Positions 1-64,000 of a stretch of 64,000 nucleotides of DNA are shown one piece after another (positions within the stretch are counted from its first letter, which is position 1; each line of letters starts with the position of its first letter). The stretch comes from Gammaproteobacteria bacterium HGW-Gammaproteobacteria-2 (GTDB lineage: Bacteria > Pseudomonadota > Gammaproteobacteria > Xanthomonadales > Xanthomonadaceae), in the NCBI GenBank assembly GCA_002840015.1, contig PGZE01000011.1, positions 1 through 64,000 on the forward strand, written 5' to 3'. The notes under the pieces were generated by a model. It saw nothing but the letters and a program-made list of their open reading frames with translations, was not told the origin of the DNA and made no database searches. A program made the translations under genes and the position numbers.

Positions 1-135
1 GCTGCCGAAGCTGCTGCCGCCGAAGCCGCCGCCGCCGAAGCCGCCGCCGCCGAAGCCGCCGCCGCCGAAGCTGCCGCCGCCGAAGCCGCCGAAGCTGCCG
101 AAGCTGCCGCCGCCGAAGCTGCTGCCGCCGAAGCA
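1..135 (+). repeat. In-frame EAAAA pentapeptide repeat tract within chpA
   Basis: A 15-base unit of the type GCCGCCGCCGCCGAA repeats from the window edge to about base 135. It encodes Glu spaced every five residues, with two three-residue steps near the end. It lies just before the last Hpt domain. EAAAA/EAAAK repeats form rigid alpha helices, so this is read as a helical spacer between Hpt domains. Its left end is outside the window. Confidence 0.9.
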
Positions 136-2604
136 GTACCCGATCGCGAAGCGCATCCGGCAATGGCTTTGATCGAGGACGAAACCGATCCTGAGGTTCC
201 GCTGGATCTGAGCGATCTCGACGAAGAGCTGCTTGATATCTTTATCGAAGAGTCAACCGATCTGCTGGATCACGCGGACACATTGTTGACGCAGTTGCGT
301 GAAAACCGGTTAGAGCGTGAGCCGGTGGTCGGCTTGCAGCGCGATTTGCATACTTTGAAGGGCGGCGCACGGATGTCCGGAATTGCCGAAATGGGCGATC
401 TGGGGCACGTTATGGAGTCGCTGCTGGAAGCGGTAGCAGAGGGCCGACTCGATCTGGGAATGAACGGGCTGGTGCTGCTGGAGCGGGGTTTTGACCGTCT
501 CAATAGCATGCTCTCACGCATTTCCTCGCGCCAGGCGATCGCGATGCCGGTCAAACTGATTGCGCATTTTGAGCAGGCGTCAACCGGCAATTACCCATTG
601 GCGCAGCCGACAACTGCGCCTGCGAAGAGCGAGGTTTCGTCAGCACCCATTAAGCCGGAATCGGCAACCACAGCGGTCGTCAAGCCAGAAAAGTCACATC
701 GAAGCGGTCGCTTGTCAGCACCGATCGAAACGGACTTCGATGATGCCGACGATATGCAGGTGCGGGCGCCACAGGAGCAGGTTCGTATTCGCGCCGATTT
801 GCTGGATCGTCTGGTCAATTACGCCGGCGAAGTCGCAATCTATCGAGCGCGCCTTGAACAGCAACTGGCAAGTTTCCGTACCAATCTGGGCGAACTTGAC
901 CAGACCACCTCGCGTTTGCGCGACCAGTTGCGAAAACTCGAAATTGAAACCGAAACGCAGATCATCGCGCGCTTCCAGCGCGCGCCGGACGTGGCGGATG
1001 AAACGTTCGACCCGCTTGAACTTGATCGGTTCTCCACGTTGCAACAGCTCACCCGTGGTTTGTCCGAGTCCGCCGCCGATTTGACCAACCTCGAACAGGT
1101 GCTCGATGACCTGACCCGTCAGCACGAAACCTTGCTTCTGCAACAGTCACGGGTAAGTTCGGACTTGCAGGAAGGGCTGATGCGGACTCGCATGGTGCCT
1201 TTCGACTCGCTGGTGCCCCGTTTGCGCCGTATCTTGCGCCAGGCAGGCTCGGAAACCGGCAAGTCGGTACAGCTCAAGGTTGATGGCGCGCAAGGCGAAA
1301 TGGACCGCAGCGTACTTGAACGCATCACCGCGCCGCTGGAACACATGCTACGAAACTCTGTAGCGCACGGCGTGGAGTTACCGGCGGATCGTCGCAAAGC
1401 GGGCAAATCCGAAGACGGATTGGTCCGTATTGCCGTTTCGCGCGAAGGCTCTGAAGTGGTGATCGCAGTTTCCGATGATGGCCGCGGGCTCGACGCGGCG
1501 GCGATTCGCGCCAAGGCAATTGAGCGCGGGTTGCTGGCTGCTGATGCTCAAGTGCCCGATGCCGAGCTCTATGGGTTCATTTTGCATACCGGATTCTCCA
1601 CCGCAGAATCGGTCAGCAAACTTGCCGGCCGTGGCGTCGGCATGGATGTGGTACACAGCGAGATTCGCCAACTGGGTGGTACGTTGGGGATTCGCTCTCG
1701 AGCGGGCAAGGGGACCGAGTTCCTGATTCGCCTGCCCTTTACGCTCGCGGTAACGCAGGCGGTATTCGTGAAAATTGGCGAAACCAACTTCGCGGTGCCG
1801 ATTGCATCAGTAGCAGGCGTGGGCCGTATTGACCGTGACGAACTGGAATTGGGGCAGCTTCGTGGCGACGCGTCGTACAGCTATGCCGGCGATGTTTATC
1901 CGGTACACGATCTGGGCATGTTGATCGGTCACGCGCCCGCCAAAGCGGCCGAAAGCCTGCAAATGCCCTTGCTGTTGGCGCGCTCGGGTGAATTGCGCGC
2001 AGCCATCGCTGTGGATCAGGTGCTCGGCAGCCGTGAAATCGTGGTCAAGCCGGTCGGCCCACAGGTCAGTTCGTTGCCCGGTATTTTCGGCGCTACCGTG
2101 ATGGGTGACGGCAGCGTGGTGGTGATTCTTGATGTGCTTCCGTTGGTACGCCGGCATCTGAGCCACGCCGACACCACCGAGACGTTGCTGCAACCGCACG
2201 CGAGCGTTCGCCCGGTCGCACGTGTGCCGTTGGTGATGGTCGTCGATGATTCGATCACCATGCGCAAGGTGTCCAGCCGTGTCCTTGAACGCCAGAACTA
2301 TGAAGTGCTGACGGCAAAAGACGGTGTTGACGCGCTTGAGAAGCTTGCTGAACGCGTGCCTGATGTGATGTTGCTCGATATCGAAATGCCGCGCATGGAC
2401 GGCTACGAATTGGCGACACACATGCGCAACGATGTGCGCTATCGGCACATCCCGATCATCATGATTACCTCGCGTACCGGCGAAAAGCATCGTCAGCGTG
2501 CCTTCGAAATCGGTGTTAACCGCTACCTTGGCAAGCCGTATCAAGAAGCCGAATTACTGCGCAATGTCGGTGAGTTGCTAAGCGGCGGTGAGATCCATGA
2601 GTAA
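1..2604 (+). CDS. chpA: ChpA/PilL-type hybrid chemosensory histidine kinase (5' end outside window)
   Basis: Kinase of the type IV pilus (twitching) chemosensory pathway. The reading frame is open from base 1, so the N-terminus lies upstream. Numbered from the Met at 163, the visible domains are: an Hpt domain with phospho-acceptor His63 (LHTLKGGARM); a Pro/Ala/Ser linker at about 145-200; a CheA dimerisation helix pair (from IRADLLDRLVNYAGEVAI); an HATPase with N box LRNSVAHGVE and G boxes SDDGRGLD and GRGVGMDVV; a CheW-like domain; and a C-terminal receiver (VVDDS, LLDIEMPRMDG, GKPY). ChpA proteins carry several Hpt domains, and only the last is visible here. The next two genes overlap it in an operon. 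Confidence 0.9.
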   Translation, partial: AAEAAAAEAAAAEAAAAEAAAAEAAAAEAAEAAEAAAAEAAAAEAVPDREAHPAMALIEDETDPEVPLDLSDLDEELLDIFIEESTDLLDHADTLLTQLRENRLEREPVVGLQRDLHTLKGGARMSGIAEMGDLGHVMESLLEAVAEGRLDLGMNGLVLLERGFDRLNSMLSRISSRQAIAMPVKLIAHFEQASTGNYPLAQPTTAPAKSEVSSAPIKPESATTAVVKPEKSHRSGRLSAPIETDFDDADDMQVRAPQEQVRIRADLLDRLVNYAGEVAIYRARLEQQLASFRTNLGELDQTTSRLRDQLRKLEIETETQIIARFQRAPDVADETFDPLELDRFSTLQQLTRGLSESAADLTNLEQVLDDLTRQHETLLLQQSRVSSDLQEGLMRTRMVPFDSLVPRLRRILRQAGSETGKSVQLKVDGAQGEMDRSVLERITAPLEHMLRNSVAHGVELPADRRKAGKSEDGLVRIAVSREGSEVVIAVSDDGRGLDAAAIRAKAIERGLLAADAQVPDAELYGFILHTGFSTAESVSKLAGRGVGMDVVHSEIRQLGGTLGIRSRAGKGTEFLIRLPFTLAVTQAVFVKIGETNFAVPIASVAGVGRIDRDELELGQLRGDASYSYAGDVYPVHDLGMLIGHAPAKAAESLQMPLLLARSGELRAAIAVDQVLGSREIVVKPVGPQVSSLPGIFGATVMGDGSVVVILDVLPLVRRHLSHADTTETLLQPHASVRPVARVPLVMVVDDSITMRKVSSRVLERQNYEVLTAKDGVDALEKLAERVPDVMLLDIEMPRMDGYELATHMRNDVRYRHIPIIMITSRTGEKHRQRAFEIGVNRYLGKPYQEAELLRNVGELLSGGEIHE

Positions 2605-4441
2605 CACGCCTGCACGCGTGGCGTTACTGGGTATTGAGGGTGATGTCCGCAGCCAGTTGCGGCAGGCATTGCTGGATTTTGGCGCGCAAATCAGCATCGA
2701 GGCTGATCCTCGTGCGGTTGCGCCCGAAGCGCTCAGCGAGGCAGACTCTTCGATCATTGTGGTCAGTCTCGACGACAGTATTGAAGATGCACTTGATGCG
2801 TTTCAGCCGGTGTTCGATGATCCTGGCGTGAGTGTGATCTATGACGATGCCGCAGTAACTCGCAAATTGGGTGGCTGGGAGCTTGCCCGCTGGGCGCGGC
2901 ATTTGGCCAGCAAATTGTCCGGCGATGCTGCCGCAGCGCTGCCGGCTGCACCAGTTGACGCACAGCGGCTACCGTCCTTTGATATGCGCCCTCAGCCGGG
3001 CGCCCCGATCCGGCCGGATCAGGAGATGAGCGCCGCGACGCTTTCCGAATACACCAACGATACGCCGGAGATGGCACGCGAAGTGCCATCGCTCGAGGTG
3101 CCCGGTGGGGGTGCGCGGGCGGCATATGCGCCGGCTTATGTCCGCTCTGATGAGTCGTTTGCCGATAGTTCGTTGCAGTTGAATGATGACGAAATCGAGC
3201 GTGCCATGGCCGGTGTTGATAGCGCAGATGCCGATCTTGCGCACGCGCCTTGGCAACAGCCGGATAGCGTCGAGCCGGGCTTGTCTGAAGACGTTGATCT
3301 CGCGGTGTACGTTGAAGATCAGGTGAGCAGCAATTTGGCATCCGCGCTGGACGAGCCGGCTGCGATGCTATCGGAGAGCGGCGGCGATGAGCCAGTTACG
3401 CTCAATTTGGACGACAGTTATCTGGAAGCCGATTTCTCGTTCGAAGTTGAAGCCGCCTCGACTGAGGCTTCCGCAGAACAAACCTCGAACTTTGCGCAAT
3501 TTGGCGATGCCGACGATGAGGAGATAGTGCTCGATCCCGAATTGTTGGCTCTGGCAGCCCAGCTGGATGCGAATACAGCCGACAACGAAGAACATTTCGA
3601 GAACGCGCAGCCTGGCTTTGCAGTACAGAGCTATGCAGACGATGGCAGCGATGCCATGGCAAACAAAGAGTCTCCTGGTAGTAGCGACGCGCTTGGCGCT
3701 ACGCCTGAAAATCTGACTGGCGATAGCCAGCCCAGTGAAAAAACGAGCATGTTTGGCAACCTCTCGCTGGTATCGGACGACGATAACTCGCCGAGTGAAA
3801 CCGTTGCACGGGGTCACGATTCGGTGGTGCCGCAGGACATCGACTTTGATGCGCTGATCGCTGGGCTTTCGCTCGCCGATGACGATGCCAGTACGGTTGC
3901 AACCCATCTTGGCGCGGTCGTCATTTTTTCCGGCCCCGGTGGCCCCGATGCCGTGCGACAGGTGCTCGCCAATCTGCCCGATGATCTGCCGGTGCCGGTG
4001 GTGTTGATGCAGCATCTTGAGGGAGCCAACCATGATCGACTGATCCCGCAGTTGGCCAAGGTCAGCTCGTTGCCCGTGGTGTTGGCTGAAGCGGGGAAAA
4101 GCATTGATGCTGGCCGCGTATTCGTGGTGCCCGGTGACTTGGGTCTGTCGATGGGCCGTCATGGCAACCTGTCATTCATCACTGAGCGGCAAACCGCCGA
4201 CGTGCAGTTGGCTCAGCTCGTTGGGCTGGGCCGTGATCTGCTGGTGGTGCTCGCCAGTGGTGCGCCGGTGGCGTTGGCGAGCCAATGGGCGGCATGCATG
4301 GCGGCAGGCGTAACCGTGATCGCACAGGACCCCGCGACTTGTTTTGAGGCGGCTGCCTGCGCCAGTGCTCATGCCGCCGGTGGTCGGGTGGGTGCAATGG
4401 CTGAGTTGACCGCCACGGCGGTGGAGCGTTGGAAGAAATGA
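2597..4441 (+). CDS. chpB: CheB-like chemotaxis protein with degenerate methylesterase domain
   Basis: 614 residues from ATG 2597, which overlaps the kinase stop by 8 bases; a GTG at 2588 is an alternative. The N-terminal ~110 residues resemble a receiver fold without the acidic pocket (VALLGIEGD replaces VDD). A long acidic, low-complexity centre follows. The last ~170 residues align with CheB methylesterase (SGPGGPDAV, VVLMQHLEGAN, VIAQDP). The usual catalytic Ser (AST-GG) aligns with Gly, and the Asp of GMG-DG is absent (LASGAPVAL); only the His of the triad is kept. It is probably a structural or non-catalytic partner of the pilus chemoreceptor system. Confidence 0.8.
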   Translation: MSNTPARVALLGIEGDVRSQLRQALLDFGAQISIEADPRAVAPEALSEADSSIIVVSLDDSIEDALDAFQPVFDDPGVSVIYDDAAVTRKLGGWELARWARHLASKLSGDAAAALPAAPVDAQRLPSFDMRPQPGAPIRPDQEMSAATLSEYTNDTPEMAREVPSLEVPGGGARAAYAPAYVRSDESFADSSLQLNDDEIERAMAGVDSADADLAHAPWQQPDSVEPGLSEDVDLAVYVEDQVSSNLASALDEPAAMLSESGGDEPVTLNLDDSYLEADFSFEVEAASTEASAEQTSNFAQFGDADDEEIVLDPELLALAAQLDANTADNEEHFENAQPGFAVQSYADDGSDAMANKESPGSSDALGATPENLTGDSQPSEKTSMFGNLSLVSDDDNSPSETVARGHDSVVPQDIDFDALIAGLSLADDDASTVATHLGAVVIFSGPGGPDAVRQVLANLPDDLPVPVVLMQHLEGANHDRLIPQLAKVSSLPVVLAEAGKSIDAGRVFVVPGDLGLSMGRHGNLSFITERQTADVQLAQLVGLGRDLLVVLASGAPVALASQWAACMAAGVTVIAQDPATCFEAAACASAHAAGGRVGAMAELTATAVERWKK

Positions 4442-4941
4442 ACACACAAAGCACGACACAACATTCGGTTGAGAATGATCTGCGTGGAGTGCTGATCTCC
4501 GTCGCGGGCGGGCGTTTGCTGCTGCCGAACGCGTCAATGGCTGAAATCATCAGCTTCTCGGATCCAGAGCTCGTCGCCAATGCGCCCGCATGGTTGCTTG
4601 GCCGCTTGCGCTGGCGTGGCTGGCGAGTGCCGGTTATCGCGTTTTCCCGTTTGGCCGGGCTCGCCGAAGAGCGTGGGCAACTTGGCTCCAAGGTGGTAGT
4701 AATCAAGGCGCTTGGTGGCAACCAGCGGTTATCGTTTTTTGCCGTGCTCACCCAAGGGTTTCCGCGCTTGATCAATGTGGCGCGTGATCGACTGGCCGTC
4801 AATGGCGGCGACAATCCGTTGCCTCTGGGGGTCAAGGCCAGGGTTGTTCTGAACGATGACGCAGCCCTGATCCCTGACTTGACGATGATCGAACTGCTCA
4901 TTGATGAGGCGTTGCATCCGGCGGAGGCGCCCGCAACCTGA
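4438..4941 (+). CDS. chpC: CheW-like adaptor protein of the pilus chemosensory operon
   Basis: 167 residues. ATG at 4438 overlaps the TGA of the CheB-like gene (ATGA). It is a single CheW-like domain: an N-terminal beta strand block (RGVLISVAGGRLLLPNASMAEIISF), a Trp-rich middle (WLLGRLRWRGWRVPVIAFSRLAG) and a C-terminal strand set. It should couple the receptor to the kinase. The position as third gene after chpA-chpB fits ChpC. No transmembrane or signal segment is seen. Confidence 0.8.
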   Translation: MNTQSTTQHSVENDLRGVLISVAGGRLLLPNASMAEIISFSDPELVANAPAWLLGRLRWRGWRVPVIAFSRLAGLAEERGQLGSKVVVIKALGGNQRLSFFAVLTQGFPRLINVARDRLAVNGGDNPLPLGVKARVVLNDDAALIPDLTMIELLIDEALHPAEAPAT

Positions 4942-5042
4942 TCGGATTAGCGCTGCTGTCGCGCACTTCCCGGCCGGCATGACCTTTTTTGCTGCGCTGC
5001 CGCATGGTAGCCTCAGCACTTCGACCCCCTCACGGAGTTTTC

Positions 5043-6128
5043 ATGTCGCGCGTGCATAACTTCAGCGCCGGCCCTGCGGCATTGCCCGAAGCGGTTTTAC
5101 GTCAAGCCCAGGCGGAATTGCTGGAGTGGAACAGCCAGGGCGCTTCGGTGATGGAGCTCAGTCATCGTGGGCAGGCGTTCATCGATATGGCGGCCGAGGC
5201 CGAGCGCGACCTGCGTGAGTTGATGGCGATTCCAGCCGAGTACGCTGTTGCCTTTTTGCAAGGCGGCGCCACCCTGATTCAGGCCCTGCTGCCACTCAAC
5301 TTTGCCGCGCCCGGGCAAGCGATCGACTACGTGCTGACCGGGCATTGGGGTGAAAAGGCGGTCGATCAGGCGCTGCCTTATGCCGATGTGCGCATTGCCG
5401 CCAGCGCCGAGAGCAACGGCTACACCAATATTCCGCCACGCGCGCAATGGCAGCTCAGCGACGACGCAGCCTACCTGCATATCACCAGCAACGAAACCAT
5501 CCACGGCGTCGAGTATGCCGATACCCCGGAATCAGGGGGTGCCCCGCTGATCGCCGACATGTCCTCAAGTATCCTCTCGCGTAGGGTTGATGTGTCGCGC
5601 TACGCCATGATTTATGCCGGCGCCCAGAAGAATATCGGGCCGTCCGGGATCGGCGTTGCGATCATCCACCCGGAACTGCTGGCGCGTGCCGGGCAGCCGC
5701 GGGCGCCGATCTTGAACATCGGCAATCACCTCAAGCACGATTCGATGCTCAATACGCCACCCACATTTGCCTGGTATCTGGCCGGGCTGGTGTTCAAACA
5801 CCTCAAGCAGCTCGGCGGCGTGGCGGCGATTGAAGCCATCAATCGGCGCAAGGCGCAACGCCTATACGCTGTCATCGACGGCTCTGATGGGTTCTATCGC
5901 AACCGCGTCAATCCGGCCTGCCGCTCGCGTATGAATGTACCGTTCTTCCTCGCCAACGACGTGCTGGAAGCCGACTTTCTCAAGCACGCCACTGCCAATG
6001 GCCTGATCGGTTTGAAAGGCCACCGCGTGGTGGGTGGTATCCGTGCCTCCATCTACAACGCAGTGACCGAGGCCAGCGTGGAGACGCTGGCGCAATTCAT
6101 GATCGACTTCGCCCAGCGCAAGGCTTGA
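5043..6128 (+). CDS. serC: Phosphoserine aminotransferase SerC
   Basis: 361 residues; a PLP enzyme converting 3-phosphohydroxypyruvate to phosphoserine, also used in pyridoxine synthesis. The start at ATG 5043 gives the canonical N-terminus [15 protein letters not shown]; upstream in-frame starts would add a non-conserved leader. The PLP lysine lies in [21 protein letters not shown] and the C-terminal [11 protein letters not shown] are also standard. It is first in a tight serC-pheA-hisC-aroA cluster (6-base gap to pheA). Confidence 0.97.
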
Positions 6129-6134
6129 ATTACC

Positions 6135-7319
6135 ATGTCCCCACCTCGCAAGAAGCAAACTCCCGGCAAGGCGGCAACGCTGACGCCTGATACGAGTCCG
6201 CGCAAGCCGGCAAAACGCGACATCGAAGCGAAAGTCACGCCATCGCCGGCATTGGGGCAGGCGCGCGAACGCATCGACAGCATCGATCAGCATATCCAGG
6301 AGCTGATCGCCGAGCGCGCCAACTGGGCGCTGCAGGTGGGCAAGGCCAAGGGCCCGCTCAAGGCCGCCATCGATTATTACCGCCCGGAACGCGAGGCGCA
6401 GGTGTTGCGCAAAGTGGTGGATCGCAACGATGGCCCACTCAGCGACGAAGTGCTGGTGCGTTTGTTTCGCGAGGTGATGTCGGCGTGCCTGGCCCAGCAG
6501 GAGCCGCTGAAGGTGGGGTTTCTCGGCCCCGAAGGCACCTTCTCGCAGCAGGCAGTGCACAAGCACTTTGGCCACAGCGCACACGGATTGCCGCTGGCCA
6601 CCATCGAAGAAGTTTTCCAGGAAGTCGAATCGGGCAACGCCGATTTTGGCGTGGTACCGGTGGAGAACTCGGGGCAGGGCACGATCCAGTCCACGCTCGA
6701 CATGTTTCTCACCTCGAAGCTGAAGATATGCGGCGAAGTGGAGTTGCAGGTACACCAGTTTTTGTTGTCGCGCAGCGGTCGGCTGGATGATGTCGAGCGC
6801 ATCTACGCGCACCCGCAATCGCTGGCCCAGTGCAAGAACTGGCTGCGTCAGCACTGCAACAAGACCGAACGCTTTGCCGCCACCAGCAACGCCGAGGCGG
6901 CGCGTCGTGCGCGCAATGCCGACGATGCCGCAGCCATCGCCGGCGAATCCGCCGCGCATGTGTATGGCCTGAAAGTGGTGGCTGGCCCGATCGAGGACCG
7001 CCCCGACAACACCACCCGTTTTCTGGTGATTGGCCGTGACCTGTTGCCGCCATCCGGGCACGACCGCACCTCGCTGCTGGTGTTCGTGCGCGACCAGCCC
7101 GGCGCGCTGTTCAATCTGCTCAAGCCGTTGGCCGACAATGGCGTCAGCATGAACCGCATCGAGTCGCGTCCCTCGCATCAGGGGCGCTGGCAGTACGCGT
7201 TTTTCATCGATGTCAGCGGCCATGTCGAGGACATGCCGGTGAAGCACGCGCTGGAGGGGCTTGGCACCTTCGCCGCGCAGGTGCGGGTGTTGGGCAGCTA
7301 TCCGGTGGCGATTTTGTGA
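6135..7319 (+). CDS. pheA: Bifunctional chorismate mutase/prephenate dehydratase (P-protein)
   Basis: 394 residues. A Lys/Pro-rich leader of about 35 residues is followed by an AroQ-type chorismate mutase (about 38-120: RERIDSIDQHIQELIAERA). Next is prephenate dehydratase (about 125-305: GFLGPEGTFSQQA, PVENSGQGTIQ, DNTTRFLVIG), then a C-terminal ACT domain with the Phe-binding motif NRIESRPS. It makes phenylpyruvate from chorismate and is expected to be feedback-inhibited by Phe. Its stop overlaps the hisC start. Confidence 0.97.
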   Translation: MSPPRKKQTPGKAATLTPDTSPRKPAKRDIEAKVTPSPALGQARERIDSIDQHIQELIAERANWALQVGKAKGPLKAAIDYYRPEREAQVLRKVVDRNDGPLSDEVLVRLFREVMSACLAQQEPLKVGFLGPEGTFSQQAVHKHFGHSAHGLPLATIEEVFQEVESGNADFGVVPVENSGQGTIQSTLDMFLTSKLKICGEVELQVHQFLLSRSGRLDDVERIYAHPQSLAQCKNWLRQHCNKTERFAATSNAEAARRARNADDAAAIAGESAAHVYGLKVVAGPIEDRPDNTTRFLVIGRDLLPPSGHDRTSLLVFVRDQPGALFNLLKPLADNGVSMNRIESRPSHQGRWQYAFFIDVSGHVEDMPVKHALEGLGTFAAQVRVLGSYPVAIL

Positions 7320-8455
7320 GTGCGGCGGCACCGGATTTCGACGCGCTGGCGCAGCCTGGTATTCGCAGCCTGCGCGCCTACGACCCGGGCCACGATCTGG
7401 TCGCGCTGCGTGCCGCGCACGCGGGCAGCCTGATCGAACTGGGTTCGAATGAAAGCCCGTTTGGCATCGCGCCCGGTGCGATGGATGCCATCACCGCCGC
7501 ACTGCCTGCGCTTTATCGCTACCCCGATCCGCGTGGTGGCGCGCTCAAGCAGGCGCTGGCGGAAACACATGGTGTGGGGCCGGAGCAGATCATCCTCGGC
7601 AATGGCTCGCACGAGCTGCTGATGCTGCTCGGGCAAGTGTTTGCCGGCCCCAATGCTGGTGTGGTGGCGTCGCAGTTCGGCTTTGCCGTATACGCACTGG
7701 CGGCAACAGCGGCGAATGCGCCGTTGCGGCTGGCCCCGGCGCTGCCGCACACCGCAGTGATGGCGCGCGGGCATGATCTGGATGCGATTGCCGATGTGAT
7801 CGATGTCAGCACCCGGCTGCTGTATCTGGCCAATCCCAACAACCCCACCGGCACCTGGTACTCCGGCGCTGGGTTCGCAGCGTTGCTGGCGAAACTACCG
7901 GCCAATGTGCTGGTGGTGGTGGATGAGGCCTACCGTGAATATGTCACCGCGCCGGATTTTGTTTCCGCCAGCCAATGGCTGGCGCGTGATCCGCGCGTGA
8001 TCGTCACTGGCACCTTTTCCAAGGCGCATGCGTTGGCCGGCTTGCGGGTGGGTTATGCATTGGCGGCGCCGGGGCTGATTGCGGTGCTGGAGCGTGCGCG
8101 CGAATCGTTCAACGTCAATGCGCTGGGCCTCGCCGCAGCCAAGGCTTCACTGGCCGACGCGACGCACATCGATCAGGTCCGCGTCCGCAACGCCGAGCAG
8201 CGGCAATGGCTGACTGACGCGTTGCGCGCGCGCGGGCTGTTCGTGTATCCCTCGCAGACCAACTTTGTGCTGGTCGAGTTCGGCAACGACACGCTGCGGA
8301 TCGAAGACGAACTGCTCAAGCGCGGCATCGTGCTGCGGCCGATGGCGGGCTACGGATTGGCTGAATGTTTACGGATCAGCCTCGGCACGGCCGATGAAAA
8401 TATGCGCCTCGTGGCGGCGCTGGATGCGGTGATGGCGGGTGAGGGCGGCCGATGA
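7316..8455 (+). CDS. hisC: Histidinol-phosphate / aromatic aminotransferase (HisC family)
   Basis: 379 residues. GTG start at 7316 overlaps the pheA TGA (GTGA). It is a fold-type I PLP enzyme: ELGSNESPFG at the N-terminus, NPNNPTGTWY, the PLP lysine in GTFSKAHALAGLRVGY, and RISLGT near the end. In serC-pheA operons this paralogue (hisC2) usually transaminates phenylpyruvate and hydroxyphenylpyruvate, so it may serve Phe/Tyr rather than histidine synthesis. No other his gene is nearby. Confidence 0.92.
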   Translation: MSAAAPDFDALAQPGIRSLRAYDPGHDLVALRAAHAGSLIELGSNESPFGIAPGAMDAITAALPALYRYPDPRGGALKQALAETHGVGPEQIILGNGSHELLMLLGQVFAGPNAGVVASQFGFAVYALAATAANAPLRLAPALPHTAVMARGHDLDAIADVIDVSTRLLYLANPNNPTGTWYSGAGFAALLAKLPANVLVVVDEAYREYVTAPDFVSASQWLARDPRVIVTGTFSKAHALAGLRVGYALAAPGLIAVLERARESFNVNALGLAAAKASLADATHIDQVRVRNAEQRQWLTDALRARGLFVYPSQTNFVLVEFGNDTLRIEDELLKRGIVLRPMAGYGLAECLRISLGTADENMRLVAALDAVMAGEGGR

Positions 8456-9756
8456 GTACGTTGGATTGGCGAGCCGGAGCTGGCCAGGCATTGCAAGGCG
8501 AAATTGCCGTTCCCGGCGACAAATCGGTGTCACATCGCGCGATCATGTTCGCGAGCCTGGCTGATGGTGAGTCGCTCGTGGATGGGTTTCTTGAAGGCGA
8601 AGACACCCGCGCCACCGCCGCGATATTCGCGAAACTGGGAGTTCGCATCGACGCCAGCGGCGCCGGCAGCCGGGTGGTGCAGGGCGTTGGCATCGATGGC
8701 CTGCACGGCTGCGGCGAAGCGCTGGACTGCGGCAACGCCGGCACCGGCATGCGTCTGCTGGCGGGCCTGCTGGCGGGCCAGCGCTTCGACAGCGTGCTCA
8801 CCGGCGATGCCTCGCTGAGCAAGCGGCCGATGGCGCGGGTGATCGATCCGATCGCGCGCATGGGCGGCCTGATCGAATCCGACCCCGGCGGTCTGCCGCC
8901 GTTGCGCATCCACGGTGGCCGCACGCTGCACGGCATCGATTACACCCTGCCGGTGGCCAGCGCGCAGGTGAAATCAGCGCTGCTGCTGGCGGGCTTGTAC
9001 GCAAGCGGAGAAACCCATATCCACGAACCGCACCCGACCCGCGATTACAGCGAGCGCATGTTGCAGGCGTTCGGCTGGCCGATTGCGTTCGGCCCGGGCT
9101 GGGCGCGGCTCAGTGGCGGCCATCGCCTGCGGCCAACATCGGTGCAGGTGCCTGCGGACTTTTCATCCGCGGCATTTTTCATTGTCGCTGCCAGCCTGCT
9201 GCCTGGTTCCGACCTGCTGCTGCGCGCAGTCGGCATGAACCCGCGCCGCACCGGCCTGTTGACGGTGTTGCGCGCCATGGGTGCCGACATCCAGGAAATT
9301 CCCTGCGGCGAGCAAGGCGGTGAGCCTGTCGCCGATATTCGTGTGCGCCATGCGCGCCTGCGCGGCATCGCCGTGCCGGAGGCCTGCGTGCCCGACATGA
9401 TCGACGAGTTTCCGGCGCTGTTTGCCGCCGCCGCATTGGCCGAAGGCACAACCGTGGTGACCGGTGCCGCCGAATTGCGAGTCAAGGAATCCGACCGCAT
9501 CGCGACCATGGCGAGCGGCCTTCGCGCGCTTGGTGCCCGCATCGACGAAACACCGGACGGCGCGGTGATCCACGGCGGTACGCTGCACGGCGGCGAGGCG
9601 CATGCGCACGGCGATCACCGCATTGCCATGGCGTTGGTGGTGGCCGCGCAACGCGCCAGCGGCGAGGTACGCATTGCCGATTGCGCCAATGTTGCGACGT
9701 CGTTTCCCGGCTTTGACGATCTTGCACGCGGTGTTGGGTTCGGGTTGCGCGGATAA
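8452..9756 (+). CDS. aroA: 3-phosphoshikimate 1-carboxyvinyltransferase (EPSP synthase)
   Basis: 434 residues; ATG overlaps the hisC TGA. It transfers enolpyruvyl from PEP to shikimate-3-phosphate. The signatures GDKSVSHRAIM, GNAGTGMRLLAG, DMIDEFPAL and ELRVKESDRIA are all present and at normal spacing. It is last in the serC-pheA-hisC-aroA operon. The tyrA often found between hisC and aroA in pseudomonads is absent here. No clear terminator follows before the convergent MarR gene. Confidence 0.97.
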   Translation: MSTLDWRAGAGQALQGEIAVPGDKSVSHRAIMFASLADGESLVDGFLEGEDTRATAAIFAKLGVRIDASGAGSRVVQGVGIDGLHGCGEALDCGNAGTGMRLLAGLLAGQRFDSVLTGDASLSKRPMARVIDPIARMGGLIESDPGGLPPLRIHGGRTLHGIDYTLPVASAQVKSALLLAGLYASGETHIHEPHPTRDYSERMLQAFGWPIAFGPGWARLSGGHRLRPTSVQVPADFSSAAFFIVAASLLPGSDLLLRAVGMNPRRTGLLTVLRAMGADIQEIPCGEQGGEPVADIRVRHARLRGIAVPEACVPDMIDEFPALFAAAALAEGTTVVTGAAELRVKESDRIATMASGLRALGARIDETPDGAVIHGGTLHGGEAHAHGDHRIAMALVVAAQRASGEVRIADCANVATSFPGFDDLARGVGFGLRG

Positions 9757-9805
9757 CACTTCGCTACGGTCGCATGACAGGGGTCGGCCTGCACCGATCA
9801 GCACA

Positions 9806-10363
9806 CTATGCCTCTGCAGGCGCCGTCCATTCGCGGCAGATTCGGCTGGTTTGCTCCTGGGCCAGCGGCTCGCGGGTCAAACCACAATGTGCGCCGTCTG
9901 CGTCGGATAGAAAATGCGTGCATTGCCTGCAGATTCCAAACGGACGCTGTCCGTTGACGCGTTGCAGTGAGCGCAACAGGTTGCGCAGGGTGATTTCACA
10001 GGCGATGCCACCGCCTGGCATCGCGGCCAGGGCTTGCCCGACGCGCTCCGCCCAACTTGCCTGAAGTACCGATTCGCCGGCTGCGGTCAGGCGCAAATGC
10101 ACGCGCTTGCCATGGCGCGGGTCGGGCTCCTTGATCAGCAAACCCTTGCCCTCCAACACCGCCAGGCTTTGCGATACCGTTCCACGCGTGATGCCGAGGT
10201 ATTCGGCAATCGCAATTGGCAGGTCGCTGTAGTGGTTGGCTTGCGCCAGGTATTGCAGGATATGCAGATGGACTGGCAGCAAGCCGTGTTGTGCGGCGTC
10301 GTCGCGCACGGATTGCTGGGTCAGGGCGCCGAGACGCTCGTAACTTGACAAGGTCAGCGTCAA
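9806..10363 (-). CDS. MarR-family regulator with a four-cysteine C-terminal extension
   Basis: 185 residues. Winged helix-turn-helix at about 32-100 (IAEYLGITRGTVSQSLAVLE, then wing DPRHGKRVHLRL). A dimerisation helix follows, then an unusual tail: Cys145-x2-Cys148-x11-Cys160-x15-Cys176. This looks like a metal or redox site. The start is TTG at 10363, because an in-frame stop lies two codons upstream and no ATG is available. It is divergent from the cytochrome P460 gene with a 48-base gap holding a perfect palindrome, so it probably controls that operon and itself. Confidence 0.85.
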   Translation of the reverse strand: MTLTLSSYERLGALTQQSVRDDAAQHGLLPVHLHILQYLAQANHYSDLPIAIAEYLGITRGTVSQSLAVLEGKGLLIKEPDPRHGKRVHLRLTAAGESVLQASWAERVGQALAAMPGGGIACEITLRNLLRSLQRVNGQRPFGICRQCTHFLSDADGAHCGLTREPLAQEQTSRICREWTAPAEA

Positions 10364-10373
10364 TATTTATGCT
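10345..10373 (+). promoter_or_regulatory. Candidate sigma-70 promoter of the cytochrome P460 operon
   Basis: A perfect -35 TTGACA (10345-10350), a 17-base spacer, and -10 TATGCT (10368-10373, four of six consensus bases). The -35 overlaps the first codons of the divergent MarR gene. The MarR-type palindrome begins 4 bases downstream, over the expected transcription start. Confidence 0.55.
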
Positions 10374-10376
10374 GAT

Positions 10377-10397
10377 TATGCATCGACCCGATGCATA
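10377..10397. promoter_or_regulatory. Palindromic operator candidate for the MarR regulator
   Basis: TATGCATCG-acc-CGATGCATA, a perfect 9-base inverted repeat with a 3-base spacer. It lies between the -10 and the ribosome binding site of the P460 gene and about 14 bases from the MarR start. Size and symmetry fit MarR operators. Confidence 0.65.
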
Positions 10398-10411
10398 ACG
10401 GAGGGCCTGCC

Positions 10412-10888
10412 ATGTCGCGTTTGTTTGCTGTCGTGTTGCTCGCTGTATTCGCCAATCCGGTCTTGGCTGAAGAGCCTGAGGTTGCCTACCCCGATGGCTA
10501 CCGCAACTGGCACCATGTCAAGAGCATGGTCATTGAAAGTGGCCATCCTTTGTTCGCTGCGTTTGGCGGTATCCATCACTTGTATGCCAATGACAAGGCG
10601 ATACAGGGTTATCAGTCGGGTACCTTTGCTGATGGCGCGGTGATCGTGTTCGACTTGCTGGAAGCCAATGCCGCTGATAATGCGGTGACCGAAGGCGCGC
10701 GCAAGGTGGTGGGTGTGATGCAGAAGAATTCAGCTGCCTATCCGACAACTGGCGGCTGGGGCTTTGAAGGCTTCGCCGGTAGTGACAAGGCAAAGCGCGT
10801 GGTGGGCGCCAACGCAGCAACTGCCTGTTTCGCCTGCCATCTGCCGCAAAAATCGCGGGATTACGTGTACAGCAACCTTCGCGATTGA
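10412..10888 (+). CDS. Periplasmic cytochrome P460 family haem protein
   Basis: 158 residues. Start at ATG 10412, preceded by GGAGG 7 bases upstream. A Sec signal peptide (about 1-19, ending PVLA) is followed by a P460-type beta domain (YPDGYRNWHHVKSMVI, HHLYAN, FADGAVIVFDLLE) and a C-terminal c-type haem site CFACH at residues 139-143. Family members oxidise hydroxylamine/NO or bind NO and similar ligands; which applies here is not shown. It forms an operon with the thioredoxin-like gene 11 bases downstream and is divergent from the MarR gene. Confidence 0.88.
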   Translation: MSRLFAVVLLAVFANPVLAEEPEVAYPDGYRNWHHVKSMVIESGHPLFAAFGGIHHLYANDKAIQGYQSGTFADGAVIVFDLLEANAADNAVTEGARKVVGVMQKNSAAYPTTGGWGFEGFAGSDKAKRVVGANAATACFACHLPQKSRDYVYSNLRD

Positions 10889-10899
10889 GAGGCAACAAC

Positions 10900-11442
10900 A
10901 TGAATACCTCCGTTGTGGCGCCGGAATGGCAAGTCAGCTGCTGGTTCAATACCAGGCAACCGCTGAGCCTCGCGCAATTGCGCGGCAAAGTGGTGCTGAT
11001 GCATGCGTTCCAGATGCTGTGCCCTGGCTGCGTCAGCCATGGTGTGCCGCAGGCCGAACGTGCGCATCGCGCCTACGTCAATGATGGTTTGGCGGTGATC
11101 GGATTGCACACGGTATTCGAGCATCATGAGGCAATGACGCCGCTGGCGCTGGAAGCTTTTTTGCATGAATATCGCGTCACTCATCCGGTTGCTGTGGATG
11201 AGGCCGTAGCGGGTGAACACATTCCGGCGACGATGCAGCGTTATCGCTTGCAGGGGACGCCGAGCGTGATCCTGATCGATCGTCTCGGACGACTGCGCAT
11301 GCAAGAGTTTGGCCGCATCGACGATTTGCAGCTCGGCGTATTGTTGGGTCAGTTGCTGGCCGAGAACGCCGATACCGGTGCGCTGGCAACAGACGTGACG
11401 GGCTCGGGTTGTACGCCGTCAGGGTGCCAGGTGGCACCCTGA
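10900..11442 (+). CDS. Thioredoxin-fold (redoxin/TlpA-like) protein
   Basis: 180 residues from ATG 10900. Redoxin-like fold with Cys41-Pro-Gly-Cys44 after a strand (GKVVLMHAFQMLCPGC), GLAVIGLHTVF, and the cis-Pro region LQGTPSVILIDRLGRLR. There is no signal peptide, so it is cytoplasmic as read, unlike its P460 neighbour. The extreme C-terminus has a second cysteine pair (GCTPSGC), possibly metal-binding or a resolving thiol. CPGC rather than CPPC or CGPC suggests an unusual redox potential. Co-transcribed with the P460 gene. Confidence 0.8.
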   Translation: MNTSVVAPEWQVSCWFNTRQPLSLAQLRGKVVLMHAFQMLCPGCVSHGVPQAERAHRAYVNDGLAVIGLHTVFEHHEAMTPLALEAFLHEYRVTHPVAVDEAVAGEHIPATMQRYRLQGTPSVILIDRLGRLRMQEFGRIDDLQLGVLLGQLLAENADTGALATDVTGSGCTPSGCQVAP

Positions 11443-11642
11443 TTCGATACGGCGATGAGGCTCAGCCCATACGGTGATCGTATCGCGATGGCGTAAGTGG
11501 TGGTCGTGCAATGCGCCAGTGCCGTTGGATTGCCCGACGCATGATGGCCTGCCCGCGCATGTTCACTTGGTGCCCGCATTTCGCCGTAATTACCGCTTCC
11601 AATACCCCGCAGCGACGCCAATGCGTCGAACGGGAGCGGACG

Positions 11643-12989
11643 ATGCGTTACGGGTGGAAGGTACTGGTAATCGCAGTGTTGATATTGAGCCTGTTGATTC
11701 CGATGTTGATGCTGCGCGGGCTGGTGCAGGAGCGGCAGCAACGGGCGTTTGAGGTGCGGGCAGAGATTGCAAACTCCTCCAGCCGCGAGCAGCGGGTAGT
11801 CGGACCGTTGCTGCGGGTGCAGATCGAGGAAGTGGTGCGGGTGCGGCGCAAGAGCATGGTCAACGGAGTGGAGCACGATGGGGTTGAGGAGGTGCGTCGT
11901 AGCGACGCGTATGTGATCGCGCCGGAGCGGCTGTCCATTCACAACAATTTGCGCACCGAGCTGCGGCATCGCGGCCTTTTCAGTGCGATGCTGTACCACG
12001 ATGCGATTGATGCCAGCGCCGATTTCGTCTGGCCTGCGGCACCCGCACTGGACGCGCAGCGATTGTCATGGAAAATCGTCGCCGCCGATATCGTGTTGGG
12101 GCTCGGGGACAATCGTGGTATTGGCCATATTGCATTTTCGGCAGGTGGCGAGGCATTGGCCGTCGAGCCCGGCACCGGCATTGCCTGGTTGCCTGATGGC
12201 GTGCGCTTGCCGCTGCCATCAACCTTGCTGGCGCGGCTCAATGCCGCAGACGCATTGCCGCTGGCAGGCACGCTTGAACTGAGTGGCAGCGAACGCCTGA
12301 GCTGGGTGCCGGTAGGTGGTGAAACCCAGGTTGACGCACGCGCAGACTGGCCGCATCCGAGCTTCCAGGGCAACACCCTGCCACAGGCGCCAAGCATTGA
12401 TGCGCATGGCTTCAGCGCGAGGTGGACAGTGTCACGGCTATCCAGCCAGGCGCATGGCGCGGTGCAGGAATGCCCGCTGGCGCAGTCCCGATGCCCGGCC
12501 ATGGAAGGCGCAGTGTTCGCGGTGGCGCTGGTCGATCCGGTGGATCGGTACCTGAAGACGGATCGCGCGATGAAGTTCGCGCTGCTGTTTTTGGTGCTGG
12601 TATTTGGTGCCGTGTTTTTTATCGAAGTGCTCAAGGGTGTGCTGGTGCATCCGCTGCAATATGGACTTACCGGTTTGGCGCTGGCGATTTTCTTTCTGCT
12701 GCTGCTGGCGTTGTCCGAGCACCTTGGTTTTGGCTTGGCGTACGGTTTGGCAGCACTGGCTTGCGTCGGGCTGATCGCCACTTACATGGGCGGCGTGCTC
12801 GGTAGCCGACGACGCGGATTGGGATTCGCCAGCTTGCTGGGGCTGCTGTTCGGCCTGCTGTTTGGCTTGCTGCAATCGGAGGACTTTGCCCTGTTGATCG
12901 GCGCGTTGGCCTTGTTTGTGGCGTTGGCAACGGTGATGCTGCTGAGCCGCCGCCTGGATTGGTATCGGGTGAATGACCGTGGGCGTTAG
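11643..12989 (+). CDS. creD: CreD-family inner membrane protein
   Basis: 448 residues from ATG 11643. One N-terminal membrane helix (VLVIAVLILSLLIPMLML) is followed by a large periplasmic beta-rich domain with the family's GPLLRVQIEE and GLFSAMLYHDAI motifs. About five C-terminal membrane helices follow (about 310-440). CreD is an envelope-stress protein normally induced by the CreBC two-component system. No creA, creB or creC lies beside it here. An in-frame leader upstream of 11643 is not conserved and was excluded. Confidence 0.88.
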   Translation: MRYGWKVLVIAVLILSLLIPMLMLRGLVQERQQRAFEVRAEIANSSSREQRVVGPLLRVQIEEVVRVRRKSMVNGVEHDGVEEVRRSDAYVIAPERLSIHNNLRTELRHRGLFSAMLYHDAIDASADFVWPAAPALDAQRLSWKIVAADIVLGLGDNRGIGHIAFSAGGEALAVEPGTGIAWLPDGVRLPLPSTLLARLNAADALPLAGTLELSGSERLSWVPVGGETQVDARADWPHPSFQGNTLPQAPSIDAHGFSARWTVSRLSSQAHGAVQECPLAQSRCPAMEGAVFAVALVDPVDRYLKTDRAMKFALLFLVLVFGAVFFIEVLKGVLVHPLQYGLTGLALAIFFLLLLALSEHLGFGLAYGLAALACVGLIATYMGGVLGSRRRGLGFASLLGLLFGLLFGLLQSEDFALLIGALALFVALATVMLLSRRLDWYRVNDRGR

Positions 12990-13108
12990 CCGCCTACCCC
13001 GTCAGGCTCTTATCTTGCTGGAATCGCGGCAGAGGGTTCAGGCTCATACCTCGTTGGACAAGACTGCGCATTGACAGCTACTGCCCCACGACGTACCATT
13101 TCGCGCTT

Positions 13109-13633
13109 ATGTCTGCGACCTTGCCCACGGTACTGGATGCTTGGCGCATGGTTTCGGCCTGTCGCGTGTTCGAGGGTGGGCTGGCTGTTTCAGGCATGCC
13201 ACGGCTGGCGGCGGCGCTGGTGTCGGATTCCGGGCGTTGTCGTTATGTGGCAGAGTTTGGCCGCGACGCGCTGGGTACCGGCTATGTCGAGCTGCGATTG
13301 GAGGCTGATCTGGAGTTGTTGTGCCAGCGCAGCCTTGAGCCGTTTGTGCTGCCGGTTCAGGTGTTTCAGCGGTTGGGCTTTATTACCGATGAAGCACAGG
13401 AAGCGGCATTGCCTGAGGGTTATGAGCCGGTTCTGCTCGATGCCGAGGGTGGTGTCCGGCTGCCGGAGCTGATCGAGGACGAATTGTTGCTGGCTCTGCC
13501 GAGTTATCCGGTCAAGCCGGAAACCGACGTGCTTGAGGTATCGTGGCCGCCAGATGTGGCAATGGAAGAACCGGAACCGACGGCAAATCCGTTTGCCGCG
13601 TTGGTCAGCTTGAAGCACAAGACAAAACAGTAA
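13109..13633 (+). CDS. yceD: YceD/DUF177 family protein (23S rRNA accumulation)
   Basis: 174 residues. DUF177 fold with the conserved core (GTGYVELRLEADLELLCQRSLEP) and the acidic segment LPELIEDELLLALP. It lies immediately upstream of rpmF, as in most proteobacteria, where it supports 23S rRNA accumulation. The cysteine pair seen in some DUF177 proteins is only partly present. Start ATG 13109 is conserved in position; no strong ribosome binding site is seen. Confidence 0.9.
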   Translation: MSATLPTVLDAWRMVSACRVFEGGLAVSGMPRLAAALVSDSGRCRYVAEFGRDALGTGYVELRLEADLELLCQRSLEPFVLPVQVFQRLGFITDEAQEAALPEGYEPVLLDAEGGVRLPELIEDELLLALPSYPVKPETDVLEVSWPPDVAMEEPEPTANPFAALVSLKHKTKQ

Positions 13634-13720
13634 ACCGACGGAAGCGCTCAAAACATCGAGAGCCCCGGATAGTCAGGTGGCGACGCCACCCCTTGCCACC
13701 TTTGTTTGTTGGAGAACACC

Positions 13721-13915
13721 ATGGCCGTTCAAAAATCTCGCCGTACCCCATCGACCCGCGGTATGCGCCGTGGCCACGATTCGCTCAGCGCCAAGCAGTT
13801 GTCGACTGACAAGACCACTGGCGAGACCCATATTCGCCATCACATCACTGCCGACGGCTACTACCGTGGCCGCCAGGTGATCGTGAAGGCCGCTGCGGCC
13901 GTTGACGCCGAGTAA
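13721..13915 (+). CDS. rpmF: 50S ribosomal protein L32
   Basis: 64 residues beginning [20 protein letters not shown], the classic L32 N-terminus. ATG 13721 is preceded by a GGAG ribosome binding site. It lacks the zinc-binding cysteines (Cys-minus form). It sits between yceD and fabH. The plsX that commonly separates rpmF from fabH is absent. Confidence 0.97.
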
Positions 13916-14040
13916 GCGCGCATTGCGTTGCGTGCAGCGCGTCTTGGCCATCAATGCCCGTTGGGTGTGGCGGCTGCACAAGCCATCACGCCGGTTCGGG
14001 TGATCCGGGCGGCGTGCTGCCGCCGCTTGGGAGGTAGTGC

Positions 14041-15048
14041 ATGACGGATATCAGCAACGCGCAAGGCCACACGGGTCGGATTTATTCCCGCATCATCGGT
14101 ACCGGTAGTTACCTGCCCGAAAAGGTGGTGACCAATGCCGACCTTGAGATGATGGTCGAGACCAGTGACGAGTGGATACGTGATCGCACTGGTATCCGCC
14201 AGCGTCACGTCGCCGCTGCCGGTGAGACGACCGGTGATCTTGCCCTTTACGCCGCAACCCACGCCTTGGATGCGGCCGGGGTGAAAGCCAGCGAGATCGA
14301 CCTGATCGTGCTCGGCACCACCACGCCCGATATCATCTTTCCGTCCACAGCCTGCCTGCTGCAACACCGTCTGGGTGCCAACGGCTGTGCCGCATTCGAC
14401 GTCAACGCCGCGTGCTCGGGTTTTGTCTATGCGCTGAGTGTTGCCGACAAGTTTATCCAGTCCGGCACCGTGCGTACCGCGCTGGTGGTTGGCGCGGAAA
14501 CACTGACCCGCATGATCGACTGGACTGATCGCGGCACCTGCGTGCTGTTCGGTGATGGCGCAGGCGCGGTGGTATTGCGCGCCGATACCGAGGCCGGCGT
14601 GTTGTCCACCCATCTGCACGCGGATGGTGGCTACAAACACTTGCTGTACAACCCGGTGGGCGTGTCGGCGGGCTTCAAACTCGATGAGCCCAACGCCGGT
14701 GTGCGGGTGATGATGACCGGCAATGAAGTGTTCAAGGTTGCGGTCAAGACACTGGACTCGGTGGTCGAGGAAACCCTTGCCGCCAACAACCTGCAGAAGT
14801 CCGACATCGACTGGCTGATTCCGCATCAGGCCAACCTGCGCATCATCCAGGCCACGGCCAAGCGGTTGGACATGCCAATGGAGCGGGTAGTGGTGACAGT
14901 TGACAGGCACGGCAACACATCTTCCGCATCCGTCCCGCTGGCGCTGGATTTGGCGGTGCGTGCCGGGCGCATCGAGCGCGGGCAACTGATTCTGCTGGAA
15001 GCCTTTGGTGGCGGGTTTACCTGGGGTTCGGCGCTGATTCGCTATTGA
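14041..15048 (+). CDS. fabH: Beta-ketoacyl-ACP synthase III
   Basis: 335 residues; starts fatty-acid synthesis by condensing acetyl-CoA with malonyl-ACP. The catalytic triad is visible: Cys in [13 protein letters not shown], His in [13 protein letters not shown], Asn in [12 protein letters not shown]. The C-terminal [13 protein letters not shown] is standard. A GGGAGG element lies just before the ATG. It opens the fabH-fabD-fabG-acpP-fabF run. Confidence 0.97.
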
Positions 15049-15188
15049 CCGTTGCCGCATTGCGTGGGTTGATGCTGCACCACAGCGTCTGGCCACCCTA
15101 CGGCGCAGTACAGACGATTCGCTGCCCAGCGCCGTATCATTCCGCGCTCGCCGCCTGGCTTGGCGGTAGGTAACGAGAGGAAGTCCGT

Positions 15189-16148
15189 TTGATCCAGTCG
15201 CAACTCGCATTCATTTTTCCCGGCCAGGGCTCGCAGTCGCTGGCGATGCTGGCCGAGTTGGCCGCTGTTTATCCGCAGGTGCAGGCTGCCTTTGAGGAAG
15301 CCTCCGAGGGGGCTTCGCTGGATCTGTGGGCGCTCGCCCAGAATGGCCCGGAAGCGCAACTCAACCAGACCGAGTTCACGCAACCGGCGCTGTTGGCTGC
15401 CGGTGTTGCCGTATGGCGCGTCTGGCAGGCGCAGGGCGGGCCGCTGCCGGCACAGCTGGCGGGCCATAGTCTGGGCGAATACGCCGCATTGGTTGCGGCT
15501 GGGGCATTGTCACTCGCTGACGGTGCGCGCCTGGTGCGCGAACGTGGGCGATTGATGCAGGAAGCCGTGCCGGCCGGCGTTGGCGCCATGGCCGCCATTT
15601 TGGGTGCCGAAGACGGATTGGTGGCTGAAGTGTGCTCGGCTGTAAGCGCTGAGGATGTGGTAGTACCGGCGAACTTCAATTCACCCGGCCAGATCGTGAT
15701 CGGTGGCCATGCCAGCGCGGTGGATCGTGCGCTGGCTGAGCTGGAAGCCCGTGGCGTGCGCAAGATGGTCAAGTTGGCGGTCAGCGTGCCCTCGCATACA
15801 CCGTTGATGGCCGGTGCTGCACGTCAACTGGGTGAGGTGATGGCGGGCATGGCATGGCAGTTGCCGCACATAGCGGTGATCCAGAATGTCGATGCCGCCG
15901 TGCATCACGATCTGCCATCGATCCGCGATGCGCTGGTGCGGCAATTGTATTTACCGGTACGCTGGTCACAGTGTGTGCAGGCGTTGGCGGACGGCGGCGC
16001 GACCCGCTTTGGCGAATGTGGGCCAGGCAAGGTGTTGACCGGCCTGATGCGGCGCATCGATCGCGCGCACGATGCGCGTGGCATTGGCGAGCCATCGGAT
16101 TTAACCAAGGCGCTGGCCGACTGGTCTGCCGCCACTTGCGGAGAATGA
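15189..16148 (+). CDS. fabD: Malonyl-CoA:ACP transacylase
   Basis: 319 residues. TTG start at 15189, supported by GAGAGGAAG just upstream and by the conserved N-terminus (IQSQLAFIFPGQGSQ). The nucleophile Ser is in GHSLGEYAAL, and the catalytic His in VPSHTPLMAGA. It loads malonyl groups onto ACP. Four bases separate its stop from fabG. Confidence 0.96.
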   Translation: MIQSQLAFIFPGQGSQSLAMLAELAAVYPQVQAAFEEASEGASLDLWALAQNGPEAQLNQTEFTQPALLAAGVAVWRVWQAQGGPLPAQLAGHSLGEYAALVAAGALSLADGARLVRERGRLMQEAVPAGVGAMAAILGAEDGLVAEVCSAVSAEDVVVPANFNSPGQIVIGGHASAVDRALAELEARGVRKMVKLAVSVPSHTPLMAGAARQLGEVMAGMAWQLPHIAVIQNVDAAVHHDLPSIRDALVRQLYLPVRWSQCVQALADGGATRFGECGPGKVLTGLMRRIDRAHDARGIGEPSDLTKALADWSAATCGE

Positions 16149-16152
16149 CAGC

Positions 16153-16896
16153 ATGGAGCAAACCCTGAACGGTCAAGTCACCCTGGTAACCGGTGCCAGC
16201 CGCGGTATCGGTGCGGCCATCGCCGATCATCTGGCCGCACGTGGCGGCAAAGTCGTCGGCACGGCAACCAGCGAAGCCGGCGCTGCCGCGATCAATGAAC
16301 GTCTCGCAGTACACGGCGGTTCTGGGCGGATGCTTGATGTCACCGACGCCGGTTCGGTAGAGGCGCTGATCGACGATATCGCCAGGACCCTCGGGCCGAT
16401 CACGGTGCTGGTCAACAACGCCGGCATCACCCGCGATCAGTTGCTGCTGCGCATGAAAGACGAGGATTGGAACGCGATCATCGACACCAATCTGAGCAGT
16501 GTGTTCCGTACCAGCAAGGCAGTGTTGCGCGGCATGATGAAGGCCCGCCAGGGCCGCATCATCAATATTGCTTCGGTCATCGGCCTGACCGGCAATGCCG
16601 GCCAAGCCAATTATGCGGCGGCCAAGGCCGGTATCATTGGCTTCAGCAAATCGTTGGCGCGCGAGGTCGGCAGCCGCGGCGTTACGGTCAATGTGGTAGC
16701 GCCGGGTTTCATCGATACCGACATGACCCGTGCCCTGCCCGAAGCCCAGCGCGAGGCCCTGCTGGAACAGATTGCATTGGGCCGGTTGGGCGCTGCGGAC
16801 GATATTGCGCGTGCGGTGGGCTTTTTGGCTGGCCCCGATGCCGCCTACATCACCGGCGAGACATTGCATGTGAACGGCGGTATGTACATGTCATAA
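16153..16896 (+). CDS. fabG: 3-oxoacyl-ACP reductase
   Basis: 247 residues; short-chain dehydrogenase reducing beta-ketoacyl-ACP with NADPH. TGASRGIG cofactor loop, NNAG, the Ser of NIASVIG, and the YAAAK catalytic Tyr/Lys are all present. C-terminal HVNGGMYMS matches FabG. A 150-base gap with its own promoter candidate separates it from acpP. Confidence 0.97.
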   Translation: MEQTLNGQVTLVTGASRGIGAAIADHLAARGGKVVGTATSEAGAAAINERLAVHGGSGRMLDVTDAGSVEALIDDIARTLGPITVLVNNAGITRDQLLLRMKDEDWNAIIDTNLSSVFRTSKAVLRGMMKARQGRIINIASVIGLTGNAGQANYAAAKAGIIGFSKSLAREVGSRGVTVNVVAPGFIDTDMTRALPEAQREALLEQIALGRLGAADDIARAVGFLAGPDAAYITGETLHVNGGMYMS

Positions 16897-16974
16897 GTGT
16901 TGTATTTCATGCGGTTGCAGTAAAAAACGTGAGTTTGTTGCACAAGGCGCGCAACCGACTTGGCCGTGAAGGTC

Positions 16975-17002
16975 TTGTGGACTCGCGGCTATCCACTACA
17001 AT
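16975..17002 (+). promoter_or_regulatory. Candidate promoter of acpP
   Basis: -35 TTGTGG (16975-16980), a 16-base spacer and -10 TACAAT (16997-17002, five of six consensus bases), 45 bases before the acpP ATG. A separate strong acpP promoter is common because ACP is needed in excess over the fab enzymes. Confidence 0.5.
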
Positions 17003-17046
17003 GCGCCAAGAAACATTGCACCCTTTCCGGGAGGTCGAGAGTACCC

Positions 17047-17286
17047 ATGAGCACCATTGAAGAGCGCGTCAAGAAAATCGTCGTCGAGCAGTTGGGCGTC
17101 AAGGAAGATGAAGTTACCGCCAATGCGTCGTTTGTTGACGACCTGGGTGCCGACTCACTCGATACCGTTGAGCTGGTGATGGCGCTCGAAGAAGAATTCG
17201 AGTGCGAGATTCCCGATGAGGAAGCCGAGAAGATCACCAGCGTGCAGCAGGCGATCGATTACGTAACCGCTCACGTCAAGAGCTGA
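17047..17286 (+). CDS. acpP: Acyl carrier protein
   Basis: 79 residues, highly acidic. The phosphopantetheine Ser lies in [13 protein letters not shown]. Start ATG 17047 gives [18 protein letters not shown]. It carries the growing acyl chain. It has its own promoter candidate upstream and a terminator hairpin 20 bases downstream, so it can be expressed independently of the neighbouring fab genes. Confidence 0.98.
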
Positions 17287-17305
17287 TTCGCTCGCAAGGG
17301 TGATG

Positions 17306-17337
17306 ACGGGGCCGCCTTGGTGCGGCCCCGTGCGTTT
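17306..17337 (+). terminator. Rho-independent terminator/attenuator after acpP
   Basis: A perfect 10-base stem, ACGGGGCCGC (17306-17315) with GCGGCCCCGT (17322-17331), a 6-base loop, then a weak T-containing tail (GCGTTTATA). It probably limits read-through from acpP into fabF. Confidence 0.6.
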
Positions 17338-17427
17338 ATACGGCCGCAACCGCGCACAACGTTTCGTTGCGTGGTTGTGGCGGCTGTGTGCGGCAGTGTC
17401 CGCGTATCGATAGCAGAGGGCTTGCAG

Positions 17428-18666
17428 ATGGCGAAGCGTCGCGTCGTGGTTACCGGCATGGGCATCGTGTCCCCGGTCGGCAACGATCTGGTCTCGGCCT
17501 GGGATAATATCGCCAATGGCCGTTCGGGCATCGGCCCGATCACCACCTTCGATGCCTCGGCCTTTGCTACCCGTATCGCTGGTGAGGTGCGTGATTTTGA
17601 TCCCAACACCTGGATGCCAGCCAAAGACTGCAAGAAGATGGACCCGTTCATCCATTACGGGGTGGCGGCGTCATCGATGGCGATCCGCGATTCTGGCCTG
17701 GAAATAACCGACGCCAATGCTGAGCGTATAGGCGCATTGATCGGCTCGGGTATTGGTGGTCTGGTGGGTATTGAAGAACAGACCGCGCGTTACCTTGAAG
17801 GTGGCGTTCGCAAGATCTCACCGTTCTACGTACCCAGCACCATCATCAACATGCTGCCCGGGCAGGTGAGCATTCTCAACGGCCTTAAAGGCCCGAATTT
17901 CTCTGCGGTTTCGGCCTGCGCCACTGCCAATCACAGCATCGGCATGGCGATGCGCCTGATCCAGTATGGCGATGCCGATGCGATGCTGGCTGGTGGTGCC
18001 GAACGCGGCTCATCGGCAACGGCCATCGGTGGCTTTTGCGCGATGAAGGCGATGTCGGTTCGAAACGATGAGCCAACCCGCGCCTCACGGCCGTGGGATC
18101 GTGACCGCGATGGTTTTGTATTCAGCGATGGCGCCGGTGTACTGGTGCTGGAAGAGTACGAGTTCGCGCGTGCCCGTGGTGCGCGCATTTATTGCGAATT
18201 GCTGGGCATGGGCTCGAGTTCCGATGCCTGGCACATGACCGCGCCCAGCGAGAATGGCGAAGGCCCGGCACGCTGCATGAGTGCCGCGATCAACGATGCC
18301 GGTGTTGCACCCGACCGCATTGAATACATCAACGCCCATGGCACCTCAACGCCGTTGGGAGATCTCGCTGAAACGCTGTCGGTGAAACGCGCCTTGGGCG
18401 ATCATGCCTACAAGACCATGGTCAGCTCCACCAAATCGATGACCGGGCATCTATTGGGCGCGGCGGGCGGCGTGGAGGCTATTTTCACCGTGCTGGCTTT
18501 GCATCACGGGGTGATTCCGCCGACCATCAATCTGGAAAACCCCGGCGAAGGATGCGATCTGGATTACGTGCCAAATAGCGCGCGCGAAAAGAAAATCCAG
18601 ATTGCCTTGTCCAATGGCTTCGGCTTTGGTGGCACCAATTGCAGTCTGGTTTTCGGCCGGATGTGA
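17428..18666 (+). CDS. fabF: Beta-ketoacyl-ACP synthase II
   Basis: 412 residues from ATG 17428 (MAKRRVVVTGMGIVSPVG); upstream in-frame codons are not conserved. The elongating condensing enzyme has catalytic Cys in SACATANHSIG, His in NAHGTSTPLGD and His in GHLLGAAGG. It ends with GGTNCSLVF. Last of the fab genes before pabB. Confidence 0.97.
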   Translation: MAKRRVVVTGMGIVSPVGNDLVSAWDNIANGRSGIGPITTFDASAFATRIAGEVRDFDPNTWMPAKDCKKMDPFIHYGVAASSMAIRDSGLEITDANAERIGALIGSGIGGLVGIEEQTARYLEGGVRKISPFYVPSTIINMLPGQVSILNGLKGPNFSAVSACATANHSIGMAMRLIQYGDADAMLAGGAERGSSATAIGGFCAMKAMSVRNDEPTRASRPWDRDRDGFVFSDGAGVLVLEEYEFARARGARIYCELLGMGSSSDAWHMTAPSENGEGPARCMSAAINDAGVAPDRIEYINAHGTSTPLGDLAETLSVKRALGDHAYKTMVSSTKSMTGHLLGAAGGVEAIFTVLALHHGVIPPTINLENPGEGCDLDYVPNSAREKKIQIALSNGFGFGGTNCSLVFGRM

Positions 18667-18815
18667 GCATGACCCGATGGCACTTGCCTGGGCTCCTCCG
18701 CAGTAGCGTGGGTTGATGTTTGCTCGCAGTGATCGTCAATTGCGTGATGTGCATGGATTATTGACGGTGGCGGGGGCCCGCCTCGGACAGTTTCTTTTTG
18801 GTGAACACACGCGTG

Positions 18816-19024
18816 CTCTCGCCAAGACGCCAAGAACGCCAAGGGAAGCAAAAGGATGAATGCAGACGAAATCGGCAGGCTGGTCGTGGATGTCGTGGCA
18901 TCAATCCATTGGCCGTGGCCCCGATCTCTGGAGACGGTTGATGAAATCGCTTGCGCATGAGCTTGCTTGCGTCTCCACCAAGGGGCTGATGGACCCCTTG
19001 GCGTTCTTGGCGTCTTGGCGAGAG
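18816..19024. repeat. Element bounded by perfect 30-base inverted repeats
   Basis: Bases 18816-18845 are the exact reverse complement of 18995-19024 (core CCAAGACGCCAAGAACGCC). The enclosed ~150 bases have no convincing ORF but hold a smaller GGAGAC/GTCTCC inversion. A 28-base copy of the same arm occurs at 61988-62015. This accounts for most of the 409-base gap between fabF and pabB; the rest shows nothing recognisable. Confidence 0.85.
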
Positions 19025-19075
19025 TTGGCCTTCGCTGCTTCCACGCTCGCTGAAGCGCCTTGATCGGGGGCGGGC

Positions 19076-20503
19076 ATGACCACGCTACACGTGCCATTGG
19101 AGTATGACCCGATGGCGGCGTCAAGCCATCCGCTTGCGCCCATTGCACTGCCGGCAGACACCGATCTGCTGGCGTTGCATCGTGCCTGGCCGCAGCGCTA
19201 TCCGATGTTGCTGGAAAGCGCAGCCAGCGGTGGCCGGCAGGCGTGCTGGGACATCCTGCATGTCCACGACGGTGACGGGATCATGCTTGATTATGAGCAT
19301 CGTTTGCGTACGCTTGGCGGCGAATCGCTCGAAGGTGGGTTTCTGGCAGCGCTCGACGCGCAATGGCGCGCGGCCGGGCCGATCCCGGCGCATGGCGAGT
19401 TGCCGTTTCAAGGCGGTTGGGCACTCTACCTGGGCTATGAACTGGCGGCGGAAGTGGAGCCGATATTGCGCTTGCCTCCGGCGTCCGGGCGCGCGCCCAT
19501 CGCTATGGCATTGCGTTGCCCGGCTGCTGTATTGCGTCATCGAGGCAACGGCGAAGTATTGGCAGTGGCAGAGCCGGGACGTGCCGACCTGTTGGCCAGG
19601 ATCGTTGTTGATGCGCAGGCGATTGCCGCACAAAACGTCGTGTTGCCTGTCGCACTGGAGGTGCCAGCATTGTACGAAGAACCAGCGCAACGCTTTGTTG
19701 ATGGCGTCGCGCGGGTACACGACTACCTGTGCGCTGGCGACGTGTTTCAGGTCAATCTGTCGCGCGGCTGGCAAGCGCAATTCAGCGCGCCGGTGGATGC
19801 TGCAGCCTTGTATGCAGCGCTGCGAACTGCCAATCCGGCACCGTTCGCCGGTTTGCTGGTTGGCACCGATTGGGCCGGCTCTGACTGGGCACTGATCAGC
19901 TCATCGCCCGAGCGGCTGGTGTCGGTGCGTGGCCGCATGGTACAGACCCGGCCCATCGCCGGAACGCGCCCACGAGTTGCCGGTGATGATGATGCCGCGA
20001 AAGTGCGTGAGTTGATCGGTCACCCGAAAGAACGGGCCGAGCATGTCATGCTGATCGATCTGGAGCGCAACGACCTCGGACGGGTGTGTACGCCGGGCAG
20101 CGTGCGGGTGGATGAAATCATGGCGATCGAGAGCTATCCGCATGTGCATCACATCGTATCCAACGTCAACGGCACATTGCGCGCCGGGGTCAGCCCGGGC
20201 GAGGTGATTCGCGCGGTGTTTCCCGGAGGCACCATTACCGGCTGCCCGAAGGTGCGCTGCATGCAGATTATCGCCGAGCTCGAAGGCGAAGGGCGTGGTG
20301 CGTACACGGGGGCCATGGGTTATCTCGACCGCAGTGGCGACATGGATCTGAATATTCTGATTCGCAGTGCCTGGCTGAGCGGCAACCGCTTGCGGTTTCG
20401 TGCCGGTGCCGGGCTGGTCGTGGATTCCGACGCCGAGGCCGAGTTGGGCGAAACGCGGGCCAAGGCGCGCGGCCTGTTGCGTGCATGGGGCCTCGACGGA
20501 TGA
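19076..20503 (+). CDS. pabB: Aminodeoxychorismate synthase component I (chorismate-binding)
   Basis: 475 residues. Anthranilate synthase I/PabB fold: N-terminal beta domain (with LLESA at about 44), then the chorismate-binding core (LISSSPERLVSVRGRMVQTR, HVMLIDLERNDLGRV, FPGGTITGCPKVRCM, GAYTGAMGYL). It is called PabB because it is fused by a 4-base overlap to pabC. However, the active-site motif reads PIAGT, as in TrpE, not the PIKGT of classical PabB, so its reaction specificity should be treated as inferred from context. Confidence 0.85.
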   Translation: MTTLHVPLEYDPMAASSHPLAPIALPADTDLLALHRAWPQRYPMLLESAASGGRQACWDILHVHDGDGIMLDYEHRLRTLGGESLEGGFLAALDAQWRAAGPIPAHGELPFQGGWALYLGYELAAEVEPILRLPPASGRAPIAMALRCPAAVLRHRGNGEVLAVAEPGRADLLARIVVDAQAIAAQNVVLPVALEVPALYEEPAQRFVDGVARVHDYLCAGDVFQVNLSRGWQAQFSAPVDAAALYAALRTANPAPFAGLLVGTDWAGSDWALISSSPERLVSVRGRMVQTRPIAGTRPRVAGDDDAAKVRELIGHPKERAEHVMLIDLERNDLGRVCTPGSVRVDEIMAIESYPHVHHIVSNVNGTLRAGVSPGEVIRAVFPGGTITGCPKVRCMQIIAELEGEGRGAYTGAMGYLDRSGDMDLNILIRSAWLSGNRLRFRAGAGLVVDSDAEAELGETRAKARGLLRAWGLDG

Positions 20504-21324
20504 GCGTGATGATTGCACTGGCTGGGGACGCTCGTATAGGCACCGATGATCGCGGCTTGAACTATGGCGAGGGCGTGTTTGAGACCTTGCGCATCCACGC
20601 TGGCAAGCCGCTGTGGTGGGGCGCGCACTGGCAGCGGCTGGTGCGCGGCGCGGCGGTGCTTGGTATCGAAACGCCGCAAGCCGATGCCGTGCGCGCGGCT
20701 TGCGCACCATTGCTGGCGCAGCCGGGTGATGGCGTGCTCAAACTGCTATTGACCGGTGGTGCCGGTGGTCGCGGTTATGCTCCCCCCGTGCAGGCACAGC
20801 CGCAATTGTTGATTTCGCGCCATGCCCTGCCGCCATCGTGGCCCGTTGCCGGTGGACGCGTGCGTTGGTCGCAGTTGCGCCTGGGCATCCAGCCGGCGCT
20901 GGCCGGAATCAAGCATTGCAATCGATTGGAACAAATTCTTGCGCGTCGCGAATGCAACGACCCGGATATCCATGAATCGCTGTTGTGTGATGCGCTGGGT
21001 GCGCCGACCTGTGCGATTGCCGGCAATCTGTTTGTGCTGCGCAAAGGCGTGTGGCTGACACCGTTGATTGATCGCGCCGGTGTTGCCGGTATCTGCCGGC
21101 AATGGCTGCTGAGCCAGGGCATCGCACGTGAGCAACGTCTGGAAATTGCCGATGTCGAGCAGGCCGATGCGATTTTCCTGTGCAACGCGGTGCGCGGTAT
21201 CCTGCCGGTGCGCGCCCTGGGTGCGCAGCAGATTGCAATACCGCCTGAACTGCAAGCGCTGACGCAGCGTCTGGCGCAGGCCGAACCCGCGTTTGCGCGT
21301 ACCGGGGATAGTGAAAATGGCTAA
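20500..21324 (+). CDS. pabC: Aminodeoxychorismate lyase
   Basis: 274 residues; ATG overlaps the pabB TGA. Fold-type IV PLP enzyme releasing p-aminobenzoate for folate. Seen: DRGLNYGEGVFETLRI, the PLP lysine in LAGIKHCNRLEQILARRE, and FLCNAVRGILPV. Its stop overlaps the mltG start by 8 bases, giving a tight pabB-pabC-mltG-tmk-holB unit. Confidence 0.93.
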   Translation: MSVMIALAGDARIGTDDRGLNYGEGVFETLRIHAGKPLWWGAHWQRLVRGAAVLGIETPQADAVRAACAPLLAQPGDGVLKLLLTGGAGGRGYAPPVQAQPQLLISRHALPPSWPVAGGRVRWSQLRLGIQPALAGIKHCNRLEQILARRECNDPDIHESLLCDALGAPTCAIAGNLFVLRKGVWLTPLIDRAGVAGICRQWLLSQGIAREQRLEIADVEQADAIFLCNAVRGILPVRALGAQQIAIPPELQALTQRLAQAEPAFARTGDSENG

Positions 21325-22363
21325 AGCAAAAAACAAGTCACGCGGTATGGCCTGGCGCATTGTGTTGTTACTGCTGGTGTTGGGTCTAGCGGCGTCAGCG
21401 GTAGTGGTCAGTGAGCTGTGGCGGCAATATCAGGTGTTCAAGGATCAGCCGCTGGCGGCGACGCAAAACGAGCGCGTGCTGGAGGTAAAGCCGGGCGACA
21501 GCTTCATCAGTGTGTTGCGGCGTATGCGCGCAATCGGCATTGATGAAGGGCATGACTGGCAATGGCGTGTGCTTGCTTTCGAGCTCAAGGTGCTGGAGCG
21601 GTTGCAAGTGGGGGAGTACACCGTTGGCTATGGCATCAGCCCGCACCAGTTGTTGCGAAAGCTCGAACAAGGCCATGTTATCCAGTACCGCTTCACCTTG
21701 GTGGAGGGTTGGTCGATGCGGGATTTACGTGCAGCGTTGGCCAATCAGGATGCCTTGGGGCAAACCCTGGCCGACATGGATGATGCCGCGCTGATGGTGG
21801 CGCTGGATCGACCAGGTGTGCATGTCGAAGGACGTTTCCTGCCCGAGACCTATCACTACACGCGTGGCGTGCGCGACATCGATCTGCTCAAGCGCGCGGC
21901 GCTGGCGATGGATACCGCGCTGAGCGCAGCCTGGGCTGAACGCGACGATGACCTGCCGTTGCAATCGCCTGAGCAGGCGCTGGTGCTGGCCTCCATCGTC
22001 GAAAAGGAAACCGGCCGTGCCAGCGAGCGCGCGCAGATTGCCGGCGTATTCATCCGCCGCTTGCGCATGGGCATGCGTTTGCAGACTGATCCGACGGTGA
22101 TCTACGGGCTGGGGGACGGGTTTGACGGCAACTTGCGCCGCCGCGATCTGCAAACCGATACGCCGTACAACACCTACACACGGGCAGGATTGCCGCCTAC
22201 GCCGATTGCCATGCCAGGCCGTGATGCATTGCTTGCCGCAGTGCATCCCGAGCCTGGAAAGAGCCTGTACTTCGTCGCACGTGGCGATGGCAGCCATTAT
22301 TTTTCCGCCACCCTGAGCGAGCACAACCGCGCAGTGGCGAAATACCAGTTGGGGCGACAATGA
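21317..22363 (+). CDS. mltG: Endolytic murein transglycosylase MltG
   Basis: 348 residues. Basic N-terminus and one membrane helix (about 14-35) anchor a periplasmic domain. A LysM-like region (YTVGYGISPHQLLRKLEQG) precedes the YceG catalytic core containing EQALVLASIVEKETG with the catalytic Glu, and DPTVIYGLG. It cleaves nascent peptidoglycan and sets glycan length. ATG 21317 overlaps pabC. Confidence 0.95.
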   Translation: MAKAKNKSRGMAWRIVLLLLVLGLAASAVVVSELWRQYQVFKDQPLAATQNERVLEVKPGDSFISVLRRMRAIGIDEGHDWQWRVLAFELKVLERLQVGEYTVGYGISPHQLLRKLEQGHVIQYRFTLVEGWSMRDLRAALANQDALGQTLADMDDAALMVALDRPGVHVEGRFLPETYHYTRGVRDIDLLKRAALAMDTALSAAWAERDDDLPLQSPEQALVLASIVEKETGRASERAQIAGVFIRRLRMGMRLQTDPTVIYGLGDGFDGNLRRRDLQTDTPYNTYTRAGLPPTPIAMPGRDALLAAVHPEPGKSLYFVARGDGSHYFSATLSEHNRAVAKYQLGRQ

Positions 22364-22989
22364 GCGGAAAACTGATCACCATCGAAGGCGGCGAAGGCGC
22401 TGGCAAATCCACCGTCATTGCCACCATTGTTGCGGTGCTGGAGCAGCGCGGGTTGCGCGTGCAGACCGCACGCGAGCCCGGTGGCACCGTGCTGGGCGAG
22501 GCGGTGCGTGAGTTGGTGCTGGGTCCGGCGCATCACGGCATGAGCGCCGAGGCCGAACTGTTGCTGATGTTTGCCTCGCGTGCCCAGCTCGTGCGTGAGC
22601 GGGTGTTGCCGGCGCTGGCTGCGGGCGAATGGGTGGTGTCGGACCGATTTACCGATGCCAGTTTTGCCTACCAGGGAGGTGGCCGCGGTATCGATGGTGG
22701 GTGCATCGCCGAACTGGAGCGCTGGGCAGTGGGCATCAAGCCGGATATCACCTTCTTGCTGGACGTCTGTGTTGACGTCGGCCTGGAGCGCGCACGTGGC
22801 CGTGGTGGTGAGCTTGATCGCATCGAAAGCGAAGCGTCGAGTTTCTTTGAACGTGTGCGTACCCGCTATCGCCAACGCGCGGCCGCCGAGCCCGAGCGCT
22901 TCCGCGTGATCGATGCCGGCGCGCCAGTCAAACAGGTCGTAACGGAAGTACAGCACGCTTTGCATGCGTGGTTGGACGCTTCGGCATGA
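22360..22989 (+). CDS. tmk: Thymidylate kinase
   Basis: 209 residues; ATG overlaps the mltG TGA. P-loop GGEGAGKST at 8-16, DR motif in VVSDRFTDASFAYQGGGRGID, lid region ARGRGGELDRIE. Phosphorylates dTMP to dTDP. Overlaps holB by 4 bases, the usual tmk-holB pairing. Confidence 0.97.
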   Translation: MSGKLITIEGGEGAGKSTVIATIVAVLEQRGLRVQTAREPGGTVLGEAVRELVLGPAHHGMSAEAELLLMFASRAQLVRERVLPALAAGEWVVSDRFTDASFAYQGGGRGIDGGCIAELERWAVGIKPDITFLLDVCVDVGLERARGRGGELDRIESEASSFFERVRTRYRQRAAAEPERFRVIDAGAPVKQVVTEVQHALHAWLDASA

Positions 22990-24038
22990 GCAAGCTACCC
23001 GTTTGGCAAGCACAGCCACTGCAACGTGCGTTGAGCGCCCTGGCTGAAGGGCAACTCGGCCATGCCACTCTGATCACCGGCCCGGAACAACTCGGGCAGT
23101 CGGCACTGGCGCGGGCGTTGGCACAGCGGCTTTTATGCACTAGCGCGCAGGGCGATGCGCCAGCTTGCGGTACGTGCCGCGCCTGCTTGCGTACGTGTGT
23201 TAGCGAGCAGCGCCCGTCGTGCAGCAATGCCAAGGCCAGTGAGCCTGCCTGCGGTCAATGCCGGGCTTGCGTTGACGCACGCGCCAGCCGCCATCCCGAC
23301 CTGCGTATCGTTAGCTTGGAGATCAACGAAAAAACCGACAAGCTGCGCACCGAGATTGCCGTCGAGCAAATACGCAAACTCTCGGAGTGGCTGGCATTGA
23401 CGTCGCAGCAGGGTGGTGCGCAGGTAGTCATCATTGAAGCGGCTGACTTGCTCAATCGCAATGCCGCCAATGCCTTGCTCAAGACCCTGGAAGAACCGGC
23501 GCCAGGTCGTTATCTGTTTCTCGCCACCGCACGGCCGCAACGCCTTCCTGCGACCATTCGCAGTCGCTGTCAGCACATTGCCATGCGCCTGCCGGATCAT
23601 GACGCAGCACTGGACTGGTTGCTGGCGCAGGGCCACAGCAGCGAGCGGGCAGCGGCGGCACTGTCAGCGGCGCGCGGCAATCCTGGCGTTGCCGATCATT
23701 GGTTGCGCGATGGCACCATGGAAACCCGCAAGGCGGTGCATAGCGAATTGCTGCGCATCTCCAAGGGCGCGATGGGGCCGTTGGAACTGGCGGCGCTCTG
23801 GGCCAAGGATGAGCAGTTGCCCCTGCGTCTGGTTTTGGCGGCTGACTTTGCAGCGCTGCTCAGTGCCCGGCTTGCCACTGGCGATGCCATCGCGATGCCG
23901 AAGGCGGACCCGCAACGCCTCGGCCAATGGTTTGCTCAGGCCAATGCCTGTCGTGAATTGCTCAGCACCACCGTGCGCAGCGATCTGGCGCTGGTGCCGC
24001 TGTTGATCGCCTGGCGCGAGGTGTTTGCGCAGAGTTGA
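22986..24038 (+). CDS. holB: DNA polymerase III delta-prime subunit, with duplicated Cys motif
   Basis: 350 residues; clamp-loader subunit. The degenerate nucleotide loop (TGPEQLGQSA) is normal for delta-prime. The zinc module is not: residues 61-67 (CGTCRAC) and 89-95 (CGQCRAC) repeat with a 28-residue period, and Cys71 and Cys79 lie between, giving eight cysteines instead of about four. The HPD motif, the NALLKTLEEP sensor region and the C-terminal collar are intact. Start ATG 22986 overlaps tmk. Confidence 0.93.
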   Translation: MSKLPVWQAQPLQRALSALAEGQLGHATLITGPEQLGQSALARALAQRLLCTSAQGDAPACGTCRACLRTCVSEQRPSCSNAKASEPACGQCRACVDARASRHPDLRIVSLEINEKTDKLRTEIAVEQIRKLSEWLALTSQQGGAQVVIIEAADLLNRNAANALLKTLEEPAPGRYLFLATARPQRLPATIRSRCQHIAMRLPDHDAALDWLLAQGHSSERAAAALSAARGNPGVADHWLRDGTMETRKAVHSELLRISKGAMGPLELAALWAKDEQLPLRLVLAADFAALLSARLATGDAIAMPKADPQRLGQWFAQANACRELLSTTVRSDLALVPLLIAWREVFAQS

Positions 24039-24039
24039 T

Positions 24040-24103
24040 CGGGACCTCGGGACCTCGGGACTCGGGACCTCGGGACTCGGGACCTCGGGACCTCGGGACT
24101 CGG
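24040..24103. repeat. Short tandem repeat of 7- and 8-base units
   Basis: Eight head-to-tail units, CGGGACCT (8) and CGGGACT (7), in the order 8-8-7-8-7-8-8-7, beginning two bases after the holB stop. Non-coding; a candidate variable-number locus. Confidence 0.9.
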
Positions 24104-24168
24104 TCGCTCACAGGGTGAGCCTACAAAAAAACGGTGTGTTGCCCCTGTGGAGCCCAACCTGTGGGCGA
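24104..24168. repeat. Inverted pair of dispersed REP-like repeats
   Basis: 24104-24125 (TCGCTCACAGGGTGAGCC type) and 24145-24168 (AGCCCAACCTGTGGGCGA type) are opposite-facing copies of the repeat family that recurs near 26431, 26680, 43680, 57890, 58080 and 59185. Nothing else is recognised up to 24283. Confidence 0.75.
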
Positions 24169-24283
24169 GCGTTTCGCACACGGTGATGCGGTATGGAGCG
24201 GTAAAGCCGATGAGTAGCACAGGGATGTGCGAGTTCGGCGCCGGCCTGCGGTTGCCCAGATGCGCAGCCGAACACGCGCTTGC

Positions 24284-25132
24284 TTACCTCGCCGCCGGCG
24301 TGCTGTCTGCCTGTTGCTCGCGAAGCAAAAGTTGCTCGGCCAGTTCGCGGTCGGCCACGCTGTCCACATCCACGGCGGCGCGGGCAATGGCTAATTGCAC
24401 AAAGAGCACCTTGCAGCCCGCCTTGCGCGAGAGCAAGGCAAAGGCGTCGGCGCTGCGCAAGCGACCGAGTTGGTAACGCAATAGCGTGAACAGTCCGAGA
24501 TGGCGGGCGATTTTCCACGGCCGTTTGCGCAGCGATTCCACGTGCCGCCAGAACAGCAGCGCCTTGAGTCCGCGCTCGCTGCGTACGCAGAACAGGTTGC
24601 TGCCGCAGTAGCCGCCGTCGCTGAAGCGCAGCACTGTGCGCTTGCTCTCCGGAAATGCCGCGCGGACGCAGTCGTAGGGCACCAGCCCGACCACGAAGTC
24701 GGCATCCTGTGCCAGCGCCCGTTCGCAAAATGCATCGATGATGGCGCCGGTGAGCAGGGCGTGATCGGCGGTGGTAACCAGCGCCGGGTAACTGCCCTGT
24801 TGCTCAAGCGCGGCGACCGCACTGGCAGCCGGGCCGCTGGCAGGTGCCAGCCAGCGGATATCGCCGGGCGCCAGCAATGCTTGCAGGTGCGTGCTGTCCG
24901 CCACGATGGACTGCAACGGGCCGCACAGCACGCCGTTTGCGGTGAAGGTGCTGGCGCGCAGGGCAGCGAATACCCGGGCGATGGCGGTTTGCCCGGCGAC
25001 ATCGACCAGCACCCCGGCTGCCACGCCCATTGCCCGCGCCAGCGGGCTTCCGCCCGGGCGCTCGCCGGCCAGTATGACGAAATCGAGTTTTGCATCCGGT
25101 AGATCAGCGTCAGGCGGCGGCACGCTCGGCAT
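24284..25132 (-). CDS. MobA-like nucleotidyltransferase family protein
   Basis: 282 residues. ATG at 25132 overlaps the TGA of the upstream GNAT gene. N-terminal NTP-transferase signature (FVILAGERPGGSPLARAMG), ALVTTADHALLTG as the likely metal-binding acidic motif, and GGYCGSNLFCVRSERG. The basic C-terminal half (FWRHVESLRKRPWKIARHLG) suggests membrane or lipid contact. The substrate is unknown; sugar-phosphate, molybdopterin or polar-lipid head-group transfer are all possible. Translationally coupled to the GNAT protein. Confidence 0.75.
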   Translation of the reverse strand: MPSVPPPDADLPDAKLDFVILAGERPGGSPLARAMGVAAGVLVDVAGQTAIARVFAALRASTFTANGVLCGPLQSIVADSTHLQALLAPGDIRWLAPASGPAASAVAALEQQGSYPALVTTADHALLTGAIIDAFCERALAQDADFVVGLVPYDCVRAAFPESKRTVLRFSDGGYCGSNLFCVRSERGLKALLFWRHVESLRKRPWKIARHLGLFTLLRYQLGRLRSADAFALLSRKAGCKVLFVQLAIARAAVDVDSVADRELAEQLLLREQQADSTPAAR

Positions 25133-26271
25133 CACTGTAGCGCCTTGTCGAACACCCGGTAGCGTTTGGTGACGTAGCCGCCCAGGCTCTCGATGATGTT
25201 GCGCATGCCTTGATTGTCTTCCAGTATCCAGGACATTTCGGCACGTTTGACGCCCATGCGCAGCGCTGCCGGCAGGCCAGCTTTGATTACGGCATAAGCG
25301 AGCGTCGGGCCGAGCCGGGTGTGATGGAAGCGCTTGCGCACCCCCATCAGCGATACCCGCACCGAACGCGGGAAGCGCACTTTCAACCGCCATAGCAGCC
25401 TGGCCCAGCCAAACGGCAACAGTTTGCCCGCCAGATCAGCAATTGCCTCATTGATGTTGGGCATGAACGCCATGAACGCTACCGGCTCGCCGTCGATCTC
25501 GGCAATCTGGATGAAGTCGGCGGGGATCAGTGGCAACAATTCTTTGCCGATCGCGGCGAACTCGGCCTGAGTGAATGGCACGAAGCTCCAGTTTTCCGAC
25601 CATGCATCGTTGAACAGATCGCGCAGCACTTCCAGGTCGGCCGCTTTGCGTTTGCGGTTGAACGGGCGAACGTGGATCTGCTGCGCAAAACGGGTCAGCA
25701 GGTTTTCCAGGCTGGTAGGCGTTTTGAACGGCAGCATCACCTCGTACGCCAGCATATCCTTCGCGCCGACATAACCCAGATCCAGCAAACGGCGTTCGTA
25801 GTAGCGCGTGGCGTGACCCATCATCAGATAGGGTGGGGTGTCAAAGCCCTCGACCAGCAAGCCGGTTTCCTGATTGATGTTCAGGCTGAACGGCCCGCGC
25901 ACACGGGTTATGCCCTGATCGCGCAGCCAGGCCTCAGCGGTGGCGAACAGGGCGTTGAATACGCTCGGATCGTCAGGCGCTTCAAGAAAACCGAAGAAAC
26001 CGGTTTGATCGGCATACCGATCCAGGTGCAGTTGATCGACTTGCGCACTGATCCGACCAATGGGCTTGCCATCGCGGTAGGCAACCCAGAGCTGCCACTG
26101 CGCGTGCGCGGACAGCGGCTGCGTGCGCGCCAGCGCTTCGCGCCGTTCAAAACGTAGCGGCGGCACCCAGTTGGGGTCGTTGCGATAGATCAAAAAGGGC
26201 ACTTCGATGAAATCATCGAGGCCACGGCGGTCGCTGACCGCAAGGATTTGCAAAGGGAGTGGGCTAATCAT
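25132..26271 (-). CDS. GNAT-superfamily N-acyltransferase-like protein
   Basis: 379 residues. N-terminal segment with the conserved FIEVPFLIYRNDPNWVPPL motif of a widespread GNAT-like family. A central region follows (GPFSLNINQETGLLVEGFDTPPYLMM), then a C-terminal acetyltransferase-like half (MSWILEDNQGMRNIIESLGGYVTKRYRVF). No signal peptide. The partner substrate is unknown. The overlapping downstream nucleotidyltransferase implies a shared pathway. Confidence 0.75.
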   Translation of the reverse strand: MISPLPLQILAVSDRRGLDDFIEVPFLIYRNDPNWVPPLRFERREALARTQPLSAHAQWQLWVAYRDGKPIGRISAQVDQLHLDRYADQTGFFGFLEAPDDPSVFNALFATAEAWLRDQGITRVRGPFSLNINQETGLLVEGFDTPPYLMMGHATRYYERRLLDLGYVGAKDMLAYEVMLPFKTPTSLENLLTRFAQQIHVRPFNRKRKAADLEVLRDLFNDAWSENWSFVPFTQAEFAAIGKELLPLIPADFIQIAEIDGEPVAFMAFMPNINEAIADLAGKLLPFGWARLLWRLKVRFPRSVRVSLMGVRKRFHHTRLGPTLAYAVIKAGLPAALRMGVKRAEMSWILEDNQGMRNIIESLGGYVTKRYRVFDKALQ

Positions 26272-26943
26272 GGCGCAAAGTTTGCCAGAAAAGCCGGGGC
26301 TCGGGATTCAGCTGCTTCGCGACAGCGGCCGCTGCGCGGCCTATGCCGTCGAGCACTGTGCGCTTAAGCGGGCTTCACCCCGACGCTTCACCGCTGTGCG
26401 GTTCACTCGGCCTGCCTGCCGGCAGGCAGGTCGCTCACAGGGTGATCTCCACAAACAAGCGGTGTATTGCCCCTTTAGGAGTCCAGGGCGCCCCGAGTCG
26501 GTGCGCTTATTCGCGCATCAAACATGGGGCGAGCTGATGCGCTGTGGCGGAAATGGGGGTATGAAAGCAACGAGCGCTGGGCCAAGGCCGTGTTTGCATT
26601 GGTGCGTGCTGCCCGCGAAGGAGTGCCGAAAGCAGCATGAAGCGCAAAAGCAAAATCAAAGACTTGGCGCATGTTTGGTGAGAGCCCACCCTGTGGGCGA
26701 CCGTTATTGCAATGGTGCAGTGTGATGAAACGAAAATCCGCACTGTAGCGCATGGTGACGGCATGGATGCCGGACGATTGCATGGATGCAGGCAGTACTC
26801 GCCAACGATGTACGAAAGATACTTGGCTATATCCTCTGTTGCAGCTTGTTCGGAGCATCCCTGATGCGATGAGAGTCGCGCAGTGCCAGCGCAATGCCCT
26901 CATCACAAGTCATACTTGTGCCCTCCAACGCCTATTTCAGACC
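26272..26943. other. 672-base gene-poor region with dispersed repeats upstream of ruvB
   Basis: Contains a perfect 20-base palindrome at 26411-26430 (CCTGCCTGCCGGCAGGCAGG) abutting a REP-like copy at 26431-26455, and a second copy in the other orientation at 26680-26702. Open frames here have no recognisable protein features. ruvC and ruvA, which usually precede ruvB, are not here. Confidence 0.7.
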
Positions 26944-27987
26944 ATGACCGATCGCCTTGTATCGCCCGATGAATCGCCGGAGGAAGTCCGTATCGAGGCT
27001 TCCATCCGACCGCGCTCGCTCGATGAATACCTCGGCCAGCAGCCGGTGCGCGAGCAGATGAAGATTTACATCGAGGCGGCCAAGCGCCGCGGTGAGGCGA
27101 TGGATCATGTGCTGATCTTCGGCCCGCCCGGCCTTGGCAAAACCACGCTGTCCAACGTGATTGCCAATGAGCTTGGGGTCAGCCTGCGTACCACGTCGGG
27201 GCCGGTGATCGAGCGCCCCGGCGATCTGGCGGCGTTGCTGACCAACCTCAAGGCCAACGATGTGCTGTTCATCGATGAGATTCATCGCCTGTCGCCGGTG
27301 GTCGAGGAAATCCTGTATCCGGCGATGGAGGATTACCAGATCGACATCATGATCGGTGAAGGCCCGGCGGCGCGTTCGATCAAGCTCGATCTGCCGCCGT
27401 TCACCCTGATCGGCGCCACCACCCGCGCCGGCCTGCTGACCAGCCCGCTGCGTGATCGTTTTGGCATCGTGCAGCGGCTGGAGTTTTACTCGCCGGAAGA
27501 ATTGAGCGCGATCGTGCGCCGCTCGGCGCGGATCATGGGTATCACTTGCGAGGACGATGGCGCGGTCGAAATCGCGCGGCGTTCGCGTGGCACCCCGCGT
27601 ATCGCCAATCGCCTGTTGCGGCGCGCCCGCGATTACGCCCAGGTGCGTGCCGAAGGCATCATCACGCTGGCGGTTGCACATGCGGCGATGGCGATGGTGA
27701 AGGTGGATGCCGAAGGCTTCGATGATCTGGATCGCCGCCTGCTGCGCACCATGATCGACAACTTCGAGGGCGGGCCGGTGGGCGTGGAGTCGCTGGCGGC
27801 GGCGCTGAGCGAGGATCGCGGCACCATCGAGGATGTGCTCGAACCCTACCTGATCCAGCAGGGCTACCTGATGCGCACGGCGCGCGGTCGCATGCTCACC
27901 CGCAAGGCCTGGCTGCACCTCGGGCTGAAGCCGCCGCAGCGGCCGCTCGACCCGGATCTTTTTGCCGGTGAGGACGCAGCAACATGA
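26944..27987 (+). CDS. ruvB: Holliday junction branch migration helicase RuvB
   Basis: 347 residues from ATG 26944; upstream in-frame starts are non-conserved. AAA+ ATPase with Walker [10 protein letters not shown], Walker B FIDEIHRL, sensor 1 GATTRAG, the arginine finger region TSPLRDRFG, and the C-terminal winged helix (GRMLTRKAW). Acts with RuvA and RuvC in recombination, but neither is adjacent. Overlaps ybgC by 4 bases. Confidence 0.97.
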
Positions 27988-28427
27988 GTCGTGTGGCCGC
28001 GCCAGGCCCAGGTATTGGGCCGCCGTTCATGCACAGTTGTCGGGTCTATTGGGAAGATACCGACGCGGGTGGTGTGGTCTACCACGCCAGCTATATCCGT
28101 TTCCTCGAACGTGCGCGCAGCGAATGGCTGCGCAGCCTTGGGGTTGCTCAGGGCGAATTGCGCGAGCGCGAGGATGTGCTGTTTGCGGTGTGCGGCATGC
28201 AGGTTGATTTTCTGGCGCCGGCACGGCTCGATGATGTGCTGAGCGTGAGTGTACTGGTAACCCGTGCGCGGTTGGCGAGCATGGTGTTTGCGCAACAGGT
28301 GTGTTGTGGCGAGCGGGTGCTGGTGGAGGCCACCGTACGCGCCGCGTGTTTGACCGCTTCAACGTTTCGCTCGCGCCCGTTGCCGGCGTGGCTGTTGCAA
28401 ACAATTCACTCATTGGACAAGGCGTAA
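27984..28427 (+). CDS. ybgC: Tol-Pal associated acyl-CoA thioesterase YbgC
   Basis: 147 residues; hotdog-fold thioesterase with catalytic Asp in [27 protein letters not shown] overlaps the ruvB stop, and its TAA overlaps the tolQ ATG (TAATG). This is the standard first gene of the tol-pal operon. Confidence 0.95.
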
Positions 28428-29101
28428 TGAACAACGAAATCAATCTGTTTTTGCTGGTGTTGCATGCCAGCCTGCCGGTGCAACTGGTGATGGTGCTGTT
28501 GCTGTTGGCCTCGGTGGCTTCGTGGTTCATCATCTTTCGCAAAAAGAAGGTGCTCGATCGCACCGCCGATGAGGCCGAATCGTTCGAGGAAAAGTTCTGG
28601 TCGGGTATCGATCTGGGCCAGCTCTACCGTGAGGTAAGCGCACGCGAAGTGAGCGGGTTGGAGGCGGTTTTCGAGGCTGGGTTCCGCGACTTCACCCGTC
28701 TGCGCAACAAGCGCGGTGTCGATGCACGCACCCAGCTTGAAGGCGCCCAGCGCGGTATGCGTGCGCAACTGGCGCGCGAAGTCGATCAGCTGGAAACCAA
28801 TCTGGAGTTCCTCGCCAGCGTCGGTTCGATCAGCCCGTACGTGGGTTTGTTCGGCACGGTCTGGGGCATCATGATTTCGTTCCAGGGCCTGGCCAACGTC
28901 AAGGAAGCAACCATTGCCACGGTAGCGCCGGGCATTTCCGAAGCGCTGATCGCCACTGCCATGGGCCTGTTTGCCGCAATTCCGGCGGTGTGGGCCTACA
29001 ACCGCTTCGCGACCAAGGTGGAACGCCTGAATGTGCGTTACGAAGCCTTCGCCGAGGAGTTTTCGTCGATCTTGCAGCGGCAGTCGCACATTGACGAATA
29101 G
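28427..29101 (+). CDS. tolQ: Tol-Pal system protein TolQ
   Basis: 224 residues; inner-membrane proton channel subunit (MotA/ExbB family). Three membrane helices: about 12-36 (VQLVMVLLLLASVASWFIIF), about 137-160 (GSISPYVGLFGTVWGIMISF) and about 170-192. It energises TolA during outer-membrane constriction. Confidence 0.96.
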   Translation: MNNEINLFLLVLHASLPVQLVMVLLLLASVASWFIIFRKKKVLDRTADEAESFEEKFWSGIDLGQLYREVSAREVSGLEAVFEAGFRDFTRLRNKRGVDARTQLEGAQRGMRAQLAREVDQLETNLEFLASVGSISPYVGLFGTVWGIMISFQGLANVKEATIATVAPGISEALIATAMGLFAAIPAVWAYNRFATKVERLNVRYEAFAEEFSSILQRQSHIDE

Positions 29102-29184
29102 GGTGGCTGGACAGTAACTGACGGTATCGGCTGCCGCGCCCGGCTGCACCCGGTCTTTCCCACACTCACCACAGAACACCGCCC

Positions 29185-29625
29185 ATGTCGTCGCGCAGAA
29201 AACGCCGCAAGCTCAAAGCCGAGATCAACGTCGTGCCATATATCGACGTGATGCTGGTGCTGCTGATCATTTTCATGGTCACCGCGCCATTGTTGAACCT
29301 TGGCGTGGATATCGAGTTGCCGCAGTCCAATGCCAAACCGGTGGAACAGATGAAAGACCCGGTGGTGATTGTGGTCGATGCCGACGGCAATTATTTCCTG
29401 ACCTTGGAAGGGGTGCCGAAGGAATCGATTTCAGCCGATGCCTTGGTTGCCAAGGTGTCGGCATTCGTGCGCAACAATCCGCAGGTGCCGGTGCTGGTGG
29501 CTGGCGATCAACAGGTCGGTTACGGCGCGGTGTATCAGGTGATGGTGTTGCTGCAGCAGGCCGGGGTCGCCAAGGTCGGGCTGATGAGCAAACCGGTGGA
29601 AGACTCGGCGCGCAAACGGCCCTGA
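29185..29625 (+). CDS. tolR: Tol-Pal system protein TolR
   Basis: 146 residues; ExbD/TolR family. A basic cytoplasmic start, then one membrane helix carrying the essential Asp (INVVPYIDVMLVLLIIFMVT), and a periplasmic domain. Partner of TolQ. Its TGA overlaps the tolA ATG by one base. Confidence 0.96.
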   Translation: MSSRRKRRKLKAEINVVPYIDVMLVLLIIFMVTAPLLNLGVDIELPQSNAKPVEQMKDPVVIVVDADGNYFLTLEGVPKESISADALVAKVSAFVRNNPQVPVLVAGDQQVGYGAVYQVMVLLQQAGVAKVGLMSKPVEDSARKRP

Positions 29626-30590
29626 TGGAAACGTCGGCCGACAAATTGGGTGCCCTGATGCTGGCGCTGGCATTGCATGCCGGCCTGCTGGCGCTGTTGT
29701 TTGTGGGCTTGTGGTGGTCACGGCCACCGCAGACATTGTCGGTTGCCGGCCCGGTGATCGAGGCGGTGCTGGTTACCGAGCCGGGCATGGGCCGCACGCC
29801 GCCGCGCGCGGCACCGCCCAAACCGGCACCAGCGCCCAAGCCCGAGCCGCCAGCACCCGAGCCCGAGGCCCCGCCGCCGCAACCACTGCCCACGCCCAGT
29901 CCGCAGCAGGCGCCAACGCCACCGCAGCCGAAACCGCAGGCGCCAGTGCCCAAGCCGGACACGCGTGAACAGGAGCGGGTAGCGCGGCTGGCGCAACAGC
30001 AGGCTGAGACCAAGGCGCGCGAAGAAGCCGTCGAGCGCCGGCGCCAGGAGCAGATACTGCTTGAACAACAGGCGCAGAAAGTGGAAGCCGAGCGGCGTGA
30101 ACGCCTGCGCCGCGAAACCCATGAGCGCGAGCGCAAACTGGCCGATATCCGCCGCCAGCGCGAGGCCGCTGAAAAGCAATCGCGACTGGCCGCCGAGCGC
30201 CTGCAACAGACCCGTGATGCGCGGCCTGAGCTGCCTTCAACACCGGCCAAAGAGCAGGGTCCGCCGGCACCTGCACCAGCCCGCGCCGGCAATGAGGGCG
30301 TGGATGAAAGCTTGAAGGCGCAGTACGTGTTGGCCATTCAGCGTGCGGTGGAAAGCAACTGGTTGCGACCGGAAACGGTGCGCCCGGGGCAACCGTGCAA
30401 ACTGCGTATTCGCCAGATCGTTGGTGGTGAAGTGATCGCGGTTACCATGGACCCAAGCTGTCCGTACGATGAATTGGGTCGGCGTTCGGTCGAGGCGGCA
30501 GTACGCAAGGCCGAGCCCTTGCCCTACACTGGCTTCGAATCGGTGTTCAGTCCCGATCTGTTATTCACGTTCGTCGCCCCGGAAGGTTGA
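29625..30590 (+). CDS. tolA: Tol-Pal system protein TolA
   Basis: 321 residues. N-terminal membrane helix (LGALMLALALHAGLLALLFV), then a Pro/Ala-rich stretch (about 60-115) and a long charged coiled coil (about 117-205: Glu/Arg/Gln-rich). A C-terminal TolA/TonB-like domain follows (YVLAIQRAVESNWLRPE through FTFVAPEG). Spans the periplasm and links TolQR to TolB/Pal. Confidence 0.95.
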   Translation: METSADKLGALMLALALHAGLLALLFVGLWWSRPPQTLSVAGPVIEAVLVTEPGMGRTPPRAAPPKPAPAPKPEPPAPEPEAPPPQPLPTPSPQQAPTPPQPKPQAPVPKPDTREQERVARLAQQQAETKAREEAVERRRQEQILLEQQAQKVEAERRERLRRETHERERKLADIRRQREAAEKQSRLAAERLQQTRDARPELPSTPAKEQGPPAPAPARAGNEGVDESLKAQYVLAIQRAVESNWLRPETVRPGQPCKLRIRQIVGGEVIAVTMDPSCPYDELGRRSVEAAVRKAEPLPYTGFESVFSPDLLFTFVAPEG

Positions 30591-30594
30591 ACCC

Positions 30595-31899
30595 ATGAAG
30601 CGAGTTTTTGCGCTGTTGCTGGCCCTGCTGTTGCCCGCGCTTTCGTTTGCGCAGGCGCTGGAAATTGAAATTTCCGGTGGCAGTGCCGCTGCTTTGCCGA
30701 TTACGGTTATCCCGTTCGAATATCTGGGCATGAGCGTGGCGCCGGATACCGATCTGGCCGCAGTAGCACGCGCAGATTTGAACCGCTCCGGCCAGTTTCG
30801 CACGCTGGCCGATGCCGATATGGTGGAAAAGCCGATTCGGGCGCAGGAAATCAATTTTGCCACCTGGCGGCTGCTGAAGCAGGATTTCATCCTGGTCGGG
30901 CGTATCCTCGATACCCCCAGCGGTGGTTATCGCACCGAGTTTGAATTGTTTGATGTGGCAAAACAGGAGCGCATTCTTGGCCTGGCACTGGATGGGCGGC
31001 CACAGGCAATGCGTGACGTCGCGCATCAGGTTGCTGATCTGGTGTACGAGAAAATACTTGGTGTGCGCGGCGCGTTCTGGACCCGCATTGCCTACGTCAC
31101 CGCAACCGGCATCGGCACCAACGCCCAGTATGCGTTGATGGTGGCCGATGCCGATGGCTTCAACCCGCAGGTGGTGGTGCGCTCGCGTGAGCCGTTGCTG
31201 TCGCCGGCCTGGAGCCCGGACGGGCGCCGCCTGGCCTATGTCAGTTTTGAGCAAGGCAATTCGGCGATTTACATCCAGGAAATCAGCACCGGTTCGCGCG
31301 AACTGATTGCCAGCCATCGCGGTATCAATGGCGCCCCGGCATTTTCGCCCGACGGTACCCGGCTGGCCTTGACCCTGTCGCGTACCGGCAATCCGGAAAT
31401 CTATGTGATGGATCTGGCCAGCAAGGCCTTGACCCAGATTACCCAACACTGGTCGATCGACACCGAGCCGGCCTGGACGCCGGACAGCCAGCGCCTGATG
31501 TTTACCTCCGATCGTGGCGGCAAACCGCAGATTTACGAGATTTCTGCCAGTGGCGGCGATCCGGTGCGCTTGACATTCAATGGCGATTACAACGCCCGCG
31601 CCACGATTTCCTGGGATGGCAAGAAAGTGGCGATGGCACAAGGCAGCGGAAACGTATATCGTATAGCCGTTATGGATCGAAGTTTTGGGGGCTTGGGTCG
31701 CTGGCAAAACCTGTCTCCGGGTAATCTCGACGAATCGCCGAGTTTTGCCCCCAATGCCAGCATGTTGATTTACGCCGCGCGAGAAGGTCAGCGTGGTGTG
31801 TTGTATGCCGTTTCCGCAGATGCGCGGGTCCGGCAGCGTCTGGTTTTTGCTGACGGTGATGTTCGGGAGCCCGCCTGGTCACCGTTTCGGCAGCGTTAG
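30595..31899 (+). CDS. tolB: Tol-Pal system periplasmic beta-propeller TolB
   Basis: 434 residues from ATG 30595. Sec signal peptide (about 1-20, ending SFAQA), an N-terminal alpha/beta domain, then a six-bladed propeller with repeated SPDGRRLAY/SPDGTRLAL/TPDSQRLMF blades. Binds Pal and TolA. A 75-base gap follows before pal. Confidence 0.96.
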   Translation: MKRVFALLLALLLPALSFAQALEIEISGGSAAALPITVIPFEYLGMSVAPDTDLAAVARADLNRSGQFRTLADADMVEKPIRAQEINFATWRLLKQDFILVGRILDTPSGGYRTEFELFDVAKQERILGLALDGRPQAMRDVAHQVADLVYEKILGVRGAFWTRIAYVTATGIGTNAQYALMVADADGFNPQVVVRSREPLLSPAWSPDGRRLAYVSFEQGNSAIYIQEISTGSRELIASHRGINGAPAFSPDGTRLALTLSRTGNPEIYVMDLASKALTQITQHWSIDTEPAWTPDSQRLMFTSDRGGKPQIYEISASGGDPVRLTFNGDYNARATISWDGKKVAMAQGSGNVYRIAVMDRSFGGLGRWQNLSPGNLDESPSFAPNASMLIYAAREGQRGVLYAVSADARVRQRLVFADGDVREPAWSPFRQR

Positions 31900-31974
31900 C
31901 AGCAAGCTACAGTTCGGGCTCCAACCTCAAAACCGATCCACAACGAAAACATCCCGAATACCCGAGGACCACTC

Positions 31975-32487
31975 ATGAACAATACTACCCGCCTGCTTCT
32001 GGCCGCTGCCGTTTGTGTGGCATTGGCCGCCTGTGCCAAGCAAGTAAAGGAAGAGCCCGCACCGCCGCCGCCGCCGCCGGCACCAGCTCCCGCACCGCCG
32101 CCGCCGGCTCCGACTGGTTACCAGCCTTCCGATCTGGATAGCGACAGCTGCCTGCGTCAGCGCGTTGTGTACTTCGATTTTGACAAGGACAACGTCAAGC
32201 CCGAATACGCGGCCATCCTGAGCTGCCATGCGCAGTACCTCAAGGATCGCTCCAGCGCCCGCATCACGCTGGAAGGCAATGCCGACGAGCGTGGCACCCG
32301 TGAATATAACCTGGGCCTCGGCGAGCGCCGTGGCACCGCCGTGTCTTCGGCGCTGCAGGCCAATGGTGGTTCCTCCGCACAGTTGACCACGGTCAGCTAT
32401 GGTGAAGAGAAGCCCACCTGCAACACCTCCAACGAGGATTGCTGGTCGAAGAACCGTCGCGTCGAGATTGTCTACACCGCCAAATAA
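31975..32487 (+). CDS. pal: Peptidoglycan-associated lipoprotein Pal
   Basis: 170 residues. Lipobox LAAC (Cys21), a proline-rich spacer, then an OmpA-like peptidoglycan-binding domain (VVYFDFDKDNVKPEY, GNADERGTREYNLGLGERR). Outer-membrane anchor of the Tol machine. Four cysteines after the lipobox suggest internal disulphides, a trait of this lineage rather than of E. coli Pal. Confidence 0.96.
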   Translation: MNNTTRLLLAAAVCVALAACAKQVKEEPAPPPPPPAPAPAPPPPAPTGYQPSDLDSDSCLRQRVVYFDFDKDNVKPEYAAILSCHAQYLKDRSSARITLEGNADERGTREYNLGLGERRGTAVSSALQANGGSSAQLTTVSYGEEKPTCNTSNEDCWSKNRRVEIVYTAK

Positions 32488-33371
32488 TGCGTGGTTTGGG
32501 CAATTCCAGCGTGAATGCGATACGAAGTGTGATGGCAGCGGTGGCCCTTGTGGCCACCGCTTCCGTCTTTGCACAGGCGCGCCCGAGTCTCGCTGATCGG
32601 GTAGCGCGTCTGGAGCAGCAGCAAATTCAGGCACAGGCCAATAACCAGAATGTCGAGTTGCTCAATCGCATTACTGACCTGCAAACCGAAATCCAGTCAT
32701 TGCGCGCACAGCTGGAAAAACAGCAGTTCGAACTCGAACAGCTCAAGCAGCGCAATCGGCAACAATATATTGATCTCGATGGTCGGCTTGGCCGCATCGA
32801 ATCGGGATCCTATGCGTCATCTTCAGACGCCGTAGCAGCGCCCACACCGGTTGCGCCAGCGGATGCATCGCAAGATGTTTCGGCACCGTCGTCAGCAGCG
32901 CAAGGCACCATCGATGAGCCAGATGCCACCGTTGTCGGGCCTGGCACGCAAGCCAGCAGCGACGCGGCTGCGGCACCGGTGCTCGACGAACGTGCCGCCT
33001 ATGAGCAGGCTTTCGATTCACTCAAGAATGGCGAATACGCCGAGGCAGCGCGACGGTTCAAGGCATTTCTCGTTGCGTTCCCTGATGGCTCGTATGCACC
33101 CAATGCGCATTACTGGCTTGGCGAAAGTTATTACGTCACGCAAAACTTCGAGTTGGCACAAACCAGCTTTCAGGCACTGCTCCAACGCTTTCCTGAATCA
33201 GCCAAAGCACCAGATGCCCTGCTCAAACTGGGTTATTGCCAGTATGAGCTCAAGCAGTTCAATGCGTCGCGTGCGACCTTGGGCCAGGTCATCGAGCGTT
33301 ACCCCGATTCGACCGTGGCGCGTCTTGCACAGGGCCGCTTGCGCGCCATGATGCTGGAAGACCGACAGTAA
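32487..33371 (+). CDS. cpoB: Cell division coordinator CpoB (YbgF)
   Basis: 294 residues; ATG overlaps the pal TAA. Signal peptide (to about residue 29, SVFAQA), N-terminal trimerisation coiled coil (ADRVARLEQQQIQAQ through about 105), a Pro/Ala/Ser linker, then TPR repeats (AYEQAFDSLKNGEYAEAARRF onwards). Coordinates peptidoglycan synthesis with Tol-Pal constriction. Confidence 0.95.
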   Translation: MRGLGNSSVNAIRSVMAAVALVATASVFAQARPSLADRVARLEQQQIQAQANNQNVELLNRITDLQTEIQSLRAQLEKQQFELEQLKQRNRQQYIDLDGRLGRIESGSYASSSDAVAAPTPVAPADASQDVSAPSSAAQGTIDEPDATVVGPGTQASSDAAAAPVLDERAAYEQAFDSLKNGEYAEAARRFKAFLVAFPDGSYAPNAHYWLGESYYVTQNFELAQTSFQALLQRFPESAKAPDALLKLGYCQYELKQFNASRATLGQVIERYPDSTVARLAQGRLRAMMLEDRQ

Positions 33372-33380
33372 GCGAAACCC

Positions 33381-33993
33381 ATGAATGCGACCGACACTAC
33401 GGGTCGGCTGCGGCTGACCGAGATTTTCTGTTCCCTTCAGGGTGAGGCGCGTGACGCCGGGTGGCCCAGCGTGTTCGTGCGGCTGACTGGTTGTCCTTTG
33501 CGGTGCCAGTACTGCGATACCGCGTATGCCTTTCACGGTGGCGACTGGTGGGCGATTGACGCGATAGCGCGAGCCGCTGGCACAAAAGCGTTGCCACGAT
33601 TTGCTGGCGCGTTTGTGCGACGACGGCTACAGCGTATCGCTGGAAACCTCCGGTGCGATTGATTTGAGCGCGGTCGACCCGCGGGTATCGCGGGTGATGG
33701 ATATCAAGACCCCGGCTTCCGGAGAGGTCGAGCGCAACCTCTGGCAGAATCTGGATGTGTTGGGTGGGCACGACCAGATCAAGTTCGTGCTCTGTGATCG
33801 TGCCGATTACCACTGGGCCTGTGCGCAAGTGCGCGAACGCAAGCTCCCGGAAATTTGCACGGTATGGTTCTCGCCCAGCCAGGGCCAACTCAGTGCAACC
33901 GATCTGGCCGACTGGATCGTGGCGGATCGCTTGCCGGTGCGATTTCAGACCCAGTTGCACAAGGCGTTGTGGGGCGACACCCCAGGACGTTGA
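33381..33993 (+). pseudogene. queE: 7-carboxy-7-deazaguanine synthase QueE with internal frameshifting deletion
   Basis: Radical-SAM enzyme of queuosine synthesis. The N-terminal part is good ([36 protein letters not shown], with the CxxxCxxC cluster). The C-terminal part ([20 protein letters not shown] to LHKALWGDTPGR) is in another frame. At about 33570/33571 the expected segment ending in the SAM-binding VTGG motif is missing. The frame change means the lost length is 2 modulo 3, about 40-50 bases by comparison with the family. As written it cannot make an active enzyme, unless the gap is an assembly error. Confidence 0.85.
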
Positions 33994-34053
33994 CCGTGGC
34001 CTGGTGCACAAGGCGTTGTGGGGCGACACCCCAGGACGTTGACCGTGGCCTGG
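33956..34053. repeat. 49-base perfect tandem duplication at the queE 3' end
   Basis: Unit 33956-34004 is repeated exactly at 34005-34053. The unit covers the last queE codons (LHKALWGDTPGR, stop) plus following bases. The second copy is non-coding. Confidence 0.95.
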
Positions 34054-34093
34054 TGGGCCTGGCATGGATCGGCCCATCATTGATGAGTAGCTT

Positions 34094-34789
34094 ATGACGA
34101 CACCAATAACTCCAGCTCGCGCCGTGGTGCTTCTCTCCGGCGGCATGGACTCCGCCGTGGTGCTGGCGATGGCGCGTGCACAGGGATTTGATTGTTACGC
34201 ACTGAGTGTCAGCTATGGCCAACGCCACGGCTCGGAACTCGATGCTGCGGCGCGTATAGCGAGTGCGCTGGGTGCGATCACCCACAAGGTGGTGGCAGTG
34301 GATTTGCGTGCGATTGGCGGCTCGGCGCTGACCGCTGATATCGCCGTGCCCGAGCACGGCGGGGATGGCATTCCTGTCACCTACGTGCCGGCGCGCAACA
34401 CCATCATGCTGTCGATTGCGCTGGGTTGGGCCGAAGTATTGGCTGCGCGTGAGATTTTTTGTGGCGTGAATGCCGTTGACTACTCAGGCTATCCCGATTG
34501 CCGCCCGGACTTCATTGCAGCGTTCGAGCGCCTTGGCAACCTCGCAACCAAAGCCGGCATCCAAGGCGAAGGGTTACGCGTACATGCGCCATTGATGGCG
34601 ATGTCCAAGGCCGATATCGCCCGCGAGGGTGCGCGTCTGGGCGTGGATTTTTCGCTCACCGTCTCGTGTTATAAAGCCGATGTCGAGGGTAGGGCATGTG
34701 GGCACTGCGATGCTTGCCGCCTGCGCGCACAAGGGTTTGCAGCGGCCAACATCACCGATCCAACACGGTATGTGCCTAAATTGCTTTAA
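34094..34789 (+). CDS. queC: 7-cyano-7-deazaguanine synthase QueC
   Basis: 231 residues; makes preQ0 from carboxydeazaguanine. ATP-pyrophosphatase motif [20 protein letters not shown], and the C-terminal zinc site (SCYKAD then CGHCDAC). Full length and intact, directly after the damaged queE whose product is its substrate. Confidence 0.96.
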
Positions 34790-34856
34790 TGCGATAAAAT
34801 AGCCGGCTTGCGTGCAGCAGACATCGACGCGCAACCGGTATCATCCGTTTTTCGTG

Positions 34857-35008
34857 GGGCCGTTAGCTCAGTGGTAGAGCAGCTGGCTCAACTGAATTGG
34901 TCAGGTGCCAATTGTTGCAATCGTGTTTCGTGGGGCCGTTAGCTCAGTGGTAGAGCAGCTGGCTCAACTGAATTGGTCAGGTGCCAATTGTTGCAATCGT
35001 TTTTCGTG
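34857..35008 (+). pseudogene. Two tandem degenerate tRNA-Lys copies (76-base period)
   Basis: Units 34857-34932 and 34933-35008 differ by one base. Each starts exactly like the true tRNA-Lys at 35009: acceptor strand GGGCCGT, D-arm and 5' anticodon stem. Each then diverges after GCTGGCT. The 3' half lacks a Lys anticodon, a TTCRA T loop, the ACGGCCC acceptor strand and CCA. It instead forms an AATTGG/CCAATT hairpin. Leader bases (TTTTTCGTG type) are duplicated too. Confidence 0.8.
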
Positions 35009-35083
35009 GGGCCGTTAGCTCAGTGGTAGAGCAGCTGGCTTTTAACTAGTTGGTCGATGGTTCGAATCCATCACGGCCCACCA
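35009..35083 (+). tRNA. tRNA-Lys (anticodon TTT)
   Basis: Full cloverleaf with encoded CCA: acceptor GGGCCGT/ACGGCCC, D-arm GCTC/GAGC, anticodon stem GCTGG/CTAGT with loop CTTTTAA, T arm GATGG-TTCGAAT-CCATC, discriminator A. It is the only intact member of the surrounding 76-base array. Confidence 0.97.
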
Positions 35084-35390
35084 CCCCGAAACACGACGTA
35101 GCCCGGGTTAGCGCGAAGCGCGTAACCCGGGACCGCGATACCGTAAGGTCATTGCTGTTCCATCACGGCCCAGCCCCGCGAATTGTTGGTTGATGGTTCG
35201 CCCTCGCTGCGCTCGGGTCCGGCCTGCGCCCTTCGGGCTTCGGCGTTCGGCGGGGCGAAGCGGTGCTTCGCCTGATCCGCCTCACCCATCACGGCCCAGC
35301 CCCGAAACACGACCGACGTAGCCCGGGTTAGCGCGAAGCGCGTAACCCGGGATCGCGATACCGAAAGGTCACTGCCGATCCATCACGGCC
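35068..35390. repeat. Direct repeats bounded by tRNA-Lys 3'-end fragments
   Basis: CCATCACGGCCCA, the tRNA-Lys 3' end, recurs at 35068-35080 (in the gene), 35160-35172, 35286-35298 and, shortened, 35380-35390. Blocks of about 92-94 bases after the first and third copies are near identical and carry a CCCGGGTTA/TAACCCGGG hairpin (about 35101-35132 and 35321-35352). Between the second and third copies a T-arm-like TTGATGGTTCG (about 35190) is interrupted by palindromic repeat sequence. Nothing else is seen in the 405-base gap to the LysR gene. Confidence 0.85.
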
Positions 35391-35489
35391 TGTCCCCCGA
35401 ATGATGTGCCATATTGCGGTCGCTGCCTTGCAGCGTGCGAGTCGAGCGCCGAAGATAGCGCTCTGTTCTCCGCGAGGCGCGTAAAGCCC

Positions 35490-36452
35490 ATGCAAGACCT
35501 CAATGATCTGTATTACTTCGCGATGGTCGTTGAACACGGTGGCTACGCGGCCGCTGAACGTGCGCTGGGCATTCCCAAATCGCGCCTGAGCCGGCGTATT
35601 GCCCAACTGGAACTCGATCTTGATGTGCGTCTGCTGCAACGCTCCACCCGCCGTTTCGCGGTGACCGATATCGGCCAGAGCGTTTACCGTCACGCACAGG
35701 CGATGTTGTCTGAAGCGCAGGCTGCGCGTGAAGTGGTCGATCACCTCAGCGCCGAACCGCGTGGCGTGATCAAGCTCAGCACCCCGGTCGCACTGGCGCA
35801 GCAACAACTGGCGCGTTTGTTGCCGGAGTTCTTGCGCAAGTTTCCGCAGGTGCGGGTGCAGTTGCATGTCAGCAATCGTCGCGTCGATGTCATCAACGAG
35901 GGTTTTGATGTGGCGTTGCGCGTGCGCACCCAGCTCAACGACGACGGCAGCCTGGTTATGCGCAGCTTTGGCCAGATCCAGGAATTACTGGTCGCCAGCC
36001 CGGGCTACCTGAAGCAGCACGGGCGACCGCAGTCACCCACTGAGCTCAGTACCCACACCACGCTGAGCATGATCGAAGACGACAGCCGCCAACATTGGGA
36101 TTTGCAGGATGCCCAAGGCCAGGTACAGCGTGTGGAATTGCAACCGCGTCTGAGCGGCCATGATTTTCCGCTGCTCAAGGAGTTGGCGATTGCCGGCATG
36201 GGCATCGCCTTGTTGCCCGAAACCATTTGTGCCGATGCCGTCCACGGCAACGCGTTGGAGGTGGTGCTGCCTGAATGGCGTCTGCCACAGGGCCTGTGCC
36301 ACGCCGTATTCCCGTCGCGTCGTGGCCTGTTGCCGGCGGTGCGGGTATTCATCGATTATCTTGCCGAACACCTGCCGGCACAACTCGAAGCCAGCCGCCT
36401 GAGTTGTTCCGGTGAAAGCTGTCCGGAACGCGGCAAAAATTCCGCGAAATAA
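35490..36452 (+). CDS. LysR-family transcriptional regulator
   Basis: 320 residues from ATG 35490 (MQDLNDLYYFAMVVEHGGY). N-terminal winged helix (AAERALGIPKSRLSRRIAQLE) and an LBP2 effector domain (about 90-300: GVIKLSTPVALAQQQL, VDVINEGFDVALRVR, GIALLPETIC). Closest in type to the single-domain LysR group acting on oxidoreductase or efflux genes. No divergent target gene adjoins it, so its regulon cannot be read here. Confidence 0.9.
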   Translation: MQDLNDLYYFAMVVEHGGYAAAERALGIPKSRLSRRIAQLELDLDVRLLQRSTRRFAVTDIGQSVYRHAQAMLSEAQAAREVVDHLSAEPRGVIKLSTPVALAQQQLARLLPEFLRKFPQVRVQLHVSNRRVDVINEGFDVALRVRTQLNDDGSLVMRSFGQIQELLVASPGYLKQHGRPQSPTELSTHTTLSMIEDDSRQHWDLQDAQGQVQRVELQPRLSGHDFPLLKELAIAGMGIALLPETICADAVHGNALEVVLPEWRLPQGLCHAVFPSRRGLLPAVRVFIDYLAEHLPAQLEASRLSCSGESCPERGKNSAK

Positions 36453-36516
36453 CAGCGGCAGCGAGACAAGCACGTGCGAGTCTGGGACAATTGCCAGCGT
36501 CAGACACCCGAACTAC

Positions 36517-36606
36517 GGAGAGATGGCCGAGTGGTTTAAGGCAGCAGTCTTGAAAACTGCCGTAGGTGTGAGCCTACCGTGGGTTCGAATCCCACTCTCT
36601 CCGCCA
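36517..36606 (+). tRNA. tRNA-Ser (anticodon TGA)
   Basis: 90 bases with CCA. Acceptor GGAGAGA/TCTCTCC, anticodon loop CTTGAAA with TGA, a long variable arm (GTAGGTGTGAGCCTAC) typical of tRNA-Ser, and T loop TTCGAAT. Discriminator G as expected for serine. Confidence 0.97.
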
Positions 36607-36815
36607 TCTTCGATGGCTTTCCGGCCCGCGCCAGCGCACTTCGTCGGGAATCGCGCGTACTCCCTTAGCCGGTGGCGCGGCGCGTTGACCCGTTGCGACA
36701 TCGCCCTGCGTGTAAGTCAACCAGACCCCGTTCCTTGCAGAGTCTATGATGGTGTGAAGACCACAGTTTACAATCTATCCATGCTCGATCTGGTCAAATC
36801 CGCCACTTTCGATGC

Positions 36816-37082
36816 GTGGTTCGTGGCCTACGTGACATTCGCGCCAAAGCTCGAATCGCGGCACGACTGGACCGCATGGCCGATGGAAACTTCGGTGACG
36901 TCAAGCCGGTGGGCCATGGTGTCAGCGAGCTGCGGATCGACCACGGACCCGGTTACCGGGTGTACTTCATGCAACGTGGCTCGGTGCTGGTGGTGGTGCT
37001 CACCGGTGGCGACAAACGCAGCCAGCCTGCCGATATCAAGCTGGCACGTCGCATTGCGACTGATTGGGAGCGTGAATCATGA
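36816..37082 (+). CDS. RelE/HigB-like toxin (HI1419 family), N-terminus frameshifted
   Basis: The frame from GTG 36816 covers most of the family: VRGLRDIRAKARIAARLDRM, NFGDVKPVGHGVSELRI, GPGYRVYFM, LTGGDKRSQPADI. The true start is probably ATG 36781, which encodes MLDLVKSATFDAW in the neighbouring frame. One G missing in the GG run at 36818-36819 would restore FDAW-VRGLRD, exactly as in homologues. So this is either a toxin inactivated by a 1-base deletion, a consensus error, or a truncated form from the GTG. Its TGA overlaps the antitoxin ATG. Confidence 0.8.
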   Translation: MVRGLRDIRAKARIAARLDRMADGNFGDVKPVGHGVSELRIDHGPGYRVYFMQRGSVLVVVLTGGDKRSQPADIKLARRIATDWERES

Positions 37083-37384
37083 AAGGCGTGCGAGAAACCT
37101 TTACCCGTTACGACTCGGCCGACTACCTCAAGACCGAAGCGGACATCGCGGCCTATCTCGAAGCCTGCGCCGAGGAAGCGCCCAACGATGCGGCATTCAT
37201 ACTCAAAGCCCTGGGCACGGTCGCGCGTGCGCGCAACATGAGCCGGCTGGCAGAGGAGACCGGCATGACGCGGGCTGGGCTTTACAAGGCACTTTCCGGT
37301 GAGGGCAATCCCAGTCTGGCCAACACCATGAAGGTGGCTAAAGCGTTGGGCTATCGGATTGCGCTGGTGCCGGATCGGGATTGA
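37079..37384 (+). CDS. Antitoxin of HI1420 / HigA-like family (helix-turn-helix)
   Basis: 101 residues; ATG overlaps the toxin TGA. N-terminal ETFTRYDSADYLKTEADIAAYLEAC, then an HTH (MSRLAEETGMTRAGLYKALSGEGNPSLANTMKVAKALG). This is the characteristic 'addiction module antidote' protein encoded downstream of HI1419-type toxins. It should bind the toxin and repress the operon. It is intact, unlike the toxin. Confidence 0.9.
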   Translation: MKGVRETFTRYDSADYLKTEADIAAYLEACAEEAPNDAAFILKALGTVARARNMSRLAEETGMTRAGLYKALSGEGNPSLANTMKVAKALGYRIALVPDRD

Positions 37385-37629
37385 TTGCTCAATCCAGTGA
37401 CAAGGGGGCACAACTCATCGATGAGCTTTCGCAAGAACTGAAACGCGGCAAGCTGAACTGCCTTTTTGCACGGGCGCTTCTCCCGCTTGCACACAACCAT
37501 GGAACCATGATCGAGCATCATGTACTACGGCTGGATTGGCACGACAAGAACGAACTGAATCAGGCTGCCGCGCCCTTGCGTGATGGAAGCACTTACCTGA
37601 GCCGTATTTTCGCCGAGTTGTGCGGTTGA
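37381..37629 (+). CDS. Hypothetical protein, 82 residues, third frame after the antitoxin
   Basis: TTG at 37381 overlaps the antitoxin TGA. The predicted protein is hydrophilic with no signal or membrane segment and is not recognised (core HNHGTMIEHHVLRLDWHDKNE). Translational coupling geometry is the main support; there is no clear ribosome binding site. It could be a chance frame or a remnant. Confidence 0.3.
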   Translation: MIAQSSDKGAQLIDELSQELKRGKLNCLFARALLPLAHNHGTMIEHHVLRLDWHDKNELNQAAAPLRDGSTYLSRIFAELCG

Positions 37630-37710
37630 TGGCGGGCAGCGACAGGGCAGGGCTGGCAAAACACCGCAACAAGCGCTAAGTTGACCGAGAGCTGGCTTGG
37701 GGGGTGGCGC

Positions 37711-38352
37711 ATGATTCGCGTTTTCTTGCTGGATGACCACTCGTTGGTGCGAACGGGATTTCGCATGATCGTGTCGTACGAGACCGATATGGAAGTGGTG
37801 GGCGAAGCGGCATCGGGCGAGGAGGGTTTGCCGCTGATTCGCCAGCTCAAGCCCGATGTGGTGGTCTGCGATCTGCACCTGCCTGGAGTCAGCGGCCTGG
37901 AAGTGACCGAACGTGTGCGCCGCTGGGATCAGGGCAGCCGGGTGATCATCGTGTCGGTGCAGGACGAAGGGCCAATGCCGAGGCGACTGCTGGAAGTGGG
38001 GGCGTCGGGTTATCTGGGCAAAGGTGGTGAGGCCAGTGAACTGCTCAGGGCGATCCGCGAAGTGGCACAGGGGCGGCGCTATCTGGCGCCGCAATTGGCG
38101 CAGCGCCTGGCGCTCGATGCCATGGTCGGCGGAGTGTCGCCATTCGATGGTTTGTCACCGCGTGAACTGGAAGTTGCAATGCTGCTTTGTCAGGGCAAGC
38201 GCCTGGAAGATATCGCGCAGCGTTTGAAGATCAGCGCCAAGACAGTGGCCACTCACAAGTACCGCAGCTTCAACAAGCTTGGGGTCGAGGATGTCATGGC
38301 GCTGTCTCGGCTGGCGCTGCAATACGGGGCAATCGAGCGTATCGACGCATAA
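37711..38352 (+). CDS. GacA/UvrY-like response regulator (NarL family)
   Basis: 213 residues from ATG 37711. Receiver domain (LLDDHSLVRTGFRMIV; phospho-Asp in VVCDLHLPGVSG; Lys in GYLGKGG) and a LuxR-type HTH (LSPRELEVAMLLCQGKRLEDIAQRLKISAKTVATHKYRSFNKL). The overall pattern, including RYLAPQLAQRLAL between domains, is GacA-like, implying control of small RNAs that titrate CsrA/RsmA. The cognate kinase is not nearby, and uvrC, a frequent neighbour of gacA, is absent. Confidence 0.85.
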   Translation: MIRVFLLDDHSLVRTGFRMIVSYETDMEVVGEAASGEEGLPLIRQLKPDVVVCDLHLPGVSGLEVTERVRRWDQGSRVIIVSVQDEGPMPRRLLEVGASGYLGKGGEASELLRAIREVAQGRRYLAPQLAQRLALDAMVGGVSPFDGLSPRELEVAMLLCQGKRLEDIAQRLKISAKTVATHKYRSFNKLGVEDVMALSRLALQYGAIERIDA

Positions 38353-38522
38353 CCCAGGCTTGACGCCACGGTGTTTGCAGGAGCGATTGCGTGCGCAAGC
38401 GTATGGCAACTTTTGCTGCCGCTTACTGACCAAAACGCCAACAGTGGGGCCCGTGGCACTGTCGGTAATAGTGGCAAGCCGGTATCCTTTCCGTTACCAA
38501 ATCTCACCTGTCAGGGAAGGTA

Positions 38523-41500
38523 ATGTCCTCGTCCGTCAGTGCGCCAGTTTCGATCCATGGTGTCTCTCTGAACCCCATCGTTTCTGCCTTGCAAGCCACT
38601 TTGCCGCCAGCGCGTCAGGGTGAGGCAGCGTCTTTTGTCGCGGCGTTCTACGCGCGTATGGAACAGGAGGAGTTTACAACGCGTGATGCGGCATCGTGGG
38701 CAGCGCTTGCCGGTGGATTTCTGGAGTTTGCGCGCGTGCGGCCAGCCGGTGAAACGTGCGTTCGCGTTTTCAATCCGTCCTTGGAAGAACATGGTTGGGA
38801 CAGCCAGCATACGGCGCTGCAAATCGTCAATGACGATATGCCGTTTCTCGTTGATTCGGTGACGATGGCGCTGACGCAGGCGGATGCATCCATCTACGTG
38901 CTCGGGCATCCGGTAACCCAAATCACCCGTGATGCGGCAGGGAGCATCGTTGCCGTTGGCGAGGGCAAACTCGAATCGTTGATGCACATTGAGTTTGATC
39001 GTCAGCTGGAGGTTGCCGACCTGGAGCGTATCGCTGCCAAGGTGCGCGCAGCAATCGAGGATGTGCGCTCGTGTTTTCTTGATTGGCGCGCAATGCGTGA
39101 GCGCGTGCTGCAGATTGCTGTCGAGTTGCCAGGTCGCGAAATGCCGGTAAGTGCCGAGGGCCGTCAGGAGGCGCAGGACTTGCTGCGTTGGGTAGCTGAC
39201 GATCACTTTACCTTCCTGGGTTTTCGTGAGTATGAGGTTGTGGGTGCGGGCGAAGACGAGTTGTTGCGCGCGGTGCCCGATACTGGCCTGGGTTTGCTCA
39301 AGCGCGATGATCGGGCGGGCAAGCCGCGTTCGTTGAAGACTCTGGCTGCACACCACATGCCGCAATCGGGTTCGGTGGATGCGCTGATCATCACCAAAAC
39401 CAATGCGCGTTCCACCGTGCATCGCCCCGGCTACATGGATTACATCGGTGTGCTGCGATTCGACAGCACTGGCCGCGCCATCGGCGAGCAGCGTTTTCTT
39501 GGCCTGTTCACTTCCAGCGCCTATAACCGACGGCCGTGGGACATCCCGCTGGTCAGGCATCGCTTTGAGTATGTAATGCGCCGCTCCGGGCTGGCCTTCA
39601 ACAGCCATAGCGGCAAGGCGCTGCGCCATATTCTTGAAACCCTGCCGCGCGATGAGCTGTTCCAGTCAACCGAGGACGAGTTGTTCCAGACCTGTCTTGG
39701 CATCCTCGGGCTGCAAGAGCGCGTACGCAGCCGCTTGTTCCTGCGTCGTGATCGCTATGGCCGTTTCTATTCGGTGCTCGCCTACATCCCGCGTGATCGC
39801 TTCAACACGGAAAACCGCCTGCGTATCGAAGCGTTGTTAATGGAATCCCTCAACGGCCAACGCATCGATACCACCATTCAGGTGGGCGAATCGCCGCTCG
39901 CACAGTTGCATCTCATCGTGCGGCCAAAAGCTGGTGATCCGGGTGTGCCCGACATGGGCATGCTTGAACAGCGGCTATCGCAAATCGTGCGTAATTGGCA
40001 CGACGATCTTCGCGATCTGCTGGTTTCCCGTCATGGCGAAGCGCATGGTTTACGCTTGGCCAATCGATTTGGCAAAGCCCTGCCGCACAGCTATATCGAG
40101 CAAATCAGCGCTGAAGTGGCGGCCGATGACGTGGGCGACCTCGCCGCACTCGGCGACGCCGACGATCTGCGCCTGCGCATGTATCGTGCGCCAGGTGCGG
40201 CGGGTGATATCCGCCTGAAGCTGTTTCGCCGCGACCACGGTACACCGCTGTCGGATGTGTTGCCGATGATGGAAGCGATGGGGCTGCGTATTCTCAGCGA
40301 ACATCCCTACGAGTTGTCGGTTGATGGCGCGATCATCGTTATCCAGGATTTTGTCATTCGTGCCCAGCACGGCGAAATCGATGTTGAACAGGTGCGCGAG
40401 CACTTTGAACATGCATTCAAGCAGTTGTGGCACGGTCAAAGTGAAGTCGATGGTTTCATGCGGCTGGTGCTGACCGCCGGGCTGGACTGGCGGCAGGTGG
40501 CGATGCTGCGTGCCTACTGCAAGTATCTGTTGCAGACCGGGGTGGCGTTTTCGCAGGCATATATGGAGCAAACCCTGGCGCGCTATCCGCTGGCCGCGCG
40601 CTTGCTCGCTGAGTTGTTTGAATCGCGCTTTGATCCGGCCCATGATCGCCCGGAGGCAGGTTGCGCCGACGCAGCGCGGCAGGCACTGGCCACTGCGCTG
40701 AGCTCGATCCTTTCGCCCGACCAACATGCGGCGGCTGCGACGTTGATCGAACAGGTTTCCTATGCGCGCGGGCTTGATCGCGACGCACAAATCGACGCCT
40801 GTCATGATGCACTGGAAATCCTGCTCGACCAGGTATCCAGCATCGATGAAGACCGTATCTTGCGTCGCTTCATGGCAGTGATCGATGCTACTTTGCGCAC
40901 CAATTTTCACCAGAAAACCGCTGGCGAATATGCGCCATACATCAGTCTGAAGTTCGACCCGGCAAAGGTGCCGGATTTGCCCAGACCGAGGCCGTATCGC
41001 GAGATTTTTGTCTGCGCGCCGCGGGTGGAAGGCGTACATCTGCGTTTTGGCCCGGTGGCGCGCGGAGGCTTGCGTTGGTCGGATCGTCGCGAGGACTTCC
41101 GCACCGAAGTGCTGGGCCTGGTCAAGGCGCAAATGGTGAAAAACACCGTCATCGTGCCGGTTGGCGCCAAGGGTGGTTTTTTCGTCAAGCGCCCGCCTGC
41201 GGGTGGCGATCGCGATGCCGTGCTCAAGGAGGGCATCGCCTGCTACCAGATGTTCATCAATGGCCTGCTCGATATTACCGATAATCTGGTCGATGGCAAG
41301 CTGGTGCATCCGCACGATGTGGTACGCCACGATGGCGATGACCCGTATCTGGTGGTGGCCGCCGACAAGGGCACCGCTACGTTCTCGGATATCGCCAATG
41401 CCATTGCGCTTGAGCGCGGCTTCTGGTTGGGCGATGCGTTCGCTTCCGGTGGCTCGGTAGGCTACGACCACAAGGGCATGGGCATCACCGCGCGCGGTGC

Positions 41501-43472
41501 CTGGGAGTCGGTGAAGCGTCATTTCCGTGCATTGGGTGTCGATTGCCAGAGCGAGGATTTCACCTGCGTCGGCGTCGGCGACATGTCTGGCGATGTGTTT
41601 GGCAATGGCATGCTGCTGTCGCGCCATATCCGGCTGCTGGCGGCTTTCGATCATCGCCATATCTTCATCGACCCGACGCCCGATGCGGAACGCAGTTTCA
41701 TCGAGCGCGAGCGCTTGTTCAAGCTGCCACGCTCAAGCTGGGACGATTATGATCGCAGTCTGATTTCCGCTGGCGGTGGCATTTACCCGCGCTCGCTGAA
41801 AACCATCAACCTCGGTGCCGAATTGAAACAGGCGCTGGGCATCGATGCCGAAATCGCCAGGATGAGCCCGACCGAATTGATGAACGCCATTTTGCAGGCG
41901 CCGGTCGATCTGTTCTGGAATGGCGGCATCGGCACCTACATCAAGGCCAGCACCGAAAGCCACGACGATGTCGGTGATCGTGCCAACAACCTGCTGCGCG
42001 TCGATGGCAGCGAGTTACGCTGCAAGATAGTGGGTGAAGGCGGCAATCTGGGCATGACCCAACGTGGGCGCATCGAGGCGGCGATGTCGGGAGTGTTGCT
42101 CAATACCGACTTCATCGACAACTCGGCCGGAGTGGACACCTCCGACCACGAAGTCAACATCAAGATATTGCTCGACGATGCAGTGAAGTCGGGTGAGCTG
42201 AATACCGAGCAGCGAAACACCCTGCTCGCCAGCATGACCGATGAGGTTGGTGCGTTGGTGCTGAACGACAACTATCGTCAGAATCAGGCTATCAGCGTGA
42301 TGGAGCGCATGAGCGTGGCGCGGCTTGGTTCCAAGGCGCACTTCATGCGCACGCTCGAATCCAAGGGCCTGCTGGATCGGCCACTTGAATATCTGCCAAC
42401 CGACGCCGAGCTGACTCAGCGCAAGGCGCGCGGGCAGGGTCTTACCCGGCCCGAACTCTCGGTGCTGCTGTCGTACGCCAAGATCGTCATCTTCCAGCAA
42501 ATGCTTGATTCGGACGTGCCGGAAGACCCGTATCTATCGAAGGAACTACTGCGTTATTTCCCGCAGCCATTGCAGGATCGGTTTGCCGAGCAAATGCAGC
42601 GGCACCGCCTGCGCCGCGAAATCATCGCCACAGCGGTCACCAACTCACTGGTCAATCGCATGGGCAGCACCTTCATGCTGCGTATGAAAGAGGATACTGG
42701 CGAGAACGCAGCAGAAGTGGCAAAGGCCTATACCATCACCCGCGAAGTACTCGACTCACGCGCATTATGGGCGGCGATTGACGAACTGGATATGAAGGTG
42801 CCCGAGTCGGCGCAGATCGATGCGCTGCAACGTATCTGGGTGCTTCAGCGTGCATTGACGCGCTGGTTTCTCGCCCGGCCCGGGCAGTTGGGCCAGATTG
42901 CGGCCATGGTTGAACGTTACCAGCCCGGAATGGACGCATTGCGCGCCGCCTTGCCAGCGGTGCTTGATGAATCGGCAGCAGAGCGTTTCGAAGCGGATCG
43001 TGCGCAATGGCAGGAGCAGGGTTTTCCCGAAGCCTTGGCGACATCACTCGCCGGTTTGCCGCTGCTCAACGCCAGCCTCGATGTCATCGACTGTGCCAGC
43101 CACTGCAATCGCAGCGTGGAAGACGTTGCTACCGTGTTCTTCGCGCTTGGCGAAAGCCTGCACCTGAACTGGTTGCTGAGTCGGGTGGATGAATTGCCAG
43201 TAGACGGCCGCTGGCACGCCAATGCACGCGGCGTGTTGCGCGACGAGTTGCAGGATCGGCAATCGGCGTTGGCTGAGCGCATTCTTGCTGTTGCTGATCC
43301 CACGGTGGGCGCCAGAGAGCTGGTCGAGTCCTGGTTGAACCGCGATGATCCGGCATTGACCGGCACCCGCGTTGTGCTGGATGAATTACGTGCGCAGCGC
43401 AGCATGGATTTTCCGACGATTTCTGTTGCGGCACGACGGCTGGGCCAATTGGTGCAGGGTAGCGCGTTCTGA
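38523..43472 (+). CDS. gdhB: NAD-specific glutamate dehydrogenase, large (180-kDa) class
   Basis: 1649 residues. Oxidatively deaminates glutamate to 2-oxoglutarate. The N-terminal half carries regulatory ACT-like regions (DDMPFLVDSVTMALTQADASIYVLGHP). The catalytic core lies at about 820-1200: GPVARGGLRWSDRREDFRTEV, VKNTVIVPVGAKGGFFVKR, GVGDMSGDVFGNGMLLS, FWNGGIGTYIKAS. A long helical C-terminal region follows. Monocistronic by spacing: 170 bases after the response regulator, and a repeat-filled gap downstream. Confidence 0.95.
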   Translation: MSSSVSAPVSIHGVSLNPIVSALQATLPPARQGEAASFVAAFYARMEQEEFTTRDAASWAALAGGFLEFARVRPAGETCVRVFNPSLEEHGWDSQHTALQIVNDDMPFLVDSVTMALTQADASIYVLGHPVTQITRDAAGSIVAVGEGKLESLMHIEFDRQLEVADLERIAAKVRAAIEDVRSCFLDWRAMRERVLQIAVELPGREMPVSAEGRQEAQDLLRWVADDHFTFLGFREYEVVGAGEDELLRAVPDTGLGLLKRDDRAGKPRSLKTLAAHHMPQSGSVDALIITKTNARSTVHRPGYMDYIGVLRFDSTGRAIGEQRFLGLFTSSAYNRRPWDIPLVRHRFEYVMRRSGLAFNSHSGKALRHILETLPRDELFQSTEDELFQTCLGILGLQERVRSRLFLRRDRYGRFYSVLAYIPRDRFNTENRLRIEALLMESLNGQRIDTTIQVGESPLAQLHLIVRPKAGDPGVPDMGMLEQRLSQIVRNWHDDLRDLLVSRHGEAHGLRLANRFGKALPHSYIEQISAEVAADDVGDLAALGDADDLRLRMYRAPGAAGDIRLKLFRRDHGTPLSDVLPMMEAMGLRILSEHPYELSVDGAIIVIQDFVIRAQHGEIDVEQVREHFEHAFKQLWHGQSEVDGFMRLVLTAGLDWRQVAMLRAYCKYLLQTGVAFSQAYMEQTLARYPLAARLLAELFESRFDPAHDRPEAGCADAARQALATALSSILSPDQHAAAATLIEQVSYARGLDRDAQIDACHDALEILLDQVSSIDEDRILRRFMAVIDATLRTNFHQKTAGEYAPYISLKFDPAKVPDLPRPRPYREIFVCAPRVEGVHLRFGPVARGGLRWSDRREDFRTEVLGLVKAQMVKNTVIVPVGAKGGFFVKRPPAGGDRDAVLKEGIACYQMFINGLLDITDNLVDGKLVHPHDVVRHDGDDPYLVVAADKGTATFSDIANAIALERGFWLGDAFASGGSVGYDHKGMGITARGAWESVKRHFRALGVDCQSEDFTCVGVGDMSGDVFGNGMLLSRHIRLLAAFDHRHIFIDPTPDAERSFIERERLFKLPRSSWDDYDRSLISAGGGIYPRSLKTINLGAELKQALGIDAEIARMSPTELMNAILQAPVDLFWNGGIGTYIKASTESHDDVGDRANNLLRVDGSELRCKIVGEGGNLGMTQRGRIEAAMSGVLLNTDFIDNSAGVDTSDHEVNIKILLDDAVKSGELNTEQRNTLLASMTDEVGALVLNDNYRQNQAISVMERMSVARLGSKAHFMRTLESKGLLDRPLEYLPTDAELTQRKARGQGLTRPELSVLLSYAKIVIFQQMLDSDVPEDPYLSKELLRYFPQPLQDRFAEQMQRHRLRREIIATAVTNSLVNRMGSTFMLRMKEDTGENAAEVAKAYTITREVLDSRALWAAIDELDMKVPESAQIDALQRIWVLQRALTRWFLARPGQLGQIAAMVERYQPGMDALRAALPAVLDESAAERFEADRAQWQEQGFPEALATSLAGLPLLNASLDVIDCASHCNRSVEDVATVFFALGESLHLNWLLSRVDELPVDGRWHANARGVLRDELQDRQSALAERILAVADPTVGARELVESWLNRDDPALTGTRVVLDELRAQRSMDFPTISVAARRLGQLVQGSAF

Positions 43473-43489
43473 TAGCTCGGGGCTCAAGG

Positions 43490-43702
43490 TGACGGTGGCT
43501 GTGGGAGCTGGCTTGCCGGCGAACCCTCTTGCGACAGCTTCGCGCGCAAGGCGCGCTCCCACAAATGCCTTGAAGCCCCCTACAGGAGCCCAAGCTGTGG
43601 GCGCTTGTTGATGGGTTGCGGGTTGCGGTCGGCCACACAGGCCTCCTACAGGGGCACAGCACCGCTTTTCTGTGGGAGCCCACCCTGTGGGCGACTGTCA
43701 TG
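43490..43702. repeat. Cluster of dispersed REP-like repeats between gdhB and nadK
   Basis: Contains GTGGGAGCTGGCTTGCCGGC (43501-43520), GCGCGCTCCCACA (43551-43563), TACAGGAGCCCAAGCTGTGG (43581-43600) and TGTGGGAGCCCACCCTGTGG (43671-43690). Mixed orientations give several hairpins. No gene is seen in this 313-base gap. Confidence 0.8.
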
Positions 43703-43785
43703 ATGGTTTTTCACGGCGCCCGGTTTGTGACGTGGCTGGTGCTTGCAGGGTAAGCTAGGCCACCCCGCCGCTGTTGGCCGATTTG

Positions 43786-44556
43786 ATGGCAAATCATCCC
43801 CGGATCGCGTTTCTTGCCAGCCGAGCAGAGCCGGCGCAACAAGCCCTTGCTGCGCTTACCGACGGGCATGGCCAATGCGCGCCGGAAGATGCCGATGTGC
43901 TGTGTGCGCTGGGCGGCGATGGCTTCATGCTGCAAACCCTGCATCGCTATGGCCACCTGCAACGGCCGGTGTTTGGTATGAAGCTGGGTACGGTCGGTTT
44001 TTTGATGAACCAGTTCCGTGCCGACAGCTTGCACGAGCGCATCGCCACTGCCGAACCCGCCGTGCTGCGGCCGCTGCAGATGACTGCGATTACCGAGTCG
44101 GGTGCCAGCGTCAACCTGTTGGCCTACAACGAAGTGTCGCTGCTGCGGCAAACCCGACAGACCGCGCATGTGTGCATCGAGCTCAATGACCGCGAACGTC
44201 TGGGTGAGCTCATTTGCGACGGGGTAATGGTGGCGACTGCGGCCGGTAGCACTGCTTATAATTTTTCCGCGCACGGGCCCATCCTGCCGCTGGGCAGCAA
44301 TGTGATTGCCTTGACTCCGATCGCGGCATTTCGGCCACGGCGATGGCGCGGTGCGGTACTGCGCTCCGATACCCGGGTGCGGCTGCGTATTCTCGACCCC
44401 GACAAACGCCCGGTCAGCGTGACCGCCGATTCGCATGAAGTGCGTGATGTGATCGAAGTGACGGTGCGCGAGTCCAGCGACCAGACCGTTACCTTGCTGT
44501 TTGATCCCGAGCATAACCTTGAGGAACGCATCCTCAACGAACAGTTCTTGACCTGA
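43786..44556 (+). CDS. nadK: NAD kinase
   Basis: 256 residues from ATG 43786 ([20 protein letters not shown]); a TTG 12 bases upstream is possible. Signature [11 protein letters not shown], the substrate-binding YNEVSLLR, and [16 protein letters not shown]. Makes NADP from NAD with ATP. The adjacent 5'-nucleotidase starts 6 bases later, suggesting co-transcription. Confidence 0.96.
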
Positions 44557-44562
44557 CCGCGC

Positions 44563-45555
44563 ATGACCCAAACTATCCAAGCACCGGGTTCCGCTCCCGC
44601 CGAGCCACCTGGCCGTTGTAACGGCGCACGTCTGATGGTGGCGATTTCGGCGCGGGCGTTGTTTGATCTCGAAGAGAGCCATCAGTTATTCGAAACACAG
44701 GGCCTGGAAGCCTACGCCGACTATCAGCGCGGCCTGGAGAACCAACGCCTGGCACCGGGCATCGCGTTTCCACTGGTACGCAAGTTGCTCGCGCTCAATA
44801 CCCTGGTGCGAGAACACGCATCAGATGCACTGCAAGCAGGGCAGGTGCCATTGGTCGAGGTGATCCTGCTGTCGCGCAATTCATCCGATACCGGCCTGCG
44901 CATTTTCAATTCGATCGAAAGTTATGGCCTGGATATCGTGCGTGCGGTGTTCACCAGTGGCGCGCCGGTGTTCCCATACATCAAGCCGTTCGGCGCGCAT
45001 CTGTTCCTGTCGGCCAACCCTGATTCGGTGCGCACCGCGCTGGAAAATGGGGTCGGCGCGGCGACCATCCTGCCGTCCAAGGCGGCGGGTTTCGCTAGCG
45101 AACAACTGCGCATCGCGTTTGATGGCGATGCGGTGGTGTTTGGCGATGAGTCCGAGCGCATCAGTCAGGAGCAGGGTGTGGAGGCGTTTGCCCGCAATGA
45201 GCGCGAACTGGCCGAGCAGCCGCTGTCCGGCGGGCCATTCAAGGGCTTTCTTGCGGCTCTGCACCAGATCCAGGGCGCGTTTCCGGCAGAGGATTCGCCG
45301 ATTCGCACCGCGTTGGTCACTGCCCGTTCGGCGCCCGCGCACAAGCGGGTGATCCTCACCCTGCGCCAGTGGGGAGTGCGCCTGGACGAGGCCCTGTTTC
45401 TTGGCGGCCGCGACAAGGGGCCATTCCTGCAGGCGTTTGGTGCCGACATTTTCTTCGATGATTCCCACCACAACATTGAGTCGGCCCGCCAGCATGTCGC
45501 CACCGGTCATGTGCCGCATGGGGTCAGCAATCATGGTGTGACGCGAAAATATTGA
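44563..45555 (+). CDS. Cytosolic-type 5'-nucleotidase (NT5C1-like)
   Basis: 330 residues. PF06189-type family: LMVAISARALFDLEESHQLFE, EVILLSRNSSDTGLRIFNSIE, RAVFTSGAPVFPYIKPFGAHLFLSA, RIAFDGDAVVFGDESE, and ALFLGGRDKGPFLQAFGADIFFDD. HAD-like acidic residues (FDGDAV, FFDD) are visible. Expected to dephosphorylate nucleoside monophosphates. The link with nadK suggests a role in nucleotide pool balance. Confidence 0.88.
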   Translation: MTQTIQAPGSAPAEPPGRCNGARLMVAISARALFDLEESHQLFETQGLEAYADYQRGLENQRLAPGIAFPLVRKLLALNTLVREHASDALQAGQVPLVEVILLSRNSSDTGLRIFNSIESYGLDIVRAVFTSGAPVFPYIKPFGAHLFLSANPDSVRTALENGVGAATILPSKAAGFASEQLRIAFDGDAVVFGDESERISQEQGVEAFARNERELAEQPLSGGPFKGFLAALHQIQGAFPAEDSPIRTALVTARSAPAHKRVILTLRQWGVRLDEALFLGGRDKGPFLQAFGADIFFDDSHHNIESARQHVATGHVPHGVSNHGVTRKY

Positions 45556-45594
45556 CCGCCGCAGCGCGAGGGATTATCCTGTTGCGCTCGCTTC

Positions 45595-45669
45595 GGGCGG
45601 TTAGCTCAGCGGTAGAGCACTGCCTTCACACGGCAGGTGTCGCAGGTTCGATCCCTGCACCGCCCACCA
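45595..45669 (+). tRNA. tRNA-Val (anticodon CAC)
   Basis: Acceptor GGGCGGT/ACCGCCC, D-arm GCTC/GAGC, anticodon stem CTGCC/GGCAG with loop TTCACAC, T arm GCAGG-TTCGATC-CCTGC, discriminator A and encoded CCA. A strong terminator follows 15 bases later. Confidence 0.97.
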
Positions 45670-45684
45670 AAAAAAGCGTCGAGA

Positions 45685-45718
45685 AAGGCCCTGATTGAAA
45701 GATCGGGGCCTTCCTTAT
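45685..45718 (+). terminator. Rho-independent terminator of tRNA-Val
   Basis: 12-base stem (AAGGCCCTGATT, 45685-45696, with GATCGGGGCCTT, 45701-45712, including two G-T pairs), GAAA tetraloop, tail CCTTATT. It may serve the convergent TPR gene as well. Confidence 0.8.
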
Positions 45719-45734
45719 TGCGGGCTGGCCAATC

Positions 45735-46589
45735 TCAGCCAAGCTGCTCGCGTGCGTCCTGCGCATCGAGCCATTCCATGGCATCGCGTGGCGTCAATTT
45801 CGCCGCTTTGCCCAGCGCTGCCTGAATATCCGCTTCGCGGCGCTTGCCGTATAGCAGGCGCAGCACGTTGGCGTGCTCGACATGCACGATGGGCGCTTTC
45901 GGCGTCAGCTTGATCGCGCTGGCGATGTGTTCTTCGGCTTTGGCGGCCTTGGCGCCGTAGGTGAGCCCGGCTACCAGCGCGCCGACTTTTGCAATCAGTT
46001 CGGCGTGGTAAACGCCCATCGCAAGGTGGGCTTCGGCATGTTTTGGTGCCAGTTGCAGGGTGTTTTCCAGATGTTCGCGAATACGCCCGGCCAGACCCAT
46101 TTTCAGTGCTTTGGCGATGCTGATGCCCTGGCTGTATCGGCCCAGCGCGAAGGCGAGGCGATAGTGGCTGTTGGCTTCCTCGGGCAGCGCATCGACGGCC
46201 GCCTCAGCCAGTTGCGCGGCGAGTTCGAAACGGGCGATGTGCTCGTCCTCGTCGTCCACCAGATAGGCGGTGTGGATGCCCAGCGCCTTGACCGCGACTG
46301 ACGCACCGAGTGCGCCGAGCGCGGCGCCGGTGTTGTAGGCCTCGGCAAAATCACCCAGATGAAAGGCAAGCCAGGCGGTCTGCAAGCGTTCGCTCAAGCG
46401 GTCGGCATCGACCCCTTTTGGTGCTTTGCCAACGGCTTTTATCAAGGCTTTGGCGCGTGGCACATCGGGGAATGGCTCCTGATCGCCGCCATGCAGATGC
46501 GGCCAATGCTTTTTCAGCGACGTTGCATCCAGCACCAGCGCTGCAGCGTCAAAGGGGCAGGGGGCGAAACGGAGTTTGCGGATGGCCAT
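45735..46589 (-). CDS. TPR-like conserved hypothetical protein
   Basis: 284 residues, helical. TPR-like periodicity: RLQTAWLAFHLGDFAEAYNTGAAL, FELAAQLAEAAVDALPEEANSHYRLAFALGRYSQG, HLENTLQLAPKHAEAHLAMGVYHAE, HIASAIKLTPKAPIVHVEHANVLRLL. No signal peptide. It looks like an eight-helix TPR adaptor; the function is not recognised. Confidence 0.8.
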   Translation of the reverse strand: MAIRKLRFAPCPFDAAALVLDATSLKKHWPHLHGGDQEPFPDVPRAKALIKAVGKAPKGVDADRLSERLQTAWLAFHLGDFAEAYNTGAALGALGASVAVKALGIHTAYLVDDEDEHIARFELAAQLAEAAVDALPEEANSHYRLAFALGRYSQGISIAKALKMGLAGRIREHLENTLQLAPKHAEAHLAMGVYHAELIAKVGALVAGLTYGAKAAKAEEHIASAIKLTPKAPIVHVEHANVLRLLYGKRREADIQAALGKAAKLTPRDAMEWLDAQDAREQLG

Positions 46590-46756
46590 GGCTGCGCTCG
46601 TAATGCACGTTGGGTGTCAACCTGAAGCATCGCCCGCAACGGGCGTTGACGCAAGCTGCGTCGGTAGTGTGAATACTCAGCCATTGCCAGGCACCATGCG
46701 AGTGTCGAACGACCCTTGGCCAAGGATGGCCTTCCCCCATAAACGAGGTATTGGCC

Positions 46757-47185
46757 ATGACCAGACAAGTGAAAGCGCGACGTACCACTTCCCGCAAGCC
46801 CAACCAGCCGCGCGATTTCTGGCTGGCCGGTATCGGTGCCGCATCGCTGGCGCGCAAGCAGGTAGTGAGCTCGTATTCCCTGCTGCTTGATCGTGCGCAG
46901 GATCTGCGCGCGCAGTCCCGCAAGGCTCTGGTCGATACCCTCGGTAATACCGATGACATGCTTACCAATGCGCGTGAAACACTGCTTGATCGCACTGCCG
47001 AAGCGCAAGCCCGCGCCAGCAAAGTGATCGGTCAGGTTCGCAGTGCCGCCGAGTCGGCGCTGGCCCCGGTGCTGGCACGCTTCGGTTTCGCCACCAAGGC
47101 CAAGCGTGTACGCAAACCCGCACGCAAGCCGGCTGCCCGCCGGGCTGCGGTGAAAACCAGCAAAGTGCGTCGCAAGGCTGCCTGA
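46757..47185 (+). CDS. Phasin family protein with Lys/Pro/Ala-rich tail
   Basis: 142 residues from ATG 46757. A central amphipathic coiled-coil (FWLAGIGAASLARKQVVSSYSLLLDRAQDLR) is typical of phasins that coat polyhydroxyalkanoate granules. The C-terminal 35 residues are a basic, histone-H1-like tail (KRVRKPARKPAARRAAVKTSKVRRKAA type) that could bind DNA, as in PhaF-like phasins. Faces a TetR gene across a shared terminator. Confidence 0.8.
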   Translation: MTRQVKARRTTSRKPNQPRDFWLAGIGAASLARKQVVSSYSLLLDRAQDLRAQSRKALVDTLGNTDDMLTNARETLLDRTAEAQARASKVIGQVRSAAESALAPVLARFGFATKAKRVRKPARKPAARRAAVKTSKVRRKAA

Positions 47186-47222
47186 GGCGGCAGCCCTTTT
47201 GGGCATCGCCTCTCGCACCAAG

Positions 47223-47252
47223 ACAGGGCATCCGCTCGGGTGCCCTGTGTTT
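47223..47252. terminator. Bidirectional terminator between phasin and TetR genes
   Basis: 11-base stem ACAGGGCATCC (47223-47233) with GGGTGCCCTGT (47238-47248, one T-G pair), loop GCTC, followed by GTTT on the plus strand. Sits between convergent genes. Confidence 0.7.
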
Positions 47253-47881
47253 CAGACCTGGCGATAGGCCTTGGTCAACGTATCCAGATGCACGCGCTCG
47301 GCATCACGCAGGAACGGTGCCATCAGCATCATCACCTGCACGATGCCCTTGCGGATCGCGATCTGCTCGTCGCGCTCGCCAGTGGCGCTGGCGTAGTTGA
47401 GCCAGAACGTCGCGATCACCAGAATGTTGGTGGCGGTGGCCTCGATCTCGGCTGCCGAGGCACGCATGATGCCTGCCCGCACCAGCCCGCGCATCACCTC
47501 TATCGAACTTTCTGAAGCGCGCTTGAGGATGCGTGCAAAACGCATGCGCAGTCGGCGATTGCGGCTGAGGATGTCGATCAAATCGCGGTACAGAAAACGA
47601 AAATCCCAGATGCATTCGAACACCAGATGCAGTTGCAGCCAGATGTCTTCCAGCTCCGGCAGGCGCGATTCCGGCGCCACCAGAGCGGCGTCCATGCGTT
47701 CTTCATAGCGCGCGAACAACTGCTCGATGATGTCGTCTTTGTTGCGGAAGTGGTAGTACAGATTGCCGGGACTGATGTCCATCTCATCGGCAATGTGATT
47801 GGTCGTGACATTGGGCTCGCCCTGTTCATTGAACATGGCGAGCGAGGTGTCGAGAATCCGCTGGCGGGTCTGTCGCGCCAC
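47252..47881 (-). CDS. TetR-family transcriptional regulator
   Basis: 209 residues; GTG start at 47881. N-terminal HTH (RQRILDTSLAMFNEQG, then ISPGNLYYHFRNKDDIIEQLF). The C-terminal domain (ESRLPELEDIWLQLHLVFECIWDFRFLYRDLIDILSRN) is of the type found in regulators next to phasin and PHA genes. It is directly downstream (8 bases) of the acyl-CoA-binding protein gene on the same strand, so an acyl-CoA effector is plausible. Confidence 0.88.
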   Translation of the reverse strand: MARQTRQRILDTSLAMFNEQGEPNVTTNHIADEMDISPGNLYYHFRNKDDIIEQLFARYEERMDAALVAPESRLPELEDIWLQLHLVFECIWDFRFLYRDLIDILSRNRRLRMRFARILKRASESSIEVMRGLVRAGIMRASAAEIEATATNILVIATFWLNYASATGERDEQIAIRKGIVQVMMLMAPFLRDAERVHLDTLTKAYRQV

Positions 47882-47889
47882 AGTCCGGG

Positions 47890-48147
47890 CTAGCCGGTGA
47901 GCTTGTTGACGAGGGCGATGTACTGCTTCATCGCGTCTTCGCTATCCAGGCCCTTGAGCTTTTCCCAGGCGTCGTACTTGGCAGTGCCGATGAAATCGAA
48001 AAAACCGGGCTTGTCGCCGCTCACATCACCCTCCGCACCCTGCTTGTACAGGGCATAAAGACGCAGCAGGGTGTCGTTGTCAGGCCGATCCGCCAACGCC
48101 ATCAACGCCTTCGCCGCCTGCTCGAATTGCTCTTTGAGATCAGCCAT
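47890..48147 (-). CDS. Acyl-CoA-binding protein (ACBP)
   Basis: 85 residues; start ATG 48147 with GGGGGAAA upstream. Four-helix ACBP signature: LKEQFEQAAKALMAL, LLRLYALYKQGAEGDV, FFDFIGTAKYDAWEKLKG, MKQYIALVNKL; the conserved Tyr, Lys and Trp of the ligand site are present. Common in eukaryotes but patchy in bacteria. Likely buffers long-chain acyl-CoA in the cytoplasm. Part of a unit with the TetR gene. Confidence 0.95.
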   Translation of the reverse strand: MADLKEQFEQAAKALMALADRPDNDTLLRLYALYKQGAEGDVSGDKPGFFDFIGTAKYDAWEKLKGLDSEDAMKQYIALVNKLTG

Positions 48148-48251
48148 TACGTTTCCCCCAGGTGAATGTGAGTTGATACCACGCGCGGCGGAGGCGGTCA
48201 ACGCGGGCAGGGTGGTAGGCCGCATTCCGGATTTTGCAATGCGCCTGCCAC

Positions 48252-49496
48252 TTACAGGCTGGTGAGCACCCCGGCAATGGTGGCGGTCATGAAGGTGGCC
48301 AACGAGCCACCAAGCACCGCACGCAGGCCGAGCCGGGCCAGATCGCTGCGGCGTTCCGGTGCCAGCCCGCCGATACCGCCGATCTGGATCGCAATTGAAC
48401 TGAAATTGGCGAATCCGCACAGGGCGTAGGTGGCAATCAGCCGGCCCTTGTCGGTCAGCATCACGCCATCCACATTGCCCTTGATGATTTCGGCCAGTTG
48501 CAGATAAGCGACGAACTCGTTAATCACCACCTTCTGCCCGATCAGGCCGCCCACCACAGTGGCATCCTGCCACGGCACGCCGATCACCCAGGCCAGCGGC
48601 GCCAGCACAAACCCAAGCAAGGTGGCGAGGTTGGTGGGCTGGCCGAGCAACGAGGCCAGGCCGGTGATTTCACCGATCCAGGTCAGCGGCCCGTCCACCA
48701 GCGCAATCAGGGCGATGAATGCCAGCAGCATCGCGCCGATGTTGAGCGCCAGACGCAGGCCATCAGCCGCACCCGATGCTGCCGCATCGATGACATTGCT
48801 GCTGGTCTTCTCGATCTCCATGCGCACAGTGCCGAGGGTCAGCGGGGTGCTGGTTTCCGGGATCAGCAGCTTGGCCAGCACCATGGTGGCCGGTGCCGCC
48901 ATGATCGACGCCGCCAGCAGATGCTTGGCGTAAAACGCCTGCTGCACCGGATCGCCGCCGCCAAGCATTCCAACATAGGCCGCCAGCACGCCGCCGGCGA
49001 TATGCGCCATGCCGCCGATCATCATCGTCATCAGCTCGGATTCGGTCATTTTGCTGATGTACGGGCGTACCGTCAGCGGTGCTTCGGTCTGGCCGATGAA
49101 CACGCTGGCGCAGACGCTGGTGGTTTCCGCGCCCGACACCTTCATCACTTTGGTGATGGCCAGCGCCATCACCCGCACCACTGCCTGCATCACACCCAGA
49201 TGGTAGAGCACGCCCATCAGCGCGGCGAAGAAGATGATGGTGGGCAACACCTGAAAGGCGAAAATGAAGCCGTAGGTATCGGCATCCATCAGGCTGCCAA
49301 AAATGAAACGCGAACCTTCGGTGACGTACGACAGCAGCTTCACGAAGCCGTTGCCGAGCAGGTTGAACACCTCGCGCCCGCCGGGGACGCGCAATACCAA
49401 TGCCGCGAAACCGATTTGCAGGGCAATGCCGGTGAACACCAGGCGCCAGTTCACCGCGCGGCGGTTGTTGGAAAACAGCCAGGCAATACCGATCAA
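48252..49496 (-). CDS. nupC: Concentrative nucleoside transporter (NupC/CNT family)
   Basis: 414 residues, multi-spanning inner-membrane protein. CNT signatures: GAETTSVCASVFIGQTEAPLTV, MIGGMAHIAGGVLAAYVGML, QKVVINEFVAYLQL, YALCGFANFSSIAIQIGGIGGLAP. Imports nucleosides with H+ or Na+. The only available start is TTG 49496, which leaves the first helix about 10 residues shorter than usual. The open frame continues upstream to about 49570 without an ATG, so a non-standard start or a lost base is possible. Confidence 0.9.
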   Translation of the reverse strand: MIGIAWLFSNNRRAVNWRLVFTGIALQIGFAALVLRVPGGREVFNLLGNGFVKLLSYVTEGSRFIFGSLMDADTYGFIFAFQVLPTIIFFAALMGVLYHLGVMQAVVRVMALAITKVMKVSGAETTSVCASVFIGQTEAPLTVRPYISKMTESELMTMMIGGMAHIAGGVLAAYVGMLGGGDPVQQAFYAKHLLAASIMAAPATMVLAKLLIPETSTPLTLGTVRMEIEKTSSNVIDAAASGAADGLRLALNIGAMLLAFIALIALVDGPLTWIGEITGLASLLGQPTNLATLLGFVLAPLAWVIGVPWQDATVVGGLIGQKVVINEFVAYLQLAEIIKGNVDGVMLTDKGRLIATYALCGFANFSSIAIQIGGIGGLAPERRSDLARLGLRAVLGGSLATFMTATIAGVLTSL

Positions 49497-49565
49497 CCGA
49501 GTAGGCAGGCAGCGTAGTGCAGTGGCGGTTTTCGGGCAAGGCGCGGTGCAGCGAGGCGCGCCGAA

Positions 49566-50126
49566 TCATACCCAGTTCAGCGCAATAGCCAGTGCCAGCG
49601 CCGCAAACACGGCGGCGGCGACGTAGCGGGCCAGGTGCAGCGGCAGGCGCTTGGCGAAGCGTGCGCCCAGATATACCACCGGCACGTTGGCCAGCAGCAT
49701 GCCAATGGTGGTGCCCATCACCACTTGCCACAGCGGCGTCCAGCTCGCCGCCAGCACCACGGTGGCAATCTGGGTTTTGTCACCCATCTCGGCCAGAAAG
49801 AACGCGATCACGGTGGCGATGAACGCACTGCGGCCGTCGGTTTTTGCGTCATCGTCATCAAGCGTGTCAGGGATCAAGGCCCAGATCGCGACCGCCACGA
49901 ACGAGCCGACCACCAGCCAGCGCAGAGTTTGCGGGGAAAACCACTGCGCCACCCACGCACCCAAACCCGCAGCAGCAGCGTGGTTGAGCACGGTGGCGAC
50001 GAAAATCCCCGCGATAATCGGAACCGGTCGACGAAAGCGCGCAGCCAGCAGCAGGGCGAGCAGTTGGGTTTTATCGCCGACCTCGGCAATCGCCACCGCC
50101 AGGGTGGATACCAGCAGAGCTTGCAA
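49566..50126 (-). CDS. Gdt1/TMEM165 (UPF0016) family cation transporter
   Basis: 186 residues from TTG 50126, chosen because GAGGTG lies 5 bases upstream and the first helix then starts correctly (LQALLVSTLAVAIAEVGDKT). Six membrane helices in two halves, each with the family motif E-x-G-D-K-T (AEVGDKTQ, AEMGDKTQ). In related bacteria this family exports Mn2+. No yybP-ykoY riboswitch was recognised upstream. Confidence 0.88.
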   Translation of the reverse strand: MQALLVSTLAVAIAEVGDKTQLLALLLAARFRRPVPIIAGIFVATVLNHAAAAGLGAWVAQWFSPQTLRWLVVGSFVAVAIWALIPDTLDDDDAKTDGRSAFIATVIAFFLAEMGDKTQIATVVLAASWTPLWQVVMGTTIGMLLANVPVVYLGARFAKRLPLHLARYVAAAVFAALALAIALNWV

Positions 50127-50296
50127 GATGCACCTCGGAATCGTGGTTTGACAGCCCGTCAGCTTAGCGTAACGTTGCGCTTTCGCATTGGCGGATGATG
50201 GAGATCGCAGTGATGATGGCTTGGTGTGTCTGCCAGACTCAGCATGGCATCCTGGGTGGTGGCCTGATCGCATCGCGTGCGAATGGCAGTGCCTGA

Positions 50297-50917
50297 ATGG
50301 CCAGCGAACTGCACCAAGAACGGCTTGATGCCGTCGTTCAGGCTTTGCTCGACAGCGGCGCAAGACGGGTGCTTGATCTGGGCTGTGGCCCTGGTGAATT
50401 GCTGCTGCGGCTGGCGCGCGAAACGCAATTTACCCAGATCGTCGGTATCGATATCGATCAGGTAGTGTTGCACGAGGCGCGTGAGCTGCTGGGTCTTGGC
50501 TTGCCATTACCCGGTGATCGCATCCAGGTGCGTCAGGGTTCTTTCGCTATGCTGGACGCAGCGTTGGCCGGCTTTGATGCTGCGGCGCTGGTGGAAACCA
50601 TCGAGCACCTCGACCCGCGCCTGCTCGGGCAGATGGAGCGTGCGGTGTTCGCCGGCATGCGCCCCGGCGTGGTGCTGGTGACCACGCCCAATCAGGAATA
50701 CAACGTGGTGCATGGCATGGCGCCGGGTGAGCGCCGTCATCCGGGGCATCGCTTTGAATGGAATCGTGCGCGCTTTCGGCAGTGGGCGCAGGGCGTGGCC
50801 GAGCGCAATGCCTATGCGGTGCGCTTTTCCGACATCGGCCAAGTGCATCCGCAGCACGGCAGTTCCACCCAAATGGCGCATTTCAACCGCGTGGTGGCAT
50901 CGCCATCATTGCGCTGA
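50297..50917 (+). CDS. Stand-alone Hen1-type RNA 3'-terminal ribose 2'-O-methyltransferase
   Basis: 206 residues. SAM-binding motif VLDLGCGPGELL (26-37). The Hen1 metal site is intact: E100-T-I-E103-H104 and H151 in RHPGHRFEWNRARF. TTPNQEYNV and the C-terminal HPQHGSSTQMAHF also match bacterial Hen1. Hen1 methylates RNA 3' ends during Pnkp/Hen1 RNA repair. Here only the catalytic domain exists, with no N-terminal ligase-activating half and no pnkp beside it. Its 3' end overlaps the convergent fructokinase by 12 bases. Confidence 0.85.
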   Translation: MASELHQERLDAVVQALLDSGARRVLDLGCGPGELLLRLARETQFTQIVGIDIDQVVLHEARELLGLGLPLPGDRIQVRQGSFAMLDAALAGFDAAALVETIEHLDPRLLGQMERAVFAGMRPGVVLVTTPNQEYNVVHGMAPGERRHPGHRFEWNRARFRQWAQGVAERNAYAVRFSDIGQVHPQHGSSTQMAHFNRVVASPSLR

Positions 50918-51808
50918 GCGGATTGCCAGCGCCAGCGCACCGAGAATGCCGGCGTTGGGCTCCAGTTGCGCCGGCACCACGTAATTGCGCAGCGCATCGG
51001 CAGCATCGAGCGCGCCAACGTAGCCGCCCAGCCAATGGCGCAAGCGATCACGGAGCGGATTGAACAGGGCGTTTTGCTGCATCACCCCGCCGCCAAAAAT
51101 GATCCGTTGTGGCGACAGCGCCAGCGTGATTTGCGCGCACAACTGGCCCAGATAATCGGCCTGGATACGCCAGACAGGATGTTCTGCAGGCAACTGCGCC
51201 AGGCTGGCGCCGTGACGGGCGATGATCGCCGGGCCGCTGGCCAGACCTTCCAGACAATCGCCGTGAAACGGGCAGATACCGGGAAAATCCATGTCTTCAT
51301 GATGGCGCCTTGGGCGCAGATGCCCCAACTCGGCATGCATCAGCCCGTGCAGTGGCCGGCCATGCACCATCACCCCGCCGCCGATGCCGGTACCGACAGT
51401 GACATACACCACCGGGTCGAGGCCACGCCCTGCGCCCCAGCGTTGCTCGGCCATCGCTGCCGCGTTGACGTCGGTGTCTAGCGCCACCGGCAAGGCCAAT
51501 GCCGTTTGCACCGTGCCAAGCAGGTTGAAGTCGCTCCAGCCGGGCTTTGGTGTGGCTCCGATGTGGCCAAAAGCGGGATGTTGCGGGTTCAGGTGCAGCG
51601 GCCCAAAGCTGGCAATGCCCACGCCATGCAACGGGCCATGGCGCTGCGCGGCATCGCGCAGGAACGCCAGCGCACTGGCCAGCGTGGTGTGCGGGTCGCT
51701 GGTCGGGCAGCGTTCGCAGGCGAGCAGTTCGCCGTCGGCATTGCCGATGGCGAATACGGTTTTGGTGCCGCCGGTTTCGATCGCGGCAAAGCGTTGCATG
51801 TGGTTCAT
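50906..51808 (-). CDS. ROK-family fructokinase
   Basis: 300 residues. N-terminal ATP site FAAIETGGTKTVFAIG, FGPLHLNP, DVNAAAMAEQRWGAG, and GTGIGGGVMVHG. Zinc-binding ROK motif CPFHGDCLEGLASGPAI as in bacterial fructokinases. It phosphorylates fructose released by the amylosucrase encoded just upstream (10-base gap). Confidence 0.92.
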   Translation of the reverse strand: MNHMQRFAAIETGGTKTVFAIGNADGELLACERCPTSDPHTTLASALAFLRDAAQRHGPLHGVGIASFGPLHLNPQHPAFGHIGATPKPGWSDFNLLGTVQTALALPVALDTDVNAAAMAEQRWGAGRGLDPVVYVTVGTGIGGGVMVHGRPLHGLMHAELGHLRPRRHHEDMDFPGICPFHGDCLEGLASGPAIIARHGASLAQLPAEHPVWRIQADYLGQLCAQITLALSPQRIIFGGGVMQQNALFNPLRDRLRHWLGGYVGALDAADALRNYVVPAQLEPNAGILGALALAIRSAQ

Positions 51809-51818
51809 GGCCTCGGGC

Positions 51819-53696
51819 TCATGTCGATGCCAACCAACGCAGATCGTAAGGCATCAGGGTGAACGTGCTCGGGCATGCCGTGTCGTGCAGCAAATCGCGC
51901 CAGTGCTGGCCGGCAAGCGATGGCAATTGCGCGAGATCAAAGGTCATCGGTTGCGCACCGAGGTTGTACAGGCCAATGAAGTGCTCGCCGCGTGTGATGC
52001 CGAGCAGGGCGGGTTGCGAGAAAGTCAATGCACGCATCGGCGTGCTCGGGCGCAGGCTGGCGCAGTGGCGTCGCGCCTGAATCAGGCGCTCGATCCCGCT
52101 GCGCAAGCGATTGAACGTCGATGCCTGCGCCAGTTGCCAGTCCATGACGGGCCGGTGCAGGCCGCGCCCATCGGCGTCGGCGGTGTCGCGGTATTCGTGG
52201 TTGTTGCCAAGGCCGTATTCATCGCCCATGTAGATCTGCGGGATGCCGACGGCACTCAGGGTGATGGCGTACAACAGCAGATGCCGGCGCGTGGCCAGTT
52301 CGATGGCGTCATCGTTGTCTGCGGCCAGCGCGCGATGCAGGCCCAGCAGCGAGGCGGTCATGCCGTTGCTGCCATGAAAAACGTGCGGATCGGTGCTTTG
52401 AAACGCTTCGCCCTCGGCATAGCTGCCCGCTTCGCTGCCGGCAAAGAAACGCGCGATACGGGCCAGATCAAAACCGCGGTGGCCAGTGCGGCCAGCCGCT
52501 TCCTCGCGCAATACCCACCAGCCGATGTCGTCGTGGCAACGCACGTAGTTGAGCCAGACGCAGCCAGCGGGTGGCGCCGGGGTGCGCGCAATCACATCGG
52601 CCACGATTTCGGCGCGTTGCTCGGCCAATGCCGCCCAACTCGCAGCCATGAGGCTGCTGTGATAGGCCAGTTGGCATTCCTTGCCAGCCTGGTCGCCAGT
52701 GCCGAAGTAAGGCGATACCTCAGACAGCGGCACGATCACTTCGGCCTTGAGCGCAACGCTGGGTGCAGCGATATCGAGCAGGGCGCGCAACGCCTGCAAC
52801 ACCGCATGCGCTTCGGGCAGGTTGCGGCAATCGCTGCCGTCGCGTTTCCACAGGTAGGCGGCCGAATCCAGACGGAAGACTTCCACGCCGCGATTGGCAA
52901 GATTCAGCAGGGCCAGCGCCATGTGCTGAAACAGCTCGGGATTGCTCCAGTTCAAGTCCCACTGATAAGGGTTGAAGGTGGTCCAGACCCACGCGTCGAG
53001 TTCCGGTACAAAACTGAAGTTGCCGGGAGCCGATTCGGGAAACACCTGCGGCAGCTCGGCCTCCAGTCGTTCGATTTGTGCGCGATCCGTGTACACATGG
53101 AAAAACTGCCGGAAGTGCGGATCGCCGGCTCGCGCCGCCAGCGCCCAGGGATGGTCGTCGGCGCAATGGTTGAGCACGAAATCCGCAGCCAGGCTGATGC
53201 CATGCCCGCGCAGGTCTGTGGTCAGTGCATCGAGGTCGGCATTGCTGCCCAGCGCCGGATCGATCTGGCCGTAATCGCTGACCGCAAAGCCGCCGTCATT
53301 GTCGCCAGCGCGGGCTTTCAGGAATGGCAGCAGGTGCAGGTAGCGGATGCCCAGCGCGTGCAGATACGGCACCCGTTCACGCACGCCGGCAAGGGTGCCG
53401 GCAAAACGTTCGACATAGGTGCTGTAGCCGACCATGTCGGTGCGATCGAGCCAGTCGGCGGGGCGCGCGGCATCGAGTTCAAACAGATCATCCGGGCGCT
53501 GATTGATGGCGTGCGCCAGCCCGGCGAGCAGGCAGCGGATGGGCTCGGTTACGCCGCCATTGAGTGCATACAGCGACGACAGCAACTCGAAAAGGCGTGG
53601 GCCATGGGCATCGAAGCGCGCCAGCGCAACACTGCGACGCGGTGCGATGAGCCCGGCAGCAAAATGCCGCCGGGCAGTTGTGAGCAAATCGGTCAT
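51819..53696 (-). CDS. suxB: Amylosucrase / sucrose hydrolase (GH13)
   Basis: 625 residues from ATG 53696. GH13 amylosucrase architecture: helical N-domain, (beta/alpha)8 barrel with nucleophile Asp277 (VFRLDSAAYLWK), acid/base Glu319 (LKAEVIV) and His388-Asp389 (NYVRCHDDIGW), C-terminal beta domain. YSTYVERFAG and MGDEYGLGNN are family motifs. No signal peptide, so cytoplasmic. Cleaves sucrose (hydrolysis or glucan synthesis), releasing fructose for the adjacent kinase. Sixteen bases downstream of the TonB receptor gene. Confidence 0.93.
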   Translation of the reverse strand: MTDLLTTARRHFAAGLIAPRRSVALARFDAHGPRLFELLSSLYALNGGVTEPIRCLLAGLAHAINQRPDDLFELDAARPADWLDRTDMVGYSTYVERFAGTLAGVRERVPYLHALGIRYLHLLPFLKARAGDNDGGFAVSDYGQIDPALGSNADLDALTTDLRGHGISLAADFVLNHCADDHPWALAARAGDPHFRQFFHVYTDRAQIERLEAELPQVFPESAPGNFSFVPELDAWVWTTFNPYQWDLNWSNPELFQHMALALLNLANRGVEVFRLDSAAYLWKRDGSDCRNLPEAHAVLQALRALLDIAAPSVALKAEVIVPLSEVSPYFGTGDQAGKECQLAYHSSLMAASWAALAEQRAEIVADVIARTPAPPAGCVWLNYVRCHDDIGWWVLREEAAGRTGHRGFDLARIARFFAGSEAGSYAEGEAFQSTDPHVFHGSNGMTASLLGLHRALAADNDDAIELATRRHLLLYAITLSAVGIPQIYMGDEYGLGNNHEYRDTADADGRGLHRPVMDWQLAQASTFNRLRSGIERLIQARRHCASLRPSTPMRALTFSQPALLGITRGEHFIGLYNLGAQPMTFDLAQLPSLAGQHWRDLLHDTACPSTFTLMPYDLRWLAST

Positions 53697-53712
53697 GGTT
53701 ACGTGTCGGTCC

Positions 53713-56139
53713 TCAGAACTCGTAACGCAGGCTGACCTGGGCCGAGCGCCCGGGGATGGTGCGAGCACGGATGATATTGTCCTGGCCGGCGACGATCGAG
53801 CCTTCTTCGGACTCGGTTATCGCAAACTTGTCGAACAGATTGTTGACATCCAGTGCCAGCACCAGGGTGTCGGTGAGGCGGTAGTTGGCGAACACATTGA
53901 CCTGCGCATAGGCCGGCATCTTGAGCTGGTTGTTGTCTTGCGCAAACGATGCGCTGGTGCCAATGATGTTCACGCCAAGGCGGTAGTCGTAGCCCTCGTA
54001 GGCGGCAGTGCCCTGATAGATGAAGTCGGCCTGCCGGCGCGGCGTGTTGCCCTCAACCTCGGGTGTGATCTGGTCCTTGTTGATCTCGGCATCGGTATAG
54101 GTGACGCCACCGCTGAAGGTGAACTGATCGATGCGGTAAGAGGTTTCAAGCTCGACGCCATACGCTTCAAACGTGCGGTCGAAGAAACGCTGGCTGGTGA
54201 GTTCGAAGTTCTGTTCGCTGGTCTCGGCATGGAAGCCGGTAATGAATACGTTCAGATCACCATAACGCCATTTCACACCCACTTCTTGTTGCTTGACCAC
54301 ATCAACGGATTGTCGTGAATCGACATTGCCATCGGGCTGGATCACGCCGAACAACAGACGGTCGGCATTGGCGCGGCCACCACGGCTGACGCGGGCAAAG
54401 CCGGCAAGGTCGTCGCTGAAAAGGTAGTTGGCACCGAACGAATACGAGGTGTACGACCAGTCGTAGTTGACCGGATTCTGGTTGGCGACATCCACCACCG
54501 ACACGCTGCGCTCGGTCTGCTGGATGATGCCATCGCCGTTGACATCGAAGTCGGTCGCTTGCACAGGCCCGGCGAAGCTGCCGTCGGCATTGCCGTAATC
54601 CTGGCGAATGCTGGCGTCAAGGGTCAGCTTGTCCATGGTGAAGGTCAGTGCCGCGTAGGGCGCGTCGATGTCGTAATCGACATCGTAGCTGCGGGTACAG
54701 CAGTTGCCGAATGCAGGTACCCCGAAGGCATACAAGCCGCCTTGCGAGAACGGGGTGCCATCAGCGGCAAAAACATCAATCAGCGCCGCATTGTTGCCCT
54801 TGAGTTCCTGCAGGTACGAGTTCCAGGTCCAGTCCAACGCAATGGTTTGCGATGATTTGTAGTAGCCGGCAACGAAGTCCAGTTGCCGGCCCGCGCCAAG
54901 GTCGAACGCACGCGAGAGTTTCAGATCATTGGCGGTATTGTCCAGCGAGTTGATCTCGGAATTGAACAGCACCGTATTGATGACCTGGCCGGTGAACGCA
55001 GCACCGGCGTTAGGGCCGTTCGCATACTTCAGCGTGGCACCGGCACCGGCAATCGATTCGGCGATGCCGGCACCATCGCCAACCGAGGCCGGAAACGGCG
55101 ACACGAAGCGGCCATCGGTGTTGGCCGTACGGAAACGATCAGCAAGCTTCCAGCCACCGCCCAGCTCGAACTCCAGCTCGGTACCAAATGCCGTGGTGCG
55201 CGGATGCATGCCGTCGTCGATGTCGGTGACGCGACGGTTGTTTTCGCCGTCAAGACCAAAATCGGTGCGGAAGAACGGGCTGTGCGGGGTGTCGTGCTTG
55301 GCATCGAAGCCGGGCACACTGCCAAGGCTTGGCTTGCCATTGCTGCCGTTAGCCAGCACCGGCATCGGCAGGATGCCGATGGCGCGATCATTGAGATGCT
55401 TGAAGTTGAAACGGATGAACCCGTTGTCGAACTCGCGGGTGAGGTTGGCCTTGATCTGCCCACCCTTTTCCGCAGTAAAGCCGGCATCGCGCACGCTGTC
55501 GCCGCGACGGTAGAAACCGCCGACATGGAAACGCCAGTCGTCATTGATCGGCGCGCCGTAATGGAAGTCGTAACGGGTATTGTCGAAGCCCTCGAGAAAG
55601 CCGCGGCTGATGCCGACACTGCCGCCTTCCACCTCGCCGGTGTTGCTGATGAAGTTGATGATGCCGCCCGGCACCCGATCCAGGCTGTAGTCGTTGCGCA
55701 GGAAGATGTCGGCATTGCCGAACGCGATATCGCCGAACTCCAGTACCGGCAGGCCGTCTTCCTGCAATTGCAGGAACTTGGCACCGCCGGAGGCCACCGG
55801 CAGGCCGCGCACCGCGATATTGGCGTTGCCTTCGCCGCCGGAGGCTTCCGAGCGGATGCCGGGGATGTTGCGGAAGATCTCGGCGGTGGAGCGTGGCGCC
55901 GAGTTCTGGATCGATTCGATGCCGATCACGCTGCTCGACACACTTTCCTGCATGCGGGTTCGGCTACCGGAAGTGCCGGTGACGACCACCGCATCCAGGT
56001 CGATGGCGTCGCTCACACGGGCGCGCGGGTTTTCTTGCGATGTGGTGCTGCTGTCTTGCGAAAATGCGGGTGCTGATGCCAGCGCGGCGGTGATCGCCAG
56101 TGCCAGTACACAGCGACGATGCGACTGCATGGTGTTCAT
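53713..56139 (-). CDS. suxA: TonB-dependent outer-membrane receptor, sucrose-locus type
   Basis: 808 residues from ATG 56139 (GGGAGG upstream). Signal peptide (about 1-30, ending PAFSQ), TonB box-like DAIDLDAVVVTGT, plug domain (ESVSSSVIGIESIQNSAPRSTAEIFRNIPG, GEGNANIAVRGLPV) and a 22-strand barrel ending in RYEF. Family resemblance to Xanthomonas SuxA plus neighbours (amylosucrase, LacI) implies sucrose uptake across the outer membrane. A LacI-type operator lies 69 bases upstream. Confidence 0.9.
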   Translation of the reverse strand: MNTMQSHRRCVLALAITAALASAPAFSQDSSTTSQENPRARVSDAIDLDAVVVTGTSGSRTRMQESVSSSVIGIESIQNSAPRSTAEIFRNIPGIRSEASGGEGNANIAVRGLPVASGGAKFLQLQEDGLPVLEFGDIAFGNADIFLRNDYSLDRVPGGIINFISNTGEVEGGSVGISRGFLEGFDNTRYDFHYGAPINDDWRFHVGGFYRRGDSVRDAGFTAEKGGQIKANLTREFDNGFIRFNFKHLNDRAIGILPMPVLANGSNGKPSLGSVPGFDAKHDTPHSPFFRTDFGLDGENNRRVTDIDDGMHPRTTAFGTELEFELGGGWKLADRFRTANTDGRFVSPFPASVGDGAGIAESIAGAGATLKYANGPNAGAAFTGQVINTVLFNSEINSLDNTANDLKLSRAFDLGAGRQLDFVAGYYKSSQTIALDWTWNSYLQELKGNNAALIDVFAADGTPFSQGGLYAFGVPAFGNCCTRSYDVDYDIDAPYAALTFTMDKLTLDASIRQDYGNADGSFAGPVQATDFDVNGDGIIQQTERSVSVVDVANQNPVNYDWSYTSYSFGANYLFSDDLAGFARVSRGGRANADRLLFGVIQPDGNVDSRQSVDVVKQQEVGVKWRYGDLNVFITGFHAETSEQNFELTSQRFFDRTFEAYGVELETSYRIDQFTFSGGVTYTDAEINKDQITPEVEGNTPRRQADFIYQGTAAYEGYDYRLGVNIIGTSASFAQDNNQLKMPAYAQVNVFANYRLTDTLVLALDVNNLFDKFAITESEEGSIVAGQDNIIRARTIPGRSAQVSLRYEF

Positions 56140-56207
56140 GATGGATGCCCTCCCAGGTGGATTTCCGACGATGCCCCTCACCGTCTGGTGCGCATTGTCA
56201 GCACGTT

Positions 56208-56223
56208 TTGCAATCGATTGCAA
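56208..56223. promoter_or_regulatory. LacI-family operator upstream of the TonB receptor
   Basis: Perfect 16-base palindrome TTGCAATCGATTGCAA with the central CG typical of LacI/PurR-type sites. Position fits a promoter-overlapping repressor site for suxA. Confidence 0.8.
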
Positions 56224-56330
56224 GAAATCCGTTTGTTTGCTTCCAATCGCATCGGCAGATTGCTTGATAAAGCGTTATACGTAGCCTTTTCATGCATAAC
56301 GCGGTGGTTGGCTTACGCTGCGGTGCAGCA

Positions 56331-56346
56331 TTGAAAACGATTGCGA
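56331..56346. promoter_or_regulatory. Second LacI-family operator, upstream of the symporter
   Basis: TTGAAAACGATTGCGA matches the 56208 operator at 13 of 16 positions, including the whole CGATTGC right half. It lies 40 bases before the symporter ATG, so one regulator probably controls both divergent units. Confidence 0.7.
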
Positions 56347-56386
56347 TATGCCATTATCTGCGCTCTGACATCTGCCGGGGGACGCA

Positions 56387-57880
56387 ATGCCGAACATCGA
56401 CACCGCTTTGAGTGGCATGGATCTGGCGATCATCGCGATCTACGCCATCGGCATCGTCGCCCTGGGCTTGATCACCTCGCGCCGCAGTGCAAGCGCAGAG
56501 GATTATTTTCTCGCCAGCCGCTCGATGCGCTGGCCGACGATCGGGTTGGCATTGCTCGCCTCCAACATTTCATCGACTACCCTGATCGGCCTGGCCGGCG
56601 CCGCGTACGCGATCGGCATCTCGGTATACAACTACGAGTGGATGGCAGCGATGGTGCTGGCGTTCTTCTGCGTGTTCTTCCTGCCGTTCCTGCTGCGCTC
56701 GAAGGTCTACACCTTGCCCGAGTATCTGGAACGGCGTTATGACCGTCGCGCGCGGTTGTATTTTTCCGGTTTGACGATCTTCCTCAATATCGTGGTCGAT
56801 ACCGCCGGCACCCTGTTTGGCGGTGCGTTGATGCTCAAGCTGGTGATGCCGGGCCTGCCGCTGTGGCAGATCGTGGCGATCCTGGCTGCCTCGGCCGGTG
56901 TCTACACGGTGGTTGGCGGCTTGCGCGCGGTGATCTACACCGAAACCGTGCAGGCGGTGATCTTGCTGGGTGCATCGTTCTTCATTGCCTGGTTTGCGTT
57001 CGACAAGGCCGGCGGCTGGGATCATGTGATGAGCTCGATCGACCCGGCCAAGCTGTCGCTGGTGCGTCCGAATGACGATCCCGGTGTGCCCTGGCTGGGC
57101 ACGCTGATTGGCGCATCGCTGATCGGTTTCTATTTCTGGTGTACCAATCAGTTCATGGTGCAGCGGATACTCTCGGCCAAGGATGAAAACCATGGCCGTT
57201 GGGGCGCTCTGTTTGCCGGCTTCCTGAAGCTGCCGGTGCTGTTTTTGATGGTGTTGCCGGGCACCTGCGCGATCTTGCTGTACCCGAATCTTGAGCGCGC
57301 CGATCTGGTCTATCCAACACTGGTGTTCGATCTGCTGCCGCATGGTTTGATTGGCTTGGTGATGGCGGGTTTCTTTGCTGCGATCATGTCGTCGATCGCC
57401 AGTACCTTCAATTCGGCAGCAACGCTGTTGACCATGGATTTCATCCGGCCGCTGCGCCCGAGCGCTGACGATGCCTCATTGGTTCGCACCGGGCGTATCG
57501 CGACGATGGTGTTCATGGTGCTGGCGGTTTACTGGGCACCACAGATCGAGCGCTTTGCCTCGCTTTGGCAATACCTGCAAGCAGTGCTGGCCTACGCGGT
57601 GGGGCCGATTTGCGCGCTGTTTCTGGTCGGCCTGTTCTGGCGCGGTGCCAATGCTATCGGCGCGGTGGCCTGCATTGCGGTCGGTGTATTCGGCGGCATC
57701 GGCCTGTTCTACTTCAACGTGATGGCCGACGCACCGTGGTCGATGCACTTCTTGTACATCACACCGATCCTGTTTCTCGCCTGCTCGACGGCGCTGGTGC
57801 TGGTCAGCGTGTTCAGCGCTCCCGACCCACGCTCGGACAACACCATGCGCTGGACTCCGGCGGTGTACTGGTTTCGCTAG
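56387..57880 (+). CDS. Sodium:solute symporter (SSS family), probable sugar transporter
   Basis: 497 residues, about 13 membrane helices; ATG preceded by GGGGGA. SSS features: LALLASNISSTTLIGLAGAAYAIG, ISVYNYEWMAAMVLAFF, YLERRYDRRARLYFSGL, MSSIASTFNSAATLLTMDF (Na+ site region). Most like the SGLT/vSGLT sugar branch. It sits where Xanthomonas carries the MFS-type transporter suxC, divergent from suxA, with an operator in front, so it is the likely inner-membrane sucrose importer. Confidence 0.88.
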   Translation: MPNIDTALSGMDLAIIAIYAIGIVALGLITSRRSASAEDYFLASRSMRWPTIGLALLASNISSTTLIGLAGAAYAIGISVYNYEWMAAMVLAFFCVFFLPFLLRSKVYTLPEYLERRYDRRARLYFSGLTIFLNIVVDTAGTLFGGALMLKLVMPGLPLWQIVAILAASAGVYTVVGGLRAVIYTETVQAVILLGASFFIAWFAFDKAGGWDHVMSSIDPAKLSLVRPNDDPGVPWLGTLIGASLIGFYFWCTNQFMVQRILSAKDENHGRWGALFAGFLKLPVLFLMVLPGTCAILLYPNLERADLVYPTLVFDLLPHGLIGLVMAGFFAAIMSSIASTFNSAATLLTMDFIRPLRPSADDASLVRTGRIATMVFMVLAVYWAPQIERFASLWQYLQAVLAYAVGPICALFLVGLFWRGANAIGAVACIAVGVFGGIGLFYFNVMADAPWSMHFLYITPILFLACSTALVLVSVFSAPDPRSDNTMRWTPAVYWFR

Positions 57881-57887
57881 TGTGGTC

Positions 57888-58150
57888 GCCCACAGGGTGG
57901 GCTTCTGTAAATAAGCGTTGATGTTCACCTGTAGGAGCAACTGTGTTGCACACCGGTGCGAGCCAGTGCTTCTGTGGGAGCCGGCCTGCCGGCGAAAAAC
58001 TGGCGAAAGAGCTTCGCGCGCAGAGCCTGCCCCAGACTTGATCTGGGGAGCGCTCCCACGAAAGCGGCGTGTTGCCCCTGGAGCACCCTGTGGGCGACCT
58101 GCCTGCCTGCCGGCAGGCCGAGCCAGCGAGCGACTGCCAGTTTGCCGTTG
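57888..58150. repeat. Dispersed REP-like repeats between symporter and LacI genes
   Basis: TCGCCCACAGGGTGGGCTTC (57888-57907), GTGGGAGCCGGCCTGCCGGC (57974-57993), CCCTGTGGGCGACC (58087-58100) and GCCTGCCTGCCGGCAGGC (58101-58118). Several inverted pairs; no gene. Confidence 0.75.
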
Positions 58151-58153
58151 CGA

Positions 58154-59164
58154 TCAGGCTGATTCGCGAACGATCAATTGCGGTGCAATCACGGTGGTGT
58201 CCACCGGCAGATTGGCGCAGCGGGCGACCAGCTTGTCGACCAGCAAGCGCGCACCCAAGGCCAGGTCCTGGCGAATCGTGGTCAGTGACGGGTGGCTGTA
58301 CGCGGCGAGTGCGATGTCGTCAAAACCAATCACCGACACGTCCTGCGGTACGCGCAGGCCGGCATCGGCCAGTGCCCGGATCGCGCCGACGGCAATCACA
58401 TCGGAAACTGCGAAAATCCCGTCCGGGCGGGCGCCTTTGGTCAACATCGCCTTGACCGCGCGGTAGGCATCATCGAGCTCGAACTCGGTGCGTACCAGCA
58501 GCGATCGGTCGGGTGTCAGGCCCTGTTCGGCCAGCGCGTTGCGATATCCTGCAAAGCGCGGCGCGATTTCCGGCAGCCGCTCATCGCCGAGAAACGCAAT
58601 GCGTCTGCGGCCATGTTCGAGCAGGTGGCGGGTGGCCAGCAAACCACCGAGGCGATTGTCGCTGCCGACGCTGGGATAGGCCTGGTCGGGGAGTTGTTCG
58701 CCCCAGGCGACAATCGCCAGGCCGCCTTGTGCGGCTCGGTTGATCGCCTCGTGCTCAAAGCTTTGCCCGATCAGAATCACACCATCGGCCTGGCCGCCGT
58801 TGAGCAAATCCTCGATCCAGCCATCCTGGTGTTTGGCGACTTTGCTCAGCAGCATGCTGTAACCACGGCTGGTGAGTTCGTCGGCCAGCAGGGCCAGCAT
58901 CGTCATCATGAACGGATCGTACAGATGCTGCGCGCGTTGATGCGCCAGTGGTACCGCGACCGAAACGATGCCGGTGCGTTTGCAGCGCAGACTGCGTGCC
59001 GCCGGGTTGATGCGGTAGCCGGCGTCGGCAGCGATTTTTTGTACCAACGCACGGGTACGCGCGGCAACTGCTGGATTGTTGGCCAGCGCACGCGACACCG
59101 TTGACTCGGATACGCCGGCCATGCGCGCGATGTCGCTCATCTGCAACGGCCCGGAACGAGTCAA
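58154..59164 (-). CDS. suxR: LacI-family transcriptional repressor of the sucrose locus
   Basis: 336 residues from TTG 59164 (AGGAA upstream). ATG 59140 (MSDIARMAGV) and GTG 59188 are alternatives, but the GTG lies in a dispersed repeat. HTH MSDIARMAGVSESTVSRALANNP, hinge AARSLRCKRTGIVSV, and periplasmic-binding-like domain (DGVILIGQSF, GSDNRLGGLLATRHLLEHG, FAVSDVIAVGAIRALADAGLRVPQDVSVIGFDD). It probably binds the two matching operators between suxA and the symporter. Confidence 0.88.
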   Translation of the reverse strand: MTRSGPLQMSDIARMAGVSESTVSRALANNPAVAARTRALVQKIAADAGYRINPAARSLRCKRTGIVSVAVPLAHQRAQHLYDPFMMTMLALLADELTSRGYSMLLSKVAKHQDGWIEDLLNGGQADGVILIGQSFEHEAINRAAQGGLAIVAWGEQLPDQAYPSVGSDNRLGGLLATRHLLEHGRRRIAFLGDERLPEIAPRFAGYRNALAEQGLTPDRSLLVRTEFELDDAYRAVKAMLTKGARPDGIFAVSDVIAVGAIRALADAGLRVPQDVSVIGFDDIALAAYSHPSLTTIRQDLALGARLLVDKLVARCANLPVDTTVIAPQLIVRESA

Positions 59165-59169
59165 TGATC

Positions 59170-59490
59170 GTTCCTGCAGGTCGCCCACAGGGTGGATTCC
59201 TACAGGGAGCGATCACCGCTTTCGTGGGAGCGCTCCCCAGATCAAGTCTGGGGCAGGCTCTGCGCACGAAGCGCTTTCGCCAGTTCGTTCGCCGGCAGGC
59301 CGGCTCCCACAGAAGCACAGGCTCGCACCGGTGTGCAACTCAGTTGCTCTAGGCGAACGCAACCGGTTTTTTTGGAGCTAACCACGAAGCGGCAAAGGGT
59401 CGGGGCGGAGCCCTGCATAACCGCGGGGCGGTTGGGGGCATAGCCTGCGCAGCTTGCATTGTCGCGCAGCGACCGTCCGAGCGCCGCAGT
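59170..59490. repeat. Dispersed repeats upstream of the LacI gene
   Basis: Copies around 59183-59206 (CGCCCACAGGGTGGATTCC), 59224-59250 (GTGGGAGCGCTCCCC hairpin then AGATCAAGTCTGGGGCAGGC) and 59293-59313 (GCCGGCAGGCCGGCTCCCAC). The AGATCAAGTCTGGGGCAG element has an inverted partner at 58029-58050. No coding signal seen here. Confidence 0.75.
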
Positions 59491-59498
59491 GGAACGAT

Positions 59499-60581
59499 TC
59501 ACAGCGGCCGGTCGTCGATCGGTGCCGGGGGTGCGGGTGGCGGCTCCGGTGCAGCCGGTGGTTTTGGCGGTGCGGGTGGCTTGGGAGGCGCAAAGTACTC
59601 AACCTCGCGCAGGGCCGGCGAAGTAACCTCCAGTTGTTGACTGCGTTTGTCGCGCAACACCGCAAACATGATTTTGCTGCCCGCTTCCTTTTCGCGCAGC
59701 GCACGCATCACCGCGCGTGGACTTTTTACTTCCTTGCCATCGATGGCGGTGATTACGTCGCCGGCCTTGAGCTGGTCGAGGCCATCTTTGCCGTCGCGCA
59801 GCACCAGTACCCCGGCTTCGGTGCCGAAGTAATGGCCAAGACCGGGGTTGATTTCGGCAAGGCTCAGCCCGCTCCAACGAAATGCCTGGCGAAGCCGGTT
59901 GAAGCGACAGGCGTCGGGGTCGTCGGCGCATCCGGCCATCGGTGCGATGCGTGCGATTTCCATTTCGACACCAGGGTCGATGATGCCGTGGAAACGCCCT
60001 GTGCCGTCATGGCCACTGTGCGGCACCATCACGTCACCATTTTGATGCCACATCATCACGCTTGGCATCGACTCAGCCTTGAGCGTGATTTGTTGCTCCT
60101 TGCCGTCGCGTTGATAACTGAGTTTGACGGCATCGCCATCTTTCAGATCTCCGATCAGTTTGCGTGTCTGCGCCATACGTTCTTGCGCCGTCTTGCCGAC
60201 GATTTTGTGGCCGTTTACCTCCAGCAGTTGATCGCCCGAATGCAGTCCGGCTTTGGCCGCAGGGCCGTCGGGCGTGACGGCAGCAATCATGACGCCATTG
60301 CCTTCTTCGTTTTCTGCCATCACGATGCCGATGATCGGCCGCGACATGTCGAGGCTGCGCAGGGTCATTACCCTGCGTTTACGAGCCTGCTGCGGGTCAG
60401 CGCCGGCTTGTTTGTGCGAGAGTTCGGCAACGCGTCGGGCGGCATCGCGCAGATCGGCTTTCGCCGCTGCCAGGGCTGCTGCCGTGTCTTCTGGCGCTGT
60501 CGCTGTGGCTGAGCCCTGTGCTGACACTGGCGCGCAAAAGAACGATGCGGCAAGGGCGAGGGACAATATTTTGCTGTTCAT
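59499..60581 (-). CDS. Periplasmic protein with two PDZ domains
   Basis: 360 residues. Signal peptide (about 1-22, ending PVSAQG), a helical Ala-rich segment, PDZ1 (about 80-155: IIGIVMAENEEGNGVMIAAVTPDGPAAKAGLHSGDQLLEVNG) and PDZ2 (about 245-320: YFGTEAGVLVLRDGKDGLDQLKAGDVITAIDGKEV). A proline-rich tail ends the protein. No protease domain is seen, so it is not DegP/DegS. Downstream of an ECF sigma/anti-sigma pair on the same strand, it may sense or dock envelope proteins in that response. Confidence 0.85.
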   Translation of the reverse strand: MNSKILSLALAASFFCAPVSAQGSATATAPEDTAAALAAAKADLRDAARRVAELSHKQAGADPQQARKRRVMTLRSLDMSRPIIGIVMAENEEGNGVMIAAVTPDGPAAKAGLHSGDQLLEVNGHKIVGKTAQERMAQTRKLIGDLKDGDAVKLSYQRDGKEQQITLKAESMPSVMMWHQNGDVMVPHSGHDGTGRFHGIIDPGVEMEIARIAPMAGCADDPDACRFNRLRQAFRWSGLSLAEINPGLGHYFGTEAGVLVLRDGKDGLDQLKAGDVITAIDGKEVKSPRAVMRALREKEAGSKIMFAVLRDKRSQQLEVTSPALREVEYFAPPKPPAPPKPPAAPEPPPAPPAPIDDRPL

Positions 60582-60613
60582 GGAATGTTTCTCCTGCGAT
60601 CAATCAGTAACGC

Positions 60614-61165
60614 TCAATAGGTGTACACCAAGGCATCGCTGCCATTTTGTTCGCCGCGGGTGGCAAGCCATTGCTGCGTGGCTTGCAATCCAGCGAGTTC
60701 GCGCAGTACTTGCACACGCTGCTGCCACACCAGCAGCCGTTGCTCTGGAGCAAGTTGAGTGTTGCCAAGTTGGCTGTCGATCACTGCCAATTGGTCTTCA
60801 AGCTCGGCGCTGAGCGACATCATCGGCGCGCTGGTGCTGATGTCGCTGCTATCGGAAATCAGTGCTTCCAGTTGCGCCGATTGAGCAAGCAGCTGTGGCA
60901 ATGGATCAGCCATCGAAGTGTTGGTGGTAGCGCTCGGTACGGGGGTAATGCGCAACTGGCTGGATACCAGCAACGCCAGCAGCAACGATGCAGCGAGTGC
61001 CAATGGCCAGCGTTGTTGCCGGCGCTTTTTGCGTGCCGCAAGCGCCGCCGCAAGCGCCGGCCATGCAGGGCGTGATGACGATTGCAAAGGCAGTGCGCGC
61101 AGCGCGTCAACAACGTTGATGTCGCCGCGCGGTGAGGGATGGTTGTTGTGTAAATCATCAAGCAT
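60614..61165 (-). CDS. Single-pass membrane protein, probable anti-sigma factor
   Basis: 183 residues. Cytoplasmic N-terminus (~50 residues), basic stop (RKKRRQQR), one membrane helix (WPLALAASLLLALLVSSQL), then a periplasmic helical Gln/Leu-rich domain. Its start overlaps the sigma gene by 8 bases, the normal arrangement for a sigma/anti-sigma pair. No zinc-finger (ZAS) motif is seen, so the assignment rests on topology and context. Confidence 0.7.
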   Translation of the reverse strand: MLDDLHNNHPSPRGDINVVDALRALPLQSSSRPAWPALAAALAARKKRRQQRWPLALAASLLLALLVSSQLRITPVPSATTNTSMADPLPQLLAQSAQLEALISDSSDISTSAPMMSLSAELEDQLAVIDSQLGNTQLAPEQRLLVWQQRVQVLRELAGLQATQQWLATRGEQNGSDALVYTY

Positions 61166-61748
61166 GACGTCGCTCCTCTTCCACGGGTGTGACGTGGTCG
61201 GGTTCCTGCAGCAGGGCGCGCAGGCGGCGAGTGCCGCGCGCGAGTTGTGATTTGGAAAAGCTCAGGCTGCGTTCCATCGCCTGCGCAATTTCCTCGTGGG
61301 TGTAGCCTTCCACGTAATACAGCCAGATCACGCTGCGCGTGTTGGCCGGTAATTGTTCCAGCGCACGCAACAACAAGGCGTGGTCGGCAGCAGCCGGCGG
61401 CAACAGTTGCTCGCCGGCATCCAGCTCGGGTTCTGGTGGCTCGTCGCTGTAGTTCACGGTGCCGCGCCGACGCAGGCGCATCAGCGCTTGGTTCACCGCA
61501 ATCTGGCGTAACCACGCCCAGAACGGCGATTCGCCGCGGAAACTGGCGATACGTTCGAACAGCCGCAGCATGGTGTCGTGCAATACATCCTGCGCCTCCT
61601 CACGGTCACCGAGCAGGCGCAGGGCAACGGTGTACACCGGGCGTTCAAAACGGCGGTAGATTTGCTCGAAGGCATCGGCATGGCCATCACGCGCGCGCTT
61701 GATTAGAGCGTCGGGCAAATCGATGGCAAAGGTGGATGGCTGGCTCAC
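61158..61748 (-). CDS. ECF-type RNA polymerase sigma factor
   Basis: 196 residues; GTG start at 61748. Sigma2 region (DAFEQIYRRFERPVYTVALRLLGDREEAQDVLHDTMLRLFERI, FRGESPFWAWLRQIAVN) and sigma4 region (ALEQLPANTRSVIWLYYVEGYTHEEIAQAMERSLSFSKSQLARG). The pair with a membrane protein and a PDZ protein suggests an envelope-signal regulon. No autoregulatory promoter was recognised upstream. Confidence 0.92.
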   Translation of the reverse strand: MSQPSTFAIDLPDALIKRARDGHADAFEQIYRRFERPVYTVALRLLGDREEAQDVLHDTMLRLFERIASFRGESPFWAWLRQIAVNQALMRLRRRGTVNYSDEPPEPELDAGEQLLPPAAADHALLLRALEQLPANTRSVIWLYYVEGYTHEEIAQAMERSLSFSKSQLARGTRRLRALLQEPDHVTPVEEERRHA

Positions 61749-61879
61749 AGGCTATAGGATGCGCCATAAGCCGATTGCGTCGCAGACGTACTTTTACGGC
61801 GCATCGTAAACGGGGTGAAAATCGGAGTTGAGTCAGGTATCCAGCGCCTCGTTCTTGCTCAACCTCTTGAAGTCACTGG

Positions 61880-62015
61880 ATTCCCGCATTCGCGGGAATG
61901 ACGAGCCAAGGGGCTTCTGACATTTGTAAATGCCGTTCGAATCTGACCCTGCTTTTCCCCGATTTGCCACCAGAGGCCGATGGATTGCTTGGCGTTCTTG
62001 GCGTCTTGGCGAGAG
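61880..62015. repeat. dRS3-like palindrome and dispersed 28-base arm
   Basis: 61880-61899 is ATTCCCGC-attc-GCGGGAAT, resembling the widespread ATTCCC-N8-GGGAAT repeat class. 61988-62015 matches 28 bases of the 30-base arms at 18816 and 18995. No gene is seen between the sigma gene and 62034. Confidence 0.8.
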
Positions 62016-62034
62016 GCATGCCTTCAAGCCCTGT

Positions 62035-62823
62035 TTACTGGTGACGCGATGCGCGGTGGTGGCGGCGTGGGCGCTGCTTCCACCACATCCACAGGCCAGA
62101 GCACGCCAGCACGATCAGGGCAATGGCGCTGGCATCCATCAGCCAGGGGCCGAAACGGCCGAGGAAGCGACCGCTGTGCAGGTCGCCGATCACCCGTGAT
62201 GCCGATACGCCCTTGCCACGAAAGGCAGCCATCGCCTTGTTGAGGCTGGCTTGCGGTGGCGCTGTACCGGCGTTGGCCCAGCGGATGGCACTGGATGTTG
62301 CCGGTTGCCATTGCAGCAGATCGGCGCTGGCCAGCAGACGGTCTTCGCTGCGGATGGCGATCATGCCATGCGCATCATTGCCGATTGTCGTGATCGGCCC
62401 GGGCAGGCTGCTGCGGTCGATACGTTCCAGCAGTTCGCCGCTCAGGGTGAGCAACAGCAATTGTTCATGGTTGGCAATGGCGATCAGGCTGTCATTGGCG
62501 ACCGCACCGATTGGCTCGGCGAAGTCGTCTGCAACGGGCACACCGTCGAGATAAAGGTGCGAGTCGATCCAGATCAGCCAGCCGGCCGGGCTGGCCATGG
62601 CGCGCGGCGATAAAACCGGCTCGATGTGGTACAGCGCCAACAACCACGGTGCGTCGAACGCGCGTTCGTGCAGGCGCAGCCCCACTGCGTGCGACAGCAT
62701 AATGCCGGTGCTGGCGAGCAGCAGCACCAGTAACGCCGCAGCAACGCCGATGCGGCGATGCCAGCGGTGCAACAGGCGTTGCAGGTGGTTGCCGCCGTGC
62801 TTGTGCGGCGATCGGCTCATCAT
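62035..62823 (-). CDS. PepSY-associated membrane protein
   Basis: 262 residues. ATG 62823 overlaps the stop of the FMN-binding gene (a second ATG follows at 62820). His-rich basic start (HKHGGNHLQRLLHRWHRRIGV), first membrane helix (AAALLVLLLASTGIMLSHAVGL), periplasmic domain, PepSY-like segment near the end (LNKAMAAFRGKGVSASRVIGDLHSGRFLGRFG) and a last membrane helix (ASAIALIVLACSGLWMWWKQRPRRHHR). Paired arginines and histidines on the cytoplasmic faces could ligate haem, as in PepSY-TM reductases. Confidence 0.8.
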   Translation of the reverse strand: MMSRSPHKHGGNHLQRLLHRWHRRIGVAAALLVLLLASTGIMLSHAVGLRLHERAFDAPWLLALYHIEPVLSPRAMASPAGWLIWIDSHLYLDGVPVADDFAEPIGAVANDSLIAIANHEQLLLLTLSGELLERIDRSSLPGPITTIGNDAHGMIAIRSEDRLLASADLLQWQPATSSAIRWANAGTAPPQASLNKAMAAFRGKGVSASRVIGDLHSGRFLGRFGPWLMDASAIALIVLACSGLWMWWKQRPRRHHRASRHQ

Positions 62824-63341
62824 GGCTTGTTCGACATGGCGGCGCTGTGCAGGTAAAGGGCGAGGCGTGCCATCTGGCCCATGGCGTTGACCGACAGCGT
62901 GGCACCAGCGATGCCATCGAAGCGTCCGTTCAGGGCGAGGTCCTGGTCGAGTGACAGGCCGATGAACTGATCGCGAAAATTGGGGTAGCGGATTTCCCAA
63001 CCACGCGTTTCCCGATAGATCAGCACATGGGCGCTGACGATGCGCCCATCCTCAATCACAAACCCTGCGGTGATGGGCTCTTCCTTGCCGACTTTTTCGA
63101 GAATCCATGCGCTGCGCTGGCCGCTGCGCCAGTAGCGCTGCCGTAGATTGGGCAGGCGTTGGCCGACAATGCGGCTGATGCCGGACTGGATGTCCGGCGT
63201 CAGCCACAGCACTGCCTGGCTTGGCGTTGTGCCAGTGAACGCGCTGGCGACGAACGTTTCAGGTGTTTCGATCACCTGTGCCGCATGCACTTGGCATGCG
63301 GCGAGCAGGGCGAAGATGAATGACAGCAGGCGATGATTCAT
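62820..63341 (-). CDS. Exported FMN-binding domain protein
   Basis: 173 residues. Signal peptide (about 1-20, ending VHAAQ). FMN-binding domain with the flavinylation-type motif DGIAGATLSVNAM, where the Thr would carry covalent FMN, and IEDGRIVSAHVLIYRETRGWEIR. ApbE-type flavin transfer is expected but apbE is not in view. Forms an overlapping unit with the PepSY membrane protein and follows the porin gene by 6 bases, suggesting an electron-transfer set across the envelope. Confidence 0.85.
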   Translation of the reverse strand: MNHRLLSFIFALLAACQVHAAQVIETPETFVASAFTGTTPSQAVLWLTPDIQSGISRIVGQRLPNLRQRYWRSGQRSAWILEKVGKEEPITAGFVIEDGRIVSAHVLIYRETRGWEIRYPNFRDQFIGLSLDQDLALNGRFDGIAGATLSVNAMGQMARLALYLHSAAMSNKP

Positions 63342-63347
63342 GTGTTG

Positions 63348-64000
63348 TCAGAATTGATAGCCGATACCCAGATTGAGACGGTCATCGTCCTGTACGCCAT
63401 TGGGAGTGCTCTCGAATTGGTAGTCGAGTTTGAACACGACCGCAGGTACCGGCCAATAGTTGAAGCCGAACGAGGTGACATCAAAGCGGGTATCGACGCC
63501 TTTCAGCCCGGACTGCGTATCCCAACGCTCGTGGCGGCCGAAGAAACCCAGCGTACCGGTAGCCACCGCGAAACGATATGACGGCTCGACATACCAGCCG
63601 TACTGGCTGTCGCGGCCCAGTGCCTTGACATCGGTCGCGCCTTCAATATCCCAACGCGCGTACAGCGCACGCAGGCCGAAACCATTGCGCAGTATATCCG
63701 CGTGCGCTTCCAGCAAGGTGGCATCGATACCGCGTGCGCCCTGGGTGATGTCCTGCTGATACTGGCCGCTGACACCAAGCTCGACGCCGGGAATGCCCTT
63801 CCATTTCAGGCGACCGGTGTAGGCGACATCTTCGGCTGGCGCTTCGGATACGCTTTGCCGGCCGCCACGAATGGCGAAATTGCTGTCAACCTGCAAACCG
63901 GAGTGGCTGGCGAGGTCGTAGGAAAAACCCTGGCCGAAGGTGCCGTTGAGGGCTTTTCAATCCGATTGCGTTCGACGCCAAAGAAGGTGGGTGGCTCGTG
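63348..64000 (-). pseudogene. Outer-membrane porin, C-terminal part; frameshift and cut by window edge
   Basis: The frame from about 63949 down to 63348 encodes barrel strands (LNGTFGQGFSYDLASHSGLQVDSNFAIR, YGWYVEPSYRFAVATGTLGFFGRHERW) ending in Phe (LNLGIGYQF), the outer-membrane insertion signal. Upstream of the T run at 63954-63957 the coding continues in another frame (EPPTFFGVERNRIE). One extra T there would join them as RNRIE-KALNGTFGQ. So the gene is either broken by a 1-base loss or mis-sequenced. The N-terminus lies beyond base 64000. The substrate is unknown. Confidence 0.75.

Follow-up and report, generated by a model that had tools for sequence, protein, structure and literature searches.

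The haem protein described here has two kinds of characterised relatives. Cytochrome P460 (N. europaea, M. capsulatus) shares its Pfam family and fold and is distinguished by a lysine cross-link to the haem; P460 proteins have a lysine at the second discriminating pocket column and usually a carboxylate at the third, and characterised members without the two do not oxidise hydroxylamine (PMC11928373, table 2). Cytochrome c'-beta of M. capsulatus (McCP-beta; PDB 6hih) belongs to the same family, carries a CXXCH motif and has Phe32, Phe61 and Gly82 as its discriminating pocket residues (PMC11928373, table 2). It binds NO with a Kd of at most 1e-10 M, binds CO tightly and O2 transiently (Kd 7.4e-5 M) and autoxidises (PMC11928373, section 21), and a peroxidase-like activity has been reported for NeCP-beta (PMC11928373, section 26). 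This 2025 review treats the cellular role of c'-beta as proposed and still unsettled, and a term search of its accessible text returned no discussion of a regulator or an operon of McCP-beta.

NO-responsive control of NO-handling proteins, the job proposed below for the regulator of this locus, is known from NsrR, an NO sensor of the Rrf2 family, and from the NorR, DNR, NnrR and HcpR networks, all of which belong to protein families other than MarR, unlike the present regulator; the word MarR is absent from the text of Rodionov 2005 (PMC1274295). A MarR-family repressor of a haem protein that protects against NO has been described in Chromobacterium violaceum, namely CioR, which controls cytochrome bd (PMC11837568). 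CioR, however, belongs to the GbsR subgroup, targets a respiratory oxidase and is proposed to be inactivated by zinc or iron, and the accessible text of that paper mentions no counterpart of the cysteine-rich tail (Cys4 tail) that marks the present regulator (PMC11837568). Among the matches listed in our literature search, in which subscription journals lay mostly outside the coverage, there was no description of a Cys4 MarR regulator. Cytochromes c'-beta, MarR regulators and redoxins are known families; the comparison suggests novelty for the Cys4 MarR group as well as for its operator and exchangeable targets. The role of c'-beta becomes testable through a dedicated regulator whose operator can be read.

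Three genes around a palindrome

The locus lies within a window of 64,000 nucleotides (the whole stretch of DNA that was analysed), and the ORF list, Pfam and a repeat search of the window confirm its three genes and its palindrome as real (Table 1). The regulator gene is divergent from the other two, which are separated by a gap of 11 bases (10889-10899), and in this respect the preliminary description, which placed a thioredoxin-fold protein 11 bases after the haem protein, was correct. A hairpin that spans the last stop codon is a possible transcript end or stabiliser.

Table 1. Features of the locus, in window coordinates
Feature	Position	Strand	Evidence
MarR-family regulator with C-terminal Cys4 tail, TTG start	9806..10363	-	ORF; PF12802 49.1 bits, E 6.4e-13; pLDDT 88.4
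Cys4 tail, C145-x2-C148-x11-C160-x15-C176	9836..9931	-	invariant Cys; beta hairpin and short helix in model
Sigma70-like promoter candidate of the c'-beta/redoxin operon, TTGACA-17-TATGCT	10345..10373	+	1 found vs mean 0.8 in shuffles, by itself without significance
Putative operator TTATGCATCG-ACC-CGATGCATAA, family ATAGTATCGACTCGATACTAT	10376..10398	.	10+10 arms; related sites elsewhere
Likely ribosome-binding site of c'-beta gene, GGAGG	10400..10404	+	seen in sequence
Cytochrome c'-beta, predicted periplasmic	10412..10888	+	PF16694 113 bits; 6hih E 5.2e-49; Phe/Phe/Gly pocket
Signal peptide of c'-beta	about 10412-10468	+	by eye
CFACH haem c attachment motif (C139, C142, H143)	10826..10840	+	motif in c'-beta
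Redoxin (ResA/TlpA-like), probably cytoplasmic	10900..11442	+	PF08534 29.4 bits; profile best matches 3eyt, 3lor
CPGC redox motif of redoxin	11020..11031	+	both Cys invariant in 10 rows
11+11 hairpin across redoxin stop codon, without T-run	11419..11442	+	fold z -5.19

The haem protein is, judged by its sequence, a cytochrome c'-beta. In searches of the PDB its best match is 6hih, and P460 chains follow at 1.1e-10 and weaker. Phe51, Phe80 and Gly101 of the precursor align with Phe32, Phe61 and Gly82 of 6hih, whereby Phe80 occupies the column of the cross-link lysine and Gly101 that of the distal carboxylate; the protein thus unites the PF16694 domain and a CXXCH motif with the absence of the cross-link lysine, and its hydrophobic distal pocket is of the Phe/Phe kind found in McCP-beta, as opposed to the Arg pocket of NeCP-beta. 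Of the 60 top-scoring PF16694 places analysed, all 40 of the P460 type have the lysine at the cross-link position, and the Phe/Phe/Gly pocket is present in the window and in 19 of the 20 c'-betas of the class (the exception is L215; L and G numbers are our handles for loci and genomes). Oxidation of hydroxylamine is not expected, since the defining lysine is absent, and tight binding of NO and CO is expected from the pocket residues. An identity as P460 or hydroxylamine oxidase was accordingly rejected on the missing lysine and carboxylate: of the earlier designation as a signal-peptide P460 cytochrome the signal peptide stands, by eye, and the P460 does not. The genome to which the window belongs (93% complete) has a single PF16694 match.

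The redoxin carries a redoxin domain with a CxxC motif, scoring above the cut-off of 26.6 bits, and its profile matches 3eyt (SPOA0173; 8.3e-73) and 3lor (1.6e-63), relatives of the same redoxin family whose PDB names give no tested function. The ResA and TlpA proteins of cytochrome c maturation have a signal anchor and a periplasmic location. The N-terminus of the window's redoxin (MNTSVVAPEW) has no signal peptide by eye and the protein is probably cytoplasmic; because c'-beta appears to be periplasmic, the two products are unlikely to form one enzyme.

The Cys4 regulator and its operator sites

The regulator has a MarR winged-helix domain well over the PF12802 cut-off of 27 bits, and no Rrf2 family appears among the 22 Pfam matches at E up to 1. 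Its model adopts a MepR-like fold (Z 13.3 over 134 residues, rmsd 2.7 to 4l9j_A), in which the block of tail residues 141-180 reaches pLDDT 84-93. The MarR cores retrieved by the fold search align with residues 1-141 in most rows, so that the tail is hardly compared, and none of the best 60 of 103 PDB chain matches covers it. The four clustered cysteines to which the preliminary description drew attention are borne out: C145, C148, C160 and C176 are among ten invariant columns in an alignment of 18 rows picked by score alone (A1). In a more diverse alignment of 34 rows (A3) invariance is limited to Leu39 and the four cysteines, although 33 of these rows were picked with a cysteine pattern and the invariance of the cysteines in A3 is therefore not independent; the only other MarR-profile matches in that set score about 32 bits. 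A metal site in the tail is likely, and the tail may serve as a zinc site, an iron-sulfur cluster or a disulfide switch.

MarR-family regulators are expected to have a palindromic sequence near their own gene, and here one is present as a conserved sequence. It had been described as a perfect 9+9 palindrome; the palindrome is there, but its arms are 10+10 with a spacer of 3 bases. The 23-mer occurs at up to 3 mismatches in none of 100 shuffles of the window and at one site in the window's genome (93% complete), and the second-best place in the window scores 10.2 bits against 17.8 for the operator. The palindrome begins two bases past the end of the promoter-like site, so a repressor bound to it would cover the start region of the operon.

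Upstream of regulators of the same subgroup the consensus is ATAGTATCGACTCGATACTAT, and the window variant TATGCATCGACCCGATGCATA resembles those of L046, L048 and L247. With a matrix trained only on regulators less than 60% identical, 55 of 65 upstream regions score above all 100 of their dinucleotide shuffles, the window included (12.7 bits), in a test that is not wholly blind because the training sites came from an initial search over all regions jointly. Ten regions fall short: L019, L215 and the eight of L265-L272, the latter eight being also without partners; L215, without a site upstream of its regulator, has one at the start of its c'-beta gene instead. The full matrix, which includes the tested sites, was scanned at a cut of 13 bits and finds 71 sites near a regulator start (no more than 60 bp inside or 400 bp upstream of it) against 2 elsewhere in 480,577 bp, one of the two being that at the c'-beta start of L215. 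The same matrix finds no site in the redoxin loci that lack the regulator (478,204 bp) and five in the PF16694 loci that lack it (413,079 bp): two at the edge of L190, and one each in L188, L196 and L200. Many loci contain two sites, mostly 43-57 bp apart, presumably one per promoter. We conclude from these comparisons that the palindrome is a member of an operator family conserved in the window's regulator subgroup. In a second regulator subgroup many members have TTAGGASTCCTAA-like palindromes, which were found by pattern and without a control.

Partners of the regulator

In a survey of the taxonomic order, 50 of 200 genomes contain a match to the regulator (E at most 1e-3); many of the matches score low and are probably ordinary MarR proteins. 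At the six places nearest in sequence, c'-beta stands beside the regulator in every case and the redoxin in five; it is absent from the sixth (L035) within the 18 kb fetched. To look at the haem proteins from the other side, 369 genomes of the class were searched with PF16694; 92 matched, and the 60 best places besides the window's own comprise 20 c'-beta and 40 P460-type loci. A Cys4 MarR gene adjoins 15 of the former and none of the latter (Fisher 2.9e-10, relatedness ignored); by its neighbouring regulator c'-beta is set apart from P460. Four of the 15 MarR genes belong to the second subgroup (L183, L185, L186, L195). Where c'-beta stands without MarR, L193 and L202 have a divergent HxlR gene instead, L190 and L197 are close to contig ends, two operator-like sites standing at the very edge of L190, and in L188 c'-beta is apart from the Cys4 MarR of its own genome (L302) and has a 19-bit site upstream. 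The redoxin is present in 2 of the 20 c'-beta loci (L185, L186), with some stretches cut by contig ends.

Anchoring on the redoxin gave at least 595 matched stretches, of which 586 of 595 encode a relative. The best 80 were analysed: a Cys4 MarR is present in 33, and 27 of these also have c'-beta, protoglobin, a secreted protein of family X or a small thioredoxin, R; c'-beta is found in seven (five with MarR, two with HxlR), and 37 loci have none of these. Of the synteny of three families proposed at the outset, the pairing of MarR with c'-beta is upheld and the attachment of the redoxin holds among near relatives and fails more widely. An obligatory three-gene set was therefore rejected, and within the c'-beta branch it is the regulator and c'-beta that form the stable pair. 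Together with the conserved operator and its single site in the genome, this pairing bears out at the level of sequence the earlier proposal of a sensor-response unit with its own operator.

Partner counts anchored on MarR show that the regulator family extends beyond this module. In the phylum 96 of 398 genomes matched at 1e-10, and the set counted consists of the 34 places that match to profile position 179 or beyond, the window's own and all others being left out. At least one scored partner lies within 3.5 kb in 20 of the 34 and none in 14; X occurs in 13, R in 11, redoxin in 8, DUF2024 in 4 and c'-beta in 1. These counts come from profile matches, as gene calls are unreliable for several GC-rich loci, and the partner-tagging profiles were built from loci of this same analysis. 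Hosts of the Cys4 MarR include Nitrotoga, Luteimonas, Pseudomonas and Phaeobacter. Nitrotoga is a nitrite oxidiser.

The haem protein itself can be exchanged. A protoglobin (PF11563) takes the position of c'-beta in L040 and L116, and protoglobins are known to bind diatomic gases. They occur in 11 of the best 80 redoxin loci, six of them with a Cys4 MarR; five of the six belong to the second subgroup with its other palindrome and only L116 to that of the window, for which L040, from the survey of the taxonomic order, is another case. The regulator is exchanged as well, with an HxlR protein in place of MarR in L193, L202, L050 and L089, all with c'-beta, and also in L085 and L105. The HxlR group is associated with thiol sensing of electrophiles and oxidants; the L050 protein scores 45 bits against the redox regulators RrpA/RrpB, far under the cut-offs of 185 and 175.

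Operator sites were also sought directly with the pattern GTWTCGANTCGAWAC in 40 genomes, including that of the window, where there is none. It occurs at 24 distinct sites in 20 of the 40, against 2 sites for the reversed control pattern. Eighteen lie beside the regulator and four are distal (G844, G693, G610, G614); one in G352 precedes R and c'-beta close to the end of a contig, and that of G079 (L034) is 29 bp upstream of c'-beta, with a Fic-like gene (by eye) between MarR and c'-beta. Each of the distal four is next to a MOSC gene. Two of the encoded proteins were run against Pfam and both are MOSC proteins, YiiM_3-alpha scoring above its cut-off in L304 and below it in L301. At L086, L088, L256, L261, L262, L264, L276, L280 and L044 a MOSC gene is likewise found no more than about 3 kb from the regulator, and in Phaeobacter inhibens DSM 17395 the regulator is directly followed by one and has X on its other side, nirK being some 5.5 kb away. 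The E. coli MOSC proteins YiiM and YcbX reduce N-hydroxylated bases (PMC3831636, in the text accessible), and the related mARC enzymes are described as reducing other N-oxygenated compounds, and nitrite to NO (PMC10637980, likewise). The strongest hint that the signal lies in N-O chemistry comes from the MOSC genes beside the operator; the window itself has no MOSC gene. A MOSC query of the window's genome, run without a positive control, gave no match; probes for AMO and multi-haem cytochrome families were empty there, in a search in which no control probe matched, and a copper nitrite reductase probe gave two matches below cut-off in one frame.

Nitric oxide and other candidate signals

We tentatively favour, somewhat short of believing it, a reading of the locus as a locally acting, autoregulated stress switch in which NO or related reactive nitrogen releases the MarR repressor and induces c'-beta and the redoxin. 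A dimeric repressor would bind the palindrome, just past the -10 element of the c'-beta promoter and near its own start, and block both; its C-x2-C-x11-C-x15-C tail would hold a metal (zinc or an iron-sulfur cluster) or act as a thiol switch. Disruption of the tail by NO or a related reactive nitrogen species would make the repressor leave, so that the operon is expressed, c'-beta would bind and buffer NO in the periplasm, and the cytoplasmic CPGC redoxin would reduce damaged or nitrosated thiols. A diatomic gas is suggested as signal because the partner is a c'-beta of the NO-binding kind and sometimes a protoglobin, another haem gas binder, and NO or hydroxylamine is favoured by the MOSC partners and by Nitrotoga among the hosts. 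More broadly, nitrogen-oxide or thiol stress, as named in the preliminary description, would fit the exchanged partners c'-beta, protoglobin, MOSC and redoxins. If the signal is NO, a MarR-type sensor would be added beside NsrR, NorR and DNR.

Several observations count against this NO reading. The commonest MarR-anchored partner, X, is without known function, and 14 of the 34 places have no scored partner. Most protoglobins stand with the second subgroup, to which some of the c'-beta-linked MarR genes also belong, and L215 has no upstream site. No NO-detoxification gene such as hmp, norB or ytfE came up among the operator-linked genes, in an inspection that did not look for them by name. HxlR accompanies c'-beta at four loci, and this replacement, together with the redoxins, sustains as a rival a general switch for thiol, electrophile or oxidant stress, with a zinc-thiolate or plain disulfide Cys4 tail answering HOCl, quinones, aldehydes or disulfide stress, redoxin, R and MOSC proteins for repair, and a c'-beta that acts in a peroxidase-like or electron-buffering manner. 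MOSC proteins and redoxins would suit such a stress, R and redoxin recur among the MarR-anchored places (11 and 8 of 34), HxlR takes the place of MarR at L085 and L105 too, and the activity reported for NeCP-beta lends the haem protein a part (PMC11928373, section 26). We nevertheless judge it unlikely, because it leaves unexplained why the partner is a haem gas binder from either of two unrelated families, c'-beta and at times protoglobin, and never a P460 in 40 loci, and because the window's protein has the Phe/Phe pocket of McCP-beta, whereas NeCP-beta has an Arg pocket.

The gas binders themselves admit a sensor of another haem ligand or redox state, such as CO, sulfide, sulfane sulfur or a shortage of O2, in which case c'-beta and protoglobin would bind O2, CO or sulfur. 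Protoglobins would serve as diatomic gas binders here as well, and a cysteine-rich tail could take up sulfane sulfur. McCP-beta does bind CO tightly and O2 transiently, which also tells against the NO reading, but its affinity for O2 is weak and it autoxidises (PMC11928373, section 21); as the MOSC genes point to N-O chemistry besides, this explanation seems improbable to us. A unit for the detoxification of hydroxylamine by a P460 haem protein has the Pfam name, Cytochrome_P460, in its favour and would need the very residues without which characterised members do not oxidise hydroxylamine (PMC11928373, table 2), and we give it hardly any credence.

Beyond the locus, it is possible, if rather doubtful, that the regulators form a widespread new MarR class which senses stress of the NO or hydroxylamine type through a C-terminal Cys4 metal or iron-sulfur site and recognises the conserved operator ATAGTATCGASTCGATACTAT, or TTAGGASTCCTAA in the sister subgroup, with c'-beta, protoglobin, X, redoxins, DUF2024 and YiiM-like MOSC proteins as interchangeable responders. 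The shared regulator points to functions for X, DUF2024, R and the FQMLCPGC redoxins, and if the wide-class reading is true, X would be a further NO or reactive-nitrogen handling protein. Family X has no match in Pfam (three proteins), NCBIfam (two), PHROG (one) or the PDB, and its model is weak (pLDDT 60.9). As a separate and merely suggestive observation, a plasmid copy of the regulator in Polaromonas, without the operator, is divergent from an aconitase gene. In P. aeruginosa the copy of the regulator, which we take to be PA0942, lies beside a thioredoxin and DUF2024.

Partners and redoxin of the Cys4 MarR module

Within the MarR-anchored set (34 places fetched by regulator match), the most frequent partner is family X, a secreted protein with the motifs VWPTSLDP, HPDFDD and WHSHW, for which searches of Pfam, NCBIfam and the PDB returned no match. 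The window redoxin carries an additional cysteine pair at its C-terminus (GSGCTPSGC, encoded at 11401-11442); in the redoxin alignment, C-terminal pairs of a similar kind are present in L008, L011, L012 and L013, and absent from L003, L004, L007 and L034.

Coordinates of the features (L-numbers, loci from other genomes)
Feature	Coordinates	Remark
Family X proteins	L042:9204-9917; L084:5218-5934; L116:5028-5744	
Strong hairpin, 11+11	11419-11442	spans redoxin stop codon; without T-run
HxlR regulators	L050:917-1264; L193:4476-4823; L202:5585-5905	before c'-beta, replacing MarR
Fic-like gene (by eye)	L034:6701-7870	separates regulator from c'-beta

Operators and alternative regulators

In L034 the cytochrome c'-beta gene is preceded by an operator. 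An operator-like site of 16.7 bits at L196:4769 precedes a P460-type gene, in a fetched locus that lacks the regulator. Another palindrome, TTAGGASTCCTAA, marks a second Cys4 MarR subgroup and is seen upstream of the regulator in L071, L091, L104 and L113. The HxlR stand-ins share a conserved cysteine in GCKWS.

Unusual loci

Loci L265-L272 represent four genomes with two Cys4 MarR genes apiece; no operator was found in the upstream regions scored, and the usual partners scored near the regulator are missing too. On a Polaromonas plasmid (L310:2820-6979), an aconitase gene lies divergent from a Cys4 MarR gene.
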